Shown here in pieces: positions 1-64,000 of a stretch of 64,000 nucleotides of DNA. The position numbers and the translations under genes were made by a program. The stretch is from assembly GCF_900474295.1 (NCBI RefSeq), contig NZ_UCOB01000015.1:1-64000 (forward strand), in the 5' to 3' direction. This DNA is from Synechococcus sp. UW140. Lineage in GTDB: Bacteria > Cyanobacteriota > Cyanobacteriia > PCC-6307 > Cyanobiaceae. Below the pieces are notes generated by a model. The model had not been told where the DNA came from, made no database searches, and saw only the letters and a program-made list of their open reading frames with translations. Numbering within the stretch: the first letter of the stretch is position 1; every line of letters begins with the position of its first letter.

Positions 1-385
1 CCTTTGGATTGGCATGGATGTAGCGCAATGTATTCAGCACTCGCCTGTGATCTTTGGGAGAAATGGCAGTGGCGTAATACCTGGCTTCCCAAAAATGCCC
101 GCAACGTCCAGAAAGGCGATTCAAAGCCATGGCTGAATACCAGCCAAACCAGTGCATCAGCTTTGGCAGCTGTGATGCATCATCAGGTCTCACCAGCAAG
201 TGCAGGTGATTAGCCATCAGGCACACCGCATACAAGCGATGAGGCACCTTTTGCTTGGCTTTAGAGAGCACAGCTAACAGCACATCCCGTCTCAATCCTT
301 TGGCAATCAGAAACTGACGGCTATTGCACCTCAGCGTGATGTGGAAGGAGTGGCCTGCTGGAAGATAGCGCGGTTGACGTGCCAT
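1..385 (-). CDS. RAYT-type (Y1_Tnp, IS200-like) transposase, 5' part, cut by window edge
   Basis: Translating the minus strand from the ATG at 385 gives 128 residues with no stop before the window edge. It begins MARQPRYLPAGHSFHITLRC, the usual opening of REP-associated tyrosine transposases. The HUH metal-binding motif is NHLHLLV (His60 and His62), and RYIHANP near residues 121-127 matches the helix that carries the catalytic tyrosine (probably Tyr122). The family cuts and joins single-stranded DNA at REP hairpins; many copies are domesticated. The start lies 33 bp from the first possible start of the divergent PqqD-like gene. I saw no REP array nearby. Whether the C-terminus is intact cannot be judged. 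Confidence 0.85.
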   Translation of the reverse strand, partial: MARQPRYLPAGHSFHITLRCNSRQFLIAKGLRRDVLLAVLSKAKQKVPHRLYAVCLMANHLHLLVRPDDASQLPKLMHWFGWYSAMALNRLSGRCGHFWEARYYATAISPKDHRRVLNTLRYIHANPK

Positions 386-418
386 GTCCTGACCGATTTC
401 TATGCCATTATTGGCAAG

Positions 419-727
419 ATGCTAATGATGAGTTTTAAAAGTCAGATGGTTAGTAGCAGCAAACGTTTTAAGCAGCATTCCCAAGCTGTTTGCACCGAAC
501 TCGATGGCGGTGTCGCTTTATTTCAAAGCGACACCTGCGACTATCTAGTTCTCAACGAAACAGGCTCAGCCATTTGGAATGCACTAAAATCTCAACCTAC
601 GTTGGTTGAACTCTGCAAGCATTTACAGGACGAGTATGAAGTCACCCCAGATGAATGCAAGACCACTGTTGAAGCATGGCTGGAAGCCGCCTTGGAGAAG
701 AAAGTGATTGCCGTAGTTGATGATTAA
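419..727 (+). CDS. PqqD-like RiPP recognition protein
   Basis: About 100 residues. The core reads DYLVLNETGSAIWNAL followed by VELCKHLQDEYEV, the consensus of the PqqD/RRE winged-helix family, which binds leader peptides or presents peptides to modifying enzymes. The frame is open from 341, but clustered ATGs at 419, 425 and 428 are likelier starts because 341 would overlap the divergent transposase; the first is given here. The last four bases overlap the convergent acetyltransferase gene. With the HprK-like kinase nearby it suggests a peptide modification system. No precursor peptide, radical SAM enzyme or cyclase is visible, so the partner is unknown. Confidence 0.75.
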   Translation: MLMMSFKSQMVSSSKRFKQHSQAVCTELDGGVALFQSDTCDYLVLNETGSAIWNALKSQPTLVELCKHLQDEYEVTPDECKTTVEAWLEAALEKKVIAVVDD

Positions 728-1290
728 AATGAGAAGTGTGTTTTGAGCTTTCTAGCCCAAATTTCACCGCCAAGTTGATTTCCTCCAAGCATTTGGAACC
801 CAAGGCGTGCAAAATAACGTCGCATGGGTGCTTTTTGCAAGCCAGGATTAATGTTTTCAGCCAGCAATACATTTGCTCGATGATCACGTTTCTCCGCTGC
901 ACGATCAAACCCTTCAAGGAATGCTCTAAAGAGCTGATTTGCTAAACGTGGCTGCCTGTATCCTGGGATTATGTACATGCGTTGAAAGTAGGCATGGGTT
1001 CCGAGTTCTAGTGATTCTTCCAGCTCCCGCAATACGACAAACACAATGCCGTTAATCACGCCTAATTGATCGCGTGAAATAGCGGCTGGCTGCCGCGATA
1101 TGGGTTTTTTAAGCAGATCCATTTGCTTTAAGCCATCGCTGTTTCTTGATGCAATTCTGAAAGATCTTAATTCTTCTTGATATGCATTTCCATACTGGCT
1201 CCAGAAAGCTCTCAGCTCACGCTTTAGCTGATCATTCACCCCTCCAAATACAAATTCAATTCGTGGTTCAGTCAAGCCCCGGTCCCTCAT
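724..1290 (-). CDS. GNAT-like N-acetyltransferase
   Basis: 188 residues. The C-terminal half has the layout of a GNAT fold: a core strand before RMYIIPGYRQPRLANQLF (the acetyl-CoA-binding strand and helix), then a helix and ENINPGLQKAPMRRYFARLGF, resembling the usual NP-x-YxxxGF ending. The N-terminal half is not clearly recognisable. The start overlaps the end of the sulfotransferase gene by 23 bp, suggesting translational coupling. It is third in the minus-strand set HprK-like, sulfotransferase, acetyltransferase, and converges on the PqqD-like gene. The substrate is unknown; modification of a peptide or of an envelope component would both fit. Confidence 0.6.
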   Translation of the reverse strand: MRDRGLTEPRIEFVFGGVNDQLKRELRAFWSQYGNAYQEELRSFRIASRNSDGLKQMDLLKKPISRQPAAISRDQLGVINGIVFVVLRELEESLELGTHAYFQRMYIIPGYRQPRLANQLFRAFLEGFDRAAEKRDHRANVLLAENINPGLQKAPMRRYFARLGFQMLGGNQLGGEIWARKLKTHFSF

Positions 1291-2167
1291 ACTGAAAGCG
1301 TTTCATCGCCTCAGACAATCCCTTAGCGAGTCGTTGTCGCTGCTCAATCGTCAGTTGTTCCGCACCCTCACCTGTGCGCCCTGAGCGAAAGAAGCGTTCA
1401 CAACCAGCAGGCTTTTCTGCAAAGCCATCAACATCTTCCTCCAGCTTCTTGAGTCGATCAATGGAGGTATTTTCGAGAGCTTGATCAATTAGATGAGCAT
1501 CATTCGGGAGGCCCAAAAAGGTTGCTAATTTAGTGAATGTTTCTGATCCTTTTGCTAGCATGTCTTCATAGCGCATGATCAACACTGGTAGCTGAGTTTG
1601 ATCAGCCCATGAGCGCACATGTTGATCCCAGCGGCCCATGTGTTGTCGTACTTGATGGCCACCAAAGCGTTCTCCTGGCACCAGTGCTGCACTTGGATCA
1701 AGCAGGGAATCAACACATCGATCCAGCGGCCATGAGAAGAAATGACTGAGTGATACGGCCACATCTTCTGGGTGACGCAGGATATAAACAACACCGGAGC
1801 AACCGGCAGTGCTCACCACCGGACGACCACGTGAATCAGGAGATTTAAATGCATCATGCACTTTGTGAAAGCGCTCTCCTTCTGCGAATAGCCACGCACT
1901 GGCACCAGCACGTCCGCGCAATGGATCAAGTTCACTAAAACTTAGATCGCAACTATTGATTCCTAATTGATCGTCCAGCCAAAGCCTGGACGAGGCAATC
2001 GCTCCAGTCTCAATGTCTTGATTAAGGTTTAGTTCTTCTCCAGGATTGTCTCCTGTCAGCCTCATCAATTCAGTAATAAAAACCCGGCACCAGGTGTTGC
2101 CTGATTTTGGATATGAGGCCAGATACCAGTAGCTGTGATCTTCAGTCATTGCTTGCATGCTCATCAA
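1268..2167 (-). CDS. Sulfotransferase domain protein (PAPS-dependent)
   Basis: 299 residues. The 5'-phosphosulfate loop is plain at residues 19-26 (YPKSGNTW). A C-terminal FFRSGRTGEGAEQLT matches the PAPS-binding RxGxxG segment, and LRHPEDVAVSLSHFF matches the 3'-phosphate-binding region with its conserved Arg and Ser. The enzyme should move sulfate from PAPS to a hydroxyl or amine; the acceptor is not predictable. Its start overlaps the 3' end of the HprK-like gene by 26 bp, so the two are probably co-translated. The region looks less GC-rich than the core genes downstream, in line with an accessory origin. Confidence 0.85.
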   Translation of the reverse strand: MMSMQAMTEDHSYWYLASYPKSGNTWCRVFITELMRLTGDNPGEELNLNQDIETGAIASSRLWLDDQLGINSCDLSFSELDPLRGRAGASAWLFAEGERFHKVHDAFKSPDSRGRPVVSTAGCSGVVYILRHPEDVAVSLSHFFSWPLDRCVDSLLDPSAALVPGERFGGHQVRQHMGRWDQHVRSWADQTQLPVLIMRYEDMLAKGSETFTKLATFLGLPNDAHLIDQALENTSIDRLKKLEEDVDGFAEKPAGCERFFRSGRTGEGAEQLTIEQRQRLAKGLSEAMKRFQYEGPGLD

Positions 2168-3164
2168 TAGCTTCTTTGCGCTGTTGCATTGATTCGGGTT
2201 GCATCAGGTTCACCTTCTTCAGGCTTTCGGCCATCGTTCTGATTCCATCTGGAACGATCAAGGCATGCAACGGCACCTTTCGAGCTAGTGCAGCTGCCTG
2301 CATAAACAGCTGCGCTTCTGCATCCATGCCTCGATACATCCTGGCGTGAAAGGCTTGGTTACGCAGGCGCATCAAGGCATTTGTTTGCGAGACATTGCGT
2401 GAAGCCTTGATCGATACTTTTTCCACTTCAACGCCCTCTTCAGGGTCATCGTCCTTACCTGATTCCTCTTTGGCACGGTTTAAGGCATAGATCAGCCGCA
2501 ATGGTGTTGGCTGGCTCATGCAATCCAAATCCTGCGCCAATAGTGCATAGCGCTTCAACCCCTTTCTCACCGGTGGCAACTGCGCCCAATTCAGATCCAA
2601 AGCCATAGCGGCGTCATGCCAAAGCTTGAGTTGATGCATCCCTGGTAGAACCAGCCCATCAGGGCCCACGGCAACGAGCTCACTGCTGAGCAAGCGCCAA
2701 CCGTCTTGCAGCAAACACCAGGCCAGGGTGCTCTTCCCGGCAGCTGGATGGCCCAACAGGAGGATGGCCTCACCATCGCGCTCCAGCGCTGTTCCATGCA
2801 AAACCAATGCACCGCGCTGGATGGCTAAGGCTCCAAGCCCACTGGTGACAGCAAACGTGCGGATGTCGCGGTCGCTGACGCTGTCGTCCCAGCGCTGCCA
2901 TTCCAAACGCTCACCATCAGTGGCACGAAACCAGCCAATGCCTTCAAGTTCCAGACGCCATTCCTGAGGCGCCAACTGCAACATTGGCGTGCTGTGAGGG
3001 CTGGGCTGCAGGGCTGGCCACTGCCGGTGATCAGCTTCCACCAGTTCCACCAGCGGTTCACGTCCGGTGAGAACTGCATCGGCTGGCATCAACTCCGGCA
3101 ACGCCAACGACGACGACAGCAACATGCCGAAAGCTTGATAGGCCTCAGGAGACGCTGCAGGCAT
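2142..3164 (-). CDS. HPr kinase-like P-loop protein
   Basis: 340 residues. LHGTALERDGEAILLLGHPA leads into Walker A GHPAAGKS (residues 138-145), with His124 placed like the HG motif of HPr serine kinase HprK. LLSSELVAV follows, where true HprK has a conserved aspartate. The N-terminal ~120 residues are family-specific. HprK-related proteins of this kind are often encoded beside PqqD-like proteins; in some lasso-peptide clusters such a kinase phosphorylates the peptide. It is first in an overlapping set with the sulfotransferase and acetyltransferase genes. No HPr substrate is seen in the window. A generic small-molecule or serine kinase remains possible. Confidence 0.7.
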   Translation of the reverse strand: MPAASPEAYQAFGMLLSSSLALPELMPADAVLTGREPLVELVEADHRQWPALQPSPHSTPMLQLAPQEWRLELEGIGWFRATDGERLEWQRWDDSVSDRDIRTFAVTSGLGALAIQRGALVLHGTALERDGEAILLLGHPAAGKSTLAWCLLQDGWRLLSSELVAVGPDGLVLPGMHQLKLWHDAAMALDLNWAQLPPVRKGLKRYALLAQDLDCMSQPTPLRLIYALNRAKEESGKDDDPEEGVEVEKVSIKASRNVSQTNALMRLRNQAFHARMYRGMDAEAQLFMQAAALARKVPLHALIVPDGIRTMAESLKKVNLMQPESMQQRKEAIDEHASND

Positions 3165-3181
3165 CAGTTGGCGAGCTGGCG

Positions 3182-3313
3182 TTAAGAGATCAATGCTGCC
3201 AGCTCTGCACGATTTAATCCTGCAATCGACGCCAACAACAACAGCACCCGTGCTTTCTGGGGATTGAGGCGGCCTGCTGGCAGCAGTCCAGTCCCAGGCC
3301 TACCGAGTGCTCC
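3182..3313 (-). pseudogene. Short degenerate open frame, possibly the 3' remnant of a lost gene
   Basis: On the minus strand a 43-codon frame without ATG runs from an upstream in-frame TGA to TAA at 3184-3182, about 17 bp before the HprK-like start. The translation includes LNPQKARVLLLLASIAGLNR and ends AELAALIS, which looks like real helical protein sequence. GTG and TTG codons could start a ~21-residue peptide. The position next to the tmRNA gene would suit the remains of an integrase, but I cannot identify the family. Confidence 0.3.
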
Positions 3314-3331
3314 TCACCATCCACGAGTCAC

Positions 3332-3353
3332 TTGCGTGCAAATTTGCGTGCAA
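3332..3353. repeat. Tandem direct repeat of TTGCGTGCAA
   Basis: TTGCGTGCAA occurs at 3332-3341 and again at 3344-3353, two bases apart, between the HprK-like gene and the tmRNA terminator. Each unit is also a near-palindrome (TTGC/GCAA). It could be a protein-binding site or a recombination site at the tmRNA-proximal end of the cassette. Confidence 0.5.
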
Positions 3354-3402
3354 TCAACTTCAAGGCGCTGCGCCAAGACCCTAAGAAGCAAGTCTCTGGC
3401 AA

Positions 3403-3427
3403 TTAAAAAGGGCCCTTCCAGGCCCCA
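3403..3427 (-). terminator. Rho-independent terminator of the tmRNA gene
   Basis: Read on the minus strand, GGGGCC-TGGAA-GGGCCC forms a short GC-rich hairpin followed by TTTTT, just downstream of the tmRNA coding piece. Confidence 0.7.
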
Positions 3428-3716
3428 TGAGTCATTTGGGTGATAAGGCTGACCTCACCCCATCTCCCCTAAGGGTCAGGCAGCAACAGGGGCTGCTTGA
3501 CGGGAGAAACGAACGATGTTGTTCGCTGTTACGGGTTTGCTCTTACCGAGCAGGCTTCAGTCACCCTCCTTATGCCCCGTCGAAACCATTGCAGCCCCAG
3601 GAAATGAGAATGGAGCTGAGCGGAATCGAACCGCTGTCCGAAACACCGGTGTGGATCACCTAGTCCGGCCGAAACCGGACCTTGCCATTCTGGCAGCAGT
3701 GGTCACTAGGAGCACA
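3428..3716 (-). ncRNA. ssrA: Transfer-messenger RNA, permuted two-piece type
   Basis: tmRNA rescues stalled ribosomes and tags the nascent peptide. On the minus strand the acceptor piece comes first, ending in a T-arm (AGCGG-TTCGATT-CCGCT) and CAGCTCCA at 3618-3611. A 12-base spacer (3610-3599) follows, then the coding piece starts GGGGCTGCAATGGTTTCGAC at 3598. GGGGCUG pairs with CAGCUCC to rebuild the acceptor stem, so the gene is circularly permuted and the spacer should be removed in processing. The tag frame (3526-3476) reads ANNIVRFSRQAAPVAA then TGA, the form I know from marine Synechococcus. CCA is not encoded beyond the single A. The outer ends are approximate. Confidence 0.95.
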
Positions 3717-3751
3717 CAGGATTGGGGAGGGAGAACCGACAGCACAAAACC

Positions 3752-4879
3752 ATGCATCGCGGCATTGCTGTGTTGCCCCAAGGTCTTGAAGAAGCCGGCG
3801 CCCAAGAACTGATCGCGCTGGGCGCCAAAGCGGTGCAACCGCTTCGCCGTGCCGCTGCCTTTGAGGCCGACAAACCCTGTTTATACCGCTTGCATCTGCA
3901 GTGCCGCCTACCGTTCCGGCTGCTGCGAGAGCTGGCAAGCTTCCCCTGTGACGGCAGGGATTCCCTCTATCACGGTGTGCAGGATGCCGTGGATTGGGAG
4001 CGCTGGCTGCATCCCTCAATGACCTTCCGCGTGGATGCCACCGGCACCGCCCAAGGCCTCAATCACAGCCACTACAACGCCCTTCAAGTCAAGAACGCGA
4101 TCGTCGATCGACAGCGGGATCTCTGGGGCGAGCGCTCGTCCGTCGACCTCGAAGAGCCTGACTTGCACCTCCATCTGCACCTCGGGCGCGGAGGCGCTGT
4201 GCTCAGCCTGGATGGTTGCGGTGGCAGCCTCCACCGCCGCGGCTACCGCGCTGCGATGGGCGCAGCCCCTCTCAAAGAGAACCTCGCCGCCGGCCTCATC
4301 CGGCTCACAAACTGGGACGGCACAACTCCCCTTGTGGATCCCCTCTGCGGCTCAGGCACGCTGCTGATCGAAGCGGCAAGCCTCGCGCACAACCACTGCC
4401 CTGGCTTGCAACGGCAGTTCAGCCTGGAAGGCTGGGCGGATTTCGATAACGAGCTATGGCAGGACGAACTCGCGAGAGCCAAACATCGCAGCCAAAAGCA
4501 ACGGCCACTGGCCCCGATCATCGGCTGTGAGCAGGACGCGACGATTGCAGACCAAGCCCGCAGCAACATCGCCGCAGCAGGGCTAGACGATTGGATCACG
4601 ATTCAAACCGGTGATTTCCGCAACTTCTCGCTGCCGCCAGGCCCAGGGGTGGTGGTCTGCAACCCTCCCTATGGCCTGCGGGTCGGCGATGGTGAGGACC
4701 TGGAGAGCCTCTATAGCGATCTAGGCACGACGCTGAAAGCCCAAGCATCCGGCTGGGATGTCTGGGTGCTGAGCGGCAATCCCGGCATCACTGGAGCCCT
4801 GCGCATGAAGGCCTCACGCCGCATCCCGATCAGCAACGGGGGGATCGATTGTCGCTGGCTTCATTACCAGGTGCGCTGA
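3752..4879 (+). CDS. THUMP-domain rRNA (guanine-N2) methyltransferase, RlmL-like
   Basis: 375 residues from the ATG at 3752 (MHRGIAVLPQGLEEAGAQEL); the frame is open from 3722 but the first ten residues look non-homologous. The N-terminal ~150 residues are ferredoxin-like plus THUMP RNA binding, including the FRVDATGTAQG stretch. The C-terminal part is a Rossmann methyltransferase: HRRGYRAAMGAAPLKENLAA, then DPLCGSGTLLIEAA (SAM-binding loop) and the NPPYG catalytic motif that places a base amine. Known family members make m2G in 23S rRNA. It is a single-domain version, lacking the C-terminal RlmK part of the fused enterobacterial enzyme. It starts close to the divergent tmRNA gene. Confidence 0.85.
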   Translation: MHRGIAVLPQGLEEAGAQELIALGAKAVQPLRRAAAFEADKPCLYRLHLQCRLPFRLLRELASFPCDGRDSLYHGVQDAVDWERWLHPSMTFRVDATGTAQGLNHSHYNALQVKNAIVDRQRDLWGERSSVDLEEPDLHLHLHLGRGGAVLSLDGCGGSLHRRGYRAAMGAAPLKENLAAGLIRLTNWDGTTPLVDPLCGSGTLLIEAASLAHNHCPGLQRQFSLEGWADFDNELWQDELARAKHRSQKQRPLAPIIGCEQDATIADQARSNIAAAGLDDWITIQTGDFRNFSLPPGPGVVVCNPPYGLRVGDGEDLESLYSDLGTTLKAQASGWDVWVLSGNPGITGALRMKASRRIPISNGGIDCRWLHYQVR

Positions 4880-4898
4880 TGCTGCTGGGCTTCGACTC

Positions 4899-5312
4899 TC
4901 AGCGACCCAGCACCGCCTTGGTGGTGCGACTAATCCCTTCCAAGGTCTGAGGCAGATAAGGCCCCTTGGCCAATTGGCCGCCCAGCCTCAGGCTGACGCC
5001 AGCGAGCACCACATTGCCAATCGCCAAGGCAAGCAGGCTGCGCGTCACACCCAAACCCCAGGCCTCCTGCATCCACACCATCAAGGCCGCCTCGACGGCA
5101 ACCAAGGCCAGCAGCATCAACGTGCCGCCCATGGCCAGGAACACACCACCACTGATCAGGCGACGCTTTTCCCGGTCCACCTCCTGCAAAGCGATGCGGA
5201 CGTGCAGATCCATCACGGAGGAGGCCAACGCCGTCACCCGCGCCGCAGCACCGAGCCCCCTAGGCCGAGAGGATTCAGGCCGCTGGGCCTGGTCGTCAGA
5301 GAGATCAGACAT
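4899..5312 (-). CDS. Phage holin superfamily III / DUF1469-type membrane protein
   Basis: 137 residues with a polar N-terminus, an amphipathic segment (VTALASSVMDLHVRIALQEV) and two hydrophobic helices at roughly residues 55-80 and 88-110. This is the layout of the DUF1469/YqjE-like group, commonly annotated as phage holin family protein although not phage-borne. The stop of the preceding DUF883-like gene touches this start at 5312, so the two are one transcription unit, like yqjD-yqjE in enterobacteria. YqjD-type proteins are inner-membrane and ribosome-associated in E. coli; the role in cyanobacteria is not known. Confidence 0.7.
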   Translation of the reverse strand: MSDLSDDQAQRPESSRPRGLGAAARVTALASSVMDLHVRIALQEVDREKRRLISGGVFLAMGGTLMLLALVAVEAALMVWMQEAWGLGVTRSLLALAIGNVVLAGVSLRLGGQLAKGPYLPQTLEGISRTTKAVLGR

Positions 5313-5782
5313 CAGGAGCGCCTCCCGCCGGCAATCAATGATCCGATCACCATGCCAACACCGGCGGCAATCGCAAGCGAGAGCAGGGGCCGCTGACGCA
5401 CAGGACGCTCGATCTTCGGGCGCAAGCTGTGATTCAAATCATCCAGCAGTTGCTCGAGCTGCTGTTCCAGCGGTTCAAGGGCGCCACTGAAGCCATCGCC
5501 GTCCTTCCCAAACGACTGGAGCAGATCCTCCAGCTGGGCATGCACGAGATTGGCGGCACGGCCCGACTGCACCGAGATCACCCGCACAACCTCATCAAGG
5601 CTGCCTCGGGTGGCCTCAAGGGTGTGCTCAGCCACCTCTGGCCAGCGTCGCTGGATCTCCGGCAACAACGTGTCGAAGTGCTCACGGAACTGATCAGCCG
5701 CCGACTGGAGCGGTGGACCGGAGGCAGCAGCTCCCGGGTTGAACTGATCATCCGCAGGGGATGGCGCCGACTCCATGGACAT
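5312..5782 (-). CDS. YqjD/ElaB-like (DUF883-type) membrane-anchored protein
   Basis: About 156 residues from the Met at 5782 (or 5776). The open frame runs back to 5893, but that would overlap the divergent gene at 5834. A long charged amphipathic region (EHFDTLLPEIQRRWPEVAEH through LEQQLEQLLDDLNHSL) probably forms a coiled coil. It is followed by one C-terminal membrane helix with glycine spacing (LSLAIAAGVGMVIGSLIAGG) ending GGRRS, the hallmark of the ElaB/YqjD group. It pairs with the downstream holin-like gene, start on stop. The N-terminal 30 residues are low complexity. Confidence 0.65.
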   Translation of the reverse strand: MSMESAPSPADDQFNPGAAASGPPLQSAADQFREHFDTLLPEIQRRWPEVAEHTLEATRGSLDEVVRVISVQSGRAANLVHAQLEDLLQSFGKDGDGFSGALEPLEQQLEQLLDDLNHSLRPKIERPVRQRPLLSLAIAAGVGMVIGSLIAGGRRS

Positions 5783-5833
5783 CCGTTTCGCCAGCTGCAG
5801 GTTAGGGATAGTGACAATGAGGTGAAACCCCCC

Positions 5834-6211
5834 ATGCAGCGGTATGTCGTGCTCGAACACACCGGAGCTCCAGATGATCCTCTGGGATGCCACCTGGATC
5901 TACTGATGGAGGACGGTGAGTCCTGCCGGTCCTGGCGACTGAACCACCTGCCGCAACTTGACGGTCCCGACCTCGAGGCCACACCCCTTCCTCCCCACCG
6001 CCTGGTGTGGCTTGAGCGCGAGTCTGCTGCCGTCTCCGGAGGGCGGGGCTGGGCCCGACGCCTCGTGGGGGGGGTCTACAAAGGTGCCCTGCCACGCACG
6101 CCTGGCGATGCGGTCATCGTTCAGCTCACTGGCATGGCAGCGGTCGGGCTACCCGACCCGGTGCAGCTCCTGATCAGCAACGGCCAGTGCCGGTTGAGCC
6201 CCTGCATCTAA
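5834..6211 (+). CDS. Stand-alone LigD 3'-phosphoesterase-like domain protein
   Basis: 125 residues. MQRYVVLEHTG, HLDLLMEDGESCRSWRL and the later YKGALP segment match the 3'-phosphoesterase domain of ligase D, where the usual forms are YVVQxH, HYDLRLE and a tryptophan-containing strand. In LigD this domain trims 3' phosphates or ribonucleotides at DNA ends. Here it is a separate gene with no ligase or polymerase domain nearby, and HYDLR has become HLDLL, so the active site may differ. It lies just upstream of smc (65 bp), divergent from the YqjD-like gene. The ATG at 5834 is chosen because the longer frame from 5429 runs antisense through that gene. Confidence 0.65.
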   Translation: MQRYVVLEHTGAPDDPLGCHLDLLMEDGESCRSWRLNHLPQLDGPDLEATPLPPHRLVWLERESAAVSGGRGWARRLVGGVYKGALPRTPGDAVIVQLTGMAAVGLPDPVQLLISNGQCRLSPCI

Positions 6212-6276
6212 GCCAACCCCCTTGAGGTTTCCAGAACCTCCGCTAATTTCAGAGCGCTGAAAGCCCCCTGATCCTG

Positions 6277-9200
6277 TTGGTTCATATCAATCAGGTTGGC
6301 TTTAAGCACTTCAAGTCCTTCGGGGGGGCGATGAGCATCCCCCTGGATACAGGCTTCACCGTCGTCACCGGACCGAATGGGTCGGGGAAAAGCAACATCC
6401 TTGATGGGGTTCTTTTCTGCCTCGGTCTGGCCACCAGCCGCGGCATGCGGGCGGATCGCCTCCCCGATCTGGTGAACAGCGGCATCCTCAAAGCCGGCAA
6501 AGCCGCCGAAACGATGGTGAGCGTGCGTTTCGACCTCAGCGACTGGCAGCCCGACGCCGCTGAAGAAGGCCTGGAAACCCCCGAGGAAGGCCCCTGGATC
6601 AAAGCGGACCAGAAGGAATGGACGGTGACCCGAAAACTGCGGGTGATGCCTGGCGGCTCCTACAGCAGCAGCTACACCGCCGACGGCGAACCGTGCAATC
6701 TCCAACAGCTGCAAACCCAGCTGAGACGGTTACGTATCGACCCAGAAGGCAGCAACGTGGTGATGCAGGGGGATGTGACCCGCATCGTGTCGATGAGCAA
6801 CCGCGAACGCCGCGGCCTGATCGATGAACTGGCGGGTGTTGCCCTGTTCGACACGCGGATCGAACAGACACGGCGCAAACTCGATGATGTGCAGGAGCGC
6901 CAGGAGCGCTGCCGGATCGTGGAGCAGGAACTACACAGCGCACGCCAACGGCTGGAGAAGGACTGCGCCAAGGCACGCACCTACCAGGCCCTACGCACCC
7001 AGATGCAGGAAGGTCGCCAGCAAGAACTGGTCTTGGCCTATGAAGCAGCGAAACAAGCCCTGGTGCAGCTGCAGGAGCGTCACCGCTCCCTGGGAGACCA
7101 GGAGGTGCGCGATCACGAAGCCCTGAAGACAGGCGAGACCACCCTCTGCGAAGCCGCAGCCCATCTTCAACAGCTTCAGGAGAAGGTCAAAGACCTGGGC
7201 GAAGACAAACTCCTGGCGGTGCAGGCAGAACTGGCGGGCCTGGAGAGCCAGGCCCGAGAGCTTGAGCGCCAGTCGGTGCAGCACAAGCAGGAGGGAGAAA
7301 AACTCCAAGGCCAACGCCATGACCTCACGAATCGTCGTCGCGCCCTGCAGGACAACTCCCAGTCACTGCAGACGAATGCAGACAATGATGCCCTAAAAGC
7401 AGCGGAGCAAGCCTGCCATCAAGCCGAAGCGGCCGTCGAGGTCTCACGCCGCCGCCTCGGGGATGTGGCCGGCCGCTCCGGCACATGGATGGAAGAGCAA
7501 CGTCAGCGCAGCAGCCGTCGGCTGGACCTTCAGGCTCAGATCACACCCCTGCAGCAGGAGCAGCAACAGCTCAAGGCTCGGCTTGTACAAGACCAGGAAC
7601 GCCTGCATGAACTCGAGGAGGAGTTGAAGCAAGACGGCTCTGAAGACCAGCAAGTGCAAGAGGCCCTTACCAAGCTGGAAGCGGAATGGCAGACCCTGCT
7701 GCAATCGCTAGAGGATGGCAAGGCAGAGGTCCAGCAACTGGTCGAGTCCGTAGCGGTGCAGCAACGCACCCGTTCAAGGCTTGAGCAGGAGCAGAGCCGC
7801 CTTGAACGCGACATCGCCAAGCTGGAAAGTCGCCGCGAAGCCCTGCAGGAAAGCCGCGGCACCGGCGCCCTTCGCCTGCTCCTGGAAGCCGGGCTTGATG
7901 GCATTCATGGACCTGTGGCCCAGCTCGGCGAAGTCGAAGAGCTCCACCGCCTTGCCCTGGAAGTCGCCGCAGGGGCCAGGCTTGGCCAGGTGGTCGTTGA
8001 TGACGACCGGATCGCTGCCCGGGCGATCGAGCTGCTCAAGAGCCGCCGTGCCGGCCGCCTCACCTTTCTGCCGCTCAACAAGATCCGCGCCACCGGTGGC
8101 GTTGGTGGTGCAGCCATGGCCAGGGGCCGACGCCCCGATGGTGCCGCCTCTGGTGGGCTGATCGGACGCGCCGTCGACCTGGTGCGCTTCGAGCCGATTT
8201 ATGGCGATGTATTCGCCTACGTCTTCGGAGACACCCAGGTATTCAGTGATCTGCACACGGCCCGGCAACAGCTGGGCCGTCACCGTGCCGTGACCCTGGA
8301 AGGGGAATTGCTGGAAAAGAGTGGTGCAATGACAGGTGGCAGCTTCTCTCAACGCAGCAGCGGCCTGAGCTTTGGCACCAGCCAAGACAGCGATGAAGCC
8401 GAGCCCTTACGTCGCCGCCTGCTCGAGTTGGGGGAAACCCTCCTGGCCTGCAGGCGAGAAGAGCAGCGACTCGTCGACCAGCTTGAAGCGGCACGCCCGA
8501 AGCTGCGACAACTGGAACAGCGCCAGGCCGGCCTGGACGCCGAACGCAGCGCTGCCCGTCGAGCCCATGGCCCGCTCATGGAACGCTGCAGGCAGCGCAA
8601 TCAACGGCTTGACAGCCTGCGCAGCGGCGAACACAGCGGCCGCGAGCGCCTCGAGGCTCTGAGTGCAGCTCTCACCCCTCTCGAAGACGAGCTCAACCAG
8701 CTCACAGGCCAAGAGCGGAATGCCCAGGCCGAAGGTGACATGGAAGCCTGGCAACAACTGCAGAGCGATCTGGAAGCAGCGGACGCCACCCTGCTGTCAG
8801 CAAGAAACAACAAAGACGCCCTGCTGGAGGAGCAACGCCAGCGCGAATTAGCCCTGGAACGCCTTGGCGATCAGCAACAGTCGCTTGAGGCGGAGGAAAC
8901 CCGCCTCAAGGACGCAGTGGAAGCACTGACCAAGGCCCATGGCGAGTGGCGCGAGCAACAGCAGCAGCTTTCCAGCCGTAAAAGCACTCTGGAAATCGAA
9001 CAAAAGGAGCTGCAAACCGCCTTCGGAGAGCAGCGGCGTGCACGTGATGAGGCCGAAGCGATCGTGGCCGACCAGCGCCAAAAATTGCAGCAGGCTCGAT
9101 GGGAACTGGAGCGTCTACGCGAAGAGCGGGAGACCATTGCAGAACAGATCCGCAGCGGCGGCATCCGCCTGCAAGAACTGAGCCAGACCCTGCCCGACCC

Positions 9201-9882
9201 TCGCCCAGAGATCCCGGCAGAGGTGCGTGACGGCGGGCTGGAAGCCCTTCAGGCCTCCCTTCAAGAGCTGCAGAAGCGCATGGAAGCACTCGAGCCGGTG
9301 AACATGCTCGCCCTTGAGGAACTGCAAGAGCTGGAGACACGCCTGGGTGACCTCTGCGAACGACTGGAAGTGCTCAGCCAGGAGCGGGAAGAATTGCTGC
9401 TTCGCATCGAAACCGTGGCCACCCTGCGCCAAGAAGCCTTCATGGAGGCCTTCCAAGCGGTGGATGGTCACTTCCGTGAGATTTTCGCCAGCCTCTCCGA
9501 TGGCGATGGCCATCTCCAGCTCGATAACGCCTCCGACCCCCTGGAGGGCGGGCTGACTCTGGTCGCTCATCCGAAAGGGAAATCAGTGCGACGGCTGGCC
9601 TCCATGTCTGGAGGGGAAAAATCACTGACCGCCCTCAGCTTTCTCTTTGCTCTGCAGCGGTTCCGGCCTTCGCCCTTCTACGCGCTCGATGAAGTCGACA
9701 GCTTCCTCGATGGAGTGAATGTGGAGCGTCTAGCCGCGCTGATCGCACGCCAAGCCGAGGATGCCCAGTTCCTGGTGGTCAGTCACCGCCGGCCAATGAT
9801 TGGAGCCTCCCTCCGCACCATCGGCGTCACCCAGGCCCGCGGCGCCCACACCCAGGTGGTGGGCCTTCCCGACGCAGCCTGA
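6277..9882 (+). CDS. smc: Chromosome segregation protein SMC
   Basis: 1201 residues, normal length. Walker A is GPNGSGKSN at residues 32-40. Two long glutamine- and glutamate-rich coiled coils flank the hinge at about 528-694, whose core includes GPVAQLGEVEELHRLALEVA and ends LLEKSGAMTGGSF. The C-terminal head has the signature SGGEKSLTALSFLFALQ and Walker B FYALDEVDSFLDG near 1110-1140. SMC forms a ring-shaped dimer that organises the chromosome with ScpA and ScpB, neither of which is seen here. The hinge holds a glycine/arginine-rich patch (GGVGGAAMARGRR) that looks like an inserted loop. It is read alone, in the same direction as its neighbours. Confidence 0.97.
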   Translation: MVHINQVGFKHFKSFGGAMSIPLDTGFTVVTGPNGSGKSNILDGVLFCLGLATSRGMRADRLPDLVNSGILKAGKAAETMVSVRFDLSDWQPDAAEEGLETPEEGPWIKADQKEWTVTRKLRVMPGGSYSSSYTADGEPCNLQQLQTQLRRLRIDPEGSNVVMQGDVTRIVSMSNRERRGLIDELAGVALFDTRIEQTRRKLDDVQERQERCRIVEQELHSARQRLEKDCAKARTYQALRTQMQEGRQQELVLAYEAAKQALVQLQERHRSLGDQEVRDHEALKTGETTLCEAAAHLQQLQEKVKDLGEDKLLAVQAELAGLESQARELERQSVQHKQEGEKLQGQRHDLTNRRRALQDNSQSLQTNADNDALKAAEQACHQAEAAVEVSRRRLGDVAGRSGTWMEEQRQRSSRRLDLQAQITPLQQEQQQLKARLVQDQERLHELEEELKQDGSEDQQVQEALTKLEAEWQTLLQSLEDGKAEVQQLVESVAVQQRTRSRLEQEQSRLERDIAKLESRREALQESRGTGALRLLLEAGLDGIHGPVAQLGEVEELHRLALEVAAGARLGQVVVDDDRIAARAIELLKSRRAGRLTFLPLNKIRATGGVGGAAMARGRRPDGAASGGLIGRAVDLVRFEPIYGDVFAYVFGDTQVFSDLHTARQQLGRHRAVTLEGELLEKSGAMTGGSFSQRSSGLSFGTSQDSDEAEPLRRRLLELGETLLACRREEQRLVDQLEAARPKLRQLEQRQAGLDAERSAARRAHGPLMERCRQRNQRLDSLRSGEHSGRERLEALSAALTPLEDELNQLTGQERNAQAEGDMEAWQQLQSDLEAADATLLSARNNKDALLEEQRQRELALERLGDQQQSLEAEETRLKDAVEALTKAHGEWREQQQQLSSRKSTLEIEQKELQTAFGEQRRARDEAEAIVADQRQKLQQARWELERLREERETIAEQIRSGGIRLQELSQTLPDPRPEIPAEVRDGGLEALQASLQELQKRMEALEPVNMLALEELQELETRLGDLCERLEVLSQEREELLLRIETVATLRQEAFMEAFQAVDGHFREIFASLSDGDGHLQLDNASDPLEGGLTLVAHPKGKSVRRLASMSGGEKSLTALSFLFALQRFRPSPFYALDEVDSFLDGVNVERLAALIARQAEDAQFLVVSHRRPMIGASLRTIGVTQARGAHTQVVGLPDAA

Positions 9883-9996
9883 CCTCACCGACCGCCAACC
9901 CCGCCCGCACGGGAGTACAGGCACCCTCTGACACAAACAGTCAATGCGAGCTCACTACGCCAAAATGGTCCGAATTGCCACGGCTGAGGCCTGAAT

Positions 9997-11247
9997 TTGA
10001 CCTCGACCCCAACCCCTAACGATCCTCTCGAAACGGTGCCCAGCGACAGGCTGTGGCTCCGCTCCGAACTGATGGGAACCCAGGTGATCACCCGCGACAC
10101 CGGCCGCCGCCTCGGCGTGGTCGGCGAAGTGATCGTTGATATCGATGGGCGTGAGGTGGTGGCCCTCGGCCTGCGCGACAACCCCCTCACCCGCTTCCTC
10201 CCCGGCTTGCCTCGCTGGATGCGCCTCGAGCGCATCCGCCAGGTGGGTGATGTGATCCTGGTCGATTCAATCGATTCGCTCAGCGAAACGTTCTCACCTG
10301 AGCGCTATAGCCGGGTGATCAATTGCCAAGTCATCACTGAATCCGGCAGTGTCCTCGGCCGGGTGCTCGGCTTCTCGTTCGACATCGAAACCGGGGAACT
10401 CACCACGTTGGTGATGGGAGCCCTAGGCGTGCCTCTCCTAGGTGAGGGTGTGCTCAGCACCTGGGAAATCCCGGTTGATGAAATCGTCAGCAGCGGCCCT
10501 GATCGGATCATTGTTTACGAGGGCGCAGAAGACAAACTCAAGCAACTGAACAGCGGCGTTTTAGAGAAACTTGGCGTCGGCGGCCCGAGCTGGGAGGAAC
10601 AAGAGCGAGAGCGCTACCGGGTCAATGTGGTGCCGGTCGAAAACCAGCTCAGCTCAGGACAGCCGGCAGCAGACCAGCAGAAACAATTGCAGGCCTCACA
10701 AAGCGCCAACTTCGCCCCTGAAGAGGAGCTGGAATACGTCGAAGTGGAGGATCGTCGCAGCGAGCAGCAAAGCCAGCGTCGCTATATGGACGAGCTGCCT
10801 GAACAGGACGCATACAGCCGCCGCGATTCGTATGACAGTCAGGGCGACAACCGTCGCCAGGCCTATAGCGATCAGGAACGGTATGGACGCGATCGCTATG
10901 GCGATCCCGCCAACGCGGCGCCTGAGGACAACGCCGACACCTACGGCGATGAACGGTTTGAGACTGAGCGATACCCAAGGGATCGAAACGAACGACCTGA
11001 GCGTTACGCCGCAGATCCCCAAGCTTGGGATGATGCTGTTGCGATGACCCCTGATCCTGAGGTTGGGCCTGAGGTTGGGATGGAGGTTGACCGCTTTGAA
11101 GCGCGTCCTAGGCCAGCTGCCCGTCGAGCGGTCCAACCGCCAGAAGATCCCCTGGATGTGGAACCACTCGAAGCCAATGAGGCCTATGCAAGGCAGAGCG
11201 ACCGGGAGCCCCTACCCAATCGCAACGACCTAGACGACCCCTGGTAG
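9997..11247 (+). CDS. PRC-barrel domain protein with long disordered tail
   Basis: 416 residues from a TTG codon. Two PRC-barrel repeats occupy residues ~15-90 (LRSELMGTQVITRDTGRRLG) and ~105-180 (VINCQVITESGSVLGRVLG). The second half is strongly hydrophilic and rich in Arg, Tyr, Asp, Glu and Gln, with recurring RYGDP- and ERY-type units, and is probably disordered. PRC barrels occur in photosynthetic reaction centre subunit H and in RimM. Close cyanobacterial relatives are widespread but uncharacterised as far as I know. It is monocistronic: 114 bp after smc, and convergent with msrB downstream. No signal peptide or membrane helix is seen. Confidence 0.75.
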   Translation: MTSTPTPNDPLETVPSDRLWLRSELMGTQVITRDTGRRLGVVGEVIVDIDGREVVALGLRDNPLTRFLPGLPRWMRLERIRQVGDVILVDSIDSLSETFSPERYSRVINCQVITESGSVLGRVLGFSFDIETGELTTLVMGALGVPLLGEGVLSTWEIPVDEIVSSGPDRIIVYEGAEDKLKQLNSGVLEKLGVGGPSWEEQERERYRVNVVPVENQLSSGQPAADQQKQLQASQSANFAPEEELEYVEVEDRRSEQQSQRRYMDELPEQDAYSRRDSYDSQGDNRRQAYSDQERYGRDRYGDPANAAPEDNADTYGDERFETERYPRDRNERPERYAADPQAWDDAVAMTPDPEVGPEVGMEVDRFEARPRPAARRAVQPPEDPLDVEPLEANEAYARQSDREPLPNRNDLDDPW

Positions 11248-11267
11248 ATGCTTGTGAGCAGGATGGG

Positions 11268-11729
11268 TCAGCCCTTCTGCTCAAATCGGAGCGAAGCACT
11301 GTTCACGCAATACCGCTGACCCGTCGGCGTGGGGCCATCGCTAAACACGTGGCCGAGATGGGCGTCACAACGAGAGCAGTTGATTTCGGTCCGCACCATG
11401 CCATGACTGACATCGGTCTTGGTGGTGATGGCTTCAGGACTGGCACCATCCCAGAAACTGGGCCAGCCAGTACCCGAATCGAACTTGGTATCGGAACTGA
11501 ACAGTGCAGCACCACAGCAAACACAGTGGTACATCCCGGTTGCCTTGTTGTCCCAATAGGCACCAGTGAAAGCCCGCTCGGTGCCACCCTTGCGCGCCAC
11601 CTGAAACTGTTCAGGTGTGAGCTCGGCCTTCCATTCCGCCTCGCTGCGCTGAACCCTGTCTTGAGCATCGAGGGGCAGGCCAGAACTGGCGGTCATAGCG
11701 GCGTTTGATTCGAGCCTCACGCTAGTCAC
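11268..11729 (-). CDS. msrB: Peptide-methionine (R)-S-oxide reductase MsrB
   Basis: 153 residues. The two CxxC zinc pairs are in [11 protein letters not shown] and [12 protein letters not shown], the family motif SGTGWPSFW is present, and the catalytic Cys is in RYCVNSASL near the C-terminus. The enzyme reduces the R-epimer of methionine sulfoxide, a repair function useful under photo-oxidative stress. The annotated start overlaps the end of the upstream LpxB-like gene by 8 bp, which argues for coupling; a second Met at residue 12 is an alternative start. It is the last gene of that minus-strand pair. Confidence 0.95.
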
Positions 11730-13032
11730 ACAGAGCCTTTGGCAGAAGAGCTCTCACCTCCTCCGCCAGAGCCGCCACGGCACCGGGCTGGCCCCGCAGG
11801 AGGCGGAGATCATCCCGTTGCCCCTGCAACCGCTCAGGCGACGACAGCCAGTCGGCCGCCTCCGCGGCGATCGCCTCCGGTCGAATCGCGCCAACCCGTT
11901 CGGGCACCACGGCGCGACCGGCAGAGATATTCGGCCAGGCCAAAAACCCATGTTGACGCAGACGCCAGGCACTCAGGAGCGCGCCAATGCACCAGCGCAG
12001 TCCAGGTAGGCGGGCAAGCAGTCCTATCCAGCCATCCCAAGCCTGCATCACACCAAGATGCTGGGTGGGCACGATCACGATCATCGGCACACCCAGGGCC
12101 CCTAGCTCAGCAGTATTGGCACCAACAGTGGTGAGGGCCAACGAACATTGACTCAGGGGGCCATGGGCGGGGGGCTCCTCCTGGAGATGAATTTCCGTTC
12201 CCGCGATGGTGATGAGCCGTCGCCAAGGCGATCCATCGCTGGCCGGTTCGATGGACGCAATCCCCGAGCCATAGAAGCTTGCGATCGGATTGCGCGCGCC
12301 GGCGAAGCGCTGCAGAGCCGCCAACGAGGTGGTGGGCGCGACTGGCATCAGGAAGCGGCAGCCAGGGTGCAACGGCACCAGACGATCAGCGACCTCCAGA
12401 AGAAACGGCATTCCCACTGAAAGCTTGGCGGGCTTGGATCCTGGCAACAACGCCACCCAATCTCCCTGCGGCAGGGGGGACTGGTCCCGGGCATGGCTTG
12501 AAAGATCCGCCATCAGATCGCCAACCACCGTGCAGCGGGAACGGAACCGACGCGGCAACTGTTCACGCACTGCCGGCGCCATCGCCGCCAGGCGGTCGTT
12601 CCAGCGAGGCCATCGCGCCACCCACTCGGCGTAGGTGATGTGGCGATAGCCAAGCCGAGCAGACAGCAACACACTCCAGAACTGATCACCACCGAGAAAC
12701 ACCACCACTCCCTGAGCCGCCCAGGGGCCTTCCCGGCGGGGATTCAACAGCAAGGGCCAGAAGCCACGAGCGGGCGTAATGCGATCAAACTGGCCCCAGC
12801 GGGCCGCGGCCTCAGCCTCCTCACCTGTCGCATTCGGACAGGGCACAAGCACCAACCGCAGACTGATCAGCGACTGAGGGGCGCGTGGACGCAGCTGAAG
12901 TGTGCGGTGCAACTGTTCCGCTAGAGGACGAACCCAGGTCGCCAGCTCCCCAGGGCCGTTCGAAACGAACACGATGGATAGGTTGGGCGGGAACTCCTGA
13001 CCAACGCCAGAAGGCTGTTCAACTGGCATCAA
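11722..13032 (-). CDS. Lipid-A-disaccharide-synthase-related glycosyltransferase-like protein
   Basis: 436 residues. [20 protein letters not shown] at the N-terminus and [20 protein letters not shown] toward the C-terminus correspond to the two substrate-binding stretches of LpxB-like GT-B glycosyltransferases. The protein is longer and more divergent than LpxB itself. Such LpxB-related proteins are conserved in cyanobacteria, including groups without classical lipid A, so the acceptor may be another glycolipid. A cytoplasmic or membrane-peripheral site is likely, since no signal peptide is seen. It is upstream of and overlapping msrB; tRNA-Leu lies 72 bp before its start on the same strand. 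Confidence 0.75.
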
Positions 13033-13104
13033 CCCTCATGGAAAGCTTGGGTGGAACCCAGGCTCGGAACCGAGCTGGATCCGATCAGATCATGAAGATA
13101 AAAG

Positions 13105-13186
13105 TGCGGATGGCGAGACTTGAACTCGCAAGGCCGAAGCCACACGCCCCTCAAACGTGCGTGTCTACCAATTCCACCACATCCGC
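13105..13186 (-). tRNA. tRNA-Leu (anticodon GAG)
   Basis: On the minus strand the 82-nt gene begins GCGGATG and ends CATCCGC plus discriminator A, forming a 7-bp acceptor stem. The anticodon arm is CACGT-TTGAGGG-GCGTG, giving anticodon GAG after U33. A long variable arm follows and the T-loop is TTCAAGT. CCA is not encoded. It decodes CUC and CUU leucine codons. Confidence 0.95.
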
Positions 13187-13343
13187 GTGGCTGACGTGAC
13201 CGCTCGGATCTCGTCGAGGATGGATCATACCGGGCCATGGTCCATGTCCCTGCCAAGCGCGCTGGCAGGGGCGTCCAACGCAACGGATTCTTCTCCGAAA
13301 GCGTGAGCGCTGATACGATCCGCCCTTGACTGGAAACTGCGGG

Positions 13344-14687
13344 ATGCCCATCGGCAAGGTGCTGATCGCCAACCGCGGCGAAATTGCGCTCCGAATCATC
13401 AGGAGCTGCAGGGAGCTGGGGATCGCCACAGTGGCCGTCTACAGCACTGTGGATCGCAACGCACTGCATGTGCAGTTGGCCGATGAAGCGGTTTGCGTCG
13501 GCGAAGCAGCCAGCAGCAAGAGCTATCTGAATATCCCCAACATCCTGGCTGCAGCGACGTCTCGCGGCGTGGATGCCATTCACCCGGGATACGGCTTTCT
13601 GGCTGAGAACGACCGGTTCGCCGAAATGTGCCGCGACCACGGCATCACCTTTGTCGGCCCGTCACCCCATGCGATCCGCTCGATGGGTGATAAAGCCACG
13701 GCCAAGAGCACGATGCAGCAGGTGGGCGTCCCCACCGTGCCTGGCAGTGAAGGGCTTCTCGCCAGCCCCGAAGAAGCGGCAACCCTGGCAGAAGAGATGG
13801 GTTACCCGGTGATGATCAAGGCCACGGCGGGAGGCGGTGGCCGTGGCATGCGCCTGGTCCCTGGCCCGGACCAGCTCCACACCCTGTTCAAGGCCGCCCA
13901 AGGCGAAGCAGAAGCCGCCTTCGGTAACCCTGGTCTCTACATGGAGAAGTTCATCGACCGCCCCAGGCACGTGGAAGTGCAGGTGCTGGCCGATCGCCAC
14001 GGCAATGTGGTGCACCTGGGTGAACGGGATTGCTCGATTCAGCGCCGTCACCAGAAGCTGCTGGAAGAAGCACCCAGCCCTGCTCTTGACCCCGAACTAC
14101 GCATTCGGATGGGCGAAGCGGCCGTTGCCGCGGCCCGCAGCATTCAATACGAAGGCGCAGGCACCGTTGAATTCCTGCTCGATCGCGGCGGCGGTTTCTA
14201 CTTCATGGAGATGAACACCCGCATTCAGGTCGAGCACCCTGTCACCGAAATGGTGACGGGCATCGACCTGATCGCTGAACAACTACGGATCGCCGGCGGT
14301 GAGACGATCAGCGTCAGCCAAAACGACATTCAGTTGCGTGGCCACGCGATCGAATGCCGAATCAATGCCGAGGATGCCTCCCACAACTTCAGGCCTGCTC
14401 CCGGCAAGATCACCGGCTGGCTCCCACCCGGTGGCCCTGGCATCCGTGTCGACAGCCACGTTTACACCGGCTACGACATCCCACCTTTTTACGACTCCCT
14501 GATCGGCAAGCTGATCATCTGGGCTCCAGACCGTGAGAGCGCCCTCAAGCGCATGCGACGCGCACTGAATGAATGTGCCATCACGGGCATCCCAACGACC
14601 GTGGAATTCCACCTCCGCCTGCTCGATCGCCCCGAGTTTCAGAACGGTGATGTGCACACGAAATTCGTCGAGCAGGACATGCTCTAG
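13344..14687 (+). CDS. accC: Acetyl-CoA carboxylase, biotin carboxylase subunit
   Basis: 447 residues from ATG 13344 ([19 protein letters not shown]); an in-frame TTG at 13326 is less likely. The ATP-grasp enzyme carboxylates biotin on AccB using bicarbonate and ATP, the first step of fatty acid synthesis. It shows the glycine-rich ATP loop [14 protein letters not shown], the [19 protein letters not shown] segment, and [14 protein letters not shown] with the catalytic Glu and Arg. Length and N-terminus are standard. accB is not adjacent. It is divergent from the tRNA-Leu/LpxB-like unit, so its promoter should lie in 13187-13343. Confidence 0.97.
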
Positions 14688-14729
14688 GCAGCACTGAGCT
14701 CAGACGACAGAGGGTGGCGATTCAGCCAC

Positions 14730-15095
14730 CTAACCGACCATGGAGCTGCGGATTAACAGCTGTGAGAGCAGACCCTGTTGGCCAACCAACAGTTCGCGCA
14801 CAAGGCTGATCAGGCCCAGCCAGATCACCGGGGTGACATCCACTCCCCCGATCGGTGCGATCAGGCGGCGGGTTGAGGCCAGCAAGGGCTCGGTGGGAAT
14901 CGCGACCAGGGGCCATAACCCCACCCTGAGATCCACCTGGGGATACCAAGTGAGCACGATGCGCACCAGGAAGCAGAGGGTCCAGACCGTCAGCAGCAAG
15001 CCCAGCATCAGGTGCACAACCGGCAGAACCGCAACGAGGGTTGGCGTCACAAAGCTCAAAGCATCCGAGCCTGCATCGTAGAAAGACACCAACAA
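14730..15095 (-). CDS. YggT family protein (Ycf19/YlmG)
   Basis: 121 residues with hydrophobic helices at about residues 20-45 and 80-105. The conserved family stretch between them is LVRIVLTWYPQ followed later by PTEPLLASTRRLIAPIGGVD. YggT/YlmG/Ycf19 proteins are thylakoid or plasma membrane proteins; in plants and cyanobacteria they have been linked to nucleoid distribution and cytochrome b6f maturation. It is divergent from psbX (42 bp between starts) and convergent with accC. Confidence 0.85.
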   Translation of the reverse strand: MLVSFYDAGSDALSFVTPTLVAVLPVVHLMLGLLLTVWTLCFLVRIVLTWYPQVDLRVGLWPLVAIPTEPLLASTRRLIAPIGGVDVTPVIWLGLISLVRELLVGQQGLLSQLLIRSSMVG

Positions 15096-15137
15096 TCCCT
15101 AGGATCTCCGGATCCTGGCCATCCATTCCGGCTCGAC

Positions 15138-15260
15138 ATGACCCCCTCCCTCGCCAACTTTCTGAGCAGCCTCTTGTGGGGCACCGTGATCGTGGTCATC
15201 CCGGTCAGCATCGGCCTGTTTCTGCTCAGCCAGACCGACCAGCTTGACCGCAAGCTCTGA
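15138..15260 (+). CDS. psbX: Photosystem II reaction center protein PsbX
   Basis: 40 residues: a short lumenal N-terminus, one membrane helix (LLWGTVIVVIPVSIGLFLLS) and the conserved C-terminus TDQLDRKL. PsbX is a small peripheral PSII subunit near cytochrome b559 and the QB site. The start is the ATG at 15138; a longer upstream frame from GTG 15012 is antisense to yggT and not credible. ycf66 follows 80 bp downstream on the same strand. Confidence 0.93.
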   Translation: MTPSLANFLSSLLWGTVIVVIPVSIGLFLLSQTDQLDRKL

Positions 15261-15340
15261 AACCGCTGGCGCACTCCGTAAACTGACGGTCAAAGGCTGC
15301 TTATTGAAAGCTTTCAGCCGTAGCCAGGGGGCACGCAACT

Positions 15341-16357
15341 GTGGTTAATGCCAGTCTCAATTGGGCCAGCATCGTTGGAATTGTGCTGGCCGTTGGCGGT
15401 GCGTTCCTGTATTTCATGCGCAGCTTCAAGCCTGCGCTGGCACGTGATTACGACGTCTTCTTCGCTGCCATCGGCCTCCTTTGCGGAGGCATTCTTTTTT
15501 TTCAGGGCTGGCGCCTGGATCCGATTCTTCAATTCGGACAATTCCTGCTGGCCAGTACCACGGTGTTCTTCGCCTACGAAAGTGTTCGTCTGCGTGGAGT
15601 CTCCACGGAACAGGCCCGCCGTTCGGCCTACTTTGACGACGAGCCTGCTCCAGTGCCTGGCCCTGCTGGAGGCCTAAACGGCGGGTGGGATTCCCCCTAC
15701 GACCGCTTCGACGACACAGAACCAGAACCCCTGCGCCGCCGGTTTCAGGGTGCCTCTGATGACGACTACAACCAGGAGGGAGAGCGAGACTTCTACCGTC
15801 CACGGCGTCAGTCCCGAGCTGCTATCCCCGAGCAGGCTGCCAGCCGTCGCCGTGGTCGTGACGACTCAGCAGACGGTTGGGACGAGCGCAGTGAGCAACA
15901 GCGACGCATGGCCCGTTTCGGCCGACGCGATGAGGACAGCGACACCCGCTCTAACTTCGGCTCCCGCCGCACGCAACGTCAGGATCAGCGGCGGGGAAGC
16001 CGCCCCAGTGCGGCTCGCGTCGATGGCGCTGCCGGCAACGACGATCGCAACCCCAGGGAACGACCTGGCAGCTCCTCCCTAGGCCGCTCCAGCGATACCC
16101 CTTCCACCCCCCCTTCTAGCCAAGCAGGAATCCCCCAAGGCACACCACTTCGCCAAGGCCCCGAAGATGCCGCCTTTGCACCCTCCAAGCGCGGCTCACG
16201 CTCCACAACAAGCCCAGGATCATCCCGGCCTATTCCCCCAACGGGAAGTCAAGGACGTCCTGGGTCGAACCGGCCAGAAAACAGCGGAACTGCATCCGGA
16301 CGACCGGCACCTCGCAGTTCTCGCCCTCGCGACAACAGCTCCCGGTTCGACGACTGA
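15341..16357 (+). CDS. ycf66: Ycf66 family protein with extended disordered tail
   Basis: 338 residues from GTG 15341. The N-terminal ~95 residues are the Ycf66 domain: a first membrane helix (SIVGIVLAVGGAFLYFMRSF), the PALARDYDVFFAAIGLLCGG segment with a second helix, and FFAYESVRLRG. The remaining ~240 residues are rich in Arg, Ser, Pro, Gly and Asp with many RRxR clusters, surely disordered and very basic. Ycf66 is a conserved cyanobacterial and plastid membrane protein of unknown role. It follows psbX and precedes two lipoprotein genes, with 22 bp to the next start. Confidence 0.85.
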   Translation: MVNASLNWASIVGIVLAVGGAFLYFMRSFKPALARDYDVFFAAIGLLCGGILFFQGWRLDPILQFGQFLLASTTVFFAYESVRLRGVSTEQARRSAYFDDEPAPVPGPAGGLNGGWDSPYDRFDDTEPEPLRRRFQGASDDDYNQEGERDFYRPRRQSRAAIPEQAASRRRGRDDSADGWDERSEQQRRMARFGRRDEDSDTRSNFGSRRTQRQDQRRGSRPSAARVDGAAGNDDRNPRERPGSSSLGRSSDTPSTPPSSQAGIPQGTPLRQGPEDAAFAPSKRGSRSTTSPGSSRPIPPTGSQGRPGSNRPENSGTASGRPAPRSSRPRDNSSRFDD

Positions 16358-16379
16358 AGCGCATTCCAGCGAAGGGCCC

Positions 16380-16934
16380 ATGCGTCGCCTGCCTCCGATC
16401 GTCCGCGTCGCTGAAAACAGCTTGATCGCTGCAGCTGTTTCTCTGCTCATGCTGGGGTGCAGCCCTAACGCCCGTCGAGCACCGGGGGCAGCGGTCGACC
16501 GTCAGCAGCAGGATCCGGCCATCAGCGGCAACGGCAACCTCCTGGCAGTCATCGTTGAACAACGAGGCCGTCCCACCGTGGAGCTGCGTGATCTGCGCAG
16601 CGGTCAGCGACTTCCACTCCGGCACCTCAACCGCCAACAACCTCACAGCTCCCCGTCCCTGAGCTGGAACGGTCGTTACCTCGCTGTGATCACCCAACGG
16701 GGCAATCGGCGCATGGCACTGGTCGAAGACCGCGTCACCGGCAGAGCCCATCCCCTCAGGCCACCTGGCAACCGGGATCCGGTTCGGGTCAGCCTGGCAC
16801 CGGATGGGCAGAGGATGGCGATTCAAGTCGCCGACCGCGGCCGCTGGCGTGTGGAGATGCTCGACCTCAGCTCCATGCTCGAACCAGACCGACCCGGCGG
16901 CCTGCGAGTGACCACACCGCAGGAGGGCACATGA
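16380..16934 (+). CDS. TolB-like (PD40) beta-propeller lipoprotein
   Basis: 184 residues from the ATG at 16380. The signal peptide ends in a lipobox (SLLMLGC), so a lipoprotein is predicted. Three blocks repeat a TolB/PD40-like pattern (ISGNGNLLAVIVEQRGRPTV, LSWNGRYLAVITQRGNRRMA, LAPDGQRMAIQVADRGRWRV), each a predicted four-stranded blade. Three blades are too few for a closed propeller, so it may pair with the next gene product, which has the same architecture and overlaps it by 4 bp (ATGA). The function is unknown; a periplasmic scaffold is a reasonable guess. Confidence 0.7.
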   Translation: MRRLPPIVRVAENSLIAAAVSLLMLGCSPNARRAPGAAVDRQQQDPAISGNGNLLAVIVEQRGRPTVELRDLRSGQRLPLRHLNRQQPHSSPSLSWNGRYLAVITQRGNRRMALVEDRVTGRAHPLRPPGNRDPVRVSLAPDGQRMAIQVADRGRWRVEMLDLSSMLEPDRPGGLRVTTPQEGT

Positions 16935-17452
16935 TCGCCCAGTCTCGAAAGAACAACACCGGTGGCCGCAGCTGCCTGCTGCGCTGGAGCAGTGTGCTGC
17001 TCTTCACCCTGGTGGGCGGGTGCTCGAGCGAGGACATCCGTCCAATGCAAAACCTCAACAGCGCCCTCGACCGCAGCAGCGATGCCCGTCGAGACCCAAC
17101 CCTGGCCCAGGAATGGCTGGCCACCCTGTCCAGCCGGGGAGGACGGGAGCGGATCGAACTGATCAATCTTCGCAACGGCACGCCCGTTCCCGCGCCAGGA
17201 CTGAACAGAGCCGATGCACAACCTGTGAGCATCAGTCTCAGCGGAGATGGAGAGAGGCTGGCCTTGGTGCAGCAGCGCGAGGGGCGAACAGAACTCATGC
17301 TCTACCGCCGCAGCATCGGAGCCCTGCAGCGCCTGGACATCAATCCGCCAGGAGTGCCTCGTCAGGTGAGTCTCGATGGCGACGGCAGGACCCTGGCCGT
17401 TCAGATCAGCCGAAGCGGACGCTGGGATGTCGACATCATTCGGCTCCCCTGA
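16931..17452 (+). CDS. TolB-like (PD40) lipoprotein, paralogue of the preceding gene
   Basis: 173 residues. The lipobox is FTLVGGC near residue 31. Repeats such as LSGDGERLALVQQREGRTEL and LDGDGRTLAVQISRSGRWDV match the blades of the upstream protein, including the final GRW-x-V/D-x motif. The genes overlap by four bases (ATGA), showing coupling. They look like an old tandem duplication retained as a pair, possibly to form one composite propeller. It converges on the hli gene with 5 bp between stops. Confidence 0.7.
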   Translation: MIAQSRKNNTGGRSCLLRWSSVLLFTLVGGCSSEDIRPMQNLNSALDRSSDARRDPTLAQEWLATLSSRGGRERIELINLRNGTPVPAPGLNRADAQPVSISLSGDGERLALVQQREGRTELMLYRRSIGALQRLDINPPGVPRQVSLDGDGRTLAVQISRSGRWDVDIIRLP

Positions 17453-17457
17453 ACGGC

Positions 17458-17673
17458 TCAGGGAACCAGACCGGCCCAGTGCAAGAAACTGTCGTGACAG
17501 AGGGCTTCGACGAGCAGGACGGCCGCAAATCCAACCATGGCAAACCGACCGTTGACCCGCTCGGCATAGCCGCTCCAACCGAAGCCAGGTACATCCGAGG
17601 TCGTTGCACTGGTGGCCGGGACTTGAGCGGGACGGGGCTCCTGAGAAGCCGCTTCAGTGCTGCTTGTGGTCAT
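17458..17673 (-). CDS. High-light-inducible protein (Hli/HLIP, CAB-like)
   Basis: 71 residues. The chlorophyll-binding helix reads YAERVNGRFAMVGFAAVLLV, carrying the ExxNGRxAMxGF motif of one-helix CAB proteins. The N-terminal 35 residues are Ser/Thr/Pro/Ala-rich. Hli proteins bind chlorophyll and carotenoid, protect PSII assembly and quench excess energy. It is read just downstream of the ABC exporter gene on the same strand with 9 bp between, so co-transcription is possible although hli genes usually have their own promoter. Confidence 0.93.
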   Translation of the reverse strand: MTTSSTEAASQEPRPAQVPATSATTSDVPGFGWSGYAERVNGRFAMVGFAAVLLVEALCHDSFLHWAGLVP

Positions 17674-17682
17674 GCATCCAGC

Positions 17683-19974
17683 TCAGGAATGTTCAAAGTC
17701 ATAGCTGGCGGCGGGGATCAACTGCCAGCCACCGTCGCCATTGAGTGCCAGCACTTGATCATGGAACGATGTGAGCGTGGGCCGATGCCCCACACTCACC
17801 ACCGCCATCTCCCGCTCCACCAACAAGGCATATAGATGGCGTTCGGTGCTCACATCCAAAGCACTGGTGGCTTCATCAAGCACCACCACCTTGGGCGCAT
17901 TCAAGAGCAACCGAGCGAAAGCGAGACGCTGCTGCTCCCCAAGCGACAGCAGCCGTGGCCAGTCCTGCTTGACGTCAAAGGAGGGATAACGATCCAGCAC
18001 AGACTGGAGCTGCACCTCCTTCAGCACGGCTCGAAGGTGGTCGTCGCTGAAGCGATCACAATCGAGCGGATAGCAAAGTTGCTCCCGAAGAGAACCCAGG
18101 GTCATGTATGGGCGCTGAGGGATGAAAAGCAACTCACCGCTGGGAGGAGTCGACACCTGCCCCGTCGGAGAGGCCCAAAGACCACTGATCACTCGCAGCA
18201 GCGACGTTTTGCCGCAACCGGACGGGCCAACAACCAACAACCTCTGACTGGCAGCAATGCTGAGGTTGAGATCCTTGGTCAGAAGTCGGTCCGAAAAAGG
18301 TGTCTTCACAGATGCACCTTTGAGAACAATCGAATTAGCAGGCTTCACATCCGAGAAGAAATCTGCATACTCCTCACGATCAACATGGGAGATGTTCGAT
18401 TGAAAACCCTCAAGTCGACCAACCGAGGCAGAGAACCGAGCCAAAGACTCAATATTGTAGATAATAAAAAATAGAGAGTTTTCAACCAAATTATAGGCAA
18501 CATTCGCTTGAGCAAAGCTGCCATAATCCATCTCTCCCGCCAAAATCGGGGAGATCAGGATTAGATAAGGTATAAAATTGCTTCCGTAGATTCCCGAGCG
18601 CTGTACCATCTTCAAAATAGCCTGCCAAATAATCAAGAGGTTGTAGTTCTTGATCACAGATCCAAGCCGCCCCCCCACCTCGCGAGACTCTTCGGGTTCA
18701 CCGGAATAGAACGCGATTGACTCAGCATTATTCCGAATATGGACAAGGCCATAACGGAAGTCGGCCTCGTAACGCAACTGATTCGTATTAATAGAAACCA
18801 GCTTCCGACCCGCAAAAACCATCAAAGCCGAGATGGAGCCGGCATACAGAAGCAAGGCAAATGTGAGCTCGCCACTAATGCTCCACAAAATTGCGATGTT
18901 CAAAGAGAACATCAAAATCGAATCAAAAATATCCAGAGTAAATCGCAGCGCCTCAATCGTGAAATCCTTGGTGTCATCAGCAATACGCTGATCAGGGTTA
19001 TCAACGTCACCACCCGCCCCTTCATTTGGATTGAGCACGTAATAAGCCCGATCCTTGAGATAATCAGAGATCAAGCTCTTCGTTAACCAGTTCCTCCACA
19101 CCAAGCTTAGTTTTGCCGTGAGGTAGTACTGCAGCGTGCGGATTGGCAACGCCGCCATAAAACAAAGGCCATAGACCCAGAGGTTGCGATAACTCGACTC
19201 TGGGTTGCGAGCAATCAGCGCATTCGTCAGATCTCTTGCAATAAATGTGATTCCCGCATTAATGCCGTTCACCGACAACAACATCAGGATGATCACACCC
19301 AGCAATAACCAGGGGAACCAACGCCTCTGCCGTAAGCGACTGCGATGAGTGAGAAAACAGCCAAGTCCGAAGACGAACAAAGCAACAATGAACTGGCCCC
19401 AGCAGATCAACCCAAAACCAAGGCCTGAAAGCCAAGGCGTCACCGCAGCAATCGATGATGTCCAAACAATCGTGAGGGGAGTCGAGAGCCAACTCAGCGA
19501 CTGCATGGTTTCCGGTGCGGCCACCAAGCCGAAGAGCGCAAGCGCTGCCGAAAGCGCAAACAGAACTGTTCCTGCTGCGCTCAACAGCAACGTGGGAACG
19601 TACAACCAGGTCTTAATCGGAAAACGCCTGCAGACGCGATCCTGGGAGATCAAGAAAATGACCAGGCTGAAGGGATAAACCCCAAGCAGAAGCTGCCCCC
19701 AGGAGACGATCTCAATGATCGGGCGCGACCAAACAGTGCCAATGGCGGCCTGCACACCCCCCAAATATTCAGTGGTGAGCTTGGGCCAGACCGCCCCCAC
19801 CAGGGCCATCACGCCTGACAGCAGGCCCAGCACTGTTCCAGCTACACAGAACAGCAAAGCCAACAACAGCAAGGCAAACAGCCAGCCGTTGCTGTCGGTG
19901 TAGGGAAGAAAATAAGGCTGCGACAACCGGCGCAGCCGCGTCAGCTGGGCACGGAACGACTGCAGGGACGCCAT
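17683..19974 (-). CDS. ABC transporter, fused membrane and ATPase domains (SbmA/BacA-like)
   Basis: 763 residues from Met 19974 (MASLQSFRAQLTRLRRLSQP); a Met four codons upstream is the alternative. The N-terminal ~350 residues are hydrophobic with an extra helical bundle before the core, then the ABC_membrane_2-type domain (DNPDQRIADDTKDFTIEAL is its conserved loop). The ATPase has Walker A GPSGCGKTS near residue 583, signature LSLGEQQRLAFARLLL and Walker B KVVVLDEATSALD. Relatives (BacA, YddA) move vitamin B12, fatty acids or peptides. The middle of the gene (~18.3-19.2 kb) is noticeably more AT-rich than its ends. Confidence 0.85.
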   Translation of the reverse strand: MASLQSFRAQLTRLRRLSQPYFLPYTDSNGWLFALLLLALLFCVAGTVLGLLSGVMALVGAVWPKLTTEYLGGVQAAIGTVWSRPIIEIVSWGQLLLGVYPFSLVIFLISQDRVCRRFPIKTWLYVPTLLLSAAGTVLFALSAALALFGLVAAPETMQSLSWLSTPLTIVWTSSIAAVTPWLSGLGFGLICWGQFIVALFVFGLGCFLTHRSRLRQRRWFPWLLLGVIILMLLSVNGINAGITFIARDLTNALIARNPESSYRNLWVYGLCFMAALPIRTLQYYLTAKLSLVWRNWLTKSLISDYLKDRAYYVLNPNEGAGGDVDNPDQRIADDTKDFTIEALRFTLDIFDSILMFSLNIAILWSISGELTFALLLYAGSISALMVFAGRKLVSINTNQLRYEADFRYGLVHIRNNAESIAFYSGEPEESREVGGRLGSVIKNYNLLIIWQAILKMVQRSGIYGSNFIPYLILISPILAGEMDYGSFAQANVAYNLVENSLFFIIYNIESLARFSASVGRLEGFQSNISHVDREEYADFFSDVKPANSIVLKGASVKTPFSDRLLTKDLNLSIAASQRLLVVGPSGCGKTSLLRVISGLWASPTGQVSTPPSGELLFIPQRPYMTLGSLREQLCYPLDCDRFSDDHLRAVLKEVQLQSVLDRYPSFDVKQDWPRLLSLGEQQRLAFARLLLNAPKVVVLDEATSALDVSTERHLYALLVEREMAVVSVGHRPTLTSFHDQVLALNGDGGWQLIPAASYDFEHS

Positions 19975-20025
19975 GAATACACACACCTGGGCCCATTGTG
20001 GCGACTGGTCGCAACAGGTGTCTGA

Positions 20026-20409
<384 letters not shown>

Positions 20410-20436
20410 TCAATCCGATGCACCATCTGAAATGCA

Positions 20437-21975
20437 ATGCTGGCACGCTGCCAAAGCGCCTCCCTGCTCGGACTGGAGGCCTGCCCTGTCACCGTTGAAG
20501 TGGATCTGGCACCAGGCCTTCCCGGCCTGCAACTGGTGGGCCTACCGGATGCCGCCATCCAGGAATCGAGGGAGAGAGTCCGAGCAGCTCTGCGCAACAG
20601 CGGCTTTCGTGGCCCTCTGGTGAGGGTGATCGTCAATCTTGCACCAGCCGATTTACGCAAGGAAGGTCCCGCCTTCGACCTACCAATTGCCCTCGCCCTG
20701 TTGGCAGCCAGTGGCCAACTGGATGCGCCACTGCTCAAAGGCCTGTGGTGTGCCGGTGAACTCGGACTCGACGGCAGCCTGCGCCCCTGTCGCGGCATTC
20801 TTGCGGTGGCCTGCCTTGCTGCAAGCAGCGGAGCCTCAGCCCTGATCGTGCCAGAAGCCAATGCCAGCGAAGCCTTACTCGTTCCAGGACTGAAGGTGAT
20901 CGCAGCAAGCTCGCTGCAGGAACTGGTGATGCTGCTGCGCCAGAAACCAGAACAGCGGTCCTGCAGGGTGTACAGCCAAACGGAGCAGCAACCTCCAGCC
21001 AAGGCAACGGAGGCACCAGCCGCCATCATTGGCCAGTCGCTAGCGCAAACCGCCCTGGCCGTGACGGCCGCTGGAGGCCACCATTTGTTGATGGTGGGAC
21101 CACCAGGCTGCGGCAAAACCCTCCTGGCCCGCTTCCTGCCCCAACTGTTGCCACCACTGACACGGCAGGAAGCACTGGAGATCAGTCGCGTGCAATCGAT
21201 TGCCGGTGTGCTGGTTCCAGGAGATGGCCTGGCAAAGCAGCGACCCTTCCGTGCACCCCATCACAATTGCTCGAGTGCTGCGCTGCTCGGTGGCGGCGCC
21301 ATCCCCAGACCCGGTGAGCTCAGCCTGGCCCATGGCGGCGTGCTCTTCCTGGATGAGCTCGCTGAGTTCCCCCGACGGGTGCTTGATCAACTGCGCCAAC
21401 CTCTGGAAGAAGGGGTGCTGTGGCTCAGCCGGTCGCGGCTCAAATGCGCCTTCCCTTGCCAAATCACCCTGGTTGCAGCGACCAATCCCTGCCCATGCGG
21501 CTGGTACGGCGATCCTGATCACCCCTGCCGCTGCACACCATTGCAACGGCAGCGTTACTGGTCTCGACTCTCAGGTCCTCTAATCGATCGTCTTGATCTG
21601 CAGCTGCGGCTGGAACGTCTCACGAGCAGCGAAATTCGCGCCAGCCTGACCCCAACAACCGCCTCAGCCAAGGCAGTCTCAACGCCCACACCGGAGCAAA
21701 TCATCAGCGCAAGGCAACGAATGAAGGCTCGCAACCCGGATGGATGCCTCAATGCTGCACTGAGCGGCCCACAGCTCGGTGACCACGGAGGCCTCTGTGA
21801 CGGGGTACTCGAACAATGGGAACGAGCGGTGCATCAACGCAAACTGAGCGCCCGCAGCGGATTGAGGGTGCTTCGGGTGGCGCGCACCCTTGCAGATCTT
21901 CGCGATCAGGCCAAGATCAGCGGCCGCGACCTCGCCGCGGCCCTCTGCTTTCGCAGCTTTGATACAGGCAACTGA
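20437..21975 (+). CDS. comM: YifB/ComM family Mg-chelatase-like AAA+ ATPase
   Basis: 512 residues. The N-terminal Lon-like fold carries VEVDLAPGLPGLQLVGLPDA and RVRAALRNSGF. The AAA+ core has Walker A GPPGCGKTLLARFLP, Walker B VLFLDELAEFPR and the Mg-chelatase-type sensor region; the zinc-like cysteine set NPCPCGWYGDPDHPCRC is present. The C-terminal domain ends with LADLRDQAKISGRDLAAAL. ComM is a hexameric branch-migration helicase for recombination during natural transformation. It stands alone, divergent from the HIT gene. Symbol assigned by family, not by local context. Confidence 0.93.
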   Translation: MLARCQSASLLGLEACPVTVEVDLAPGLPGLQLVGLPDAAIQESRERVRAALRNSGFRGPLVRVIVNLAPADLRKEGPAFDLPIALALLAASGQLDAPLLKGLWCAGELGLDGSLRPCRGILAVACLAASSGASALIVPEANASEALLVPGLKVIAASSLQELVMLLRQKPEQRSCRVYSQTEQQPPAKATEAPAAIIGQSLAQTALAVTAAGGHHLLMVGPPGCGKTLLARFLPQLLPPLTRQEALEISRVQSIAGVLVPGDGLAKQRPFRAPHHNCSSAALLGGGAIPRPGELSLAHGGVLFLDELAEFPRRVLDQLRQPLEEGVLWLSRSRLKCAFPCQITLVAATNPCPCGWYGDPDHPCRCTPLQRQRYWSRLSGPLIDRLDLQLRLERLTSSEIRASLTPTTASAKAVSTPTPEQIISARQRMKARNPDGCLNAALSGPQLGDHGGLCDGVLEQWERAVHQRKLSARSGLRVLRVARTLADLRDQAKISGRDLAAALCFRSFDTGN

Positions 21976-22024
21976 TCTGAACACATCAGTTGCCCTTGCG
22001 TGGCGACGCCTTGAGCCAATCCCG

Positions 22025-22168
22025 CTACTTGGACTTCACGGGGGAATCGCGGAAAGGCTGCTCACCAATCGGGGGCGGCAGATGCATTTTCTCCTCACGC
22101 GGATTGCCGATGGCATGGGAGAGGGTTTCCCCGAACCACTGGCGAATGCTTCTGGGCTTCAGATCCAT
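22025..22168 (-). CDS. Small conserved-looking protein, 47 residues
   Basis: MDLKPRSIRQWFGETLSHAI followed by a proline-rich, charged end (PPPIGEQPFRDSPVKSK). The ATG at 22168 is preceded by AGGAG with a seven-base spacer, a good ribosome binding site, which is the main support. No membrane helix or known motif. It lies 96 bp downstream of rpsU on the same strand and converges with comM. It is easily missed because of its size. Confidence 0.6.
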   Translation of the reverse strand: MDLKPRSIRQWFGETLSHAIGNPREEKMHLPPPIGEQPFRDSPVKSK

Positions 22169-22264
22169 GGACTGCTCCTGGCGTCTCATCCCAGTCTGGG
22201 AATAGGACCGTCAGGAGCCAACAGGTGGAACTACCCGTTTTTTAAACCGACTGGACAAGCGCAC

Positions 22265-22435
22265 TCAACGACGACGACGACGCTGCTGTGCTTTGCGCTT
22301 GTACTTCTCGATCGGAGTCTCGTGGTGACGCAGACGCTTGAGGTCGGCAAAGATTCCGGCCTTGGAGACCTGACGCTTGAAGCGACGCAACGCTGATTCG
22401 ATGCCTTCGTTTTCTCCGACCGTGACCTGAGTCAT
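22265..22435 (-). CDS. rpsU: 30S ribosomal protein S21
   Basis: 56 residues: [20 protein letters not shown], then [15 protein letters not shown] and a terminal run of five Arg. This is a complete bacterial S21, which sits near the 3' end of 16S rRNA and helps initiation. The start is the ATG at 22435. Downstream on the same strand lies the 47-residue gene. A longer overlapping frame exists in another phase but is not coding. Confidence 0.97.
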
Positions 22436-22482
22436 GCAACAAGCGTGTTTTCCAGCCCGTCAATGTAGCAACCTGACCTCAT

Positions 22483-23151
22483 TCAGGATTCTGGAGCAGC
22501 CGGAGTCAGTTCCGGAGCAACAGGAGCATCAGCCGGCAGCGTGCCGTCTCCAACTGGGTTGCCCTCCAACTGCACGGGTTCCGTCTCGTTGCCAGGCCAG
22601 ACCTCCCGGAAGACATAGAGGTGACCCAAGGAACGGGTGCCGTATTGACGGCGCATCAACAGCCAGCCAGGCTCGAGCTGCAACTGCAGAAAACCGCCGC
22701 CGGCACCACCGGCCTTGGCCACCACCATCGTGGGCTGAGACGGATCGCGAGTTGGCACCGCCAGCAGCTCAACGTCCTGATTGGACTTCACCACAGAGAG
22801 GCGATAACGGGTACCGAAATCATCCCCACCGATTCGCAAGGAATAGCCGTTGCCATCGATATAGCGGTTGCAGACCCCGGTGAAATCAAAGGTGGCGAGC
22901 AACGGATCCACCACGGCCGGCTCACTGCCGGACACAGCAAAACAAGGTCGCTTGTTGGTGCGTTGCTCGTAGATATTGAGCTGAGACGATTCTCCCTTGC
23001 CGATCGGGGCCGCAACAAGGATGAAATTCGCCTGCTCCACTGGCGTCGCTGAAAACAGCGACCCCTGTGAAGATGCTGGGTTCCCCAGCCCCGTGAGCAT
23101 CGTGGCCCCAGCCACAGCAAAGGCCAGGGTTGTGGGGAAGGAGCGAACCAT
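22483..23151 (-). CDS. DUF3747-type secreted protein
   Basis: 222 residues. The signal peptide (MVRSFPTTLAFAVAGATMLT) is cleaved around residues 25-30. The mature part has ATPVEQANFILVAAPIG, TFDFTGVCNRYIDGNGYSLR and IGGDDFGTRYRLSV, the conserved blocks of the cyanobacterial DUF3747 family, plus a paired Cys (PCF/GVC). The last 40 residues are Pro/Ala/Glu-rich. The family is cyanobacterial, presumably periplasmic, and has no known function. It is upstream of rpsU with 47 bp between. Confidence 0.8.
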   Translation of the reverse strand: MVRSFPTTLAFAVAGATMLTGLGNPASSQGSLFSATPVEQANFILVAAPIGKGESSQLNIYEQRTNKRPCFAVSGSEPAVVDPLLATFDFTGVCNRYIDGNGYSLRIGGDDFGTRYRLSVVKSNQDVELLAVPTRDPSQPTMVVAKAGGAGGGFLQLQLEPGWLLMRRQYGTRSLGHLYVFREVWPGNETEPVQLEGNPVGDGTLPADAPVAPELTPAAPES

Positions 23152-23209
23152 CGGGAGTGATGTTGGTTGGGCGGATCGTATAAGTCGCGGCGCTGCCAGT
23201 CAGGGGGGC

Positions 23210-23407
23210 TCAGGCCGGTTTGTTGAGCCGAATCGCGACAAGAAGTGACCCGACGGTGCCGGGCGCAGTCAAGCCAAGGATCCAACGTGTGGGGGTGAGC
23301 CCTAGCTCAGGATCTCCATACGCCAGCTCAAACACCGAGCCTGTGGCAGCGATACCGAGCACGCAGGCGAGGGCCAAGAACAATCCGGCCAAAGGTTTCA
23401 TCGGCAT
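23210..23407 (-). CDS. Small membrane protein, unknown function
   Basis: 65 residues (63 from the second Met at 23401). Two hydrophobic segments: LAGLFLALACVLGIAATGSV and LGLTAPGTVGSLLVAIRL, with YGDPELGLTPTRW between. The first could be a signal anchor. It sits between def and the DUF3747 gene, all on the minus strand, 21 bp after def. I do not recognise the family. Confidence 0.55.
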   Translation of the reverse strand: MPMKPLAGLFLALACVLGIAATGSVFELAYGDPELGLTPTRWILGLTAPGTVGSLLVAIRLNKPA

Positions 23408-23428
23408 GGGTAGAGAAACAAAAGTTGG

Positions 23429-24034
23429 TCAGATAAGAGAACGCACATCAGCAGCTTCAAAGCCGTGATCCTGAAGTTCCTTGGTCAGGCCGCCTGCATC
23501 GGTGACGCGATCGACAAACAACACACCCTTGAGATGATCCATTTCATGCTGGATGCAACGGGCCATCAGGCCATCCGCTTTCATGCTCCGCGGGCGACCC
23601 ATCTCATCGCGAAAACTCAACTGAATCGCCGACGGACGAACCACGTCGAGATAGACCCCGGGAATACTGAGGCAACCTTCTTCGTAGGTATCGAGCGATG
23701 CACTGGATGCTGTGATCTCAGGATTGATCAACACCAGCGGCGGCGAGGTGGCATTCTCGAGATCAAGATCGATCACCAGCAACTGCTTGTGCACGCCCAC
23801 CTGCGGAGCGGCCAGACCAATGCCCTTAGCGGTGTACATGCTGCGAAGCATGTCGCGCGCCAACTCACGCACAGATTCGTCGACCTTGCTAATCCGACGC
23901 GCATCCTTGCGTAAGACCTCATCCCCGAGCTTGTGGATCTCAAGCGGAGAGACCTCAAGCGCTTCCTTGGCCACGGTCACGGAGGAGCTGCTCCGTTCAG
24001 CTGACCGTGCCAATTGAGCGAAGCTGCGGGCCAA
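23429..24034 (-). CDS. def: Peptide deformylase
   Basis: 201 residues. All three metal-site motifs are present: GIGLAAPQVG, EGCLSIPG and QHEMDHLKG, giving the Cys and two His ligands and the catalytic Glu. The enzyme removes the formyl group from nascent N-terminal methionine. A ~25-residue polar N-terminal extension precedes the core (LEVSPLEIHKLGDEVLR). It is divergent from the S9 peptidase gene. Confidence 0.97.
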   Translation of the reverse strand: MARSFAQLARSAERSSSSVTVAKEALEVSPLEIHKLGDEVLRKDARRISKVDESVRELARDMLRSMYTAKGIGLAAPQVGVHKQLLVIDLDLENATSPPLVLINPEITASSASLDTYEEGCLSIPGVYLDVVRPSAIQLSFRDEMGRPRSMKADGLMARCIQHEMDHLKGVLFVDRVTDAGGLTKELQDHGFEAADVRSLI

Positions 24035-24077
24035 GATCCTCTTCTCGCGATTGGATAGTGTCCGGCCACTTTAGGCA

Positions 24078-26087
24078 GTGCTGGCCGATACCAGCCCTGG
24101 CAGCCGCCACCCTCACCGTCCAGCCTCACCGTCCGTCCTCCCCAACGCTGTGTCCAACGCTTCTGGTCCTAAGCCGGCCATACCCCTCGCAGCCGACGTG
24201 GCGCTCGGCCGCAGTCCGGTGCTGCGCGATCCACAGTTGGTTGGGGACTGGGTGCTCTGGCTGGAGCAACGCCCCCAGGAAAAGGGACGCACCACCGCCC
24301 TCATCCGTCCCTGGAAGGCAGAAGATCAGCAGCCCCAGGAGCTGACACCTGCTCCTTGCGACCTGCGAAGCCGCGTCCACGACTACGGCGGCGGCACCCT
24401 TGCAAGCCATGCCGAAGGGGACCTGTTGCTTTTGGTTTGGGTCGATGACACGGATGGCTGTTTATGGAGCCAGAGCTGGCAGGGCCTGCGCCAAAACAGG
24501 AACCCGCTAAACAGCCTGAAGCCGATCGCACCACCACGACGCCTCACCCAACCGGGATCCCCATTGGCCGACGGCATCATCGACCACCATCGCCGGCGAT
24601 GGCTGGGGGTAATGGAAGCCGAGGGTCGTGACTGGCTGGTGTGCGTGGATCTTGAACGCGCCGATCAGACCCCCGCGGTGCTGCATCAACCGCAGGACTT
24701 TGCCGGCTACATGGCTCTGAGTGCCGATGGTGATCGGCTTGCCTGGGTGGAATGGACGCAGCCGGCGATGCCATGGGATTGCAGCACGCTGTGGTGCTCC
24801 TGCATTAATCGAGAGGGGATGCCCCAGCACCCCTTCCAGCTAGCCGGCGACACCACGGAGTCCGGCGATCGGGTCTCCGTCTTCCAACCTCAGTGGCTGA
24901 ACGATGGACGCCTGCTGGTGGCGGAGGACCGCAGCGGCTGGTGGAATCTGATCCATTGTCGTCCGGAGGCTTGGTCATCAGCCCCGCATTGGCAAAGACC
25001 ATGGCCCATGCAGGCGGAAACGGCCATGCCCCAGTGGATCTATGGGATGAGCACCACCGCCTGGGATGGAGAGCAGGTGGTGGCGGCGATCTGCGATCAG
25101 GGGCGCTGGAAACTGAACTGTTTGACCAATGACGGGACGATCCAAGCCATTGAGCAACCGTTCGATGACCTGGCAGGGCTGCGGGCAGCAAACGGACGAG
25201 CCGTTGCTATCGCCAGCAATGGCAACACAGGCATGGGCCTGCTGGAGCTAGATCTCACCAACGGAGAGTGGCGCCACACACCCGCCAGCCCGGCCGTGCT
25301 GCCCCCCGAGCAGATCAGTCGTGCGGAAGCGATCTGGTTTAACGGCGCCAATGGTGAGCGAACCCATGCCTGGTACTACCCCCCAACCGGGGCACACCCC
25401 GGACCGGCCCCCCTGCTTGTGAAGGGTCACAGCGGACCCACCGCAATGGCCAGAACTGGCCTCAACCTTGCGATCCAGTTCTGGACCTCACGCGGCTGGG
25501 GCGTGGTGGATGTGAACTATGGAGGGTCCACGGGTTTTGGCAGGGCTTACCGCGATCGACTGCAACAGGGATGGGGCGTTGTGGACGTTGAAGACTGCGC
25601 CGCGGCCGCCCAAGCCCTGGTAACCAACGGCCGAGCCCATCCGGATCAGATCGCCATGGAGGGAGGCAGTGCCGGCGGCTTCACCACACTGGCCTGCCTC
25701 TGCTTCACGGATGTCTTCCGTGCCGGGGCCTGCCGGTATGCCGTCAGCGACCTCACCGCAATGGCCACTGACACACACCGCTTCGAGGCGCGCTATCTCG
25801 ATGGCCTGGTCGGTGACTGGCCAGCAGAGCGGGAACGCTATGAAGCCCGTTCCCCCCTTCACCATGCCGACAAAATTCGCTGTCCCGTGATCTTCTTCCA
25901 AGGACTCAAGGACAAGGTCGTTCCAGCGGAGCAGACCGAGCGGATGGCCTCAGCCCTGCAAGCAAACGGCATTCCCGTGGAGGTGATCACCTTCCCCGAG
26001 GAGGGCCATGGCTTCCGAGACAGTGCTGTGCAAGTTGCTGTACTCGAGGCCACCGAGGCCTTCTTCCGCCGTCACCTGGACGTCTGA
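24078..26087 (+). CDS. S9 family (prolyl oligopeptidase-type) serine peptidase
   Basis: 669 residues from GTG 24078; a GTG at 24150 giving VSNASGPKPAIPLAADVALG is equally plausible because the first 24 residues look unconserved. An N-terminal beta-propeller (blades such as YMALSADGDRLAWVEW) precedes an alpha/beta-hydrolase domain with the nucleophile elbow GGSAGGFTT near residue 530, then DKVVPAEQ and EEGHGF supplying the Asp and His. The class cleaves short peptides or acylated amino acids, probably in the cytoplasm since no signal is seen. Its 3' end overlaps the convergent aldolase gene by 16 bp. Confidence 0.9.
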   Translation: MLADTSPGSRHPHRPASPSVLPNAVSNASGPKPAIPLAADVALGRSPVLRDPQLVGDWVLWLEQRPQEKGRTTALIRPWKAEDQQPQELTPAPCDLRSRVHDYGGGTLASHAEGDLLLLVWVDDTDGCLWSQSWQGLRQNRNPLNSLKPIAPPRRLTQPGSPLADGIIDHHRRRWLGVMEAEGRDWLVCVDLERADQTPAVLHQPQDFAGYMALSADGDRLAWVEWTQPAMPWDCSTLWCSCINREGMPQHPFQLAGDTTESGDRVSVFQPQWLNDGRLLVAEDRSGWWNLIHCRPEAWSSAPHWQRPWPMQAETAMPQWIYGMSTTAWDGEQVVAAICDQGRWKLNCLTNDGTIQAIEQPFDDLAGLRAANGRAVAIASNGNTGMGLLELDLTNGEWRHTPASPAVLPPEQISRAEAIWFNGANGERTHAWYYPPTGAHPGPAPLLVKGHSGPTAMARTGLNLAIQFWTSRGWGVVDVNYGGSTGFGRAYRDRLQQGWGVVDVEDCAAAAQALVTNGRAHPDQIAMEGGSAGGFTTLACLCFTDVFRAGACRYAVSDLTAMATDTHRFEARYLDGLVGDWPAERERYEARSPLHHADKIRCPVIFFQGLKDKVVPAEQTERMASALQANGIPVEVITFPEEGHGFRDSAVQVAVLEATEAFFRRHLDV

Positions 26088-26776
26088 TCTGCCTGGCCGT
26101 AGTGCAGGCCTCGGAACTGAGCATGGACAGCCTGCATCTGTTCAGCAGTGAGCAGAGGTGGCTCTCCCAATTGCAAGGCCTGCAGATACATGCGCGCCAG
26201 TGTCTCCACCTCCACGGCAATGCGCAGGGCTTGGTCAAGGCTGTCGCCAAGGCTTACAAGACCATGGCGGGCCAGCAGACAAGCCTGACGACCGTGAAGC
26301 GCCTGAACCGTCATCCGCGACAACTGCTCCGTCCCAAAGGTGGCGTAGGCAGCACAACGGATGTCATCTCCACCCGCCACGGCCGTCATGTAGTGAAAGG
26401 GGGGGATGCCCCGGTCATGACAGGCGAGGGCGGTTCCATGAATCGGGTGGCAATGCAACACCGCCTGCACATCGGGGCGGGCCGCAAGCACATCAGCATG
26501 CAGCCGCCACTCCGACGAAGGCCTACGTGAAGGCTCGCTAAGCGGCATTCCGCTCCAATCGATCGCCACCAGATCGGTGGGCTCCATCTGCTCATAGGGC
26601 AGGGAGCTGGGAGTGATCAGCAGTCCTCCGGGGATTCGCTGGGAGAGATTGCCAGACGTTCCCTGATTGAGCCCACTGGCATTGAGGCGCCGAGCCACGG
26701 ACACCAGCTCTTGCCGCAAGGCCAGGTCAGCAGCAGCGAGCGCATCAGCGCCAGAGGTGACATCAGGCATCGACAT
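26072..26776 (-). CDS. Class II aldolase/adducin family protein, probable DHAP-shunt aldolase
   Basis: About 234 residues from the ATG at 26776 or 26770. NASGLNQGTSGNLSQRIPGG and SSEWRLHADVLAARPDVQAV are the substrate and metal region; HCHPIHGTALA supplies zinc His ligands and LLARHGLVSLGDSLDQAL the C-terminal one. It overlaps the end of mtnA, so they are one unit. In bacteria, mtnA beside such an aldolase marks the dihydroxyacetone-phosphate shunt, which splits 5-(methylthio)ribulose or 5-deoxyribulose 1-phosphate into DHAP and a small aldehyde. MtnB dehydratase, of the same fold, is the alternative, but no other methionine-salvage genes are near. Confidence 0.75.
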   Translation of the reverse strand: MSMPDVTSGADALAAADLALRQELVSVARRLNASGLNQGTSGNLSQRIPGGLLITPSSLPYEQMEPTDLVAIDWSGMPLSEPSRRPSSEWRLHADVLAARPDVQAVLHCHPIHGTALACHDRGIPPFHYMTAVAGGDDIRCAAYATFGTEQLSRMTVQALHGRQACLLARHGLVSLGDSLDQALRIAVEVETLARMYLQALQLGEPPLLTAEQMQAVHAQFRGLHYGQADQTSR

Positions 26777-27863
26777 ACAACCCCTTGAGGCCCTGCTCAC
26801 TGGCCGGAGCCACGCCCCGATCCGTGATCAGAGCAGTCACCAGTCTGGCCGGGGTCACATCAAAAGCAGGATTAAATCCGTCGCTGCCATCCGGAGTCAG
26901 CTGCACGGAATTGACGGCACCGGCGGCATCACGCCCCTGGATATGCGTCACTTCAGCTGCTGCTCTGGCCTCAATCGGGATCTCGGCCACGCCGTCCCCG
27001 ATCGCCCAGTCGATCGTGGAGGCTGGAAGCGCCACATAGAACGGAACGTCGTTGTCGTGGGCGGCGAGCGCCTTGAGATAGGTGCCGATCTTGTTGCACA
27101 CATCGCCGCGTCGCGTTGTGCGATCTGTGCCGACAATCACCGCATCCACCTGACCATGCTGCATCAGGTGGCCTCCGGCGTTATCGACGATCACCGTGTG
27201 GGGAACGCCTTCGCGCCCCAGCTCATAAGCGGTCAAGGACGCCCCCTGGTTGCGCGGACGGGTCTCATCCACCCAAACATGAATGTTGAGGCCAGCACGA
27301 TGGGCCTTGTAGATCGGTGCCAACGCCGTTCCCCAGTCAACGGTGGCCAGCCAGCCAGCATTGCAGTGGGTGAGGACATGCAACGGTTGCTCCTGTCGCT
27401 GCGGCGAACGTGCGCTGGCCAGTGTCTGGAGCAATCCGAGGCCGTGGTCGCCGATTGAAGCGCACATGGCCACATCTTCTTCCGCAATCAGAGCCGCTTC
27501 CTCCCTGGCCGCCGCGGCCCGCTGCGATGGGGGCAAGGGCAGCACGCGTTGACGCACCCGCTCCAAAGCCCAGCGCAGATTCACGGCTGTCGGCCTTGTG
27601 GCGTTGAGCTGGTCGAAAGCGGTGGCCAGGGCCTCATCCGAGGCATCAACCTGCAGGGCCAGCATCAGGCCATAAGCACCGGTGACCCCGATCAACGGTG
27701 CGCCCCGAACCACCATCGTTTGAATGGCCTCCGCAGCGGCGTGACAAGTGGTGAGAGTGCGCGTGGTGAAGCAATGCGGGAGCAGGGTCTGATCAATCAC
27801 CCCCACCGACCGACCATCCGCCTCAAGCCAGATGGTGCGCCAGGCCTGACCATCAATGTTCAT
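26763..27863 (-). CDS. mtnA: Methylthioribose-1-phosphate isomerase
   Basis: 366 residues from Met 27863 (MNIDGQAWRTIWLEADGRSV); the longer frame upstream is antisense to the divergent phosphoesterase. Recognised by VIDQTLLPH, VVRGAPLIGVTGAYGLMLAL, THCNAGWLATVDWGTALAPI (catalytic Cys), and VDAVIVGTDRTTRRGDVCNK with the catalytic Asp. It isomerises 5-methylthioribose 1-phosphate, and 5-deoxyribose 1-phosphate in the DHAP shunt, to the ribulose form. It overlaps the aldolase gene downstream. The kinase or phosphorylase step is not encoded here. Confidence 0.95.
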   Translation of the reverse strand: MNIDGQAWRTIWLEADGRSVGVIDQTLLPHCFTTRTLTTCHAAAEAIQTMVVRGAPLIGVTGAYGLMLALQVDASDEALATAFDQLNATRPTAVNLRWALERVRQRVLPLPPSQRAAAAREEAALIAEEDVAMCASIGDHGLGLLQTLASARSPQRQEQPLHVLTHCNAGWLATVDWGTALAPIYKAHRAGLNIHVWVDETRPRNQGASLTAYELGREGVPHTVIVDNAGGHLMQHGQVDAVIVGTDRTTRRGDVCNKIGTYLKALAAHDNDVPFYVALPASTIDWAIGDGVAEIPIEARAAAEVTHIQGRDAAGAVNSVQLTPDGSDGFNPAFDVTPARLVTALITDRGVAPASEQGLKGLYVDA

Positions 27864-27918
27864 CAGCTGCGGATGCGCAGGGAATGGTCCATGCTGCCCT
27901 CCGATGGGGGCCTCCCTG

Positions 27919-28932
27919 ATGCGCTGTGATCGCCGCCAGCTGCTGACGCTTGCCGCCGGGGCGCTGGGCTTGGCCGCTGGTGAGTCACTGGCGGGAGGAG
28001 CGCTCCAGGCCAACCCAGCCGCTGACGCCCTCCGCATCGGCCTGATCAGCGACCTCAACAGCAGCTACGGCTCCACCTCCTACATCCCACAAGTCCAGCA
28101 GGGTCTCGCCCATCTGTTAGCGCTGAACCCAGCCGTGGTGGTCTGCGCCGGCGACATGGTGGCGGGCCAGAAAAAGGGCCTCAGCGCCCGCAAACTGGAC
28201 CAAATGTGGGAGGCCTTTGCCCGCACGATCCTCCTGCCAGTGCGTCGACAGGGCATTCCCTTTCTGCCAGCGGTGGGGAATCACGATGGAGCCCCCGGAT
28301 TCAGTGCCGACCGGCAGGCCGTTCGCCGCTTCTGGAAGCATCGTCGTCAAGCCCTGGGGCTGCGATGGGTCGACAGTGCTGATTTCCCATTTCACTACAG
28401 CGTTCTGGATCAAGACGTGTTCTGGCTGGTATGGGATGCGAGCTCCAGTCGTGTTCCCGAGGCGCAACTGCTCTGGGCCCGCCGGCAACTGATGGCAGCC
28501 GAAGCCAGGCAAGCTCGGCTTCGGCTCGTGGTGGGGCACCTGCCATTGGCAGGGATCAGTCAGGGGCGCGACCGACCCGGCGAAATGCTCACGCAGCACC
28601 ACAGGATCAAAAGACTGCTGCAAGAGACAGGAGTCCAGGGGTACATCAGTGGCCATCAACACGCCTGGTACCCCGCCAGCGAGGCCGGACTCGATCTAAT
28701 CCAGCTGGGGGCAATGGGAAGCGGGCCTCGCCTCTTGATTGGAGATCGCCGTCCGAGACCGCAAAGCTTCACCACCCTCGATCTGGACTGGCAGGAGCAC
28801 ACCCTCCAGGAAACCAGCTATGACGCCGCCACAGGCATGACGCTGGACTGGGATTCCCTGCCAGAGCAGCTCCAAGGGCATCGAGGCACCTTGATGCGCA
28901 ATCGCGCCTTGCGTCCACTCACTCAGCTGTGA
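27919..28932 (+). CDS. Calcineurin-like metallophosphoesterase with Tat-type signal
   Basis: 337 residues from ATG 27919. The N-terminus MRCDRRQLLTLAAGALGLAA carries an RR pair and hydrophobic stretch typical of twin-arginine export. Metal-site motifs are LISDLNSS, CAGDMVAG, VGNHDGA, VVGHLPLAG and SGHQHAWY, the full dinuclear set except that the first Asp block is DxN rather than DxH. A periplasmic phosphodiesterase or phosphatase is expected; the substrate is unknown. It is divergent from mtnA (55 bp between starts) and tail-overlaps sufS by 10 bp. Confidence 0.85.
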   Translation: MRCDRRQLLTLAAGALGLAAGESLAGGALQANPAADALRIGLISDLNSSYGSTSYIPQVQQGLAHLLALNPAVVVCAGDMVAGQKKGLSARKLDQMWEAFARTILLPVRRQGIPFLPAVGNHDGAPGFSADRQAVRRFWKHRRQALGLRWVDSADFPFHYSVLDQDVFWLVWDASSSRVPEAQLLWARRQLMAAEARQARLRLVVGHLPLAGISQGRDRPGEMLTQHHRIKRLLQETGVQGYISGHQHAWYPASEAGLDLIQLGAMGSGPRLLIGDRRPRPQSFTTLDLDWQEHTLQETSYDAATGMTLDWDSLPEQLQGHRGTLMRNRALRPLTQL

Positions 28933-30194
28933 GCGCGGAGGAAATCCAGCGTGGACATCAACTCATCCGCAAAGCGGTCGATCTCAGCAACAGTGGACGT
29001 GAAGCTGAGACTGGCACGCGCTGAAGCAGTCACGCCGTAATGGCGATGCAGGGGTTGGCAGCAATGGTGACCACTGCGGATGCAGACACCTTCCAGGTCA
29101 AGCATGGCCGCGATGTCATTCGCATGAACGCCCTCCACGAGAAAGGTGGCCAGGGCTCCTCGATCGGGCTGCTGCTCTGGGGTGGGCCCAAGGATTCGAA
29201 CACCCTCGATGGCTTGTAGTCGGGCGAACAGATGGGCGGTGAGCTCAGCTTCCCAAGCCTGAATCGCCTCGAGGCCAACGGTCTCGAGGTAGCTGATCGC
29301 GGCGCCCATTCCAACCGCCTCCCCAATGGCGGGAGTTCCCGCCTCAAATTTGTGGGGCAAGTCCGCCCAAGTGCTGTGATCGAGGAACACATCCTGGATC
29401 ATTTCTCCACCACCCAGGAAGGGCGGCATCGCCTCCAGTAGAGCCTCTTTCGCCCAGAGGAAACCCATCCCGGTGGGACCGCAGAGCTTGTGGGAGGAGC
29501 CGACCAAAAAATCCACCCCGAGCTGATGCACAGCCACTGGTTTATGGGCCAGGCTCTGACAGGCATCGAGCAAGACAAGAGCTCCATGCTCAGAGGCCAA
29601 GCTGACCACCTCATCCACAGGATTGCAGCAACCCAGGGTGTTACTGATATGCACCAAGGCCACCAGCCGGGTTCGACTCGTGAACTGACGGCGCAGGTCT
29701 TCTAGATCAAGGGTGCCATGTTCGGTCACACCGACATGACGGAGCACACATCCAGTGCGCTGGGCCAGCAGCTGCCAGGGCACCAGATTGCTGTGATGCT
29801 CCATCACGGTGAGGAGCACCTCGTCGCCAGGCTGGAGATTGGAATCGCCCCAGGTGCGGGCTACAAGATTGATCGCCTCGCTGGCATTTCTGGTGAAAAC
29901 GATCTCGCGGGGACTAGCCGCTGCAATAAAACGAGCCGTGATCAATCGTGCGCCTTCAAACGCCTCTGTGGCACGGGCGCTGAGCTGATGGGCCCCGCGA
30001 TGCACATTGGCGTTGTCGTTGCTGTAGTAGCGCTGCAGAGCCTCCAGCACTGCTGAGGGCTTCTGACTGGTCGCCGCATGATCGAGGTAAATCAGTGGCT
30101 GTCCCGAACTGGAGCGCTGCGCCAGGATGGGGAAATCGGAACGGGTCCGTTCTGCCAAAGACCGAGACGCATTGCACTCTGGTGCTGCGGTCAT
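28923..30194 (-). CDS. sufS: SufS-type cysteine desulfurase
   Basis: 423 residues. PLP lysine motif SSHKLCGPTGMGFLWAKE, aspartate in VLLDACQSLAH, and the short SufS-type active loop around RSGHHCCQPLH with the catalytic Cys. It supplies persulfide sulfur to the Suf scaffold. Its ATG overlaps the end of sufD by 4 bp. Last gene of ftrC-sufB-sufC-sufD-sufS. No sufE is adjacent. Confidence 0.96.
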   Translation of the reverse strand: MTAAPECNASRSLAERTRSDFPILAQRSSSGQPLIYLDHAATSQKPSAVLEALQRYYSNDNANVHRGAHQLSARATEAFEGARLITARFIAAASPREIVFTRNASEAINLVARTWGDSNLQPGDEVLLTVMEHHSNLVPWQLLAQRTGCVLRHVGVTEHGTLDLEDLRRQFTSRTRLVALVHISNTLGCCNPVDEVVSLASEHGALVLLDACQSLAHKPVAVHQLGVDFLVGSSHKLCGPTGMGFLWAKEALLEAMPPFLGGGEMIQDVFLDHSTWADLPHKFEAGTPAIGEAVGMGAAISYLETVGLEAIQAWEAELTAHLFARLQAIEGVRILGPTPEQQPDRGALATFLVEGVHANDIAAMLDLEGVCIRSGHHCCQPLHRHYGVTASARASLSFTSTVAEIDRFADELMSTLDFLRAHS

Positions 30195-31432
30195 TGCTCA
30201 AGGCCCTCAAGCAGGTGATCGATCACAGGCCAACGCTGTGCCAGAGGCGGCAGGGCATCCACCACCTCCTGGCAATAACCCCGCAGCAACAAAGCGGCAG
30301 CACGAGCACTGGAGATTCCACGACTGCGCAGATAGAACATCTCTTCCTCCTGCAACTGGGTCACGGTGGCCCCATGCGCACAGCGCACATCGTCTGCGAC
30401 GATCTCCAATTCCGGCTTGGTGTCGATGCGGGCACGGTCCGACAACAGCAAATTGCGGCTGAGCTGTGCGGCATTGGTGCGTTGCGCCGCCCTCGGGACG
30501 TTGACTGCACCATTGAAGATGCTGTGGGAACGACCGGCGGCGACCGCCTTCTGCAGCTGATCCAGCTCTCCTTCCTCGCCCTCAAAACGCATGGTCGTAT
30601 GGGTCGCGAACTGCTGCTCATCAGCCGTCAGCACGAGACCCTTCAGAACCGTGGAGGCCTGGCCATCCACTTGAACAATCTGAGGTTCAAGGCGCCCCAA
30701 GGCCCATCCTCGCGACACCGTGATGAGCTCATAGCTGCTACGCGGCTCCTGCTCCACCGCCAAGTGGGCCATCAACCCGGAATCCCCCGATCCCTGGGCC
30801 ACAACGCCATGTCGAACCCTGGCCTCCTGGCCAAGATGCATCTCCAATAAATGGCTATGGGCCGCACCCGAATCAGCCAGGAACACCTCAAGGATCTCCA
30901 GCTCTGCTTTCTCCTCAACCACCAGCAGGATCCTGGTAGGGCTTAGGGATGCCTCAGCGGCGCCAACCAGCACCTCCAACGGAGGCACAGAGCCACGGAT
31001 GCGAAGGGCCAGCACCTGGGACGCCAGTGAATGATTGAACTCCACGGGCCAGTGATGGGCCGAGCCGCAACGCGCGAGGGTGTGACCCAGAGCCTGCTCC
31101 AACTCACTCCCGCTCAGCTCGCTCACTCCCTCAGGGAGAGTGACCCCTGCGAGGGGATCGGAGTGGCCGTCAAGCACAACACGCCAGCCATTCTCAGGAG
31201 GACCCGGCACGTTCTGAGCCGACGCTGCTTCAGCCGAAGCAGGATCCAAAGCCGCCAACGGCAGCGTCAATAAACCCTGCAGGCGGGTCAGATCGGTGAG
31301 ACGCCAGTCTTCCTGGCGGCGGGTGGGCAATCCAAGTTGGGCCAGGGCCTCTCGCCCGCGACGCTGAATAGGCTCTAGGGCTCCTGCTGGAGCAGGCAGA
31401 CGCGTCAACCAGTCGGTCGCAGTCGACACCAT
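30191..31432 (-). CDS. sufD: Fe-S cluster assembly protein SufD
   Basis: 413 residues. The C-terminal beta-helix region carries the SufB/SufD family end: SRNLLLSDRARIDTKPELEI, DDVRCAHGATVTQLQEEEMF, and YLRSRGISSARAAALLLRGY. It forms the SufBC2D scaffold with SufB and SufC. Two bases separate the sufC stop from this start, and the end overlaps sufS. The N-terminal ~120 residues are less conserved, as usual for SufD. Confidence 0.95.
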   Translation of the reverse strand: MVSTATDWLTRLPAPAGALEPIQRRGREALAQLGLPTRRQEDWRLTDLTRLQGLLTLPLAALDPASAEAASAQNVPGPPENGWRVVLDGHSDPLAGVTLPEGVSELSGSELEQALGHTLARCGSAHHWPVEFNHSLASQVLALRIRGSVPPLEVLVGAAEASLSPTRILLVVEEKAELEILEVFLADSGAAHSHLLEMHLGQEARVRHGVVAQGSGDSGLMAHLAVEQEPRSSYELITVSRGWALGRLEPQIVQVDGQASTVLKGLVLTADEQQFATHTTMRFEGEEGELDQLQKAVAAGRSHSIFNGAVNVPRAAQRTNAAQLSRNLLLSDRARIDTKPELEIVADDVRCAHGATVTQLQEEEMFYLRSRGISSARAAALLLRGYCQEVVDALPPLAQRWPVIDHLLEGLEQ

Positions 31433-31434
31433 GG

Positions 31435-32229
31435 TTAGGCCACCCCCTGTCCGGTGGACGCCACCTCCTCATCCACCCAGTCGTAACCGGTTTTTTCCAG
31501 CTCAAGTGCCAACTCACGCCCCCCGGTTCGGAGGATTCGGCCAGCCGCCATCACATGGACATAGTCAGGGGTGATCTCATCCAGCAAACGCTGGTAATGG
31601 GTGATCAACAGCGTGGCGTTCTCAGGCGTGGCCAACTGATTGACTCCGCCCGCAACGATTCTGAGGGCATCGATATCAAGGCCGGAATCCGTTTCATCAA
31701 GGATGGACACCACCGGATTCAGAAGCGCCATCTGCAGAATCTCATTGCGCTTCTTCTCCCCTCCGGAGAAGCCCTCATTCACGCTGCGTTCCAGAAAGGC
31801 AGGATCCATCTGCACAACGCTGAGGCGTTCGCGCACGTGATCGTCAAAATCGAAGGTGTCGAGCTCCTCCAGGCCCTGCTGTTGCCGGCGCGCATTGCTG
31901 GAGACCCGCAGGAACTCCAGATTGCTGACACCTGGGATCTCCACAGGGTATTGAAAGCCGAGGAAGACACCAAGCCGGGAGCGTTCTTCCGGCTCCAGCT
32001 CAAGCAGATCAGAACCTCGGTAACGGACGCTCCCACCGGTGACGCGATAGGCAGGGTGACCAGCCAACACCTTCGACAAGGTGCTTTTGCCGCTGCCGTT
32101 ACGACCCATCACCGCATGGATCTCGCCAGCACGGACCTGCAGATTCACACCGTTGAGGATGGGCTGAGCCTCAACGGAAGCATGCAGATCGTTGATATCG
32201 AGCAACAGCTCGGCGTCAGGACGGATCAC
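31435..32229 (-). CDS. sufC: Fe-S cluster assembly ATPase SufC
   Basis: 264 residues from a GTG start. Walker [17 protein letters not shown], the SufC-specific [15 protein letters not shown], signature [17 protein letters not shown] and Walker [17 protein letters not shown]. The soluble ABC ATPase drives opening of the SufBCD scaffold. It lies 80 bp after sufB, the widest gap in the operon; I see no clear terminator there. Confidence 0.97.
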
Positions 32230-32309
32230 GGGTGAAAGCGAGTGAGTAAGAAAGAAGGTGTGGACAACAGCGATGAGTGGCAGGGGAGACCACTAACGGG
32301 ATCAACGGT

Positions 32310-33758
32310 CTATCCGACAGATCCCTCAAGCTTGAGAGCCAGGAGCTTGTCGGCTTCCGCCGCAAACTCCATGGGCAGCTGATTGAAAACATCTCGGCAG
32401 AAACCGCTCACCATCATTGAGACAGCCTCTTCGAAACCAATCCCCCGACTCTGGAGGTAGAAGAGCTGATCTTCGGAGATACGACAGGTGCTGGCCTCAT
32501 GCTCGATGGCTGCCTGAGGCTGTTGGGAGCGGATATAGGGATAGGTGTTGGCCGCCGCCTCATCGCCAATCAACATCGAATCGCACTGGCTGTAATTGCG
32601 CGCACCCTTGGCACCAGGCGCAATCTGCACAAGGCCTCGATAACTGTTACTGGAGCGCCCAGCACTAATGCCCTTGCTCACGATTGTGGAGCGGGTACGG
32701 GCACCGAGGTGAATCATTTTGGTGCCCGTATCGGCCTGTTGGCAGTTATTCGTGAGAGCAACGGAATAGAACTCGCCGACAGAGTCGGCACCCTGCAAGA
32801 CACAGCTCGGATACTTCCAGGTAATCGCTGAACCCGTTTCCACCTGGGTCCAACTGATGCGACTGCGAGCACCGCGACACTGACCGCGCTTGGTCACAAA
32901 GTTGTAAATTCCGCCGACTCCATTCTCATCGCCGGCATACCAATTCTGGACAGTGGAGTACTTAATCGAAGCATCATCCAAAGCAACAAGCTCCACCACG
33001 GCGGCGTGAAGCTGATTGGTATCAAACATGGGCGCAGTGCAACCCTCGAGGTAGCTAACGGATGCCCCTTCCTCGGCAACGATCAAGGTGCGCTCGAATT
33101 GACCCGTATCACCTGAATTAATCCGGAAGTAAGTCGAAAGTTCCATCGGGCACTCCACACCCTTCGGAATAAACACAAACGATCCATCACTGAAAACCGC
33201 TGAATTCAGCGCGGCAAAATAATTATCGTTACCGGGAACTACAGTGCCCATATAACGCTCAACAAGCTCCGGATATTCCTTCACTGCTTCGCTAATCGAA
33301 CAGAAGATCACTCCGTGCTCCGCGAGCTTCTCCCGATAGGTCGTAGCAATGGAAACGCTATCGAAAACCGCATCGACAGCAACGTTACTCAAGCGCTTCT
33401 GCTCACTCAGCGGTATACCAAGCTTGTCAAATGTCTCTAACAGTTTTGGGTCAACCTCATCGAGACTTGCCTTCTTCTCTTGCTGGCGAGGAGCAGCGTA
33501 ATAAATAATATTCTGATAGTCGATCGCGCTGTATCCCAAAGCAGCCCAATCAGGCTCCTCTAGGGTGAGCCAATGCCTATAAGCACGCAGCCGAAAATCA
33601 AGTAAAAACTGAGGCTCCTCCTTTTTGGAGGAAATCAGGCGAACAACATCTTCACTAAGGCCTTTGGCAATCTTCTCAGTTTCAATGTCAGTGACAAAGC
33701 CATACTTATAGGGCTGACTGACAAGATCACGAGTGGAGACACTGGTCATAGAAGTCAA
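32310..33758 (-). CDS. sufB: Fe-S cluster assembly scaffold SufB
   Basis: 482 residues. Family blocks include [80 protein letters not shown] and [18 protein letters not shown] near the C-terminus. Contains the conserved Cys expected to receive sulfur. Its start overlaps the stop of ftrC by 4 bp (ATGA), so the two are translated from one message. It looks slightly more AT-rich than its neighbours. Confidence 0.97.
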
Positions 33759-34114
33759 CCTGCGGAGGCGTGGATCTCCTCGGTGCTGATCGTCTGCGCA
33801 TCACCACGGAAAGCATTGTCCTCAGTGAGAAACAACATGCAGTGGCATTCCTTGCGCTCACGCATCGGCACACAGGGGCAGTTCCAGAACGCCTGGGACA
33901 CTTCAGCACCCTTGTCTTCGTAATGGCGGCAAGGGCACAGTGCGCCCCCGAGCTCGTCCTTGTGACGAGCCAGACCCTTGAGCACAACAGCAGTCACACC
34001 GGGATCACTGCAGAAATACGTTCCGGTGCGCTGGGCGTAGGTCTCAGCGAACTTACGGATCACCTCAAGGCTTTCCGGGGTTGGTTCAGCGGTGCCAGCA
34101 GGTGCGTCAGTCAT
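33755..34114 (-). CDS. ftrC: Ferredoxin-thioredoxin reductase, catalytic (beta) subunit
   Basis: 119 residues. The cysteine pattern is exact for the family: CPC-x16-CPC-x8-CHC, with an additional Cys in YFCSDPG. It binds a [4Fe-4S] cluster next to a redox disulfide and passes electrons from photosynthetic ferredoxin to thioredoxin. Placed first in the suf operon and overlapping sufB, so its supply is tied to Fe-S status. The variable subunit is not encoded here. Confidence 0.96.
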
Positions 34115-34173
34115 GGACAGCGATGAGTTGAGCAGTCAACGGAAACAGGCCGTGGGCACACAGGCTTCAGGAG

Positions 34174-34197
34174 ATACGAAACCATTCAGTTTCGTAT
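34174..34197. promoter_or_regulatory. Perfect inverted repeat, candidate SufR operator
   Basis: ATACGAAAC (34174-34182), six bases CATTCA, then GTTTCGTAT (34189-34197): nine-base arms with no mismatch. It lies between the divergent ftrC-suf operon and sufR, 60 bp upstream of ftrC. The inner AAAC-N6-GTTT matches the spacing of the CAAC-N6-GTTG boxes described for SufR in Synechocystis. A nearby GTTG-N6-CAAC (34127-34140) has the opposite polarity. Confidence 0.6.
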
Positions 34198-34470
34198 TTG
34201 GAGCCTAGGGCACAGTCACGACAGCTGCCGGTCGAGGCTCATTGTGCCCCCGCAACGCCCCGGATGAGGGGCCATCGACGAAGCTGCGCAACGTTCCGGT
34301 TAGCGCCAATCGCACCGACAAGGCCCATCAACGCGCCAGTGGGCGTGGTCGATTCATGGGGCGCAAGGCCTTGGGACAACCGGTTGATGATCTCCGTGAC
34401 GGAGTCACTCTGGTGAGAATCCGTCAGTGGCCCAATTTGCGTGGCATCGTGATGGAATCATCACTGACCC
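34198..34470. other. Intergenic region upstream of sufR, no convincing gene
   Basis: About 270 bp between the palindrome and the sufR start. A plus-strand frame (34242-34502, 86 codons) crosses the sufR start in another phase; its composition (FMGRKALGQPVDDLRDGVTL) is not absurd, but it has no evident ribosome binding site and I do not recognise it. Likely leader or promoter DNA. Confidence 0.4.
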
Positions 34471-35112
34471 ATGGGCGCACACGCGCAGGCACCCACCCGT
34501 GAGACCACTCTCACCCTGCTGCTGAGGCAGGGTGAGACGAGTGCTGGGCATTTGGCCAACCAACTCGGGATTTCGGTGCAGGCCATGCGACGTCACCTGC
34601 GCAGTCTTGAAGAGGAAGGCTTAGTCGAATCGACGCCGATGCCAGCGGGACCCGGCCGCCCCTCGAACAGCTGGCGACTTACAGACCGCGGCCACCAACA
34701 TTTCCCCGATGGCAGCGAACACTTCGCCCTAGGCCTGCTCCACTCCATGGCCGCAACGCTGCCGCCGGAGACAATGGTCTCCCTGCTCACCCAACAAGCG
34801 ATCGACAAAGCAGGCCATTACCGACAACAGCTGGGATCAGCACCCTTAGAGGAACGTGTGGCCCTCCTGGCCGAACTGCGCCGCCAAGAGGGTTATGTCA
34901 CCGAACTGCAAGATGCACCTGATGGCCAGGGCTGGTGTCTGAGTGAGTTCCATTGCTCCGTGCAACGCATCGCCGAGGAATACCCGGTGGTTTGCGACCA
35001 GGAGCTTGAGCTGATTCGCCAGACCTTTCCCGACTGCCAAGTGGAACGGGTGCATTGGCGACTGAAGGGAGAGCATTCTTGTGGTTTTCGGATCACCCCT
35101 GGCGATGACTGA
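34471..35112 (+). CDS. sufR: SufR, iron-sulfur repressor of the suf operon
   Basis: 213 residues. DeoR/ArsR-like winged helix at residues ~10-70 (GHLANQLGISVQAMRRHLRS). The C-terminal sensor has Cys spaced exactly C-x12-C-x13-C-x14-C, the SufR cluster-binding signature. The [4Fe-4S] form represses suf and its own gene in Synechocystis. Divergent from ftrC-sufBCDS, with the candidate operator between. Stop overlaps the next start by 8 bp. Confidence 0.96.
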   Translation: MGAHAQAPTRETTLTLLLRQGETSAGHLANQLGISVQAMRRHLRSLEEEGLVESTPMPAGPGRPSNSWRLTDRGHQHFPDGSEHFALGLLHSMAATLPPETMVSLLTQQAIDKAGHYRQQLGSAPLEERVALLAELRRQEGYVTELQDAPDGQGWCLSEFHCSVQRIAEEYPVVCDQELELIRQTFPDCQVERVHWRLKGEHSCGFRITPGDD

Positions 35113-35488
35113 CCCATCGCCCACCTCCGCAGAAAGCCCTCTCACAAGGGAGATGGTGGAACAGATCGATGCGTCCATGCTGCCGAGTCTTGAGCGGCAT
35201 CACCTACGACTGCTCGCCCACTGCCTGGCCAGCTTTCAACAGATGGCGTCACCTGAATGCAAAGGCCCAATCCCAGCCTTGGCACAGCAACAACGTTGGT
35301 GCAGGGATCAACCTCTGCTGAAAAACGATCCCGAGTTTTGCGATCTACTCCTGCGTCAGTTCTCGACAGCGGCTGATCGGCTTGAGTCGATTGCGGATGC
35401 CCTGGGGATCACTCCGCTGGAACTGACCCTGGGCGCACTGATCGATCAAGCCGTTATGGCCTTCAATGCAAGGCAACAGATCACGTAG
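35105..35488 (+). CDS. Conserved-looking protein downstream of sufR
   Basis: 127 residues from ATG 35105, overlapping the sufR stop by 8 bp, so coupled to it. Predicted all-helical and soluble, with five Cys in the whole protein (AHCLASFQ, PECKG, RWCRDQ, EFCDLL). The end, ESIADALGITPLELTLGALI, resembles a helix-turn-helix-like segment. I do not recognise the family. A link to Fe-S regulation is suggested only by position. Confidence 0.6.
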   Translation: MTDPSPTSAESPLTREMVEQIDASMLPSLERHHLRLLAHCLASFQQMASPECKGPIPALAQQQRWCRDQPLLKNDPEFCDLLLRQFSTAADRLESIADALGITPLELTLGALIDQAVMAFNARQQIT

Positions 35489-35542
35489 GCCTGGTCGCCT
35501 GCGAACATCCAAAGACCCCCTGGGTCCCCCTCGGAGCTGAGC

Positions 35543-36145
35543 ATGAGCCTTGTCATCCCCGATGCCCTCAGTTTTTTTCAGCTCAGCTGTGGTCGCTGGC
35601 GCTCGCAACGCAGCGTTCACCATCTGCTGCATCGCCGAGCTGAGGCCGGTGGATCGCTGATTGTTGTTGAGGATCTCGATCCAAGCGATAGCCGCCTGGG
35701 CGAATTAGCGGTCGCGCACGGGAAGGAAGCCAGTCAGGTCATCGGCGGAAGCTATGTGCGCTGGAGCGCATCGATGGCTTGGGACAGAAGCGAGGAGGGC
35801 CACGACGGTGAAACAGTGTTTGGGCTCATCCCCACCAGCGACGACGGTCGCAGCGGACTGATGCTGAGAACGATGGGCTACGCAGAAAAAGCACCGGCGT
35901 CATCTCTGTTCGCGATGGATTCCGAGGATGGGCTGATCCTCGAAACGAGCTACGAAACCATGCGGGTGTGGGAACGGTTTAGCTTTATCGGCCCGGATGT
36001 GCGCGTTCGCAGCAGCACTGTCGAAGGGCTGTCGAACAACGCGTCGTTCTGTGTCGAGACCCGAGAGCAAGACGTGGGCGAAACCGCATCGGCCCCAAGG
36101 GCCCAAGCCTCCGCATCCCAGACCCTGTCTGCCTTTGGGTGGTAG
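35543..36145 (+). CDS. CpcS/CpeS-type phycobiliprotein lyase
   Basis: 200 residues. The start SFFQLSCGRWRSQRSVHHLL is the conserved opening of CpcS/CpeS lipocalin-like lyases; the barrel continues through VIGGSYVRWSASMAWDRSEE and ERFSFIGPDVRVRSSTVEGL. They attach phycocyanobilin or phycoerythrobilin to the Cys-82-type site of phycobiliproteins. Placed directly before cpcG, in line with a phycobilisome role. Which bilin and subunit it serves cannot be told from sequence alone. The ATG has GGAG upstream. Confidence 0.85.
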   Translation: MSLVIPDALSFFQLSCGRWRSQRSVHHLLHRRAEAGGSLIVVEDLDPSDSRLGELAVAHGKEASQVIGGSYVRWSASMAWDRSEEGHDGETVFGLIPTSDDGRSGLMLRTMGYAEKAPASSLFAMDSEDGLILETSYETMRVWERFSFIGPDVRVRSSTVEGLSNNASFCVETREQDVGETASAPRAQASASQTLSAFGW

Positions 36146-36249
36146 CAAGCTTGTAGCGAGTATTACGGTCTGTAATCCGTTCTCAGATTGAAGGGATTCG
36201 TTCCTGATACCTGCAATTACGATCCCCATCAGTGGACGCTGATGCTCGC

Positions 36250-37014
36250 GTGGCCATCCCTCTTCTTAAGTACGCACCAATCACTCAGAATTCTCTGAGG
36301 GCCGGTGTTCCGAACATTCGCGTCGGGTCCGAAGAGGAGTCAAGGGCCTACTCCATGGACATCGCCATGGATCCAGACAATCTGACCACGGTGATCGAAA
36401 GCGGTTACCGCCAGATTTTCTTTCATGCGTTCAAGAGCGATCGAGACGTCAATCTCGAGTCCCAGCTGCGTGACGGTCAGATCACCGTCAGGGACTTCAT
36501 CCGTGGCCTGCTGCTGTCCGAAACCTTCCAGCGCAGCTTCTACAACCTGAACAGCAACTACAAAGTTGTTCGTCACCTGGTCGAGCGTGTCTTGGGCCGC
36601 AAGACCAATGGCAAGGGAGAAGAGTTGGCTTGGTCCATCGTGATCGCCACCAAAGGCATCGTCGGCATGGTGGACGAGCTCTTGGATAGCCAGGAATACC
36701 TGGATGCCTTCGGCTACGACACCGTTCCCTACCAACGCAATCGCATCCTTCCTGGACGTGACCTTGGTGAGACCCCATTCAACGTCAGCACTCCTCGTTA
36801 CGACGAGTACTACCGCGGCATTCTGGGCTTCCCTCAGATCATCTTCACAGGCACATCCAAAAGCATTCCGGCTCGGGCCAAGATCACGCGTGGAGGCTCT
36901 CCCGCCGATTACATGGCATGGGTGCCGGGCATTGCCATCAGGACAGCCCCTTCAATTGGGAATGCCGACATGGACTACATGTCCAAAGTCCCCTATCGCA
37001 GCGTCGGTCGCTAG
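36250..37014 (+). CDS. cpcG: Phycobilisome rod-core linker CpcG
   Basis: 254 residues from GTG 36250 (read as MAIPLLKYAPITQNSLRAGV, the classic CpcG start); the frame is open six codons further up. The linker domain spans ~30-170 with FFHAFKSDRDVNLESQLRDG, VRDFIRGLLLSETFQRSFYN and VRHLVERVLGRK. It joins phycocyanin rods to the allophycocyanin core. Followed by a strong terminator at 37046-37068, so the transcript ends here. Confidence 0.93.
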   Translation: MAIPLLKYAPITQNSLRAGVPNIRVGSEEESRAYSMDIAMDPDNLTTVIESGYRQIFFHAFKSDRDVNLESQLRDGQITVRDFIRGLLLSETFQRSFYNLNSNYKVVRHLVERVLGRKTNGKGEELAWSIVIATKGIVGMVDELLDSQEYLDAFGYDTVPYQRNRILPGRDLGETPFNVSTPRYDEYYRGILGFPQIIFTGTSKSIPARAKITRGGSPADYMAWVPGIAIRTAPSIGNADMDYMSKVPYRSVGR

Positions 37015-37045
37015 TCGACAGAATCCTTACCAGCACAGCGAAAGA

Positions 37046-37068
37046 GGGGGCATCAAGCCCCCTTTTTT
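37046..37068 (+). terminator. Rho-independent terminator after cpcG
   Basis: GGGGGC-ATCAA-GCCCCC followed by six T, 31 bp after the cpcG stop. Confidence 0.9.
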
Positions 37069-37171
37069 CATGGCAACGGGAAGGTCAGAGCAGTCAGAGG
37101 ATGCTGACCTCAGCGCCCCCTAGTGATCGAAATGCAGCTCTTTCACGCAGACTGATCCCAAAGAAACCTAG

Positions 37172-38260
37172 GTGAATCCGTCCGTGACGCAAGCACTGTC
37201 CTCTCTGGCCCGCCTCACGCTGCGTCAACTGCGCCAGATGGCCAGTGATCTGGGTGTGACCCTTTACAGCCGGAAGAGCAAGCAGGACCTCGTCACGGCC
37301 ATTGCCAAGCGCCAAGACCGCAAGAGCGGTGAGCCAAAGTCGATCGAATCAGGCCTCACAGCAGCAACGCGCTCCGACACCACGACACGGGTTGTGTTCC
37401 TCCCACGTGATCCCCAATGGGCCTATGTGTTCTGGGAGATCTCAGACAGCGACCGTAAAGCGGCGCAAAACGAAGGCGCTGCTCACCTCAGCCTGCGCCT
37501 CGCCGACGTCACCGGCATCCAGGATGGCAGCTCCCATCCCCATACCCTCCAAGAAGTTCCTGTCGACAGCCACAGCACTGAGTGGTATTTGCCTGTTCCT
37601 CTCTGCGACCGTGATTACCGCGTTGAGCTGGGCTATCGCGCCGGCTCGACCTGGATCTCTCTGGCCCTCTCCTCTGTGGCGCGCGTGCCGGCTCTGCACC
37701 CGAGCGAACAGATCATGGATCAGTTCGTTCCCTTCAGCCTGGATGCAACCCCAGCAACCATTGCAGCTGCCGCTCCTGTTAGCGCTCCCGAGAGCACTGA
37801 CAGTGGCCTGCACGAGCGCCTCTATCAGACTGCGACCACCCACTTCCGCAGCCGTCGCGTCGGCTCTGAGGTGCTCCATGAGCAGCAGGGCCTGAGCTCC
37901 GATCAGCGCGGCTTGAGCGACTCCGGAGCAGGCCTTTGGGCGAGTGGTCGCAATGAGTCCGGCCTGGGCGGAGTCGCCCCCCGCCAGCGCTCCTTCTGGC
38001 TGATCGCCGATGCTGAACTGATCGTCTACGGCGCCACCGATCCCTCCGCTCGTCTCACCATTGGAGGAGAAGATGTGCCCCTCTCAAGCGATGGCACCTT
38101 CCGCATCCAGGTGCCATTCCGGGATGGCAAGCAGCTCTACCCCATCGAAGCCACCGCAGCTGACGGAGTCCAGAAGCGCAACATCACCCTCAACTTCGAG
38201 AGAGTCACTCCGGAAGACAACACCAATCCAGCCAGCGAAGCCCAGGTTGAATGGTTCTGA
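37172..38260 (+). CDS. DUF4912 domain protein with Rho-N-like N-terminus
   Basis: 362 residues from GTG 37172. An N-terminal SAP/Rho-N-type helix pair (LTLRQLRQMASDLGVTLYSR, then KQDLVTAI) is followed by the DUF4912 beta domain (VVFLPRDPQWAYVFWEISDS to YRVELGYR). A linker then leads to a second beta region, FWLIADAELIVYGATDPSAR, which resembles an Ig-like or polysaccharide-binding repeat with a GxVxxxxGGxxVxLxxDGxF-type pattern. Cytoplasmic; the function is unknown. Followed after 4 bp by a small membrane protein gene. The first helices may bind nucleic acid. Confidence 0.8.
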   Translation: MNPSVTQALSSLARLTLRQLRQMASDLGVTLYSRKSKQDLVTAIAKRQDRKSGEPKSIESGLTAATRSDTTTRVVFLPRDPQWAYVFWEISDSDRKAAQNEGAAHLSLRLADVTGIQDGSSHPHTLQEVPVDSHSTEWYLPVPLCDRDYRVELGYRAGSTWISLALSSVARVPALHPSEQIMDQFVPFSLDATPATIAAAAPVSAPESTDSGLHERLYQTATTHFRSRRVGSEVLHEQQGLSSDQRGLSDSGAGLWASGRNESGLGGVAPRQRSFWLIADAELIVYGATDPSARLTIGGEDVPLSSDGTFRIQVPFRDGKQLYPIEATAADGVQKRNITLNFERVTPEDNTNPASEAQVEWF

Positions 38261-38264
38261 GCCA

Positions 38265-38453
38265 ATGACCAAGGAGCATTCAAGCTTGCGTTGGTTTGTC
38301 GCCATCACCCCACTTGCCGGGGCGATGGCGTTTCCAATTGTTGTGCCACTCACCATTGCACGAGTGGGTATTGGAGCAGGCGTAGGCGCGGCTCTCGTTC
38401 TGAGCACGCTCTGGTTTATGGCCATGCTGCGCACTGCGGAGATGCCCCACTGA
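38265..38453 (+). CDS. Small membrane protein linked to the DUF4912 gene
   Basis: 62 residues from ATG 38265. Two hydrophobic helices: WFVAITPLAGAMAFPIVVPL and GIGAGVGAALVLSTLWFMAM. A polar N-terminus and a short tail (LRTAEMPH). Only 4 bp after the DUF4912 stop, so very likely in the same transcript. No family recognised. Confidence 0.55.
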   Translation: MTKEHSSLRWFVAITPLAGAMAFPIVVPLTIARVGIGAGVGAALVLSTLWFMAMLRTAEMPH

Positions 38454-38545
38454 ACCGGACCTGAGCTCAAAGCAGTCGGGATCTCAGTGCTGATAGCAGT
38501 CAGAACAAAACGGGGGAATGCTAGAGCAAGCTCTCGTGAGGATGG

Positions 38546-39961
38546 GTGAACAGACGTCAGCCGCCTGGACTCCGCATCCTGCTGGTGCTGCTGCCAGTGC
38601 TTTGTGGATCCTGCAGCCAGGCCGGAGAGCTACTGGGGGAACCGACAACGGAGTTAGCTCAACTCCAACACATTCAGGTCTCCTTCAACCATAGAGACCA
38701 CGCCCGCTACCGCAGCCCGATTGACGGCCGTTGGCGCACCGGTGACAACCTCGAGCAGCAACTGATCGAGGCCATCGATCATGCCCAAGTGGAGTGCCTG
38801 GTCGCCATTCAAGAGCTATCCCTACCCGCGATCGCCAATGCCCTCGTCAGGGCCCATCAACGTGGGGTGCGCGTCCAAGTGGTGCTGGAGAACAACTACA
38901 GCAACGCCTGGAGCCAGCAGCACGAGGCGGGCCTGACGCACCACGAGCGCAAGCGGCTTCAACGCCTCAAGAGACTGGCCGATCGCAATGGTGATGGCGT
39001 TCTCAGTACGGAGGAGCGCCTGCAGGGGGATGCGATTGCCATTCTTGCGCGAGGCGGTGTGCCCCAGATTGACGACACAGAAGACGGCAGCAAGGGCAGC
39101 GGCCTGATGCACCACAAATTCGTGGTGGTCGATCGCAACCAGGTCCTCACCGGCAGCGCCAATTTCACAAGCTCCGGCCTACATGGAGACGCCGATGCCC
39201 CCCGCACCAGAGGCAATGTGAACCATCTGATCACGGTGAAGAGCCCTGAACTCGCCTCCCTATTCAGCCAGGAGTTCGAGCGCATGTGGGGGGACGGCCC
39301 CGGCGGACAACAGAACAGCCGCTTTGGGCGGGCGAAAAACGCCCCCACGATTGAGCAGGTCGACGTTGGCGAAGCCAGGATCAAGGTGCTCTTCGCTCCC
39401 CACGCCAAACGAAACAGCGAGCACGGCCTTGCGCTGATTGGCCAGGAACTGAACAAGGCCCAACGAAGCATCGACATGGCACTCTTCGTGTTTTCAGCCC
39501 AGGATCTGACCGACGCCCTACGACAGCGCGTGAATGAAGGCGTGAAGGTACGCCTTTTGGCTGATCCCGGCTTCGCCAGCCGGCCCTTTTCGGAAGTGCT
39601 GGATCTACTCGGTATGGCCATGCCGGATCGCTTCTGCAAACTGGAAGCCGGCAACAACCCTTTTCAAGATCCCCTCCAAACTGTCGGCACTCCACGCTTG
39701 GCACGCGGCGACAAGCTGCATCACAAGTTTGCCGTAATCGACAAAAAAACCGTGATCACGGGATCCTTCAACTGGAGCCCCTCCGCCGCTCACACCAACG
39801 ACGAAACCCTGCTGGTGATTGAATCACCCAAGCTTGCCGCTCACTTCACGCGCGAGATGAACCGAATGTGGCGTGGTGCGGAGCTGGGGATCACCGCTCA
39901 CATGCGCCGCAAGCTGGAACGGCAGCGCGCCAAGTGCGGGAGTGGGGTGGAGAGGAGCTAA
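38546..39961 (+). CDS. Phospholipase-D-like lipoprotein with embedded EF-hand
   Basis: 471 residues from GTG 38546. Signal peptide with a lipobox-like LCGSC ending at Cys23, so an envelope lipoprotein. Two HKD catalytic motifs: HHKFVVVD with GSANFTSS (His189, Lys191, Asp196) and HHKFAVID with GSFNWSPS near residues 392-410. Between the first repeat and its HKD lies DRNGDGVLSTEE (residues 146-157), a canonical EF-hand calcium loop. PLD-family enzymes hydrolyse phosphodiesters of lipids or nucleic acids. The 3' end exists again as a fragment at 40690-40825. It marks the start of the accessory region; no operon partner is evident. Confidence 0.88.
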   Translation: MNRRQPPGLRILLVLLPVLCGSCSQAGELLGEPTTELAQLQHIQVSFNHRDHARYRSPIDGRWRTGDNLEQQLIEAIDHAQVECLVAIQELSLPAIANALVRAHQRGVRVQVVLENNYSNAWSQQHEAGLTHHERKRLQRLKRLADRNGDGVLSTEERLQGDAIAILARGGVPQIDDTEDGSKGSGLMHHKFVVVDRNQVLTGSANFTSSGLHGDADAPRTRGNVNHLITVKSPELASLFSQEFERMWGDGPGGQQNSRFGRAKNAPTIEQVDVGEARIKVLFAPHAKRNSEHGLALIGQELNKAQRSIDMALFVFSAQDLTDALRQRVNEGVKVRLLADPGFASRPFSEVLDLLGMAMPDRFCKLEAGNNPFQDPLQTVGTPRLARGDKLHHKFAVIDKKTVITGSFNWSPSAAHTNDETLLVIESPKLAAHFTREMNRMWRGAELGITAHMRRKLERQRAKCGSGVERS

Positions 39962-40002
39962 CAAGCAAGGGTTAAAATAAAAAACCATTATCTAACAAGC
40001 AC

Positions 40003-40295
40003 ATGAAAATCTTATTCTCATTGATTGCATCGGCAGCAGCAATAAGCTTCCACATACCAGCCGAAGCGAGCAAAGGCATTCCAGCGGACATTGAAACGCT
40101 TGACCGCCTCTGGCAGCAATACAATATTTCGTGCAAAAGGGAGTTCAAAAAGCCTGCCAACTGAGAGACAACTATCGTGAGATCATTAAACAGAATTTCC
40201 CTAATGCAGTCCCTGCCTCCTGTCCAGCAGGAATGAAAAGAGTTTGGCTTAAAACTGGGAGAGATGGAATGGGAGCAGGCTGCAAGATGCTTTAG
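40003..40295 (+). pseudogene. Small secreted protein gene, apparently frameshifted
   Basis: The ATG at 40003 gives a signal peptide (MKILFSLIASAAAISFHIPA) and a short mature part ending at TGA 40162-40164. Adding one A to the A5 tract near 40147-40151 continues the frame as KKACQLRDNYREIIKQNF and ends at TAG 40293-40295, for 97 residues with paired Cys (CPAG, GAGC). The join reads as one compact protein, so a one-base deletion, or slippage in the homopolymer, is likely. I do not recognise the family. Confidence 0.55.
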
Positions 40296-40333
40296 TTGAA
40301 ACCAAACAGAAGGAACTGGCTACTCAAGAAGGA

Positions 40334-40681
40334 ATGAGAATACGAAACAAAATCTCAATAGCACTCTCACTCGTGACACTTATTCCGACAGGGGGGAAGA
40401 CAGAAGGTCAAATGTGCAAAGTAAGTGACCCTAACGATACCCATGTCAATCTTCGGCACCCCGGGAACGGAGAATTCATAAGGTCGCTGCCAAATGGAAG
40501 CTGGATCTGGGTTGAATCCAATGGAACGGAACATGACCAGAAAAACAGCGCTTGGACAGCTACTATCAACCAAAGGTCAAAGTCTCCAACGGGGAGGGAG
40601 TTTGTCCTTAGCAAATTCGTCTATGGATGCAGACCAGGCTCACCGTTCTCAGATTGGTTTACAGAATCCAAACAAGAATAA
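40334..40681 (+). CDS. Small secreted SH3-like protein
   Basis: 115 residues. Weak signal peptide (ISIALSLVTLIPTGG). The mature part MCKVSDPNDTHVNLRHPGNG and FIRSLPNGSWIWVE follows the bacterial SH3 pattern (VNLR..P.G..I..L.NG..V.V), then KFVYGCRPG with a second Cys. Bacterial SH3 domains often bind peptidoglycan or anchor surface proteins. An AAGGA lies immediately before the ATG, too near to be a usual ribosome site, so the start is uncertain. It stands between the broken gene at 40003 and the PLD fragment. Confidence 0.5.
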   Translation: MRIRNKISIALSLVTLIPTGGKTEGQMCKVSDPNDTHVNLRHPGNGEFIRSLPNGSWIWVESNGTEHDQKNSAWTATINQRSKSPTGREFVLSKFVYGCRPGSPFSDWFTESKQE

Positions 40682-40685
40682 AGAG

Positions 40686-40836
40686 TCACTTAAACGACGA
40701 AACCCTGTTAGTGGTTGAATCACCCAAGCTTGCCGCACACTTCACGCGCAAGATGAACCGAATGCGGGGTGACGATGCATCTAAAGGGAGCGGGTCAGCC
40801 GTGGGAGTGAAACCAAGGAGGGAGAACGGTTGCTGA
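40686..40836 (+). pseudogene. Duplicated 3' fragment of the PLD-like gene
   Basis: The stretch at ~40690-40770 repeats ~39790-39870 of the PLD-like gene almost base for base, encoding NDETLLVVESPKLAAHF then TRKMNRM against NDETLLVIESPKLAAHF and TREMNRM. Similarity fades after GGGGTGACGA. There is no start, no HKD motif and no complete domain, so this is a relic of a tandem copy that lost its 5' part or of a local duplication. Confidence 0.8.
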
Positions 40837-41103
40837 AGGCTTCTCATCAGCCCATTCCGCAGCCCTAGAAGCATGCCTGAGCAGCCTGATCACAGGCCTG
40901 GGATCACACAATGAAGGCGACACTCTTTGCATGAGGCGCAACAACACATCTTTGAAGCCAACAACAAATTGAGAAAGCTCTAAAAGAAGAAGAAGCCCAA
41001 GAAGCCATCAGTAAATATTGAAATGTGAAACAGCCTTGAAGAGCCCCCTGCAACCTGCTAACAAGAATCAGGAATCAACCGTCAACATCGTCAAAACAGA
41101 ATA
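40837..41103. other. Intergenic, no gene seen
   Basis: 267 bp of AT-rich sequence with an A/G-rich run (AAAAGAAGAAGAAGCCCAAG) around 40983-41002. No convincing frame, hairpin terminator or RNA gene. The promoter of the next lipoprotein is probably here. Confidence 0.4.
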
Positions 41104-41721
41104 ATGATGAGCAACTGGAAAACTTACCTCCTTGCCTTTGGGCTCTTATCAACAGCTGCAATCGGACTTGCAAGCTGCGATAACAACACAGGCACAACGC
41201 AACCACCCGCTGATCCAGTCGTCGAGGGGAGAGAGGTGCAGGCAAACACAACGCCTCAGACGAACACTGGAGAAGAAGTCATTGAAACAAAATCCCAGAA
41301 CCAAAAAGAGAACTCTTTAGCTATTGAACCCCATCAAATCGAAGGAGTTGTTGTTTCTCTTCTCAACGTGAAGAGATCAAGTGGGAACACTTTGAATATT
41401 TACTGGAAGATGACCAACACATCCTCAGAAGACAAGACACTGGTGAAGTGCTCGGCGGCATGGTATTGCGCCTACAAGTTGGCTGCAGGCGCATACGGCA
41501 ACGGCACTTATATTATCGACAGCATCAATCAGAAGAAGCACTTAGTCGTTAGAGCCAACAAAAAGCCTGTAGTCAGTACATTCAAAACGCCAATTATTCT
41601 ATCTCCCAACTCAAGCATCAATCTCTGGGCAAAATTCCCAGCACCGCCTGCAGATGTCAAAACCGTATCGATCTATTTGGCTGGCGTTGCACCAATCGAA
41701 GACATTCGCATTACGGAATAG
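41104..41721 (+). CDS. Secreted lipoprotein of unknown function
   Basis: 205 residues. Signal peptide MMSNWKTYLLAFGLLSTAAI with lipobox GLASC, then a Thr/Asn/Glu-rich linker (~residues 27-75). The globular part, QIEGVVVSLLNVKRSSGNTL to VSIYLAGVAPIEDIRI, looks like an Ig-like beta sandwich of the kind seen in DUF4352-type proteins, with a Cys pair (KCSAAWYCAY). It starts the pair with the OmpA-like gene 4 bp downstream. AT-rich. Surface or periplasmic role inferred only from the signal. Confidence 0.65.
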   Translation: MMSNWKTYLLAFGLLSTAAIGLASCDNNTGTTQPPADPVVEGREVQANTTPQTNTGEEVIETKSQNQKENSLAIEPHQIEGVVVSLLNVKRSSGNTLNIYWKMTNTSSEDKTLVKCSAAWYCAYKLAAGAYGNGTYIIDSINQKKHLVVRANKKPVVSTFKTPIILSPNSSINLWAKFPAPPADVKTVSIYLAGVAPIEDIRITE

Positions 41722-41725
41722 GGAC

Positions 41726-42370
41726 ATGCCAAAGCACTACCTTCACACCCGACAAATGCCTCGAAACTTGCTCTTCGTTATTCTGCTGTTCCATCTACAT
41801 CTCTTTGGATCAGCCAGTGCTGCGTGGGGCAATCCAACTTCAGGAACAGCCAGTGAAGCTGAAACAACAAGAGCTCAAGATACGAAGCCCGATATTTCCA
41901 ATAAAGAGAGAAAAGCAGCCGTACAAAACCTTGAGTTTGTGATTCAGGATATAGATTATCCTGTCATCAACCTGAACACGATCACTGAATCAGAGGATGA
42001 GATCGTAATCGAATTGGCGGCTGACATTCTCTTCGATTTTGATCAAGCAAAGCTGAAATCTTCCGCTTTGACATCCCTAAAAAGCGTCGCACAACGGATC
42101 AGCAATTCTGCGCGCGGAGAGATTCGGATTGAAGGACACACTGACTCAAAAGGATCAGACTCTTACAATCAAGATCTTTCAGAAAAACGCGCAAGGTCCG
42201 TTCGTGATTGGTTGATCAATAGCGGGGGGCTCACAACATTTCAATTCGTCATCAAAGGTTTTGGGGAAACGAAACCAGCAGTGCCCAACGAAACAGAAAG
42301 CGGCGAAGATGATCCTTCAGGTCGCCAACGCAATCGCAGGGTTGAGATAATCATCAACACCAAAGGGTGA
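41726..42370 (+). CDS. OmpA-family peptidoglycan-binding protein
   Basis: 214 residues from ATG 41726. Hydrophobic signal (RNLLFVILLFHLHLFGSASA). A C-terminal OmpA domain: ADILFDFDQAKLKSSALTSL, IRIEGHTDSKGSDSYNQDLS, KRARSVRDWL, GFGETKP, and RQRNRRVEI, containing the Asp and Arg that bind diaminopimelate. The region between signal and domain is short and variable, with no beta-barrel. Four bases separate it from the preceding lipoprotein stop, so they are probably one operon tethering to the cell wall. Confidence 0.9.
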   Translation: MPKHYLHTRQMPRNLLFVILLFHLHLFGSASAAWGNPTSGTASEAETTRAQDTKPDISNKERKAAVQNLEFVIQDIDYPVINLNTITESEDEIVIELAADILFDFDQAKLKSSALTSLKSVAQRISNSARGEIRIEGHTDSKGSDSYNQDLSEKRARSVRDWLINSGGLTTFQFVIKGFGETKPAVPNETESGEDDPSGRQRNRRVEIIINTKG

Positions 42371-42403
42371 AGTGATGGCAATACTTTCACTCAAGCCAAG
42401 GCT

Positions 42404-42832
42404 CTAGTCACTCACAACCCTGCATCCATCAAGGGTGACCCCTAAAGTTGTGCCACCAACGACACCAGCCACAACAACCCTTTGCCCCTTCCTAAGAGAG
42501 GAAGCACCCTCCACCTCTCCTGGCGTCAGGAAACATTGAACAGAAGCAAAATCGTACTGACCAGTGATCGAGACATAAGGATTATCAAGGATATCTTTAT
42601 CCACAGACCCCACCGGACCGCTCACATAGATCAACTGTCCATCATATTTACTTTCAGCGGCAATTGAATTCTCATCAAATTCATCAGCCAAATCCTTGTA
42701 ATTCACCCTATAGGCTGGGCTCGAATAATCAAGCCCAGAATAATCAACCTCATCCTCAACAGAACCAGCAGCCAACAAAGAAAAAATGCCCAAGCCAGCA
42801 AAAAAGGCTGCAGACTGACGCAGTTTGTGCAT
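42404..42832 (-). CDS. Secreted OB-fold (tRNA_anti-like) protein
   Basis: 142 residues with a signal peptide (FFAGLGIFSLLAAGS). The pattern VNYKDLADEFDENSIAAESK, then YDGQLIYVSGPVGSVD and RKGQRVVVAGVVGGTT LG-type ending matches the OB-fold group annotated tRNA_anti-like, small exported proteins often met in gut and marine bacteria. Two Cys (VQCFL, DGCRVV) may pair. Monocistronic, convergent with the OmpA-like gene. Function unknown. Confidence 0.65.
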   Translation of the reverse strand: MHKLRQSAAFFAGLGIFSLLAAGSVEDEVDYSGLDYSSPAYRVNYKDLADEFDENSIAAESKYDGQLIYVSGPVGSVDKDILDNPYVSITGQYDFASVQCFLTPGEVEGASSLRKGQRVVVAGVVGGTTLGVTLDGCRVVSD

Positions 42833-42879
42833 GAGAAGAATTTACAGGTTGGGCAATTTACAGCATCGATAAAAACGAG

Positions 42880-43383
42880 TCAAGCATTCTTCGTGGTAGC
42901 ACAAACGATGACAGAAGCAACCACAGCAAGAAGCACATCCGCAAGATCGGCAACACCACTCAAATAACCAGCCCACTGCAAGAGATCAGGAATCTGAGCC
43001 AACAACAAAAACCAAACCAAACGAAACCTCCAAGCAAAAGAAGCTCGGCCAACAAAAGATCGCAATCCCTGCTCAAGGAAGTAACATAAGGCCAAATGCC
43101 ATAAAGCATTTGGCAGAGAGTAAACGATTAGCGCATAGACCTGACCTTCACCAATCAGACTCAAACAAGCCGAATTCAATGTGGCTTTAACACCAAGCCA
43201 GCGCACACCAAACAAGAAGAGCGCAAGCCTTTCATACAGAAGCACAGGAGTGCGACAAGAGGCGTAAAAAGCACCACCTAATGTGATTGGAAGTATATAT
43301 TTCAAGAAAACTCGCCGTAAAGTTCTAGCCATACTCAAACCAACGACTAACGCCATCAGGCCTTGCCTTAGCGTAATCACCAA
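42880..43383 (-). CDS. Multi-spanning membrane protein, unknown
   Basis: 167 residues from a GTG start. About four hydrophobic segments, for instance RRVFLKYILPITLGGAFYAS, YALIVYSLPNALWHLALCYF and VADLADVLLAVVASVIVCAT. Basic loops suggest inner-membrane placement. Codon use and AT content match the surrounding islet. Not recognised. It is 47 bp upstream of the OB-fold gene on the same strand. Confidence 0.5.
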   Translation of the reverse strand: MVITLRQGLMALVVGLSMARTLRRVFLKYILPITLGGAFYASCRTPVLLYERLALFLFGVRWLGVKATLNSACLSLIGEGQVYALIVYSLPNALWHLALCYFLEQGLRSFVGRASFAWRFRLVWFLLLAQIPDLLQWAGYLSGVADLADVLLAVVASVIVCATTKNA

Positions 43384-43498
43384 ACCTCAATCGTTCAAAG
43401 AGAGAACAGCCGACTCGGTGCCAAAGCTCAGGGAGCAATGCTGAAGAGAGCAGCTGAGCTGGGCAAGGGGAATGGGGTGAGGAACCCAGCCATCGCGT

Positions 43499-43840
43499 TT
43501 AAAATCGCATGTTGCAGCGCGCAGCATGAAGCTGCAGCTCACCCTGATAAACCTCAGATTCTGGTCTATAGAGAAACGGTGCCCTAGTCCCAGAGGCTAA
43601 TTCTCCTGCCGAACAATCTAGGCGTTTCTGATCAATCTCAATCTCAAATTGATCGATACGGATACCATCCTGGGGAGGTGATGTTGGCTTCTCCGCTTCG
43701 ATCGGAGACATCGGTGCAAGAGGTCCGGCAAACAGTCCTAGAGCTGTGAAACCCCACAGTAAAAAGCCTCTCGAGCCTGGCCCATCTTGAGAGGGAAGCC
43801 AGCAGAGGTGGAGGAAATGGCGCCAGGTGGAGTTGAGCAT
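43499..43840 (-). CDS. Hypothetical secreted protein
   Basis: 113 residues. A hydrophobic stretch (GFLLWGFTALGLFAGPLAPM) may act as signal or anchor; the rest reads QFEIEIDQKRLDCSAGELAS and ends LHAARCNMRF, with two Cys. No homology recognised. The neighbour on the same strand begins 115 bp downstream. Confidence 0.4.
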   Translation of the reverse strand: MLNSTWRHFLHLCWLPSQDGPGSRGFLLWGFTALGLFAGPLAPMSPIEAEKPTSPPQDGIRIDQFEIEIDQKRLDCSAGELASGTRAPFLYRPESEVYQGELQLHAARCNMRF

Positions 43841-44213
43841 GCCGAACCAATCTCTCCTGCCAAATCAAACCATCTCATCACTAAACAAAGCAACGAACAA
43901 CACGCTTGCCACGCACAACCCAGACACCCTCTCCGATCGAATCAGCCTGAACAGCCACTGTTGCGTCCAGCCCACCCACCAAGCCCCCCGATCTTCGGTC
44001 TGCAAGCAAGCAAAGTGCTGTCGGAATGTGATCCAGCTGAACACACAAGCTCGATACGTTCAGCTGGCGAGAGGCAAAGACGCCCACAACACTGGATGCG
44101 CCAACCGATGGGAGGAGGCATGCAAGGAGCGGTTGCATCCTCGTCTCAGCTGGCCATGCTGATCGGCTGAACGCCGATTCAGCCCCCAAAATGGCTATAG
44201 GAAAAGGATCCAG
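43841..44213. other. Intergenic region, no convincing gene
   Basis: 373 bp between divergent small genes. Three long frames cross it on both strands (for example 43787-44170, 43827-44162, 43881-44273), but all have random composition and none has a ribosome site. Probably the promoters of both neighbours. Confidence 0.4.
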
Positions 44214-44609
44214 ATGAGACGCCCACTGCAGCTTCTGTTCGGCTTGAGTCTGGCCTGGCCATGCGGGCTGCAAGCCAAGCCCGTCTCAATGCCGCTACCC
44301 ACCCGCGAAGAGCTGCGGGAGATCCAGCTGCTGGCATACAGCTGTTCGAGGGAGAACCAGAACGAGGCCTGCGAACGCACCCGAACACTCACGGATCCGC
44401 TGATGGACCACCCGCGGCTGCCAGCGTCTTGCAAGGACACACTTTGGGAGTTACTCCAAGTCGCGGAAGTGGTGTCCAGCAACAGCTTTCAAAGGCGCGA
44501 CAGCATTGACAGGCCCGCTCGCAGGCTGACCGTGGTCTGCGCCAATCCGGTCAAACCCGTCAAACCAGCAGCCCCTCCGATCGGAGGCTTCAATCCCAAC
44601 CAAACCTGA
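44214..44609 (+). CDS. Small secreted protein, unknown
   Basis: 131 residues. Signal peptide (LQLLFGLSLAWPCGLQAKPV). The mature part is helical, with four Cys in SCSRENQNEACERTRTLTDP, SCKDTLWELLQVAEVV and VVCANPVKP, suggesting two disulfides, and a proline-rich tail. AAGGA lies 8 bp before the ATG. No family name recalled. Confidence 0.6.
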   Translation: MRRPLQLLFGLSLAWPCGLQAKPVSMPLPTREELREIQLLAYSCSRENQNEACERTRTLTDPLMDHPRLPASCKDTLWELLQVAEVVSSNSFQRRDSIDRPARRLTVVCANPVKPVKPAAPPIGGFNPNQT

Positions 44610-44716
44610 CGCGCTGCTCAGGGAATCACGCCCAGCAATCGCGAACGCTGAGCATGAGCTCAGAGAAGTGGTCATGACCACATGGCATAGGCGGTTCCCC
44701 GTGTTTATCTGCTTGA

Positions 44717-46396
<1,680 letters not shown>

Positions 46397-46429
46397 TCGA
46401 GGCTCCATCCACTCGATCCAAAGAGCAGC

Positions 46430-46450
46430 AGCCCCCAATGGGGGCTTTTT
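46430..46450 (+). terminator. Rho-independent terminator after pgm
   Basis: AGCCCCC-AAT-GGGGGCT with TTTTT, 33 bp after the pgm stop and just before the end of the convergent gene. Confidence 0.88.
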
Positions 46451-46457
46451 GCTGACT

Positions 46458-46775
46458 TCAAGATTTGGGCGATCGCCGGCTCAGACGAGAATTGGGATGG
46501 CGGTAAATGGGATCGGTGGCCTGCTCCTGCAGCTGACGGGTTGATTCGATTGCAAATCCAGCCAGGCTGCAGGAGGTGATCACCATCAGAAAGAAGAGCC
46601 GCATGCGACGGATGTCGAGGTCGGCTGGGGTGTTTTCAATCAACACCTTGAGGAAGTAGGAGAGAGCCACACCAACAACTGCGCCGATGGCGATCGCCAC
46701 CAGAACTCTCGATCCACTGAAACGCTTGTGAGCGGCGTACTCAGGCCGTGGCGGCATCTCGGAGGGAGGCAGCAT
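46458..46775 (-). CDS. Small membrane protein downstream of the RND permease
   Basis: 105 residues. Two hydrophobic helices: RVLVAIAIGAVVGVALSYFL and RLFFLMVITSCSLAGFAIES. The ATG overlaps the permease stop (TGATG), so it is the third gene of the efflux operon by coupling. No known accessory RND subunit resembles it closely to my knowledge; it could stabilise the permease like the small E. coli protein AcrZ, though it is twice as long. Confidence 0.55.
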   Translation of the reverse strand: MLPPSEMPPRPEYAAHKRFSGSRVLVAIAIGAVVGVALSYFLKVLIENTPADLDIRRMRLFFLMVITSCSLAGFAIESTRQLQEQATDPIYRHPNSRLSRRSPKS

Positions 46776-49700
46776 CAGCTCACCTGGGGATCAACGGGAG
46801 GGCGGCCTTGATCCTGGCCCAGCAGTGACTTCATCACCACGTAGAACACAGGCACGACCAGGGTGGAAAGAAAAGTGGCGACCAACAGCCCACCGAAGAC
46901 CACAAGTCCAAGCGAGGACTGACTCTGGGCACCCGCACCACTGGCAAGCATCAGCGGCAGGAAGCCTGTGAGGGAGGAGATTGCCGTCATCAGAATCGGC
47001 CTCAATCGCGACTGGGCCGCAAACCGAGCGGCATCGAGTGCTGACGCGCCCTCTCCCATCTTCTGATTGGCGAGATCGACGATCAGGATCGCGTTGCCTC
47101 CCGCAAGACCAATCAGCATCACCAGACCCACCTGGGCATAAATATTGAGCACCTGTCCAGCCGCACCGAGAAACACCAGAGCGCCAAGCAGGGCTGTGGG
47201 AACGGTGAGCAAAATGATGATCGGGTCGGAGTAGCTCTCGTATTGGGCCGAAAGCACTAGAAACACAGCCAAGATTCCGAGAGCAAAGATCACCACCGCA
47301 AGAGACCCCGCTTTCACCTCCTCGCGGGAGATTCCAGTCCAGTCAAAGCCCAAGCCCTGGAAGTTCCCATCTCTGAAGATGGTTTTCATCGCACCAATCG
47401 CCTGACCTGAACTCTTGCCCTCTGCCGGAGTGCCCTCGATCTTGATCGAACGGTAAAGATTGAAATGGGGAATCACACTCGGGCCAGTGGTGGACTTGAC
47501 CGTGAAGAATTCCGAAAGAGGGATCTGGTCACCCTTGAGATTGTTGACATAGATCGACGACAACTGCTCAGGAGTGGCTCTGCTGACGTCGTCCGCCTGG
47601 ACATAGACCCGTCTCACCTTGCCTTCCTGAAACGTGTCATTGACATAGGCACCGCCGAAATTGACGCTGAAGGCCTGCATCGCCGAACCAAAGTCGACAC
47701 CGAGGCTGGCCATCTGTTGACGGTCCACCTTGATTTCGATCTGTGGAGCTTCAGGGGAAAACAGCGAATAGACGCGATTCAGCACTGAATTGGCATTGCC
47801 CGCCTGAATGATCTGCTCGGCAGAGCCGAAGAACTGATTCAAGGAATAGGAGCCGCTGCTCTGATCGAGAAGTTGGAACTCAAAACCGCCACCGGATCCG
47901 TAGCCAGGAATCGAAGGGGGCTCGACAACGAATACCCGTGCACCATCCACTGCCATGAAGAGCTTCTTGTTCAGACGTTGAACAAGTGCCGCCACGCTGT
48001 GGTCACTGCCTTTGCGCTCATCCCAGTGCTTGGTGCCGAAAAAGAACAGACCTTTATTCGGAGCATTGCCATCGAAGCTGGCACCACTGAAGAGAGCTGC
48101 AGCCTTGATGTCCTCCTCACTGCGCAGCACCGCTGCCACCTTGCGGTTGATGTCCAACGTGGTCTCATTGGAGGCCCCTTCTGGGGCCTGCACAAAGCCA
48201 ATCGCATAGCCCTGGTCTTCTATCGGCACAAAACCGCCAGGGATACGGGTGAATGCGAAGCCAGTGAGAAGGATGCCGGCCGCCAAGGCCGCCATCACCA
48301 GCGGCCTTGCCTTAAGCACCTGATCAAGCAAGGTCGAATAACGCTCTTCAAAGGCCGCATAGCAGCGATTGAAGTTGGTGAAAATCACGGGAATGAACCA
48401 GCCCACCCCAACGCCGATGGCGCTGAAAAGAAGCACCGGGATCAGATTGGTCACACCAAGCACCACCAAGCCCACCACCGCACCTCCCACCGCACCTGGC
48501 ATCCGAAGAGGACGACCGGTGAGTTGCATGGCAACAAAACCAAGCAGTGCTCCCACCACCACAGGCAGCAGGACCAAGGGCGCACCATTGCCAGCGTTCA
48601 GCAGGCCATAGACGAAACCAAGACAAATGCCAGCCGTGGCGTACTGCTCTTTGCTCAGCTCCTTGGTGTCACGGGAGAGCAGCAATGCCGCCAACATCGG
48701 AGAAAAGGTGAGGGCATTGAACGTGGAAATACCGATCGAAAACAGGATGGTTGCAGCGAACTGTTTGTAGATCGTTCCAGTCGCTCCAGGGAAAAACAGG
48801 ACCGGCAAAAACACGGCCATCTTCACCAAAGAGGTGGCGATGACTGCACTGAACAGTTCATCCATCGTGGCCATCGCCGCTTGGACGGCGGTGAGGCCCT
48901 CCGCCTTCTTCGCCGATGTGTCTTCCACCACGGTGATTGCATCATCCACCACAAGACCGGTGGCCAACACAAGACCGAACAGGGTGAGCTGATTAAGAGA
49001 AAAGCCAAAGGCCAGCACCAGACCGAAGGTACCGATCAGGGCAACAGGAATGGCGATAGCGGGCACCAAAGTGGCCTTCCAGTTCTGAAGAAACAGGAAC
49101 AGGATCAGCACCACCAGAATCACAGCATCCCGCAGGGAATTGGTGACTCCCTTGATCGACTGATTGATGAAGTCGGTGGTGTCGTAAATCACCTCAGATT
49201 CCAAACCCACCGGCAGGGTTTGCTCAAACTCAGCAATGACATCCTTCACCGCGTTCGATACCTGAATGGCGTTACTGCCTGAGAGCTGATAAACAGCAAC
49301 CCCAACAGACGGTGAGCCCTTGAGATCCATGGCATCAATGCCGTAAGTCTCTCCACCGAGGCTGACGCGACCCACATCGCGCAGCCTGATCAGACCTCCT
49401 GCATCGGTGCTCTTGAGCACCAGATTTTCGAACTCCTGTTCAGTGGTCAGTCGACCTTGCAGTTGAACGGTGAAGGTGAATTCTTGCCCCTTGGGAGCTG
49501 GTGCGCCGCCCACCTTTCCGGCAGGGACCAGCCGGTTCTGGCTCTTGAGCTGATTGACAACATCCGTGGATGTGAGCCCGTAAGACGTGAGCTTGTCAGG
49601 ATCCAACCAGAGACGAAACGCCACTTTGCGGTTGCCGAAATAGGTGACATCGCCAACACCAGGAACCCGCTTAATGTTGTCTGTGAGGCTCTTATCGAGA

Positions 49701-50185
49701 TAACCGCTAATGGTCTCAACGCTGTATTCCGTTTGGGCTGGATCGGAATTGACGAAGTTGTAAACCAGAAGAATCGAGTTAGAGGCCTTGTTCACCGTGA
49801 CGCCGGCCTTGCGCACCTCCTCGGGGAGCTGAGGTTCAGCCAGGGAGACACGGTTCTGAACGTTGACCTGATTGATATTGCCGTCGGTGCCGCTGTTGAA
49901 AGACACCGAAATCGCACTCACCCCTTCTGAGGAACTGGTGGAGGTAATGAAATCCATCTCCTCCACACCATTGATCTGCTGCTCGAGCACCGAGGTGACG
50001 CCCTGCTCCACCGACACAGCATCAGCACCCACATAGGTGGCCTGTACCTTCACTGTTGGCGGTGCAATATCCGGCAGGTTCTCAATCGGGAGGATCGGGA
50101 TCGCGATCAAACCCACAATCACAATCAGCAGACTGCAAACCGTGCTGAGAACCGGCCGTGTGATGAAGGTATTGGAAGCAGACAT
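46775..50185 (-). CDS. RND efflux permease (HAE1/AcrB-type) with extra hydrophobic insertion
   Basis: 1136 residues, about 90 longer than AcrB. N-terminus FITRPVLSTVCSLLIVIVGL, porter domains, and the proton-relay helix GLVVDDAITVVED; the C-terminal half has GNAILIVDLANQKMGEG and RPILMTAISSLTGFLPLMLA. Between TM6 (SPMLAALLLS) and the FNRCYAAFEERY linker, about residues 510-600 hold LGFVYGLLNAGNG, VLLPVVVGALLGFVAM and VVGLVVLGVTNLIPVLLFSA, hydrophobic helices with no counterpart in AcrB. It is a proton-driven exporter of drugs or metabolites, working with the adaptor upstream. The outer membrane channel is not encoded here. Confidence 0.92.
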   Translation of the reverse strand: MSASNTFITRPVLSTVCSLLIVIVGLIAIPILPIENLPDIAPPTVKVQATYVGADAVSVEQGVTSVLEQQINGVEEMDFITSTSSSEGVSAISVSFNSGTDGNINQVNVQNRVSLAEPQLPEEVRKAGVTVNKASNSILLVYNFVNSDPAQTEYSVETISGYLDKSLTDNIKRVPGVGDVTYFGNRKVAFRLWLDPDKLTSYGLTSTDVVNQLKSQNRLVPAGKVGGAPAPKGQEFTFTVQLQGRLTTEQEFENLVLKSTDAGGLIRLRDVGRVSLGGETYGIDAMDLKGSPSVGVAVYQLSGSNAIQVSNAVKDVIAEFEQTLPVGLESEVIYDTTDFINQSIKGVTNSLRDAVILVVLILFLFLQNWKATLVPAIAIPVALIGTFGLVLAFGFSLNQLTLFGLVLATGLVVDDAITVVEDTSAKKAEGLTAVQAAMATMDELFSAVIATSLVKMAVFLPVLFFPGATGTIYKQFAATILFSIGISTFNALTFSPMLAALLLSRDTKELSKEQYATAGICLGFVYGLLNAGNGAPLVLLPVVVGALLGFVAMQLTGRPLRMPGAVGGAVVGLVVLGVTNLIPVLLFSAIGVGVGWFIPVIFTNFNRCYAAFEERYSTLLDQVLKARPLVMAALAAGILLTGFAFTRIPGGFVPIEDQGYAIGFVQAPEGASNETTLDINRKVAAVLRSEEDIKAAALFSGASFDGNAPNKGLFFFGTKHWDERKGSDHSVAALVQRLNKKLFMAVDGARVFVVEPPSIPGYGSGGGFEFQLLDQSSGSYSLNQFFGSAEQIIQAGNANSVLNRVYSLFSPEAPQIEIKVDRQQMASLGVDFGSAMQAFSVNFGGAYVNDTFQEGKVRRVYVQADDVSRATPEQLSSIYVNNLKGDQIPLSEFFTVKSTTGPSVIPHFNLYRSIKIEGTPAEGKSSGQAIGAMKTIFRDGNFQGLGFDWTGISREEVKAGSLAVVIFALGILAVFLVLSAQYESYSDPIIILLTVPTALLGALVFLGAAGQVLNIYAQVGLVMLIGLAGGNAILIVDLANQKMGEGASALDAARFAAQSRLRPILMTAISSLTGFLPLMLASGAGAQSQSSLGLVVFGGLLVATFLSTLVVPVFYVVMKSLLGQDQGRPPVDPQVS

Positions 50186-50194
50186 GGCTCAGCG

Positions 50195-51337
50195 TCAGTT
50201 CCGAGCCGCGAAGCCAGCCGACGCGCTCACTGCTTTGACCTGCACCGGCATGCCGTGCTTGAGGTTGAGCAGATTAGTGGTGATCACCTTCTGATTGAGC
50301 CTTAATCCCTTCGTGATCGGGTAACGGTTGTTCTGCAATTCGCCGACAGTGACGGGTGTTTGCAGCGCAAAGAGGGTATTGGCAGGCAATTTGTTGTATT
50401 TGATGCCCTGACGGATGCGATTGAGATCGACCTTGCCTGGGTTGGCTTCAAGCTCCTCGAAACGACCGATGCGAAACACAAAGCTTTGGCCTGAGGTTTG
50501 GGTCACCGCCGCGAACGGCACGGACGGCAGATTGAGAGACTGCAACTGCACACGCGTGCGCAGGCGCTGGCCACTGCGTAACCGCCCATTCACATTCGCA
50601 AAAAGAGCTTTCACCAACAGGCCCTGGGTTTGAGGGTTGACCTGTGGATCAATCGAATCAACCTGACCGGTGGCCAGCAGCTTGGAGCTGCCGGGCGCAG
50701 TGAGAATCACGGGTTGACCAAGAGCAAGCCGGTCTCCGAAGACAGCTGGCACTTCAACGCGTGCTTCCAGAGCGTTGTTCTGCACCACGCTGGTGAAAGG
50801 TTGGTTCTGTTGCACCAGATCACCCACCTTCACCTGCACATCAGCCACCGTGCCGGCCGTCGGCGAACGCAGATTCCGGTAGCTGAGCGTGGCCTCCAAC
50901 GACTTGACCTGCTCTGCCGCAGCGATGTAGCGCGTGCGGTAGGAGTCACGCTGACGCAGGCTGGATGCTCCCACCCTGGCCAGAAACTCTTCTCGCTCCC
51001 ACTCGGTCTTTGCCGTTTCCGCTTTAGCCCTCTGCTCCGCTAGAGCAGCCCTCTGCTGAGCCTGATCAAGCACCACGAGCAATTGTCCGGGCTCGACCTG
51101 ATCACCTTGGCTGATCTTCAGCTCCATCACCCGACCGGAAGCCTGAGCCGCCAGCTGGACCAACTCGAAGGCCTCCAAGGTGCTGACAGTATCGACATCA
51201 TCGGTGAACTGCGCCTCCTGAACAGTCGCCTGCTGCACCGCAACCGGTGGGCGTCTTGGTGCCGACGAAGCACAGGCCGTCAGGGACATTGCCAGGGCCA
51301 CGACACCAGCCACTCGGGCGCAACTGTTCACAAGCAC
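50195..51337 (-). CDS. RND efflux periplasmic adaptor lipoprotein
   Basis: 380 residues. Signal peptide with lipobox LTACASS. Biotinyl-lipoyl halves: GRVMELKISQGDQVEPGQLL and SPTAGTVADVQVKVGDLVQQ around a hairpin (AEQRAKAETAKTEWEREEFL). Membrane-proximal and beta-barrel domains follow. It connects the permease to an outer membrane channel. Starts: GTG 51337 or GTG 51331; GAGGTGA lies just upstream and gives better spacing for the second. 9 bp before the permease gene. Divergent from rarA. Confidence 0.92.
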   Translation of the reverse strand: MLVNSCARVAGVVALAMSLTACASSAPRRPPVAVQQATVQEAQFTDDVDTVSTLEAFELVQLAAQASGRVMELKISQGDQVEPGQLLVVLDQAQQRAALAEQRAKAETAKTEWEREEFLARVGASSLRQRDSYRTRYIAAAEQVKSLEATLSYRNLRSPTAGTVADVQVKVGDLVQQNQPFTSVVQNNALEARVEVPAVFGDRLALGQPVILTAPGSSKLLATGQVDSIDPQVNPQTQGLLVKALFANVNGRLRSGQRLRTRVQLQSLNLPSVPFAAVTQTSGQSFVFRIGRFEELEANPGKVDLNRIRQGIKYNKLPANTLFALQTPVTVGELQNNRYPITKGLRLNQKVITTNLLNLKHGMPVQVKAVSASAGFAARN

Positions 51338-51420
51338 TCACCTCACGGAGCAGATTATGGGTGGATTTGCGAAGGCCGTGGCTGCGCAAAGGGTCAAAAT
51401 TGGCGAATGGAAATTGAGCC

Positions 51421-53637
51421 ATGACGGCTGACCTGTTCTCCCATCACGGCGATCAGCTACGCCAACGCCAGGCTCCCCTGGCAGATCGAATGCGGCCCCG
51501 CACGCTGGAGGAATTCGTGGGTCAGGGAGCGATCCTGGCGGAGGGACGGCTGCTGCGCCGCGCCATTGCCGCTGATCGTGTCGGGAACCTGCTATTGCAT
51601 GGCCCGCCCGGGGTAGGGAAGACCACCTTGGCCCGGATCATCGCCAACCACACCCGAGCCCATTTCAGCAGCCTCAATGCGGTGCTCGCTGGGGTCAAGG
51701 AGCTGCGCAGCGAAGTGGATGCTGCGCGACTGCGCCTCGAGCGCCATGGCCTTCGCACCATCCTGTTCATCGATGAAGTCCACCGCTTCAACAGCGCGCA
51801 GCAAGATGCCCTACTCCCCTGGGTCGAAAACGGCACACTCACCCTGATCGGGGCGACCACAGAAAACCCTTATTTCGAAGTGAACAAGGCATTAGTGAGC
51901 CGCTCACGCCTGTTCAGACTCCAAACGCTCGAGGTCGACGACCTCCGTGATCTACTGCAACGCGCCATCGACGATCGGGAGCGCGGCTATGGCGAGCGCC
52001 AGGTCACGATCAGCCCCGAGGCGATCGACCATCTCGTCGATGTCGCCAATGGTGATGCCCGCAGCCTGCTCAACGCCCTTGAGCTGGCAGTCGAAAGCAC
52101 CCCCCAAGATTCCAACGATGCGATTCAGATCGATCTCACCATTGCCGAAGAGTCGATCCAACAGCGGGCTGTTCTGTACGACAAACAGGGCGATGCCCAC
52201 TTCGACACCATTAGCGCCTTCATCAAATCACTGAGGGGCTCCGACCCTGATGCCGCTCTGTTCTGGCTTGCCCGCATGGTGGAAGCCGGAGAAAATCCGC
52301 GATTCATTTTCCGGCGCATGCTGATTTCCGCCGGCGAAGACATCGGCCTGGCCGACCCCCAAGCCGTGGTGGTGGTGGAAGCGTGTGCCGCTGCCTTCGA
52401 ACGCATCGGCTTGCCCGAGGGTCTCTATCCGCTGGCGCAGGCTGCTCTGTACTTAGCCAACACGGAGAAGAGCAACAGCACCATCGGCATCTTCGAAGCG
52501 ATCAAGCACGTACGCGCCAGTTCCCGCCAGGACGTTCCCAGCCATCTCCGCGATGCCCATCGCGATGGTGATGCCTTCGGCGATGGCAAAGGATACCGCT
52601 ACCCCCATGCTTTTCGGGAGCACTGGGTCGCCCAGCAATACCTGCCAACAGCCCTGCAGGGAGAGGTGTTCTGGACGCCAAGCAACCAAGGCTGGGAAGG
52701 CGAGCGACGGCAACGCATGCTGGAACGCCGCGCGGCCCAGCTGGCATCGGCAGCCGAAGCAGTGGATGAGCATCCTCTGCTGGTGAGCAGCGGCCCAGAA
52801 GTCCCTGACATGGAACGCTGGCTTCAGCGTCAGCTCAGTCAGGACGGCGCACGTTTGCAACGCCTCAGGGAGAAGCTCTGGCAAGGAGTGCAATGGAAAC
52901 GGACAGACCGGGTTCTGATGCTGGGGGGCTCGTCATTGTTGTGGAGCCTGGATCCTCTTGGCGCTGTTGCGGATGGGGGCCTCACCATCCACTGCCAATC
53001 TGCTCTGGAGCAGGACCGTCTCGAAGCCCAGTTGCAACTGTTGGATCCTCTGCACCGCCCCGCAGTGATCGTGGGAAAGCAGGCCCTGGCGAAGCTACCC
53101 ATCGAGCATCAATTCGAAGTTGTGGGCGGACGCCTCAACCGCCATGAACTAAGGCATGGCAGCAGCGCTGACCTGCTTCAACACTGCAACGACCGCTGCA
53201 GAGGCGACGCGCAGCTGCGCCTGCTGCTCACCGATGCCGGACTGGGCCCCGCAGCAGCTCTGCTTGAGCTCTGCGAACAGGCGCAACAGCTCAATGACAA
53301 GGAGCGAAAGGCCCTCACTCCATTACTGAAACGAGAGGAGGCCTGGCTGAATAGCCAAGCAGAACAAGAGGAGTTTCTAGACCAACTGCGCGCCCAAGGT
53401 TGGCAACTGGACAGCGAATGCTGGGACGAATCCGTCTATCTACCTGTGGACGCCTCCTTTCAGGAGCGGTGGCTGGGAGAAGAGCGACCCTACCGGCAGG
53501 TGCTTGCCTCTGGGACGCAGCAGCGAACCGAAATAGCGCTGCTCAACCGCCTGCTGAAGCATGTGCAGGGAAAGCAACTGCCGCAACGACTCCTGCATCG
53601 ACGCATCATTGGCCGCAAGCCATCAACGTCACCATGA
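51421..53637 (+). CDS. rarA: RarA/MgsA AAA+ ATPase fused to a cyanobacterial C-terminal domain
   Basis: 738 residues; RarA alone is ~440. Residues 1-430 are standard: [20 protein letters not shown], Walker [12 protein letters not shown], Walker [12 protein letters not shown], sensor [14 protein letters not shown], and the tetramer region ending [14 protein letters not shown]. RarA acts at stalled forks with clamp and SSB. The added ~300 residues start [20 protein letters not shown] and include [20 protein letters not shown] plus GLTIHCQS, which looks like a degenerate Rossmann (methyltransferase-like) core, then a helical end. The fusion is known across cyanobacteria without assigned function. 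No separate start within the C-terminal half is apparent. Confidence 0.92.
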
Positions 53638-53661
53638 AAAAAGCCCCGGCATGCCGGGGCT
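53636..53661 (-). terminator. Rho-independent terminator for the DUF1400 gene
   Basis: On the minus strand AGCCCCGGCATGCCGGGGCT is a perfect 20-base palindrome followed by six T. It lies at the rarA stop, so it may serve both strands. Confidence 0.88.
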
Positions 53662-53689
53662 GAAGGAACACCCAGTTGGGCGTGAGTGA

Positions 53690-54313
53690 TCACCAGAGGC
53701 CGCGAACGGGCGCCTGACGAACAGGAGCAGCAGGCAGGATCTGGTTGGCCTGCACGCAAGCGGGCAGGAACACGTACCACGACAGCAGGGAGGTGTCGCG
53801 AGGAGCGTCGAGACCAGGCTTGCAAACGTTCTGAGCACCATCGGAAGCACCGTTGTCCGCCAGGGCGAAGTCAACAGGCAGGTTGCCCATGATGCCGGCT
53901 GAAGACAGCTGGCCATCGACGGAGTCGGCGATGATGGCGGAACGAAGAGCGACCACAGCAGTCTTCTTCTTCATCCAGTAGGGGAAGTAGCTGCGGGTCT
54001 GATCATCGAGGAACTTTTCCCCATCATCTGAATACAGGAAACGGGACACCCCGATCAGATCAACGTTGTAGTTCTTGGTCATGCCTTCGCGGATTTCATC
54101 AGCGGTCCAACCGGAACCGTTGATGCCTGCTTCCAGGGCACGATCGGTGATTTCACCGTTATTGAAGAACGTTTTGAAAGCACTGGATTTGGTGGTCCAG
54201 ACAGCCCCACCGGTTTCCCAGCGCACAGGGCGTTTTGTACCGGCTTCAGCGGCGACAGCCAGGGTTGAAAGAGAGGCGCCAGCTAGAAGACCGGCTGCAA
54301 GACGAGTGAACAC
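53690..54313 (-). CDS. Secreted DUF1400-type protein
   Basis: 207 residues. Signal peptide FTRLAAGLLAGASLSTLAVA. The block GEITDRALEAGINGSGWTAD, then VSRFLYSDDGEKFLDDQTRS and LRSAIIADSVDGQLSSAGIM matches the DUF1400 domain that sits before alpha/beta hydrolases in other cyanobacteria. No hydrolase domain follows here, so it is a stand-alone version. Mature protein probably periplasmic. Well terminated; monocistronic. Confidence 0.75.
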   Translation of the reverse strand: MFTRLAAGLLAGASLSTLAVAAEAGTKRPVRWETGGAVWTTKSSAFKTFFNNGEITDRALEAGINGSGWTADEIREGMTKNYNVDLIGVSRFLYSDDGEKFLDDQTRSYFPYWMKKKTAVVALRSAIIADSVDGQLSSAGIMGNLPVDFALADNGASDGAQNVCKPGLDAPRDTSLLSWYVFLPACVQANQILPAAPVRQAPVRGLW

Positions 54314-54511
54314 GGACGGCGAATTGAAGACGTCAATCCTTTTTTAGTCAGAGCGGATAAAACTGCCAACACATTGGTCAGAGAGGTCACTGCTGCAATG
54401 GCAATTTCGAGCCGATAGGGATCATTCGAACGCCAACACAAGGCATCAAAATGAGCGCTGCCAATGAGCGTCAGCAAAAGAAAGCAATTACATCAGTTGC
54501 TTAAGCCGTGA

Positions 54512-55024
54512 TCAGGGCTGGGGCATCTCGATCTCAACCCAACCTGCCGGACAACCCTGCACAAGACTGAGCCGTAAGTCTTTCTTAGGTAGCGGTCCAC
54601 GACACTGCCATCGCACCACCCTCGGTCCCTTCTGACGCACCGCCGCTGCATACGCCTCGCCTCCACGTCGAGGGGTGAGCCAAAGCTCCGTTCCTGTCGG
54701 AGAGGAGATCACCCGTGCTCGCAAATGGCTGCCGCTATCGAGGCCAAGGTCGATCAGGGAAGAGGCGAAATGCCCCCAGTAGTGCCGAGTCATCTGGCCG
54801 CGGATGAACTGACCAAGCAAGGCTTCTGCTTCACGCCGCTGATGCAAGGTGATTTCACGCTCTTGCAGTGCCGCATCCACGGCCGCTAGATCAGGACGCC
54901 CAGACGATGCCAGACGTTGATTCTCAGAGAGCTGCAGCGGCTGACGCATCCCCACCAGGCCGAGACCAAACAGTGCAGCCGCTGCCAACAGAGAAGGGAT
55001 CGAACGCGCGCTGATCCACACCAC
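54512..55024 (-). CDS. Conserved-looking membrane-anchored protein
   Basis: 170 residues. N-terminal hydrophobic anchor (SIPSLLAAAALFGLGLVGMR), then a helical segment with QFIRGQMTRHYWGHFASSLI and a beta-rich end with a Cys pair (QCRGPLPKK, VQGCPAGW). It begins 25 bp after the PPTase stop on the same strand. Not recognised beyond this. Confidence 0.5.
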   Translation of the reverse strand: MVWISARSIPSLLAAAALFGLGLVGMRQPLQLSENQRLASSGRPDLAAVDAALQEREITLHQRREAEALLGQFIRGQMTRHYWGHFASSLIDLGLDSGSHLRARVISSPTGTELWLTPRRGGEAYAAAVRQKGPRVVRWQCRGPLPKKDLRLSLVQGCPAGWVEIEMPQP

Positions 55025-55049
55025 AACAACCCCGTTTCTGAGCGGTCAA

Positions 55050-55757
55050 TCACGCTAGGCAGAGCATTGCTGTGTGCATGGGATTGGCACCATTGCCCAC
55101 ATCCCCCTGGCCTGCCACCATCGCCAGGCACCAAGGTCCCTGCCGCCAGCGACTGGCTGAGAGCACTGCGCCATCTCCCCGATGGATCACAACACTTCGG
55201 TCGCGACTCCAGCACCACTGGGTGAGATCGCGTCCCAAACTGCCCCGTTGCCATTTGATCGCCGACTCTTTCAGCACCCAGTGCGCCAACACCGCCTGGC
55301 GTAAAGCTTCTGGCACCAGCCCGCTCAGGTGTTCTTGCTCCTCGGCACAAAAAAAGCGCTTGAGGATGGATTCGGCGGGAATGACACGGTCGCATCGCTC
55401 CAGATCCACCCCAACCCGCCACGGCGCCCAAGCCAGGAGCAGTGCATCCGGACAATGACTGAGACTGACAAACCCCCATCCCTCCGCCAGCTTGGGCGGC
55501 TGTCCAGGAGGAGCGTCCAGGGGCAAAACTTCCGGCGGCAGATCTAGCAAGTCCGCAAGCAGACTTCGCATCCAACGGCGTGACCACACGTACTGTTGCC
55601 GCCGTTTTGACGGCAAACCATCTGCCCAGGCCTGCTCCTGCGCGGAGAGGTTCGTTGTCGGAGCGGTTCGCGAGAACGGAACCAACCAAAGGGCGGGTAC
55701 GCTGCGCTGCGGCCTTTTTGCACTGCGCCATGCCACTTCAGATCGGAGATCCAGCAC
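55050..55757 (-). CDS. 4'-phosphopantetheinyl transferase (Sfp/HetI type)
   Basis: 235 residues from ATG 55757. The motifs GVDLERCDR and WVLKESAIKWQRG give the Mg- and CoA-binding acidic set; SRRWMRSLLADLL is the N-lobe. It activates acyl carrier proteins by adding phosphopantetheine from CoA. The start is uncertain: ATG 55757 overlaps the divergent prxQ start by 28 bp, and conserved sequence begins near PALWLVPFS; a TTG at 55685 avoids the overlap. Confidence 0.88.
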   Translation of the reverse strand: MLDLRSEVAWRSAKRPQRSVPALWLVPFSRTAPTTNLSAQEQAWADGLPSKRRQQYVWSRRWMRSLLADLLDLPPEVLPLDAPPGQPPKLAEGWGFVSLSHCPDALLLAWAPWRVGVDLERCDRVIPAESILKRFFCAEEQEHLSGLVPEALRQAVLAHWVLKESAIKWQRGSLGRDLTQWCWSRDRSVVIHRGDGAVLSASRWRQGPWCLAMVAGQGDVGNGANPMHTAMLCLA

Positions 55758-56197
55758 CGGATTTCACTCTCCCGGACCAGAACGATGCATCGGTGCAGCT
55801 TTCATCCCTGAAAGGGAAGCGAGTTGTGATCTACTTCTATCCCAAGGACGCCACCCCTGGCTGCACCAAGGAAGCCTGCAATTTCCGAGACCGTTGGGAC
55901 GCCTTTAAGCAGCACGACATCACCGTTCTGGGCATCAGCAAAGACAACGCAGCCTCACACCAGCGCTTCATCACCAAACAGGAGCTGCCCTTCACCCTGC
56001 TGACCGATGTGGAGCCATGCGCTGTGGCCACCAGTTTTGAGAGCTACGGGCTCAAGAAATTCATGGGCAAAGAGTTCATGGGCATGATGCGCCATACCTT
56101 CGTTGTCGATGCTGAGGGAAAGCTCGAATTGATCTACCGCAAGGTCAAGGCCGAGAGCATGGCTGATCAGATCCTGGAGGACCTGGGCCTCAGCTGA
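55730..56197 (+). CDS. bcp: Peroxiredoxin Q / BCP (thiol peroxidase)
   Basis: 155 residues. Peroxidatic Cys in YPKDATPGCTKEACNFRDRW with the second Cys five residues on, the PrxQ arrangement. It reduces peroxides with thioredoxin electrons; in the same window FtrC supplies the light-driven thioredoxin system. Complete, standard ends (PLQIGDPAPDFTLPDQ). Tail overlaps coaX by 8 bp; head overlaps the PPTase frame. Confidence 0.95.
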   Translation: MPLQIGDPAPDFTLPDQNDASVQLSSLKGKRVVIYFYPKDATPGCTKEACNFRDRWDAFKQHDITVLGISKDNAASHQRFITKQELPFTLLTDVEPCAVATSFESYGLKKFMGKEFMGMMRHTFVVDAEGKLELIYRKVKAESMADQILEDLGLS

Positions 56198-56870
56198 CCA
56201 AAGTCACCATCCCCTCCATCACCAGATCAGGGGCATGGATCACTTCAGCCCCCTGCTGACGCAGCGAATCGATCAGCAGGGGAGCATCGCCTCCGCACAA
56301 CCACAACGGCCAAGAACAGCTGCGCTGTGCTTCAAGAAGCAGACCCAGGAGCGATTGGATGGCACCTTTCTGCATCGCCGCAAGCGTGGCGTGGGGGAAA
56401 AGCTCTGAGGGCAACTGATGCAGCGCTTCCGGTTGCGGCAGGTCACGGGTCCCAGCAGCCATCGCCCTCAGCTGCAGACCGAAACCAGCCGCCAGTTGCC
56501 CTCCTGCGAACTCCCCCTCCGAGGTGACCCGGGTGAGGCTGAGCACGGTGCCGGCATCCGCCACCAATACCCCCCCTGGCGGTGACAACGGCACCGCTCT
56601 AGTCGTGGCGGCCCAGGCCGCCAACGCACGATCCACCCCGAGCCAAGGGGGCATGCCCTTCAGAGGAAGATGTTCCAAACCAAGCCGCGTGGTCTGAGAC
56701 AGGACTGGATGAACGGGCACCGGACCAACTGCTGCCCAACGCGCCAGCACAAGTCCGTCCAATCGCAAAGGATCCGGATTGGTGTGCGCAAACACCCAAC
56801 CCTCCGCAGTGCGCGTTGCCCAGTGCCACCGACTGTTCCCGATCAGCAAACATGTGCAGCCATTGGGCAT
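56190..56870 (-). CDS. coaX: Type III pantothenate kinase
   Basis: 226 residues. Actin-like fold motifs: LLIGNSRWHWA (phosphate 1, with Ser replacing the usual Thr), GVDRALAAWAA, and VADAGTVLSLT (phosphate 2). First step of CoA synthesis. Two bases separate the cysH stop from this start, so they are co-transcribed. Small for CoaX but all blocks are present. Sulfur and CoA supply are thus linked by position. Confidence 0.92.
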   Translation of the reverse strand: MPNGCTCLLIGNSRWHWATRTAEGWVFAHTNPDPLRLDGLVLARWAAVGPVPVHPVLSQTTRLGLEHLPLKGMPPWLGVDRALAAWAATTRAVPLSPPGGVLVADAGTVLSLTRVTSEGEFAGGQLAAGFGLQLRAMAAGTRDLPQPEALHQLPSELFPHATLAAMQKGAIQSLLGLLLEAQRSCSWPLWLCGGDAPLLIDSLRQQGAEVIHAPDLVMEGMVTLVS

Positions 56871-56872
56871 GC

Positions 56873-57637
56873 CTAGATGCCGTCACCCATCACGCCCGGG
56901 AGGTGGATTCCACATTCCTGCTTGAGCCCACCGAAACGGGTCTGACGTCCGGATTGCTCAGCCCCCTCAGGCGCACTGGAATGCCAATCACCCACCGTCG
57001 AATATCCCTGTTCGAACAAGGGATGCTGGGGAAGATCATGCTCCTGCATGTAATAAAACACATCCCGAGGAGTCCAACTCAGAAGAGGCCTCAACGACAA
57101 TCTGCCCCGCATCGGCTCCAGCCAGCCCATCGTCTTGCGGTGGTCCGTCTGACCACGCCGCACACCACTAGCCCAGCAGGTCACATCCAATGCGGCCATG
57201 GCTGCCTCGAGGGGCTCCACCTTGCGGAGTTGGTGATAGAGCTCGAGATCTTCCACCTCTCCGGTCTCCCACAGGCGACCGTGAAGGGCCTCCATCCGAG
57301 CCGGTGAGAGCGTGCTCTGGGCTACATGCAATTTAAGGTTGAAGCGCTCACTGAGCTGATCGGCGTAGCGGTAGGTCTCCGCCGGCAGGTAGCCGGTATC
57401 CACCCAGATCACAGGCACGTCTTGTGAATCCTTGAGAGTGCTGAGCATGTGGAGCAGCACCGACGACTGGATCCCAAAACTGGTCGTGAGAGCGAATCCA
57501 GCCCCAAACCGCTTCCGGGCCCACCCCAGTCGCTCTGAAGGCGTCATTGTCTCCAAAGCGACCGCCTCTGCAGCTGAACTGGCGGCCGCTAATGATGCGG
57601 ACCCGGCGGCGGCGGTGTTCGTTGGGCCATCAGTCAT
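56873..57637 (-). CDS. cysH: Phosphoadenylyl-sulfate (PAPS) reductase
   Basis: 254 residues from Met 57637 (MTDGPTNTAAAG); Met 57673 is possible, longer forms are antisense to the divergent oxidoreductase gene. Blocks: TTSFGIQSSVLLHML (P-loop-like), VIWVDTGYLPAETYRYADQL, and the C-terminal ECGIHLPG with the catalytic Cys. No APS-type extra Cys pairs (CC...C..C) are seen, so it uses PAPS and no Fe-S cluster. It reduces sulfate for assimilation; the same cofactor feeds the sulfotransferase at the left end. Confidence 0.93.
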   Translation of the reverse strand: MTDGPTNTAAAGSASLAAASSAAEAVALETMTPSERLGWARKRFGAGFALTTSFGIQSSVLLHMLSTLKDSQDVPVIWVDTGYLPAETYRYADQLSERFNLKLHVAQSTLSPARMEALHGRLWETGEVEDLELYHQLRKVEPLEAAMAALDVTCWASGVRRGQTDHRKTMGWLEPMRGRLSLRPLLSWTPRDVFYYMQEHDLPQHPLFEQGYSTVGDWHSSAPEGAEQSGRQTRFGGLKQECGIHLPGVMGDGI

Positions 57638-57706
57638 CACTCCATCCTCCAATGTCGGCGGCCGTGATGGCATGCCTATGGTCAATTCCACTGCCGAGCT
57701 GCTCCC

Positions 57707-58909
57707 ATGTCCGCCCCATCCAACGGCCGTGAGGCGGCGCCGTTCCAGCCTGTTGTGATCGTGGGCGGAGGATTTGCCGGCCTCACCCTTGCCCTCAGGC
57801 TCAGCCGTCAGCACCTCAGGCCACCGATCGTGCTTGTGGAACCCAGGGAGCAGTTCGCCTTTCTTCCACTGCTCTACGAACTTCTCAGCGGTGAGCTGCA
57901 GCCCTGGGAGGTTGCACCTCGCTACGACACCCTGCTCAACAGTTCCGGAATCTCTCTGATCAAGGATCGGGTCAACAGCATCAACTGGCAGTCGAAAACA
58001 GTGATAACAGCATCCGGGCAGAACCTCCCCTATGGCCAACTGGTTCTGGCGACAGGCTCAAAACCAAATGATTTCGGCATTCCTGGAGTGCGTGAGCATG
58101 CCCTGCACTTCCATTCCCTGGCCGATGTCACGAGCCTGCGTCAACGGCTGCGCACCGTGCAACGGTTGAGCGGCAACAAGATCAACGGGACGTTACCGGC
58201 CCTGATCATTGTGGGAGCAGGAGCGACAGGCGTGGAGCTGGCCTGCAAACTCGCCGACCTGGTGGAAGGACGGGTGGCACTCCACCTCATCGAGCAAGGA
58301 GATCAGATCCTGCCCCTAGCCCGCGCCTTCAACCGAGAGCAAGCGGAAGCCAGCATCAGCCGCAAGGGCATCCAGTGCCACCTCAACGCCAGGGTGGAGA
58401 CCATGACCGCCGACAGCGTGACCTTCACAGGCCAAGGTCGAACCACCACCCTGGCCCACCACGGCCTGATCTGGACCGCTGGCACCAGGTCAAGCCGACC
58501 CACACTCACCCCAGAACTCTCAGAGACAACCGACAGGCTCGCCGTCGATGCCAGTCTTCGCAGCCTGTCGATCCCCGATTGCCTGGTGATCGGGGATCTG
58601 GCCATGCATTCCCAGGCCGATGCCAAAACCAGCAGCTGGCCGAGCACCGCTCAGGTTGCGATGCAACAAGGTGAGGCAGCCGCAGCCACCGTGATGGCCA
58701 TGCGTCAAGACCAGGCTCCGAAGCCCTTCCATTTCAACGACCTTGGCGAGATGCTCAGCCTGGGCAAGGGCAACGCCACCGTGACAGGCATGGGCCTGAC
58801 CATGGCCGGCCCTCTCGCATTCAACCTGCGCCGGCTGACCTATCTAGCCAGGCTCCCGAAAGCATCCCTGGGGCTGCGTTCGGCCGGAGCGTGGTTGCTG
58901 AGCCGTTGA
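57707..58909 (+). CDS. Type II NADH dehydrogenase (NDH-2-like FAD oxidoreductase)
   Basis: 400 residues. FAD fold VVIVGGGFAGLTLALRL, NAD fold ALIIVGAGATGVELACKLAD, and the C-terminal VIGDLAMHSQADAKTSSWPS, then TAQVAMQQGEAAA. The end LNFRRLTYLARL-like segment (FNLRRLTYLARLPKASLGLR) suits membrane attachment. Oxidises NADH with plastoquinone without proton pumping; several cyanobacterial homologues act in redox sensing. It overlaps hflX by 19 bp. Confidence 0.88.
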   Translation: MSAPSNGREAAPFQPVVIVGGGFAGLTLALRLSRQHLRPPIVLVEPREQFAFLPLLYELLSGELQPWEVAPRYDTLLNSSGISLIKDRVNSINWQSKTVITASGQNLPYGQLVLATGSKPNDFGIPGVREHALHFHSLADVTSLRQRLRTVQRLSGNKINGTLPALIIVGAGATGVELACKLADLVEGRVALHLIEQGDQILPLARAFNREQAEASISRKGIQCHLNARVETMTADSVTFTGQGRTTTLAHHGLIWTAGTRSSRPTLTPELSETTDRLAVDASLRSLSIPDCLVIGDLAMHSQADAKTSSWPSTAQVAMQQGEAAAATVMAMRQDQAPKPFHFNDLGEMLSLGKGNATVTGMGLTMAGPLAFNLRRLTYLARLPKASLGLRSAGAWLLSR

Positions 58910-60690
58910 AACAAACTCACCTGGCGGGACGAACCAAAGGCCTGCGTCCCTCCCAACTGCGCCAAGCCGAACGACTCGGGCATCGCCGGCATCCCCAAGG
59001 GACTGGGGCTGATCCCCTCACCCTGGAACGCCTCGCAGAGTTAGTGCTGGATCTGGAGCAACCCCTGCATTTGCTGATTGACAGCCGGGGGCTCTGCCGT
59101 CTGCTCTGGGTGGGGCCACTGAGCGAATCGGGCCAGCTGCTCTCCCATGTGCCAGGCAGCTCTCGACGACGCTCCGGAGATCAACGCCATTGGCGACTGA
59201 TCAGCTGCTTGAAGGTCAATAGCAAGGCACCACTCAGCCCCGACTCCCGCGAGGCCGTCGTCGCTCTTGATCTGCGACCGGACAGTTGGTTGCGTTACCC
59301 CTGTCAGGCGAAGGCGGGGGGGAACTGGACAGCAGCAGCCTGGCGCCCTGACCCAACGGCACCCCTGGGATGGTCTGCCGTTGGCGGCGATCAGCTGCAC
59401 CAACTCTGCAGTGAAGAACTTCCAGGAATCCAAAGCACTGATCCAGCGGCGTTGCCGGTTCCGGCCGCCACCGACGAGGAGCGTGTGTTGCTGCTCACCC
59501 TCAGCGGCTCCGATCCCCATCGCAACGAACGGGACCTGGCGGAGCTGGAGGGGTTGGTGCGCAGCGCCGGAGCACACCCCGTGATGATGTGCCAACAAAA
59601 GCAATCAGCAGCCAACCCACAAACCCTCTGGGGCACTGGGAAACTGCAGGAGGCAGCCCTGGAGGCAAGACGGCATAACGCCTCCTTGGTGATCACCGAC
59701 AGAGAACTCTCCCCTGTGCAGGCCAGAAATCTTGAACGCTGGCTCGACTGCCCGGTGATGGATCGAAGCGAGCTGATCCTCGACATTTTCGCCCAACGCG
59801 CTGCCAGTGCAGCCGGACGGATCCAGGTGGAACTGGCCCAACTGCGCTATCGCCTGCCCCGTCTACTGGGGCGGGGACGCAGTCTGTCCCGACAAGGGGG
59901 CGGCATCGGCACCCGAGGACCAGGGGAAACCCAGCTCGAGAAGGATCGCCGTGCAATCAGCCGCCGCATTGAAGCGCTTCGACGCTCGACGCGACAACTA
60001 CAAGAACATCGCGCTCGCCTGCGCGACCGCCGTGAAGGCCTGCCGAGGCTGGCCTTGGTGGGCTATACAAACGCCGGCAAATCGTCTCTGCTCAATGCCC
60101 TCTGCTCACGCCATGAGCACAAAAAGGTGTTGGCGGAGAACAAATTGTTCGCCACCCTCGATCCCACCACACGCCGCCTCACCCTGCCCCAACCTGCTGC
60201 TGCTGCACGTGAGCTGCTGATCACTGACACCGTGGGCTTCATTCGTGATCTGCCCGACGCCTTGGTGGAAGCCTTTCGCGCAACCCTGGAAGAAGCACTG
60301 GATGCCGACCTGCTGCTGGTGGTGGTCGACCTGGCAGATCCGGACTGGGAGGCCCAGTTGAAAGCAGTGCAAGGACTTCTGGATCAACTGGGATGCGACA
60401 AGCCCCGACAGGTCGTGGCAAACCAGATCGACCGATGTCATGCGGAGGCGATCACCTCAATGATCGGCCTGGAGCCGCAGGTGATTTTCATCTCCGCAAC
60501 CGACGGCACGGGTCTGAAGGGCCTCAAGCAACGCCTCGAGCGAACCTTCTGGAATGATCCAGCTCCCGAGGAACACAGAGAAGACAGCGAGGAAGGCAGA
60601 GAAGTCGTGACTGAACTTCCCACAGAAACGAGCACAGATACGGTGGCCTTGCAGACGCCAAATGAGCACGCCCCTCCATGGCCGAATTGA
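58891..60690 (+). CDS. hflX: GTPase HflX
   Basis: 599 residues from GTG 58891; a TTG at 58906 is the other option. HflX-specific N-terminal domain from ~190 (LTLSGSDPHRNERDLAELEG, then FAQRAASAAGRIQVELAQLR and GIGTRGPGETQLE), coiled coil, and G domain with GYTNAGKSSL, DTVGFIRDLP and NQID. It rescues stalled or heat-damaged ribosomes by splitting subunits. The first ~180 residues are an extension not in E. coli HflX, and the tail is acidic. It overlaps the next gene by 13 bp. Confidence 0.93.
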   Translation: MVAEPLKQTHLAGRTKGLRPSQLRQAERLGHRRHPQGTGADPLTLERLAELVLDLEQPLHLLIDSRGLCRLLWVGPLSESGQLLSHVPGSSRRRSGDQRHWRLISCLKVNSKAPLSPDSREAVVALDLRPDSWLRYPCQAKAGGNWTAAAWRPDPTAPLGWSAVGGDQLHQLCSEELPGIQSTDPAALPVPAATDEERVLLLTLSGSDPHRNERDLAELEGLVRSAGAHPVMMCQQKQSAANPQTLWGTGKLQEAALEARRHNASLVITDRELSPVQARNLERWLDCPVMDRSELILDIFAQRAASAAGRIQVELAQLRYRLPRLLGRGRSLSRQGGGIGTRGPGETQLEKDRRAISRRIEALRRSTRQLQEHRARLRDRREGLPRLALVGYTNAGKSSLLNALCSRHEHKKVLAENKLFATLDPTTRRLTLPQPAAAARELLITDTVGFIRDLPDALVEAFRATLEEALDADLLLVVVDLADPDWEAQLKAVQGLLDQLGCDKPRQVVANQIDRCHAEAITSMIGLEPQVIFISATDGTGLKGLKQRLERTFWNDPAPEEHREDSEEGREVVTELPTETSTDTVALQTPNEHAPPWPN

Positions 60691-62522
60691 GTGCGGCGCT
60701 CCAGCACCCCGAGGCCCTGATCACCCTGGCCGTCCTCGGGCTAGCGGTGGTGCTGTTCATCACCGGTGCTCTCGCCCCCGAACTGACCGGTCTGCTCAGC
60801 GTGGCCCTTCTGGTGAGCACCAATGTGCTCACCCCCGAGCAGGGACTCGCCGGGTTCGGGAGCCCCGCCCTGATCACCCTGATGGGACTGTTCGCCGTCT
60901 CCGCAGCACTATTTCGCAGTGGAGCACTCGATCGCCTCCGGGAACTGATCGCCTCCGAGAGCATCCGCACGCCCCGAAGGATGGTGGCGCTACTCACACT
61001 GGTGGTCGGGCCGATTTCGGGTGTGGTGCCTAACACGCCAATTGTGGCCAGCCTGTTACCGGTTCTGGAAACCTGGTGTCAGAGGCGCCGCATCGCTCCA
61101 TCCCGGGTGTTGCTGCCCCTGTCGTTCGCCACCCTCTTGGGCGGCACCCTCACCCTGCTGGGGAGCTCAGTGAACCTGCTGGCCAGCGACATCAGCCAGC
61201 AGCTTGGTTACGGCGCTCTCGACCTCTTCAGCTTCACCGCCATCGGAATCCCGGTCTGGCTGGTCGGCTCGGCCTACATGCTGCTGGCGCCAGGTGTGCT
61301 CCTTCCCAACCGCAGTGCCTCCGGGGATCAGCTTGGGACGAATCCTTCCCAGACCGGCTATTTCACCGAGGTCACCATCCCGGGCGATTCCATGCTGGTG
61401 GGGCAGACCCTGCGCCACAGCCGCCTGCAACGGCGCTTCGACGTCGATGTACTCGAACTGCAACGGGGTAGTGAACGGATCCTGCCGCCTCTCGCCGACC
61501 GACAGATTGAAGCCTTCGACAGGCTGCTACTCCGTGTCACCCGTGCCGACCTGCTTCGTCTCCAGCAGGAGCACACCGTGCAGCTGGCCGACGCCGACAG
61601 GCCACCCACAAACCAGACTCCTCTAGGACCCGTCGATGCCCCGTTGTTTGGAAGCGATGCAGGGGGACAAAAAACCGTCGAGATTCTCTTGCCTGCCGGA
61701 TCCACCTTGGCTGGAGCCAGTCTGCGCGAACTTCGCTTCCGGCAACGCCACAACGCCACCGTGCTGGCTCTTCGCCGCGGCCAACAGACCGTGCAGGAGC
61801 GCCTAGGGCAAGCAGTGCTGCGTGAGGGTGATGTCTTGCTGCTCCAGGCTCCACTGGATGCGATCCGCGGGCTGCAGGCCAGCAACGACCTGTTGGTGCT
61901 GGACCAACTGGAAAACGACCTACCCACCGTCCGGCGTAAACCGCTGGCCATCGCCATCACCCTGCTGATGTTGCTGGTCCCTTCGCTCACCAAAATCCCT
62001 CTGGTGGCATCGGTGTTGTTCGCCGTGGTGCTGCTCGTGCTGGTGGGCTGCCTCCGACCTGGTGAAGTGCAACGGTCGATACGCCTCGATGTGATTCTGC
62101 TGCTCGGATCACTCTCCAGCTTCAGCATTGCGATGCAGACCAGTGGGCTGGCCGATGGACTCGCCTCCGACATGGAGCGGCTGCTGCTTCACTGGCCGAC
62201 CTATTGGGCACTGCTACTGATTTTTCTGGCCACCAATTTGATCACCAGCGTGATGAGCAATGCCGCATCCGTTGCGCTGCTCATTCCGGTGGCCACCCAG
62301 CTATCGGTACCGCTGGGCATTCCGGCCCAGGCCTTGCTGCTTGTGGTGCTATTCGGCGCCAGTCAGTCCTTTCTGACACCAATGGGCTATCAAACAAACC
62401 TGATGGTGTTTGGACCAGGCCGCTATCACTTTCTCGACGTTCCTCGCTATGGCGCCGGCCTCACTCTGCTGATGACGTTGTTGGTTCCCGCTCTCATCCT
62501 TTGGCACTACGGCGCCGCCTGA
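60678..62522 (+). CDS. SLC13-like (DASS) permease with two RCK_C domains
   Basis: 614 residues. Membrane halves at ~1-210 and ~415-614, separated by two TrkA_C/RCK_C domains (TEVTIPGDSMLVGQTLRHSR and KTVEILLPAGSTLAGASLRE). The SLC13 pattern SNAASVALLIPVATQLS and SPALITLMGLFAVSAAL are present. Family members take up sulfate or dicarboxylates with sodium; in cyanobacteria a sulfate role has been shown for some. Three bases from ktrB, so one transcript with the potassium/sodium system. RCK_C domains could sense nucleotides. Confidence 0.85.
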   Translation: MAELSAALQHPEALITLAVLGLAVVLFITGALAPELTGLLSVALLVSTNVLTPEQGLAGFGSPALITLMGLFAVSAALFRSGALDRLRELIASESIRTPRRMVALLTLVVGPISGVVPNTPIVASLLPVLETWCQRRRIAPSRVLLPLSFATLLGGTLTLLGSSVNLLASDISQQLGYGALDLFSFTAIGIPVWLVGSAYMLLAPGVLLPNRSASGDQLGTNPSQTGYFTEVTIPGDSMLVGQTLRHSRLQRRFDVDVLELQRGSERILPPLADRQIEAFDRLLLRVTRADLLRLQQEHTVQLADADRPPTNQTPLGPVDAPLFGSDAGGQKTVEILLPAGSTLAGASLRELRFRQRHNATVLALRRGQQTVQERLGQAVLREGDVLLLQAPLDAIRGLQASNDLLVLDQLENDLPTVRRKPLAIAITLLMLLVPSLTKIPLVASVLFAVVLLVLVGCLRPGEVQRSIRLDVILLLGSLSSFSIAMQTSGLADGLASDMERLLLHWPTYWALLLIFLATNLITSVMSNAASVALLIPVATQLSVPLGIPAQALLLVVLFGASQSFLTPMGYQTNLMVFGPGRYHFLDVPRYGAGLTLLMTLLVPALILWHYGAA

Positions 62523-62525
62523 TCG

Positions 62526-63929
62526 ATGCCGATTCCCGCCGCCCTGCATCGCACCCAAGCCTGGTACCGCCGGCTCACAGTGCCCCAGTTCACGGTGGTG
62601 ACGGGCCTGCTTGTCGTCGCCATCGGCACGATGATGCTGGCCACTCCCCTCTGTTCCGGTCCAGGCGTCGGGCTGTGGGAAGCCTTCTTCACTGCCACCT
62701 CGGCGGTGACGGTGACGGGGCTGAGTGTGATCGACGTGGGGCAGGATCTCACCGGCTTTGGGCAGGGTGTATTGGCCCTAATGATTCTGGTTGGTGGTCT
62801 CGGTCTGATGGCCATCACTACCTTTCTGCAGGGATTTGTGGTGCGTGGAACAGCACTGCGCCGGCGGCTCGACCGCGGTCAGACCCTGGATGAATTTGGC
62901 GTCGGCGGGGTGGGGAACACCTTTCGCGGCATCGCCCTGACAGCAGCCGTCCTGATCGTGCTGGGAGCACTGGTGCTGTACTTCTACGGTTTTACCGATC
63001 TACCCCGCGGAAGTGGGCGGCTCTGGGCTGCGCTGTTCCACAGCATCTCGGCCTACAACAACGCCGGCTTCGGGCTATGGAGCGACAGCCTTGAGCACTA
63101 CCGCACCAACAAAGTGGTGAACGCCGTGGTGCTGCTGCTGATCGTGCTCGGTGGATTGGGCTGGAGGGTCACCAATGACCTCTGGACCAATCGCCGACGC
63201 TTACAACGTCGCAACCTCAGCCTGCACACCCGCCTTGTCCTCCGCGCCACGATCATCCTGATCGCGATCGGCACATTCGGGCTGCTGGTGACTGAAAGCC
63301 TGACCCAGGGGCAACTGCTGACGAAGCTTGCCTGGCCGGAAAGGCTGATGAGTGCCTTGTTCGAATCGGTCAGCTCCCGAACCGCAGGCTTCACCACGGT
63401 GCATCTTTCCCTTAACAGCGTGTCCGATTCAGGGCTGTTGCTGCTGATGACCTTGATGTTCATCGGCGCCAGCCCAGGCGGCACAGGTGGCGGTGTCAAA
63501 ACCACCACCGTGGTAGCCCTGATGGCCGCCACCCGATCCACCTTGCGTGGCCGTGAGGAAGTGGTGATCCGCAACCGACAGATCTCCGACAAGGTGGTGC
63601 TTCGAGCCGTGAGCATCACCGTGGCCTCGCTGTTGTTCGTGCTCGCCATGGCGCTGCTACTCGCGCTCAATAGCAACCTCAAGGGAGATGAACCCTTCAC
63701 CTTCCTCGAATTGCTGTTCACTTGTATTTCCGCCTTCGCCACCGTCGGTCTGGATCTGGGGGTCACCGAAAACCTCAGCCGCTTTGGACAGCTTGTTCTG
63801 GTCGTAGGGATGTTCGTCGGAAGGCTGGGGATTCTGCTGTTGCTCAGCGCCATCTGGGAGACTCTCAACCGCGACAGGCTCAATCGTCAGAATCGGATTG
63901 GTTTCCCACGCGAAGATGTGTATGTCTGA
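62526..63929 (+). CDS. ktrB: KtrB/TrkH-type potassium (sodium-coupled) translocating subunit
   Basis: 467 residues. Four pore loops are visible: SAVTVTGLSV, SAYNNAGFGLW, SSRTAGFTTV and SAFATVGLDLG, each with the selectivity Gly. The K+-channel-like helices and the gating stretch GASPGGTGGGVKTTTV are intact. Works with the cytoplasmic regulatory subunit KtrA, whose gene starts 15 bp downstream. Position after an SLC13 permease suggests sodium-linked ion handling typical of marine strains. Symbol by family; TrkH is nearly the same fold. Confidence 0.9.
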   Translation: MPIPAALHRTQAWYRRLTVPQFTVVTGLLVVAIGTMMLATPLCSGPGVGLWEAFFTATSAVTVTGLSVIDVGQDLTGFGQGVLALMILVGGLGLMAITTFLQGFVVRGTALRRRLDRGQTLDEFGVGGVGNTFRGIALTAAVLIVLGALVLYFYGFTDLPRGSGRLWAALFHSISAYNNAGFGLWSDSLEHYRTNKVVNAVVLLLIVLGGLGWRVTNDLWTNRRRLQRRNLSLHTRLVLRATIILIAIGTFGLLVTESLTQGQLLTKLAWPERLMSALFESVSSRTAGFTTVHLSLNSVSDSGLLLLMTLMFIGASPGGTGGGVKTTTVVALMAATRSTLRGREEVVIRNRQISDKVVLRAVSITVASLLFVLAMALLLALNSNLKGDEPFTFLELLFTCISAFATVGLDLGVTENLSRFGQLVLVVGMFVGRLGILLLLSAIWETLNRDRLNRQNRIGFPREDVYV

Positions 63930-63944
63930 GCAGGAGCGAAGGCC

Positions 63945-64000
63945 ATGAGGGAGTGGTGGCATTGGTCTCCCACCCAGGACGATCGACTGGAGAGCTTCGG
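63945..64000 (+). CDS. ktrA: KtrA/TrkA-type regulatory subunit, N-terminal fragment cut by window edge
   Basis: The frame starts at ATG 63945 with AGGAG 8 bp upstream and reads MREWWHWSPTQDDRLESFG to the edge, the position just before the expected NAD-binding GxGxxG fold. Identification rests on operon order after ktrB and on the pre-fold leader, since the Rossmann core is outside the window. Confidence 0.6.
   Translation, partial: MREWWHWSPTQDDRLESF

What the first reader, a model, noticed from the sequence alone, without database searches (positions are those of the whole stretch)
419..3164. PqqD/HprK-like/sulfotransferase/GNAT cassette: a possible cyanobacterial peptide-modification system
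Seen: a PqqD-like protein faces three overlapping minus-strand genes for an HprK-like P-loop protein, a sulfotransferase and a GNAT-like enzyme. Known: PqqD/RRE proteins bind peptides, and HprK homologues phosphorylate some lasso peptides. Inference: the set could phosphorylate, sulfate and acetylate a peptide. There is no cyclase, protease or precursor here, so the system may be novel, partial, or have its substrate elsewhere. A polysaccharide-linked role for the HprK/PqqD pair is an alternative.
Basis: partly seen in the sequence, partly recalled or inferred. Interest (0 to 1): 0.68.

Follow-up and report, generated by a model that had tools for sequence, protein, structure and literature searches.

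The report
Lasso-derived module for surface-protein tails
In marine Synechococcus, a set of peptide-tailoring genes that appears borrowed from lasso-peptide pathways seems to have been redirected to decorate the ever-changing tails of outer-membrane proteins; if true, it is an unrecognised way for bacteria to chemically modify their surface.

Summary
In detail: HprK-like > sulfotransferase > GNAT-like, converging on PqqD, recurs at 19 loci in 16 picocyanobacterial genomes. The missing precursor is probably no small peptide. Upstream of PqqD, on its strand, lies an outer-membrane barrel-like gene: body ~89% conserved, C-terminal tail hypervariable (17% identity; shuffled 12%). Between them sits KKxWxxPxI, matching the published RRE-binding motif of lasso leaders. 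That Trp occurs in 17 of 17 genomes with this PqqD and readable linkers, and in 2 of 32 barrel-bearing genomes without it; among 6,260 column-residue tests it ranks first. The cassette's kinase-like and sulfotransferase proteins each form one clade, beside homologues from lasso clusters. In all 19 cassette kinase rows Asp-Asp is replaced by Ser-Glu; 16 of 16 others keep it, so phosphorylation is doubtful. Best reading: an RRE-guided module, split off from lasso biosynthesis, sulfates and perhaps acylates barrel tails before export. Against: a tree-controlled test was underpowered and not significant, a looser motif gives 8 of 32, both structure predictions failed, and nothing biochemical was measured.

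The parts
2..385 (-). REP-associated tyrosine transposase (TnpA-REP/RAYT-like), cut by the contig end; recurs between PqqD and the barrel gene at many loci
   Evidence: PF01797 8.5e-15; NF047646 6.8e-18, 65 bits against a cut-off of 80; recurrence
446..727 (+). PqqD-family RRE (in-frame upstream ATG at 419); nearest named families are lasso-peptide RREs
   Evidence: PF05402 2.3e-14; NF033536 3.6e-13, below cut-off; profile against PDB: 9x90 (PbaB1) 2.2e-18, 5v1u (TbiB1) 1.2e-13
724..1290 (-). GNAT-like acyltransferase, found in the barrel-linked cassettes and not in the lasso-type loci examined
   Evidence: no Pfam hit for the window protein; 3 of 13 members weakly Acetyltransf_7; present at all 19 type I loci
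1268..2149 (-). PAPS-type sulfotransferase (alternative TTG start 2167)
   Evidence: PF00685 1.2e-17; YPKSGNTW, KVHD and RHPEDVxxS blocks conserved
2142..3164 (-). HprK-like P-loop protein with the catalytic Asp-Asp replaced by Ser-Glu
   Evidence: TIGR04352 1.8e-13, below cut-off; LLSSE here and Ser-Glu in 19 of 19 cassette rows

Best explanation
The cassette is a tailoring module, split off from lasso-peptide biosynthesis, that modifies the hypervariable C-terminal tails of a family of outer-membrane barrel (inverse-autotransporter-like) proteins. PqqD is an RRE that binds the WxxPxI linker between barrel and tail while the preprotein is still in the cytoplasm. It brings the sulfotransferase, and probably the GNAT-like enzyme, to Ser/Thr/Tyr or Lys residues in the tail. 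The HprK-like protein has lost its catalytic Asp pair and more likely serves as a scaffold or nucleotide-dependent gate than as an active kinase. The modified protein is then exported and its decorated tail displayed on the cell. Shown here: synteny, motif, genome-level co-occurrence, single origin of the cassette kinase-like and sulfotransferase proteins beside lasso-cluster homologues, replacement of the Asp pair, tail hypervariability. Inferred: the barrel fold, binding, the chemistry and its targets, cytoplasmic timing, surface display.
For: Conserved order at 19 loci in 16 genomes. The nearest barrel with a readable linker lies upstream of PqqD on its strand, 138-1500 bp away, and is W-type at 17 of 17 loci; 6 further PqqD loci or remnants have no readable barrel in that table. 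Linker Trp: 17 of 17 genomes with the PqqD against 2 of 31 without (Fisher 4e-11; Mantel-Haenszel by genus 9e-7), 2 of 32 once G005 and G008 were read. The barrel-bearing genomes without PqqD were then searched whole with two W-type linkers, and no further W-type linker came up (39 genomes). The Trp ranks first of 6,260 column-residue tests and the next four lie in the same linker. The motif matches the published lasso RRE motif (passages of PMC13381572), and the PqqD's best PDB match is the WxxP-binding RRE PbaB1. Homologues sit in lasso-type loci: protease and cyclase in 9 of 11 picocyanobacterial ones, small W..P.[IL] ORFs in 9 of 11 (picked by eye). Type I HprK and sulfotransferase are one clade each. 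No small ORF with the motif is conserved near the cassettes. W-linked tails differ in make-up: Thr 9.6 against 5.0%, median charge +1 against -1.
Against: No binding or modification was measured. On a tree of the barrel bodies the independent-pairs control was not significant (5-6 pairs on well-supported branches, median p 1). G019 and G025 (99 and 100% complete) have W-linkers but no PqqD. If Tyr is allowed and the search is widened upstream of the linker, YGxPS[IL] in six further genomes raises the count without PqqD to 8 of 32 (Fisher still 2e-7). Cassette genomes tend to carry more barrels, which gives more chances to hold any residue, and 34 of their 92 barrels lack the motif. The pocket site said to choose Trp or Tyr varies (T/S/A/E, and D in G111, G118, G147), so pocket residues do not predict Trp. 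Both AlphaFold jobs failed (mean pLDDT 37.5 and 26.8), so barrel fold and tail exposure rest on weak Pfam evidence. The tree tool warned of long branches.
Confidence: 0.68

Rival explanations
1. The WxxP linker is structural (for example a segment running back through the pore of an inverse autotransporter), and the cassette and W-type barrels only travel together, perhaps mobilised by the REP transposase; the enzymes act on something else.
For: A related P-x-[IL] linker without the Trp occurs in barrels of genomes lacking the cassette and, by eye, in the distant relative L038. The transposase sits beside many copies, cassettes occur at different sites, and G012 carries a tandem copy. Tree-controlled pairs were not significant.
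Against: The W state changes 12 times on the barrel tree, so it is not one inherited block. The best-associated residue in the whole protein is the Trp that the RRE motif predicts. In five genera that hold both kinds of genome, all with PqqD have the Trp and 23 of 25 without it lack it.
Confidence: 0.2
2. A partial or dispersed RiPP pathway whose small precursor, and perhaps cyclase, lies elsewhere in the genome.
For: The RRE, HprK and sulfotransferase resemble lasso tailoring enzymes; G012 also carries a lasso-type locus with an intact kinase and a W..P.I small ORF (L036).
Against: No conserved small WxxP ORF within 7 kb of PqqD in 21 stretches, as far as they reach and leaving out ORFs mostly inside a longer one (17 candidates, none shared between distinct genomes). 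No lasso cyclase match and one chance-level protease match in these stretches. Whole genomes were not searched for unlinked precursors.
Confidence: 0.08
3. The cassette modifies a surface polysaccharide.
For: PqqD/HprK pairs are linked with capsule loci elsewhere (recalled, not from a call); many sulfotransferases act on sugars (recalled).
Against: The recurrent neighbour is a barrel gene, and the RRE's nearest solved relatives bind peptides.
Confidence: 0.03
4. The Nif11-leader peptides near some barrels are the substrates.
For: A cluster of 25 Nif11-type ORFs; members lie within 3.5 kb of 13 of 111 barrels, in 8 genomes.
Against: Two of those genomes, G009 and G026, lack the cassette; none of the 17 WxxP/YxxP candidates near the cassettes belongs to this family (by eye).
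Confidence: 0.02

Closest known systems
Paeninodin-type lasso-peptide clusters (RRE B1, HprK-like kinase, sometimes a sulfotransferase)
   Same: RRE family, WxxP leader motif, HprK-like and sulfotransferase partners; an HPr kinase and a sulfotransferase beside lasso genes are already in print (PMC4289311 and PMC8498205, passages)
   Different: No B2 protease or C cyclase at the cassette, the kinase's Asp-Asp is gone, a GNAT-like gene is added, and the putative substrate is an outer-membrane protein of roughly 300-430 residues
Linear polyphosphorylated peptides (LPP; PMC13381572, passages and sections 8 and 10)
   Same: RRE plus YxxP motif in a conserved part, highly variable C terminus, often beside lasso clusters
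   Different: Peptides of 35-200 residues in Bacillota with a signal-peptidase-like enzyme; here the motif is embedded in an outer-membrane protein
Cytoplasmic glycosylation of autotransporters (BAHT, HMW1C-like; PMC8151025, passages)
   Same: Dedicated cytosolic enzymes modify the passenger of a type V secreted protein before export
   Different: Sugar transferases; the passages name a structural motif or sequons, not a leader motif, as what they recognise
Inverse autotransporters (type Ve)
   Same: Barrel-like part followed by a C-terminal passenger; a relative (L038) passes the IAT_beta cut-off
   Different: Passenger reduced to a short hypervariable tail; the three Synechococcus members scanned score below the cut-off

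Membership tests
Lasso-peptide biosynthetic cluster | B2 transglutaminase-like protease | tested here: not met
   tblastn with five B2 proteins: one chance-level match (E 0.004, L172, inside a longer ORF on the other strand) in 21 type I stretches; found in 9 of 11 picocyanobacterial type II stretches (Pfam on five)
Lasso-peptide biosynthetic cluster | C cyclase (asparagine-synthase-like) | tested here: not met
   no match in 21 type I stretches; found in 9 of 11 picocyanobacterial type II stretches
Lasso-peptide biosynthetic cluster | Small precursor with [Y/W]xxPx[L..] leader | tested here: not met
   17 candidates near type I loci, none shared between distinct genomes; 9 of 11 picocyanobacterial type II loci have one, by eye
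RRE / PqqD family | PqqD-like sequence above the curated cut-off | tested here: met
   PF05402 53.9 bits against 23.4
RRE / PqqD family | Residues lining the WxxP pocket | tested here: inconclusive
   Ungapped alignment to PbaB1, mapped by hand: window protein has Asn at the G42/N33 site, Tyr at Y69, Glu at E75; the Q79/D70 site varies T/S/A/E/D among rows
HprK-like peptide kinase (PadeK type) | His-Lys-Asp-Asp catalytic set (PMC9266682, passage) | tested here: not met
   Lys kept; His in 16 of 19 rows (Asn in G059 and G111, Gln in G118); Asp-Asp replaced by Ser-Glu in 19 of 19
PAPS sulfotransferase | PAPS-binding blocks and catalytic His (motifs recalled) | tested here: met
   YPKSGNTW in 19 of 20 type I rows (missing in the split L030 gene), KxHD and RHPEDVxxS in 20 of 20
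GNAT | GNAT profile match | tested here: inconclusive
   3 of 13 members weakly, best E 0.0074; the only four PDB hits up to E 1 are Naa10 at E 0.2-0.4
Inverse autotransporter | IAT_beta domain above the curated cut-off | tested here: inconclusive
   L038 relative 23.9 against 22.3 bits, L026 member 18.1; 5 of 25 members at E up to 0.01
Inverse autotransporter | Barrel with C-terminal passenger in structure | tested here: inconclusive
   AlphaFold mean pLDDT 26.8, unusable; no PDB profile match up to E 1

The most novel reading that the evidence does not exclude
A RiPP-type, RRE-guided machinery has been retooled to write sulfate (and acyl) marks on hypervariable surface tails of whole outer-membrane proteins, with the leader motif embedded inside the protein and no leader cleavage: a 'RiPP on a stick' in marine phototrophs.
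Probability: 0.55. Interest if true: 0.92.

Novelty: new variant of a known kind. Interest (0 to 1): 0.8.

Why it matters
It would extend RRE-guided modification from small secreted peptides to full-length displayed proteins, show how a natural-product tailoring module is captured for cell-surface chemistry, and give a function to a large hypervariable protein family of marine Synechococcus, whose surface meets phages and grazers. It makes a direct test possible: one Trp predicts which surface proteins are modified.

Tried and rejected
Small-precursor search around type I cassettes: 17 candidate ORFs, none shared between distinct genomes; one pair (L027, L174) is the same locus. Viral contigs: no relatives of barrel or sulfotransferase. 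PDB profile search with the barrel: nothing up to E 1. NCBIfam on 25 barrels: no meaningful family. AlphaFold of the GNAT-like protein from a single sequence and of the barrel with 3 rows: unusable, so no fold search was made. Pocket residues as predictors of Trp over Tyr: dropped, the key site varies. HprK as an active kinase on a C-terminal Ser: disfavoured, since Asp-Asp is replaced and only 3 of 58 distinct W-linked tails end in Ser.

Counting choices. The first linker regex missed many rows and was replaced by alignments. Barrels too short or without a readable linker were left out. Two misaligned rows (G281_L208_1501, G008_L167_847) were counted as non-W and dropped; G008's true linker, read, also lacks the Trp. 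The first genome table gave 15 of 15 against 4 of 33; two of the four exceptions (G170, G380) proved to carry the PqqD and were moved, which favours my reading. G111 has the cassette but no readable linker; the barrel end beside the PqqD remnant on own contig C17 (L042) was below the length filter (by eye it is W-type). Barrels of genomes without PqqD had at first been read less deeply (up to four per genome); some searches were made to correct that: 39 genomes searched, linkers read in 31, four listed matches (three in G180, one in G308) left unread. The loose motif over the wider span there gave 8 of 32, the six extra ones being YGxPS[IL] upstream of the linker. AG412 (L027) and G185 (L174) are one genome. 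In the type II rows, L036 and L179 were placed by their Asp-Asp, sulfotransferase and small ORF; neither stretch shows B2 or C. The sulfotransferase is found at 7 of the 11 picocyanobacterial type II loci.

Papers seen: PMC13381572, passages and sections 8 and 10; PMC9266682, PMC8498205, PMC4289311, PMC8151025 and PMC6784204, passages. Searches in the held library that showed me no earlier description: (no paper); of these lists, some capped, I saw only titles and starts of abstracts, apart from the passages.
Full report
What is there. The window starts at the end of contig C34 of a 35-contig, 99.98% complete genome, inside a REP-associated tyrosine transposase gene (2-385 -). Next come PqqD (446-727 +) and, converging on it, GNAT-like (724-1290 -), sulfotransferase (1268-2149 -) and HprK-like (2142-3164 -) genes. 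Relatives of the HprK-like protein with named records are in Synechococcus sp. AG-679-A04, Synechococcus sp. UW105 and Prochlorococcus sp. AG-412-I05.

Conservation. HprK relatives were found in 14 of 99 genomes (own genome and one fragment included) and, at E up to 1e-20, in 25 of 400 family genomes. Neighbour maps show two types. Type I is the window's order; by eye I count 19 loci in 16 genomes, at different genomic sites, with a tandem copy in G012. Type II is lasso-like: among 11 picocyanobacterial loci with an HprK homologue, 9 carry the transglutaminase-like protease and 9 the asparagine-synthase-like cyclase (Pfam on sampled members), 7 a sulfotransferase, and none a GNAT of this family.

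The partner. Just upstream of PqqD, on its strand, type I loci carry a gene for a protein with a signal-like N terminus (by eye), a barrel-like body of about 290 residues and a C-terminal tail. A distant relative (L038) passes Pfam's inverse-autotransporter cut-off; 5 of 25 nearer members match it at E up to 0.01. The family is multi-copy: 14 matches, fragments included, in the window's own genome, and matches in 57 of 400 family genomes. In 478 pairs whose bodies are 85-99.9% identical (mean 89%), linkers are 79% and tails 17% identical, against 12% for shuffled tails. The tails are therefore hypervariable.

The motif. Between body and tail lies KKxWxxPxIxxL. Published work gives [Y/W]xxPx[L/V/I/A/F/Y] as the leader motif recognised by most discrete lasso RREs, with WxxP typical of paeninodin-type leaders (PMC13381572, passages). 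The cassette PqqD's best PDB match is PbaB1, the WxxP-binding RRE of that study (9x90, profile E 2.2e-18). Small ORFs at 9 of the 11 picocyanobacterial lasso-type loci carry the same kind of motif (for example KLEWVTPKISL, KSWIKPEIREI, KLEWQTPEIEI), and each of the nine loci has one that ends in Ser; in four more distant cyanobacteria the motif is YxxPxL (picked by eye from the list, which also holds chance matches).

The test. Among genomes with a readable barrel linker, the Trp motif was present in at least one barrel of 17 of 17 genomes with a type I PqqD and in 2 of 31 without (Fisher 4e-11; stratified by genus 9e-7). Reading two more genomes makes it 2 of 32 (G008 had been in the 31 through a misaligned row). 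All 60 aromatic residues at that place are Trp. By barrel it is 58 of 92 against 2 of 59, two misaligned rows included. The exceptions are G019 and G025. The first version of this table, before PqqD was surveyed, gave 15 of 15 against 4 of 33; G170 and G380 then proved to carry PqqD. Because barrels of genomes without PqqD had been read less deeply, I searched 39 such genomes whole with two W-type linkers: no further W-type linker came up, though four weak matches were not read. With Tyr allowed and a wider span, six more genomes match through YGxPS[IL] upstream of the linker (8 of 32, Fisher 2e-7). Scanning all 6,260 column-residue pairs, the motif Trp ranks first (6e-11) and the next four are in the same linker. 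The nearest readable barrel to PqqD is W-type at 17 of 17 loci. On a tree of the barrel bodies the W state changes 12 times, but the independent-pairs control had only 5-6 pairs on well-supported branches and was not significant.

The enzymes. Sulfotransferase motifs are intact in type I, except in one split gene. The HprK-like protein keeps the Walker lysine, but all 19 type I rows have Ser-Glu where all 16 other rows have Asp-Asp, and three also lack the His; the lasso kinases' essential set is His-Lys-Asp-Asp (PMC9266682, passage). The GNAT assignment is weak. Type I HprK and sulfotransferase rows form one clade each (support 99/99 and 100/100), and the picocyanobacterial lasso-type HprK rows are the neighbouring group when the four other cyanobacterial ones are taken as outgroup; the tool warned of long branches.

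Mechanism. The simplest reading is that a lasso tailoring module lost its protease, cyclase and small precursor and gained a new substrate, the tail of an outer-membrane protein that carries a leader-like motif in its middle. RRE binding would occur in the cytoplasm, where PAPS and acetyl-CoA are, before Sec export; cytoplasmic modification of type V secreted proteins before export has precedent (PMC8151025, passage). Tails behind W-linkers are richer in Thr (9.6 against 5.0%), Lys and His and less acidic, compatible with O-sulfation or Lys acylation but not proof.

What stays open. Barrel fold, binding, chemistry, target residues, compartment and surface exposure are inferred. Structure prediction failed twice. 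What the display is for (phage, grazer or self-recognition) is speculation.

Prior knowledge. An HPr kinase and a sulfotransferase near lasso genes are already in print. I found no description of an RRE-linked outer-membrane substrate or of this cassette in the searches named, whose lists I saw as titles and starts of abstracts.

My odds did not change.

Noticed in passing
L179-L188, L036: Picocyanobacterial lasso-type loci with intact Asp-Asp HprK (11 of 11 loci), a sulfotransferase (7 of 11) and small W..P.[IL] ORFs ending in Ser (9 of 11, by eye): candidates for phosphorylated and sulfated lasso peptides.
   Followed up: partly
L025:13102-13347, L028:16807-17052, L137, L141 and others: A cluster of 25 Nif11-leader (prochlorosin-like) ORFs; members lie within 3.5 kb of 13 of 111 barrels in 8 genomes.
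   Followed up: partly
window 2-385; L026:12771-13559; L032: A REP-associated tyrosine transposase recurs between PqqD and the barrel gene, antisense to both; possible mobility of the cassette.
   Followed up: no
L042 (own contig C17 end), L041 (G004): Remnants: a truncated PqqD beside a barrel end, and an HprK fragment next to a barrel fragment, suggesting loss of the cassette.
   Followed up: no
L038-L040: In distant cyanobacteria, barrel-plus-beta-helix proteins sit directly beside asparagine-synthase and HprK genes with YxxPxL small ORFs.
   Followed up: partly
barrel tails, e.g. L031, L107, L108, L152, L153: Many W-linked tails share a frame C...(variable)...HCxPG...GWE around a hypervariable middle (by eye).
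   Followed up: no
L248-L253 (G206, G190, G112, G313, G410, G298): Barrels of six genomes without the type I PqqD carry YGxPS[IL] just upstream of the linker, a possible Y-type motif in another place.
   Followed up: no
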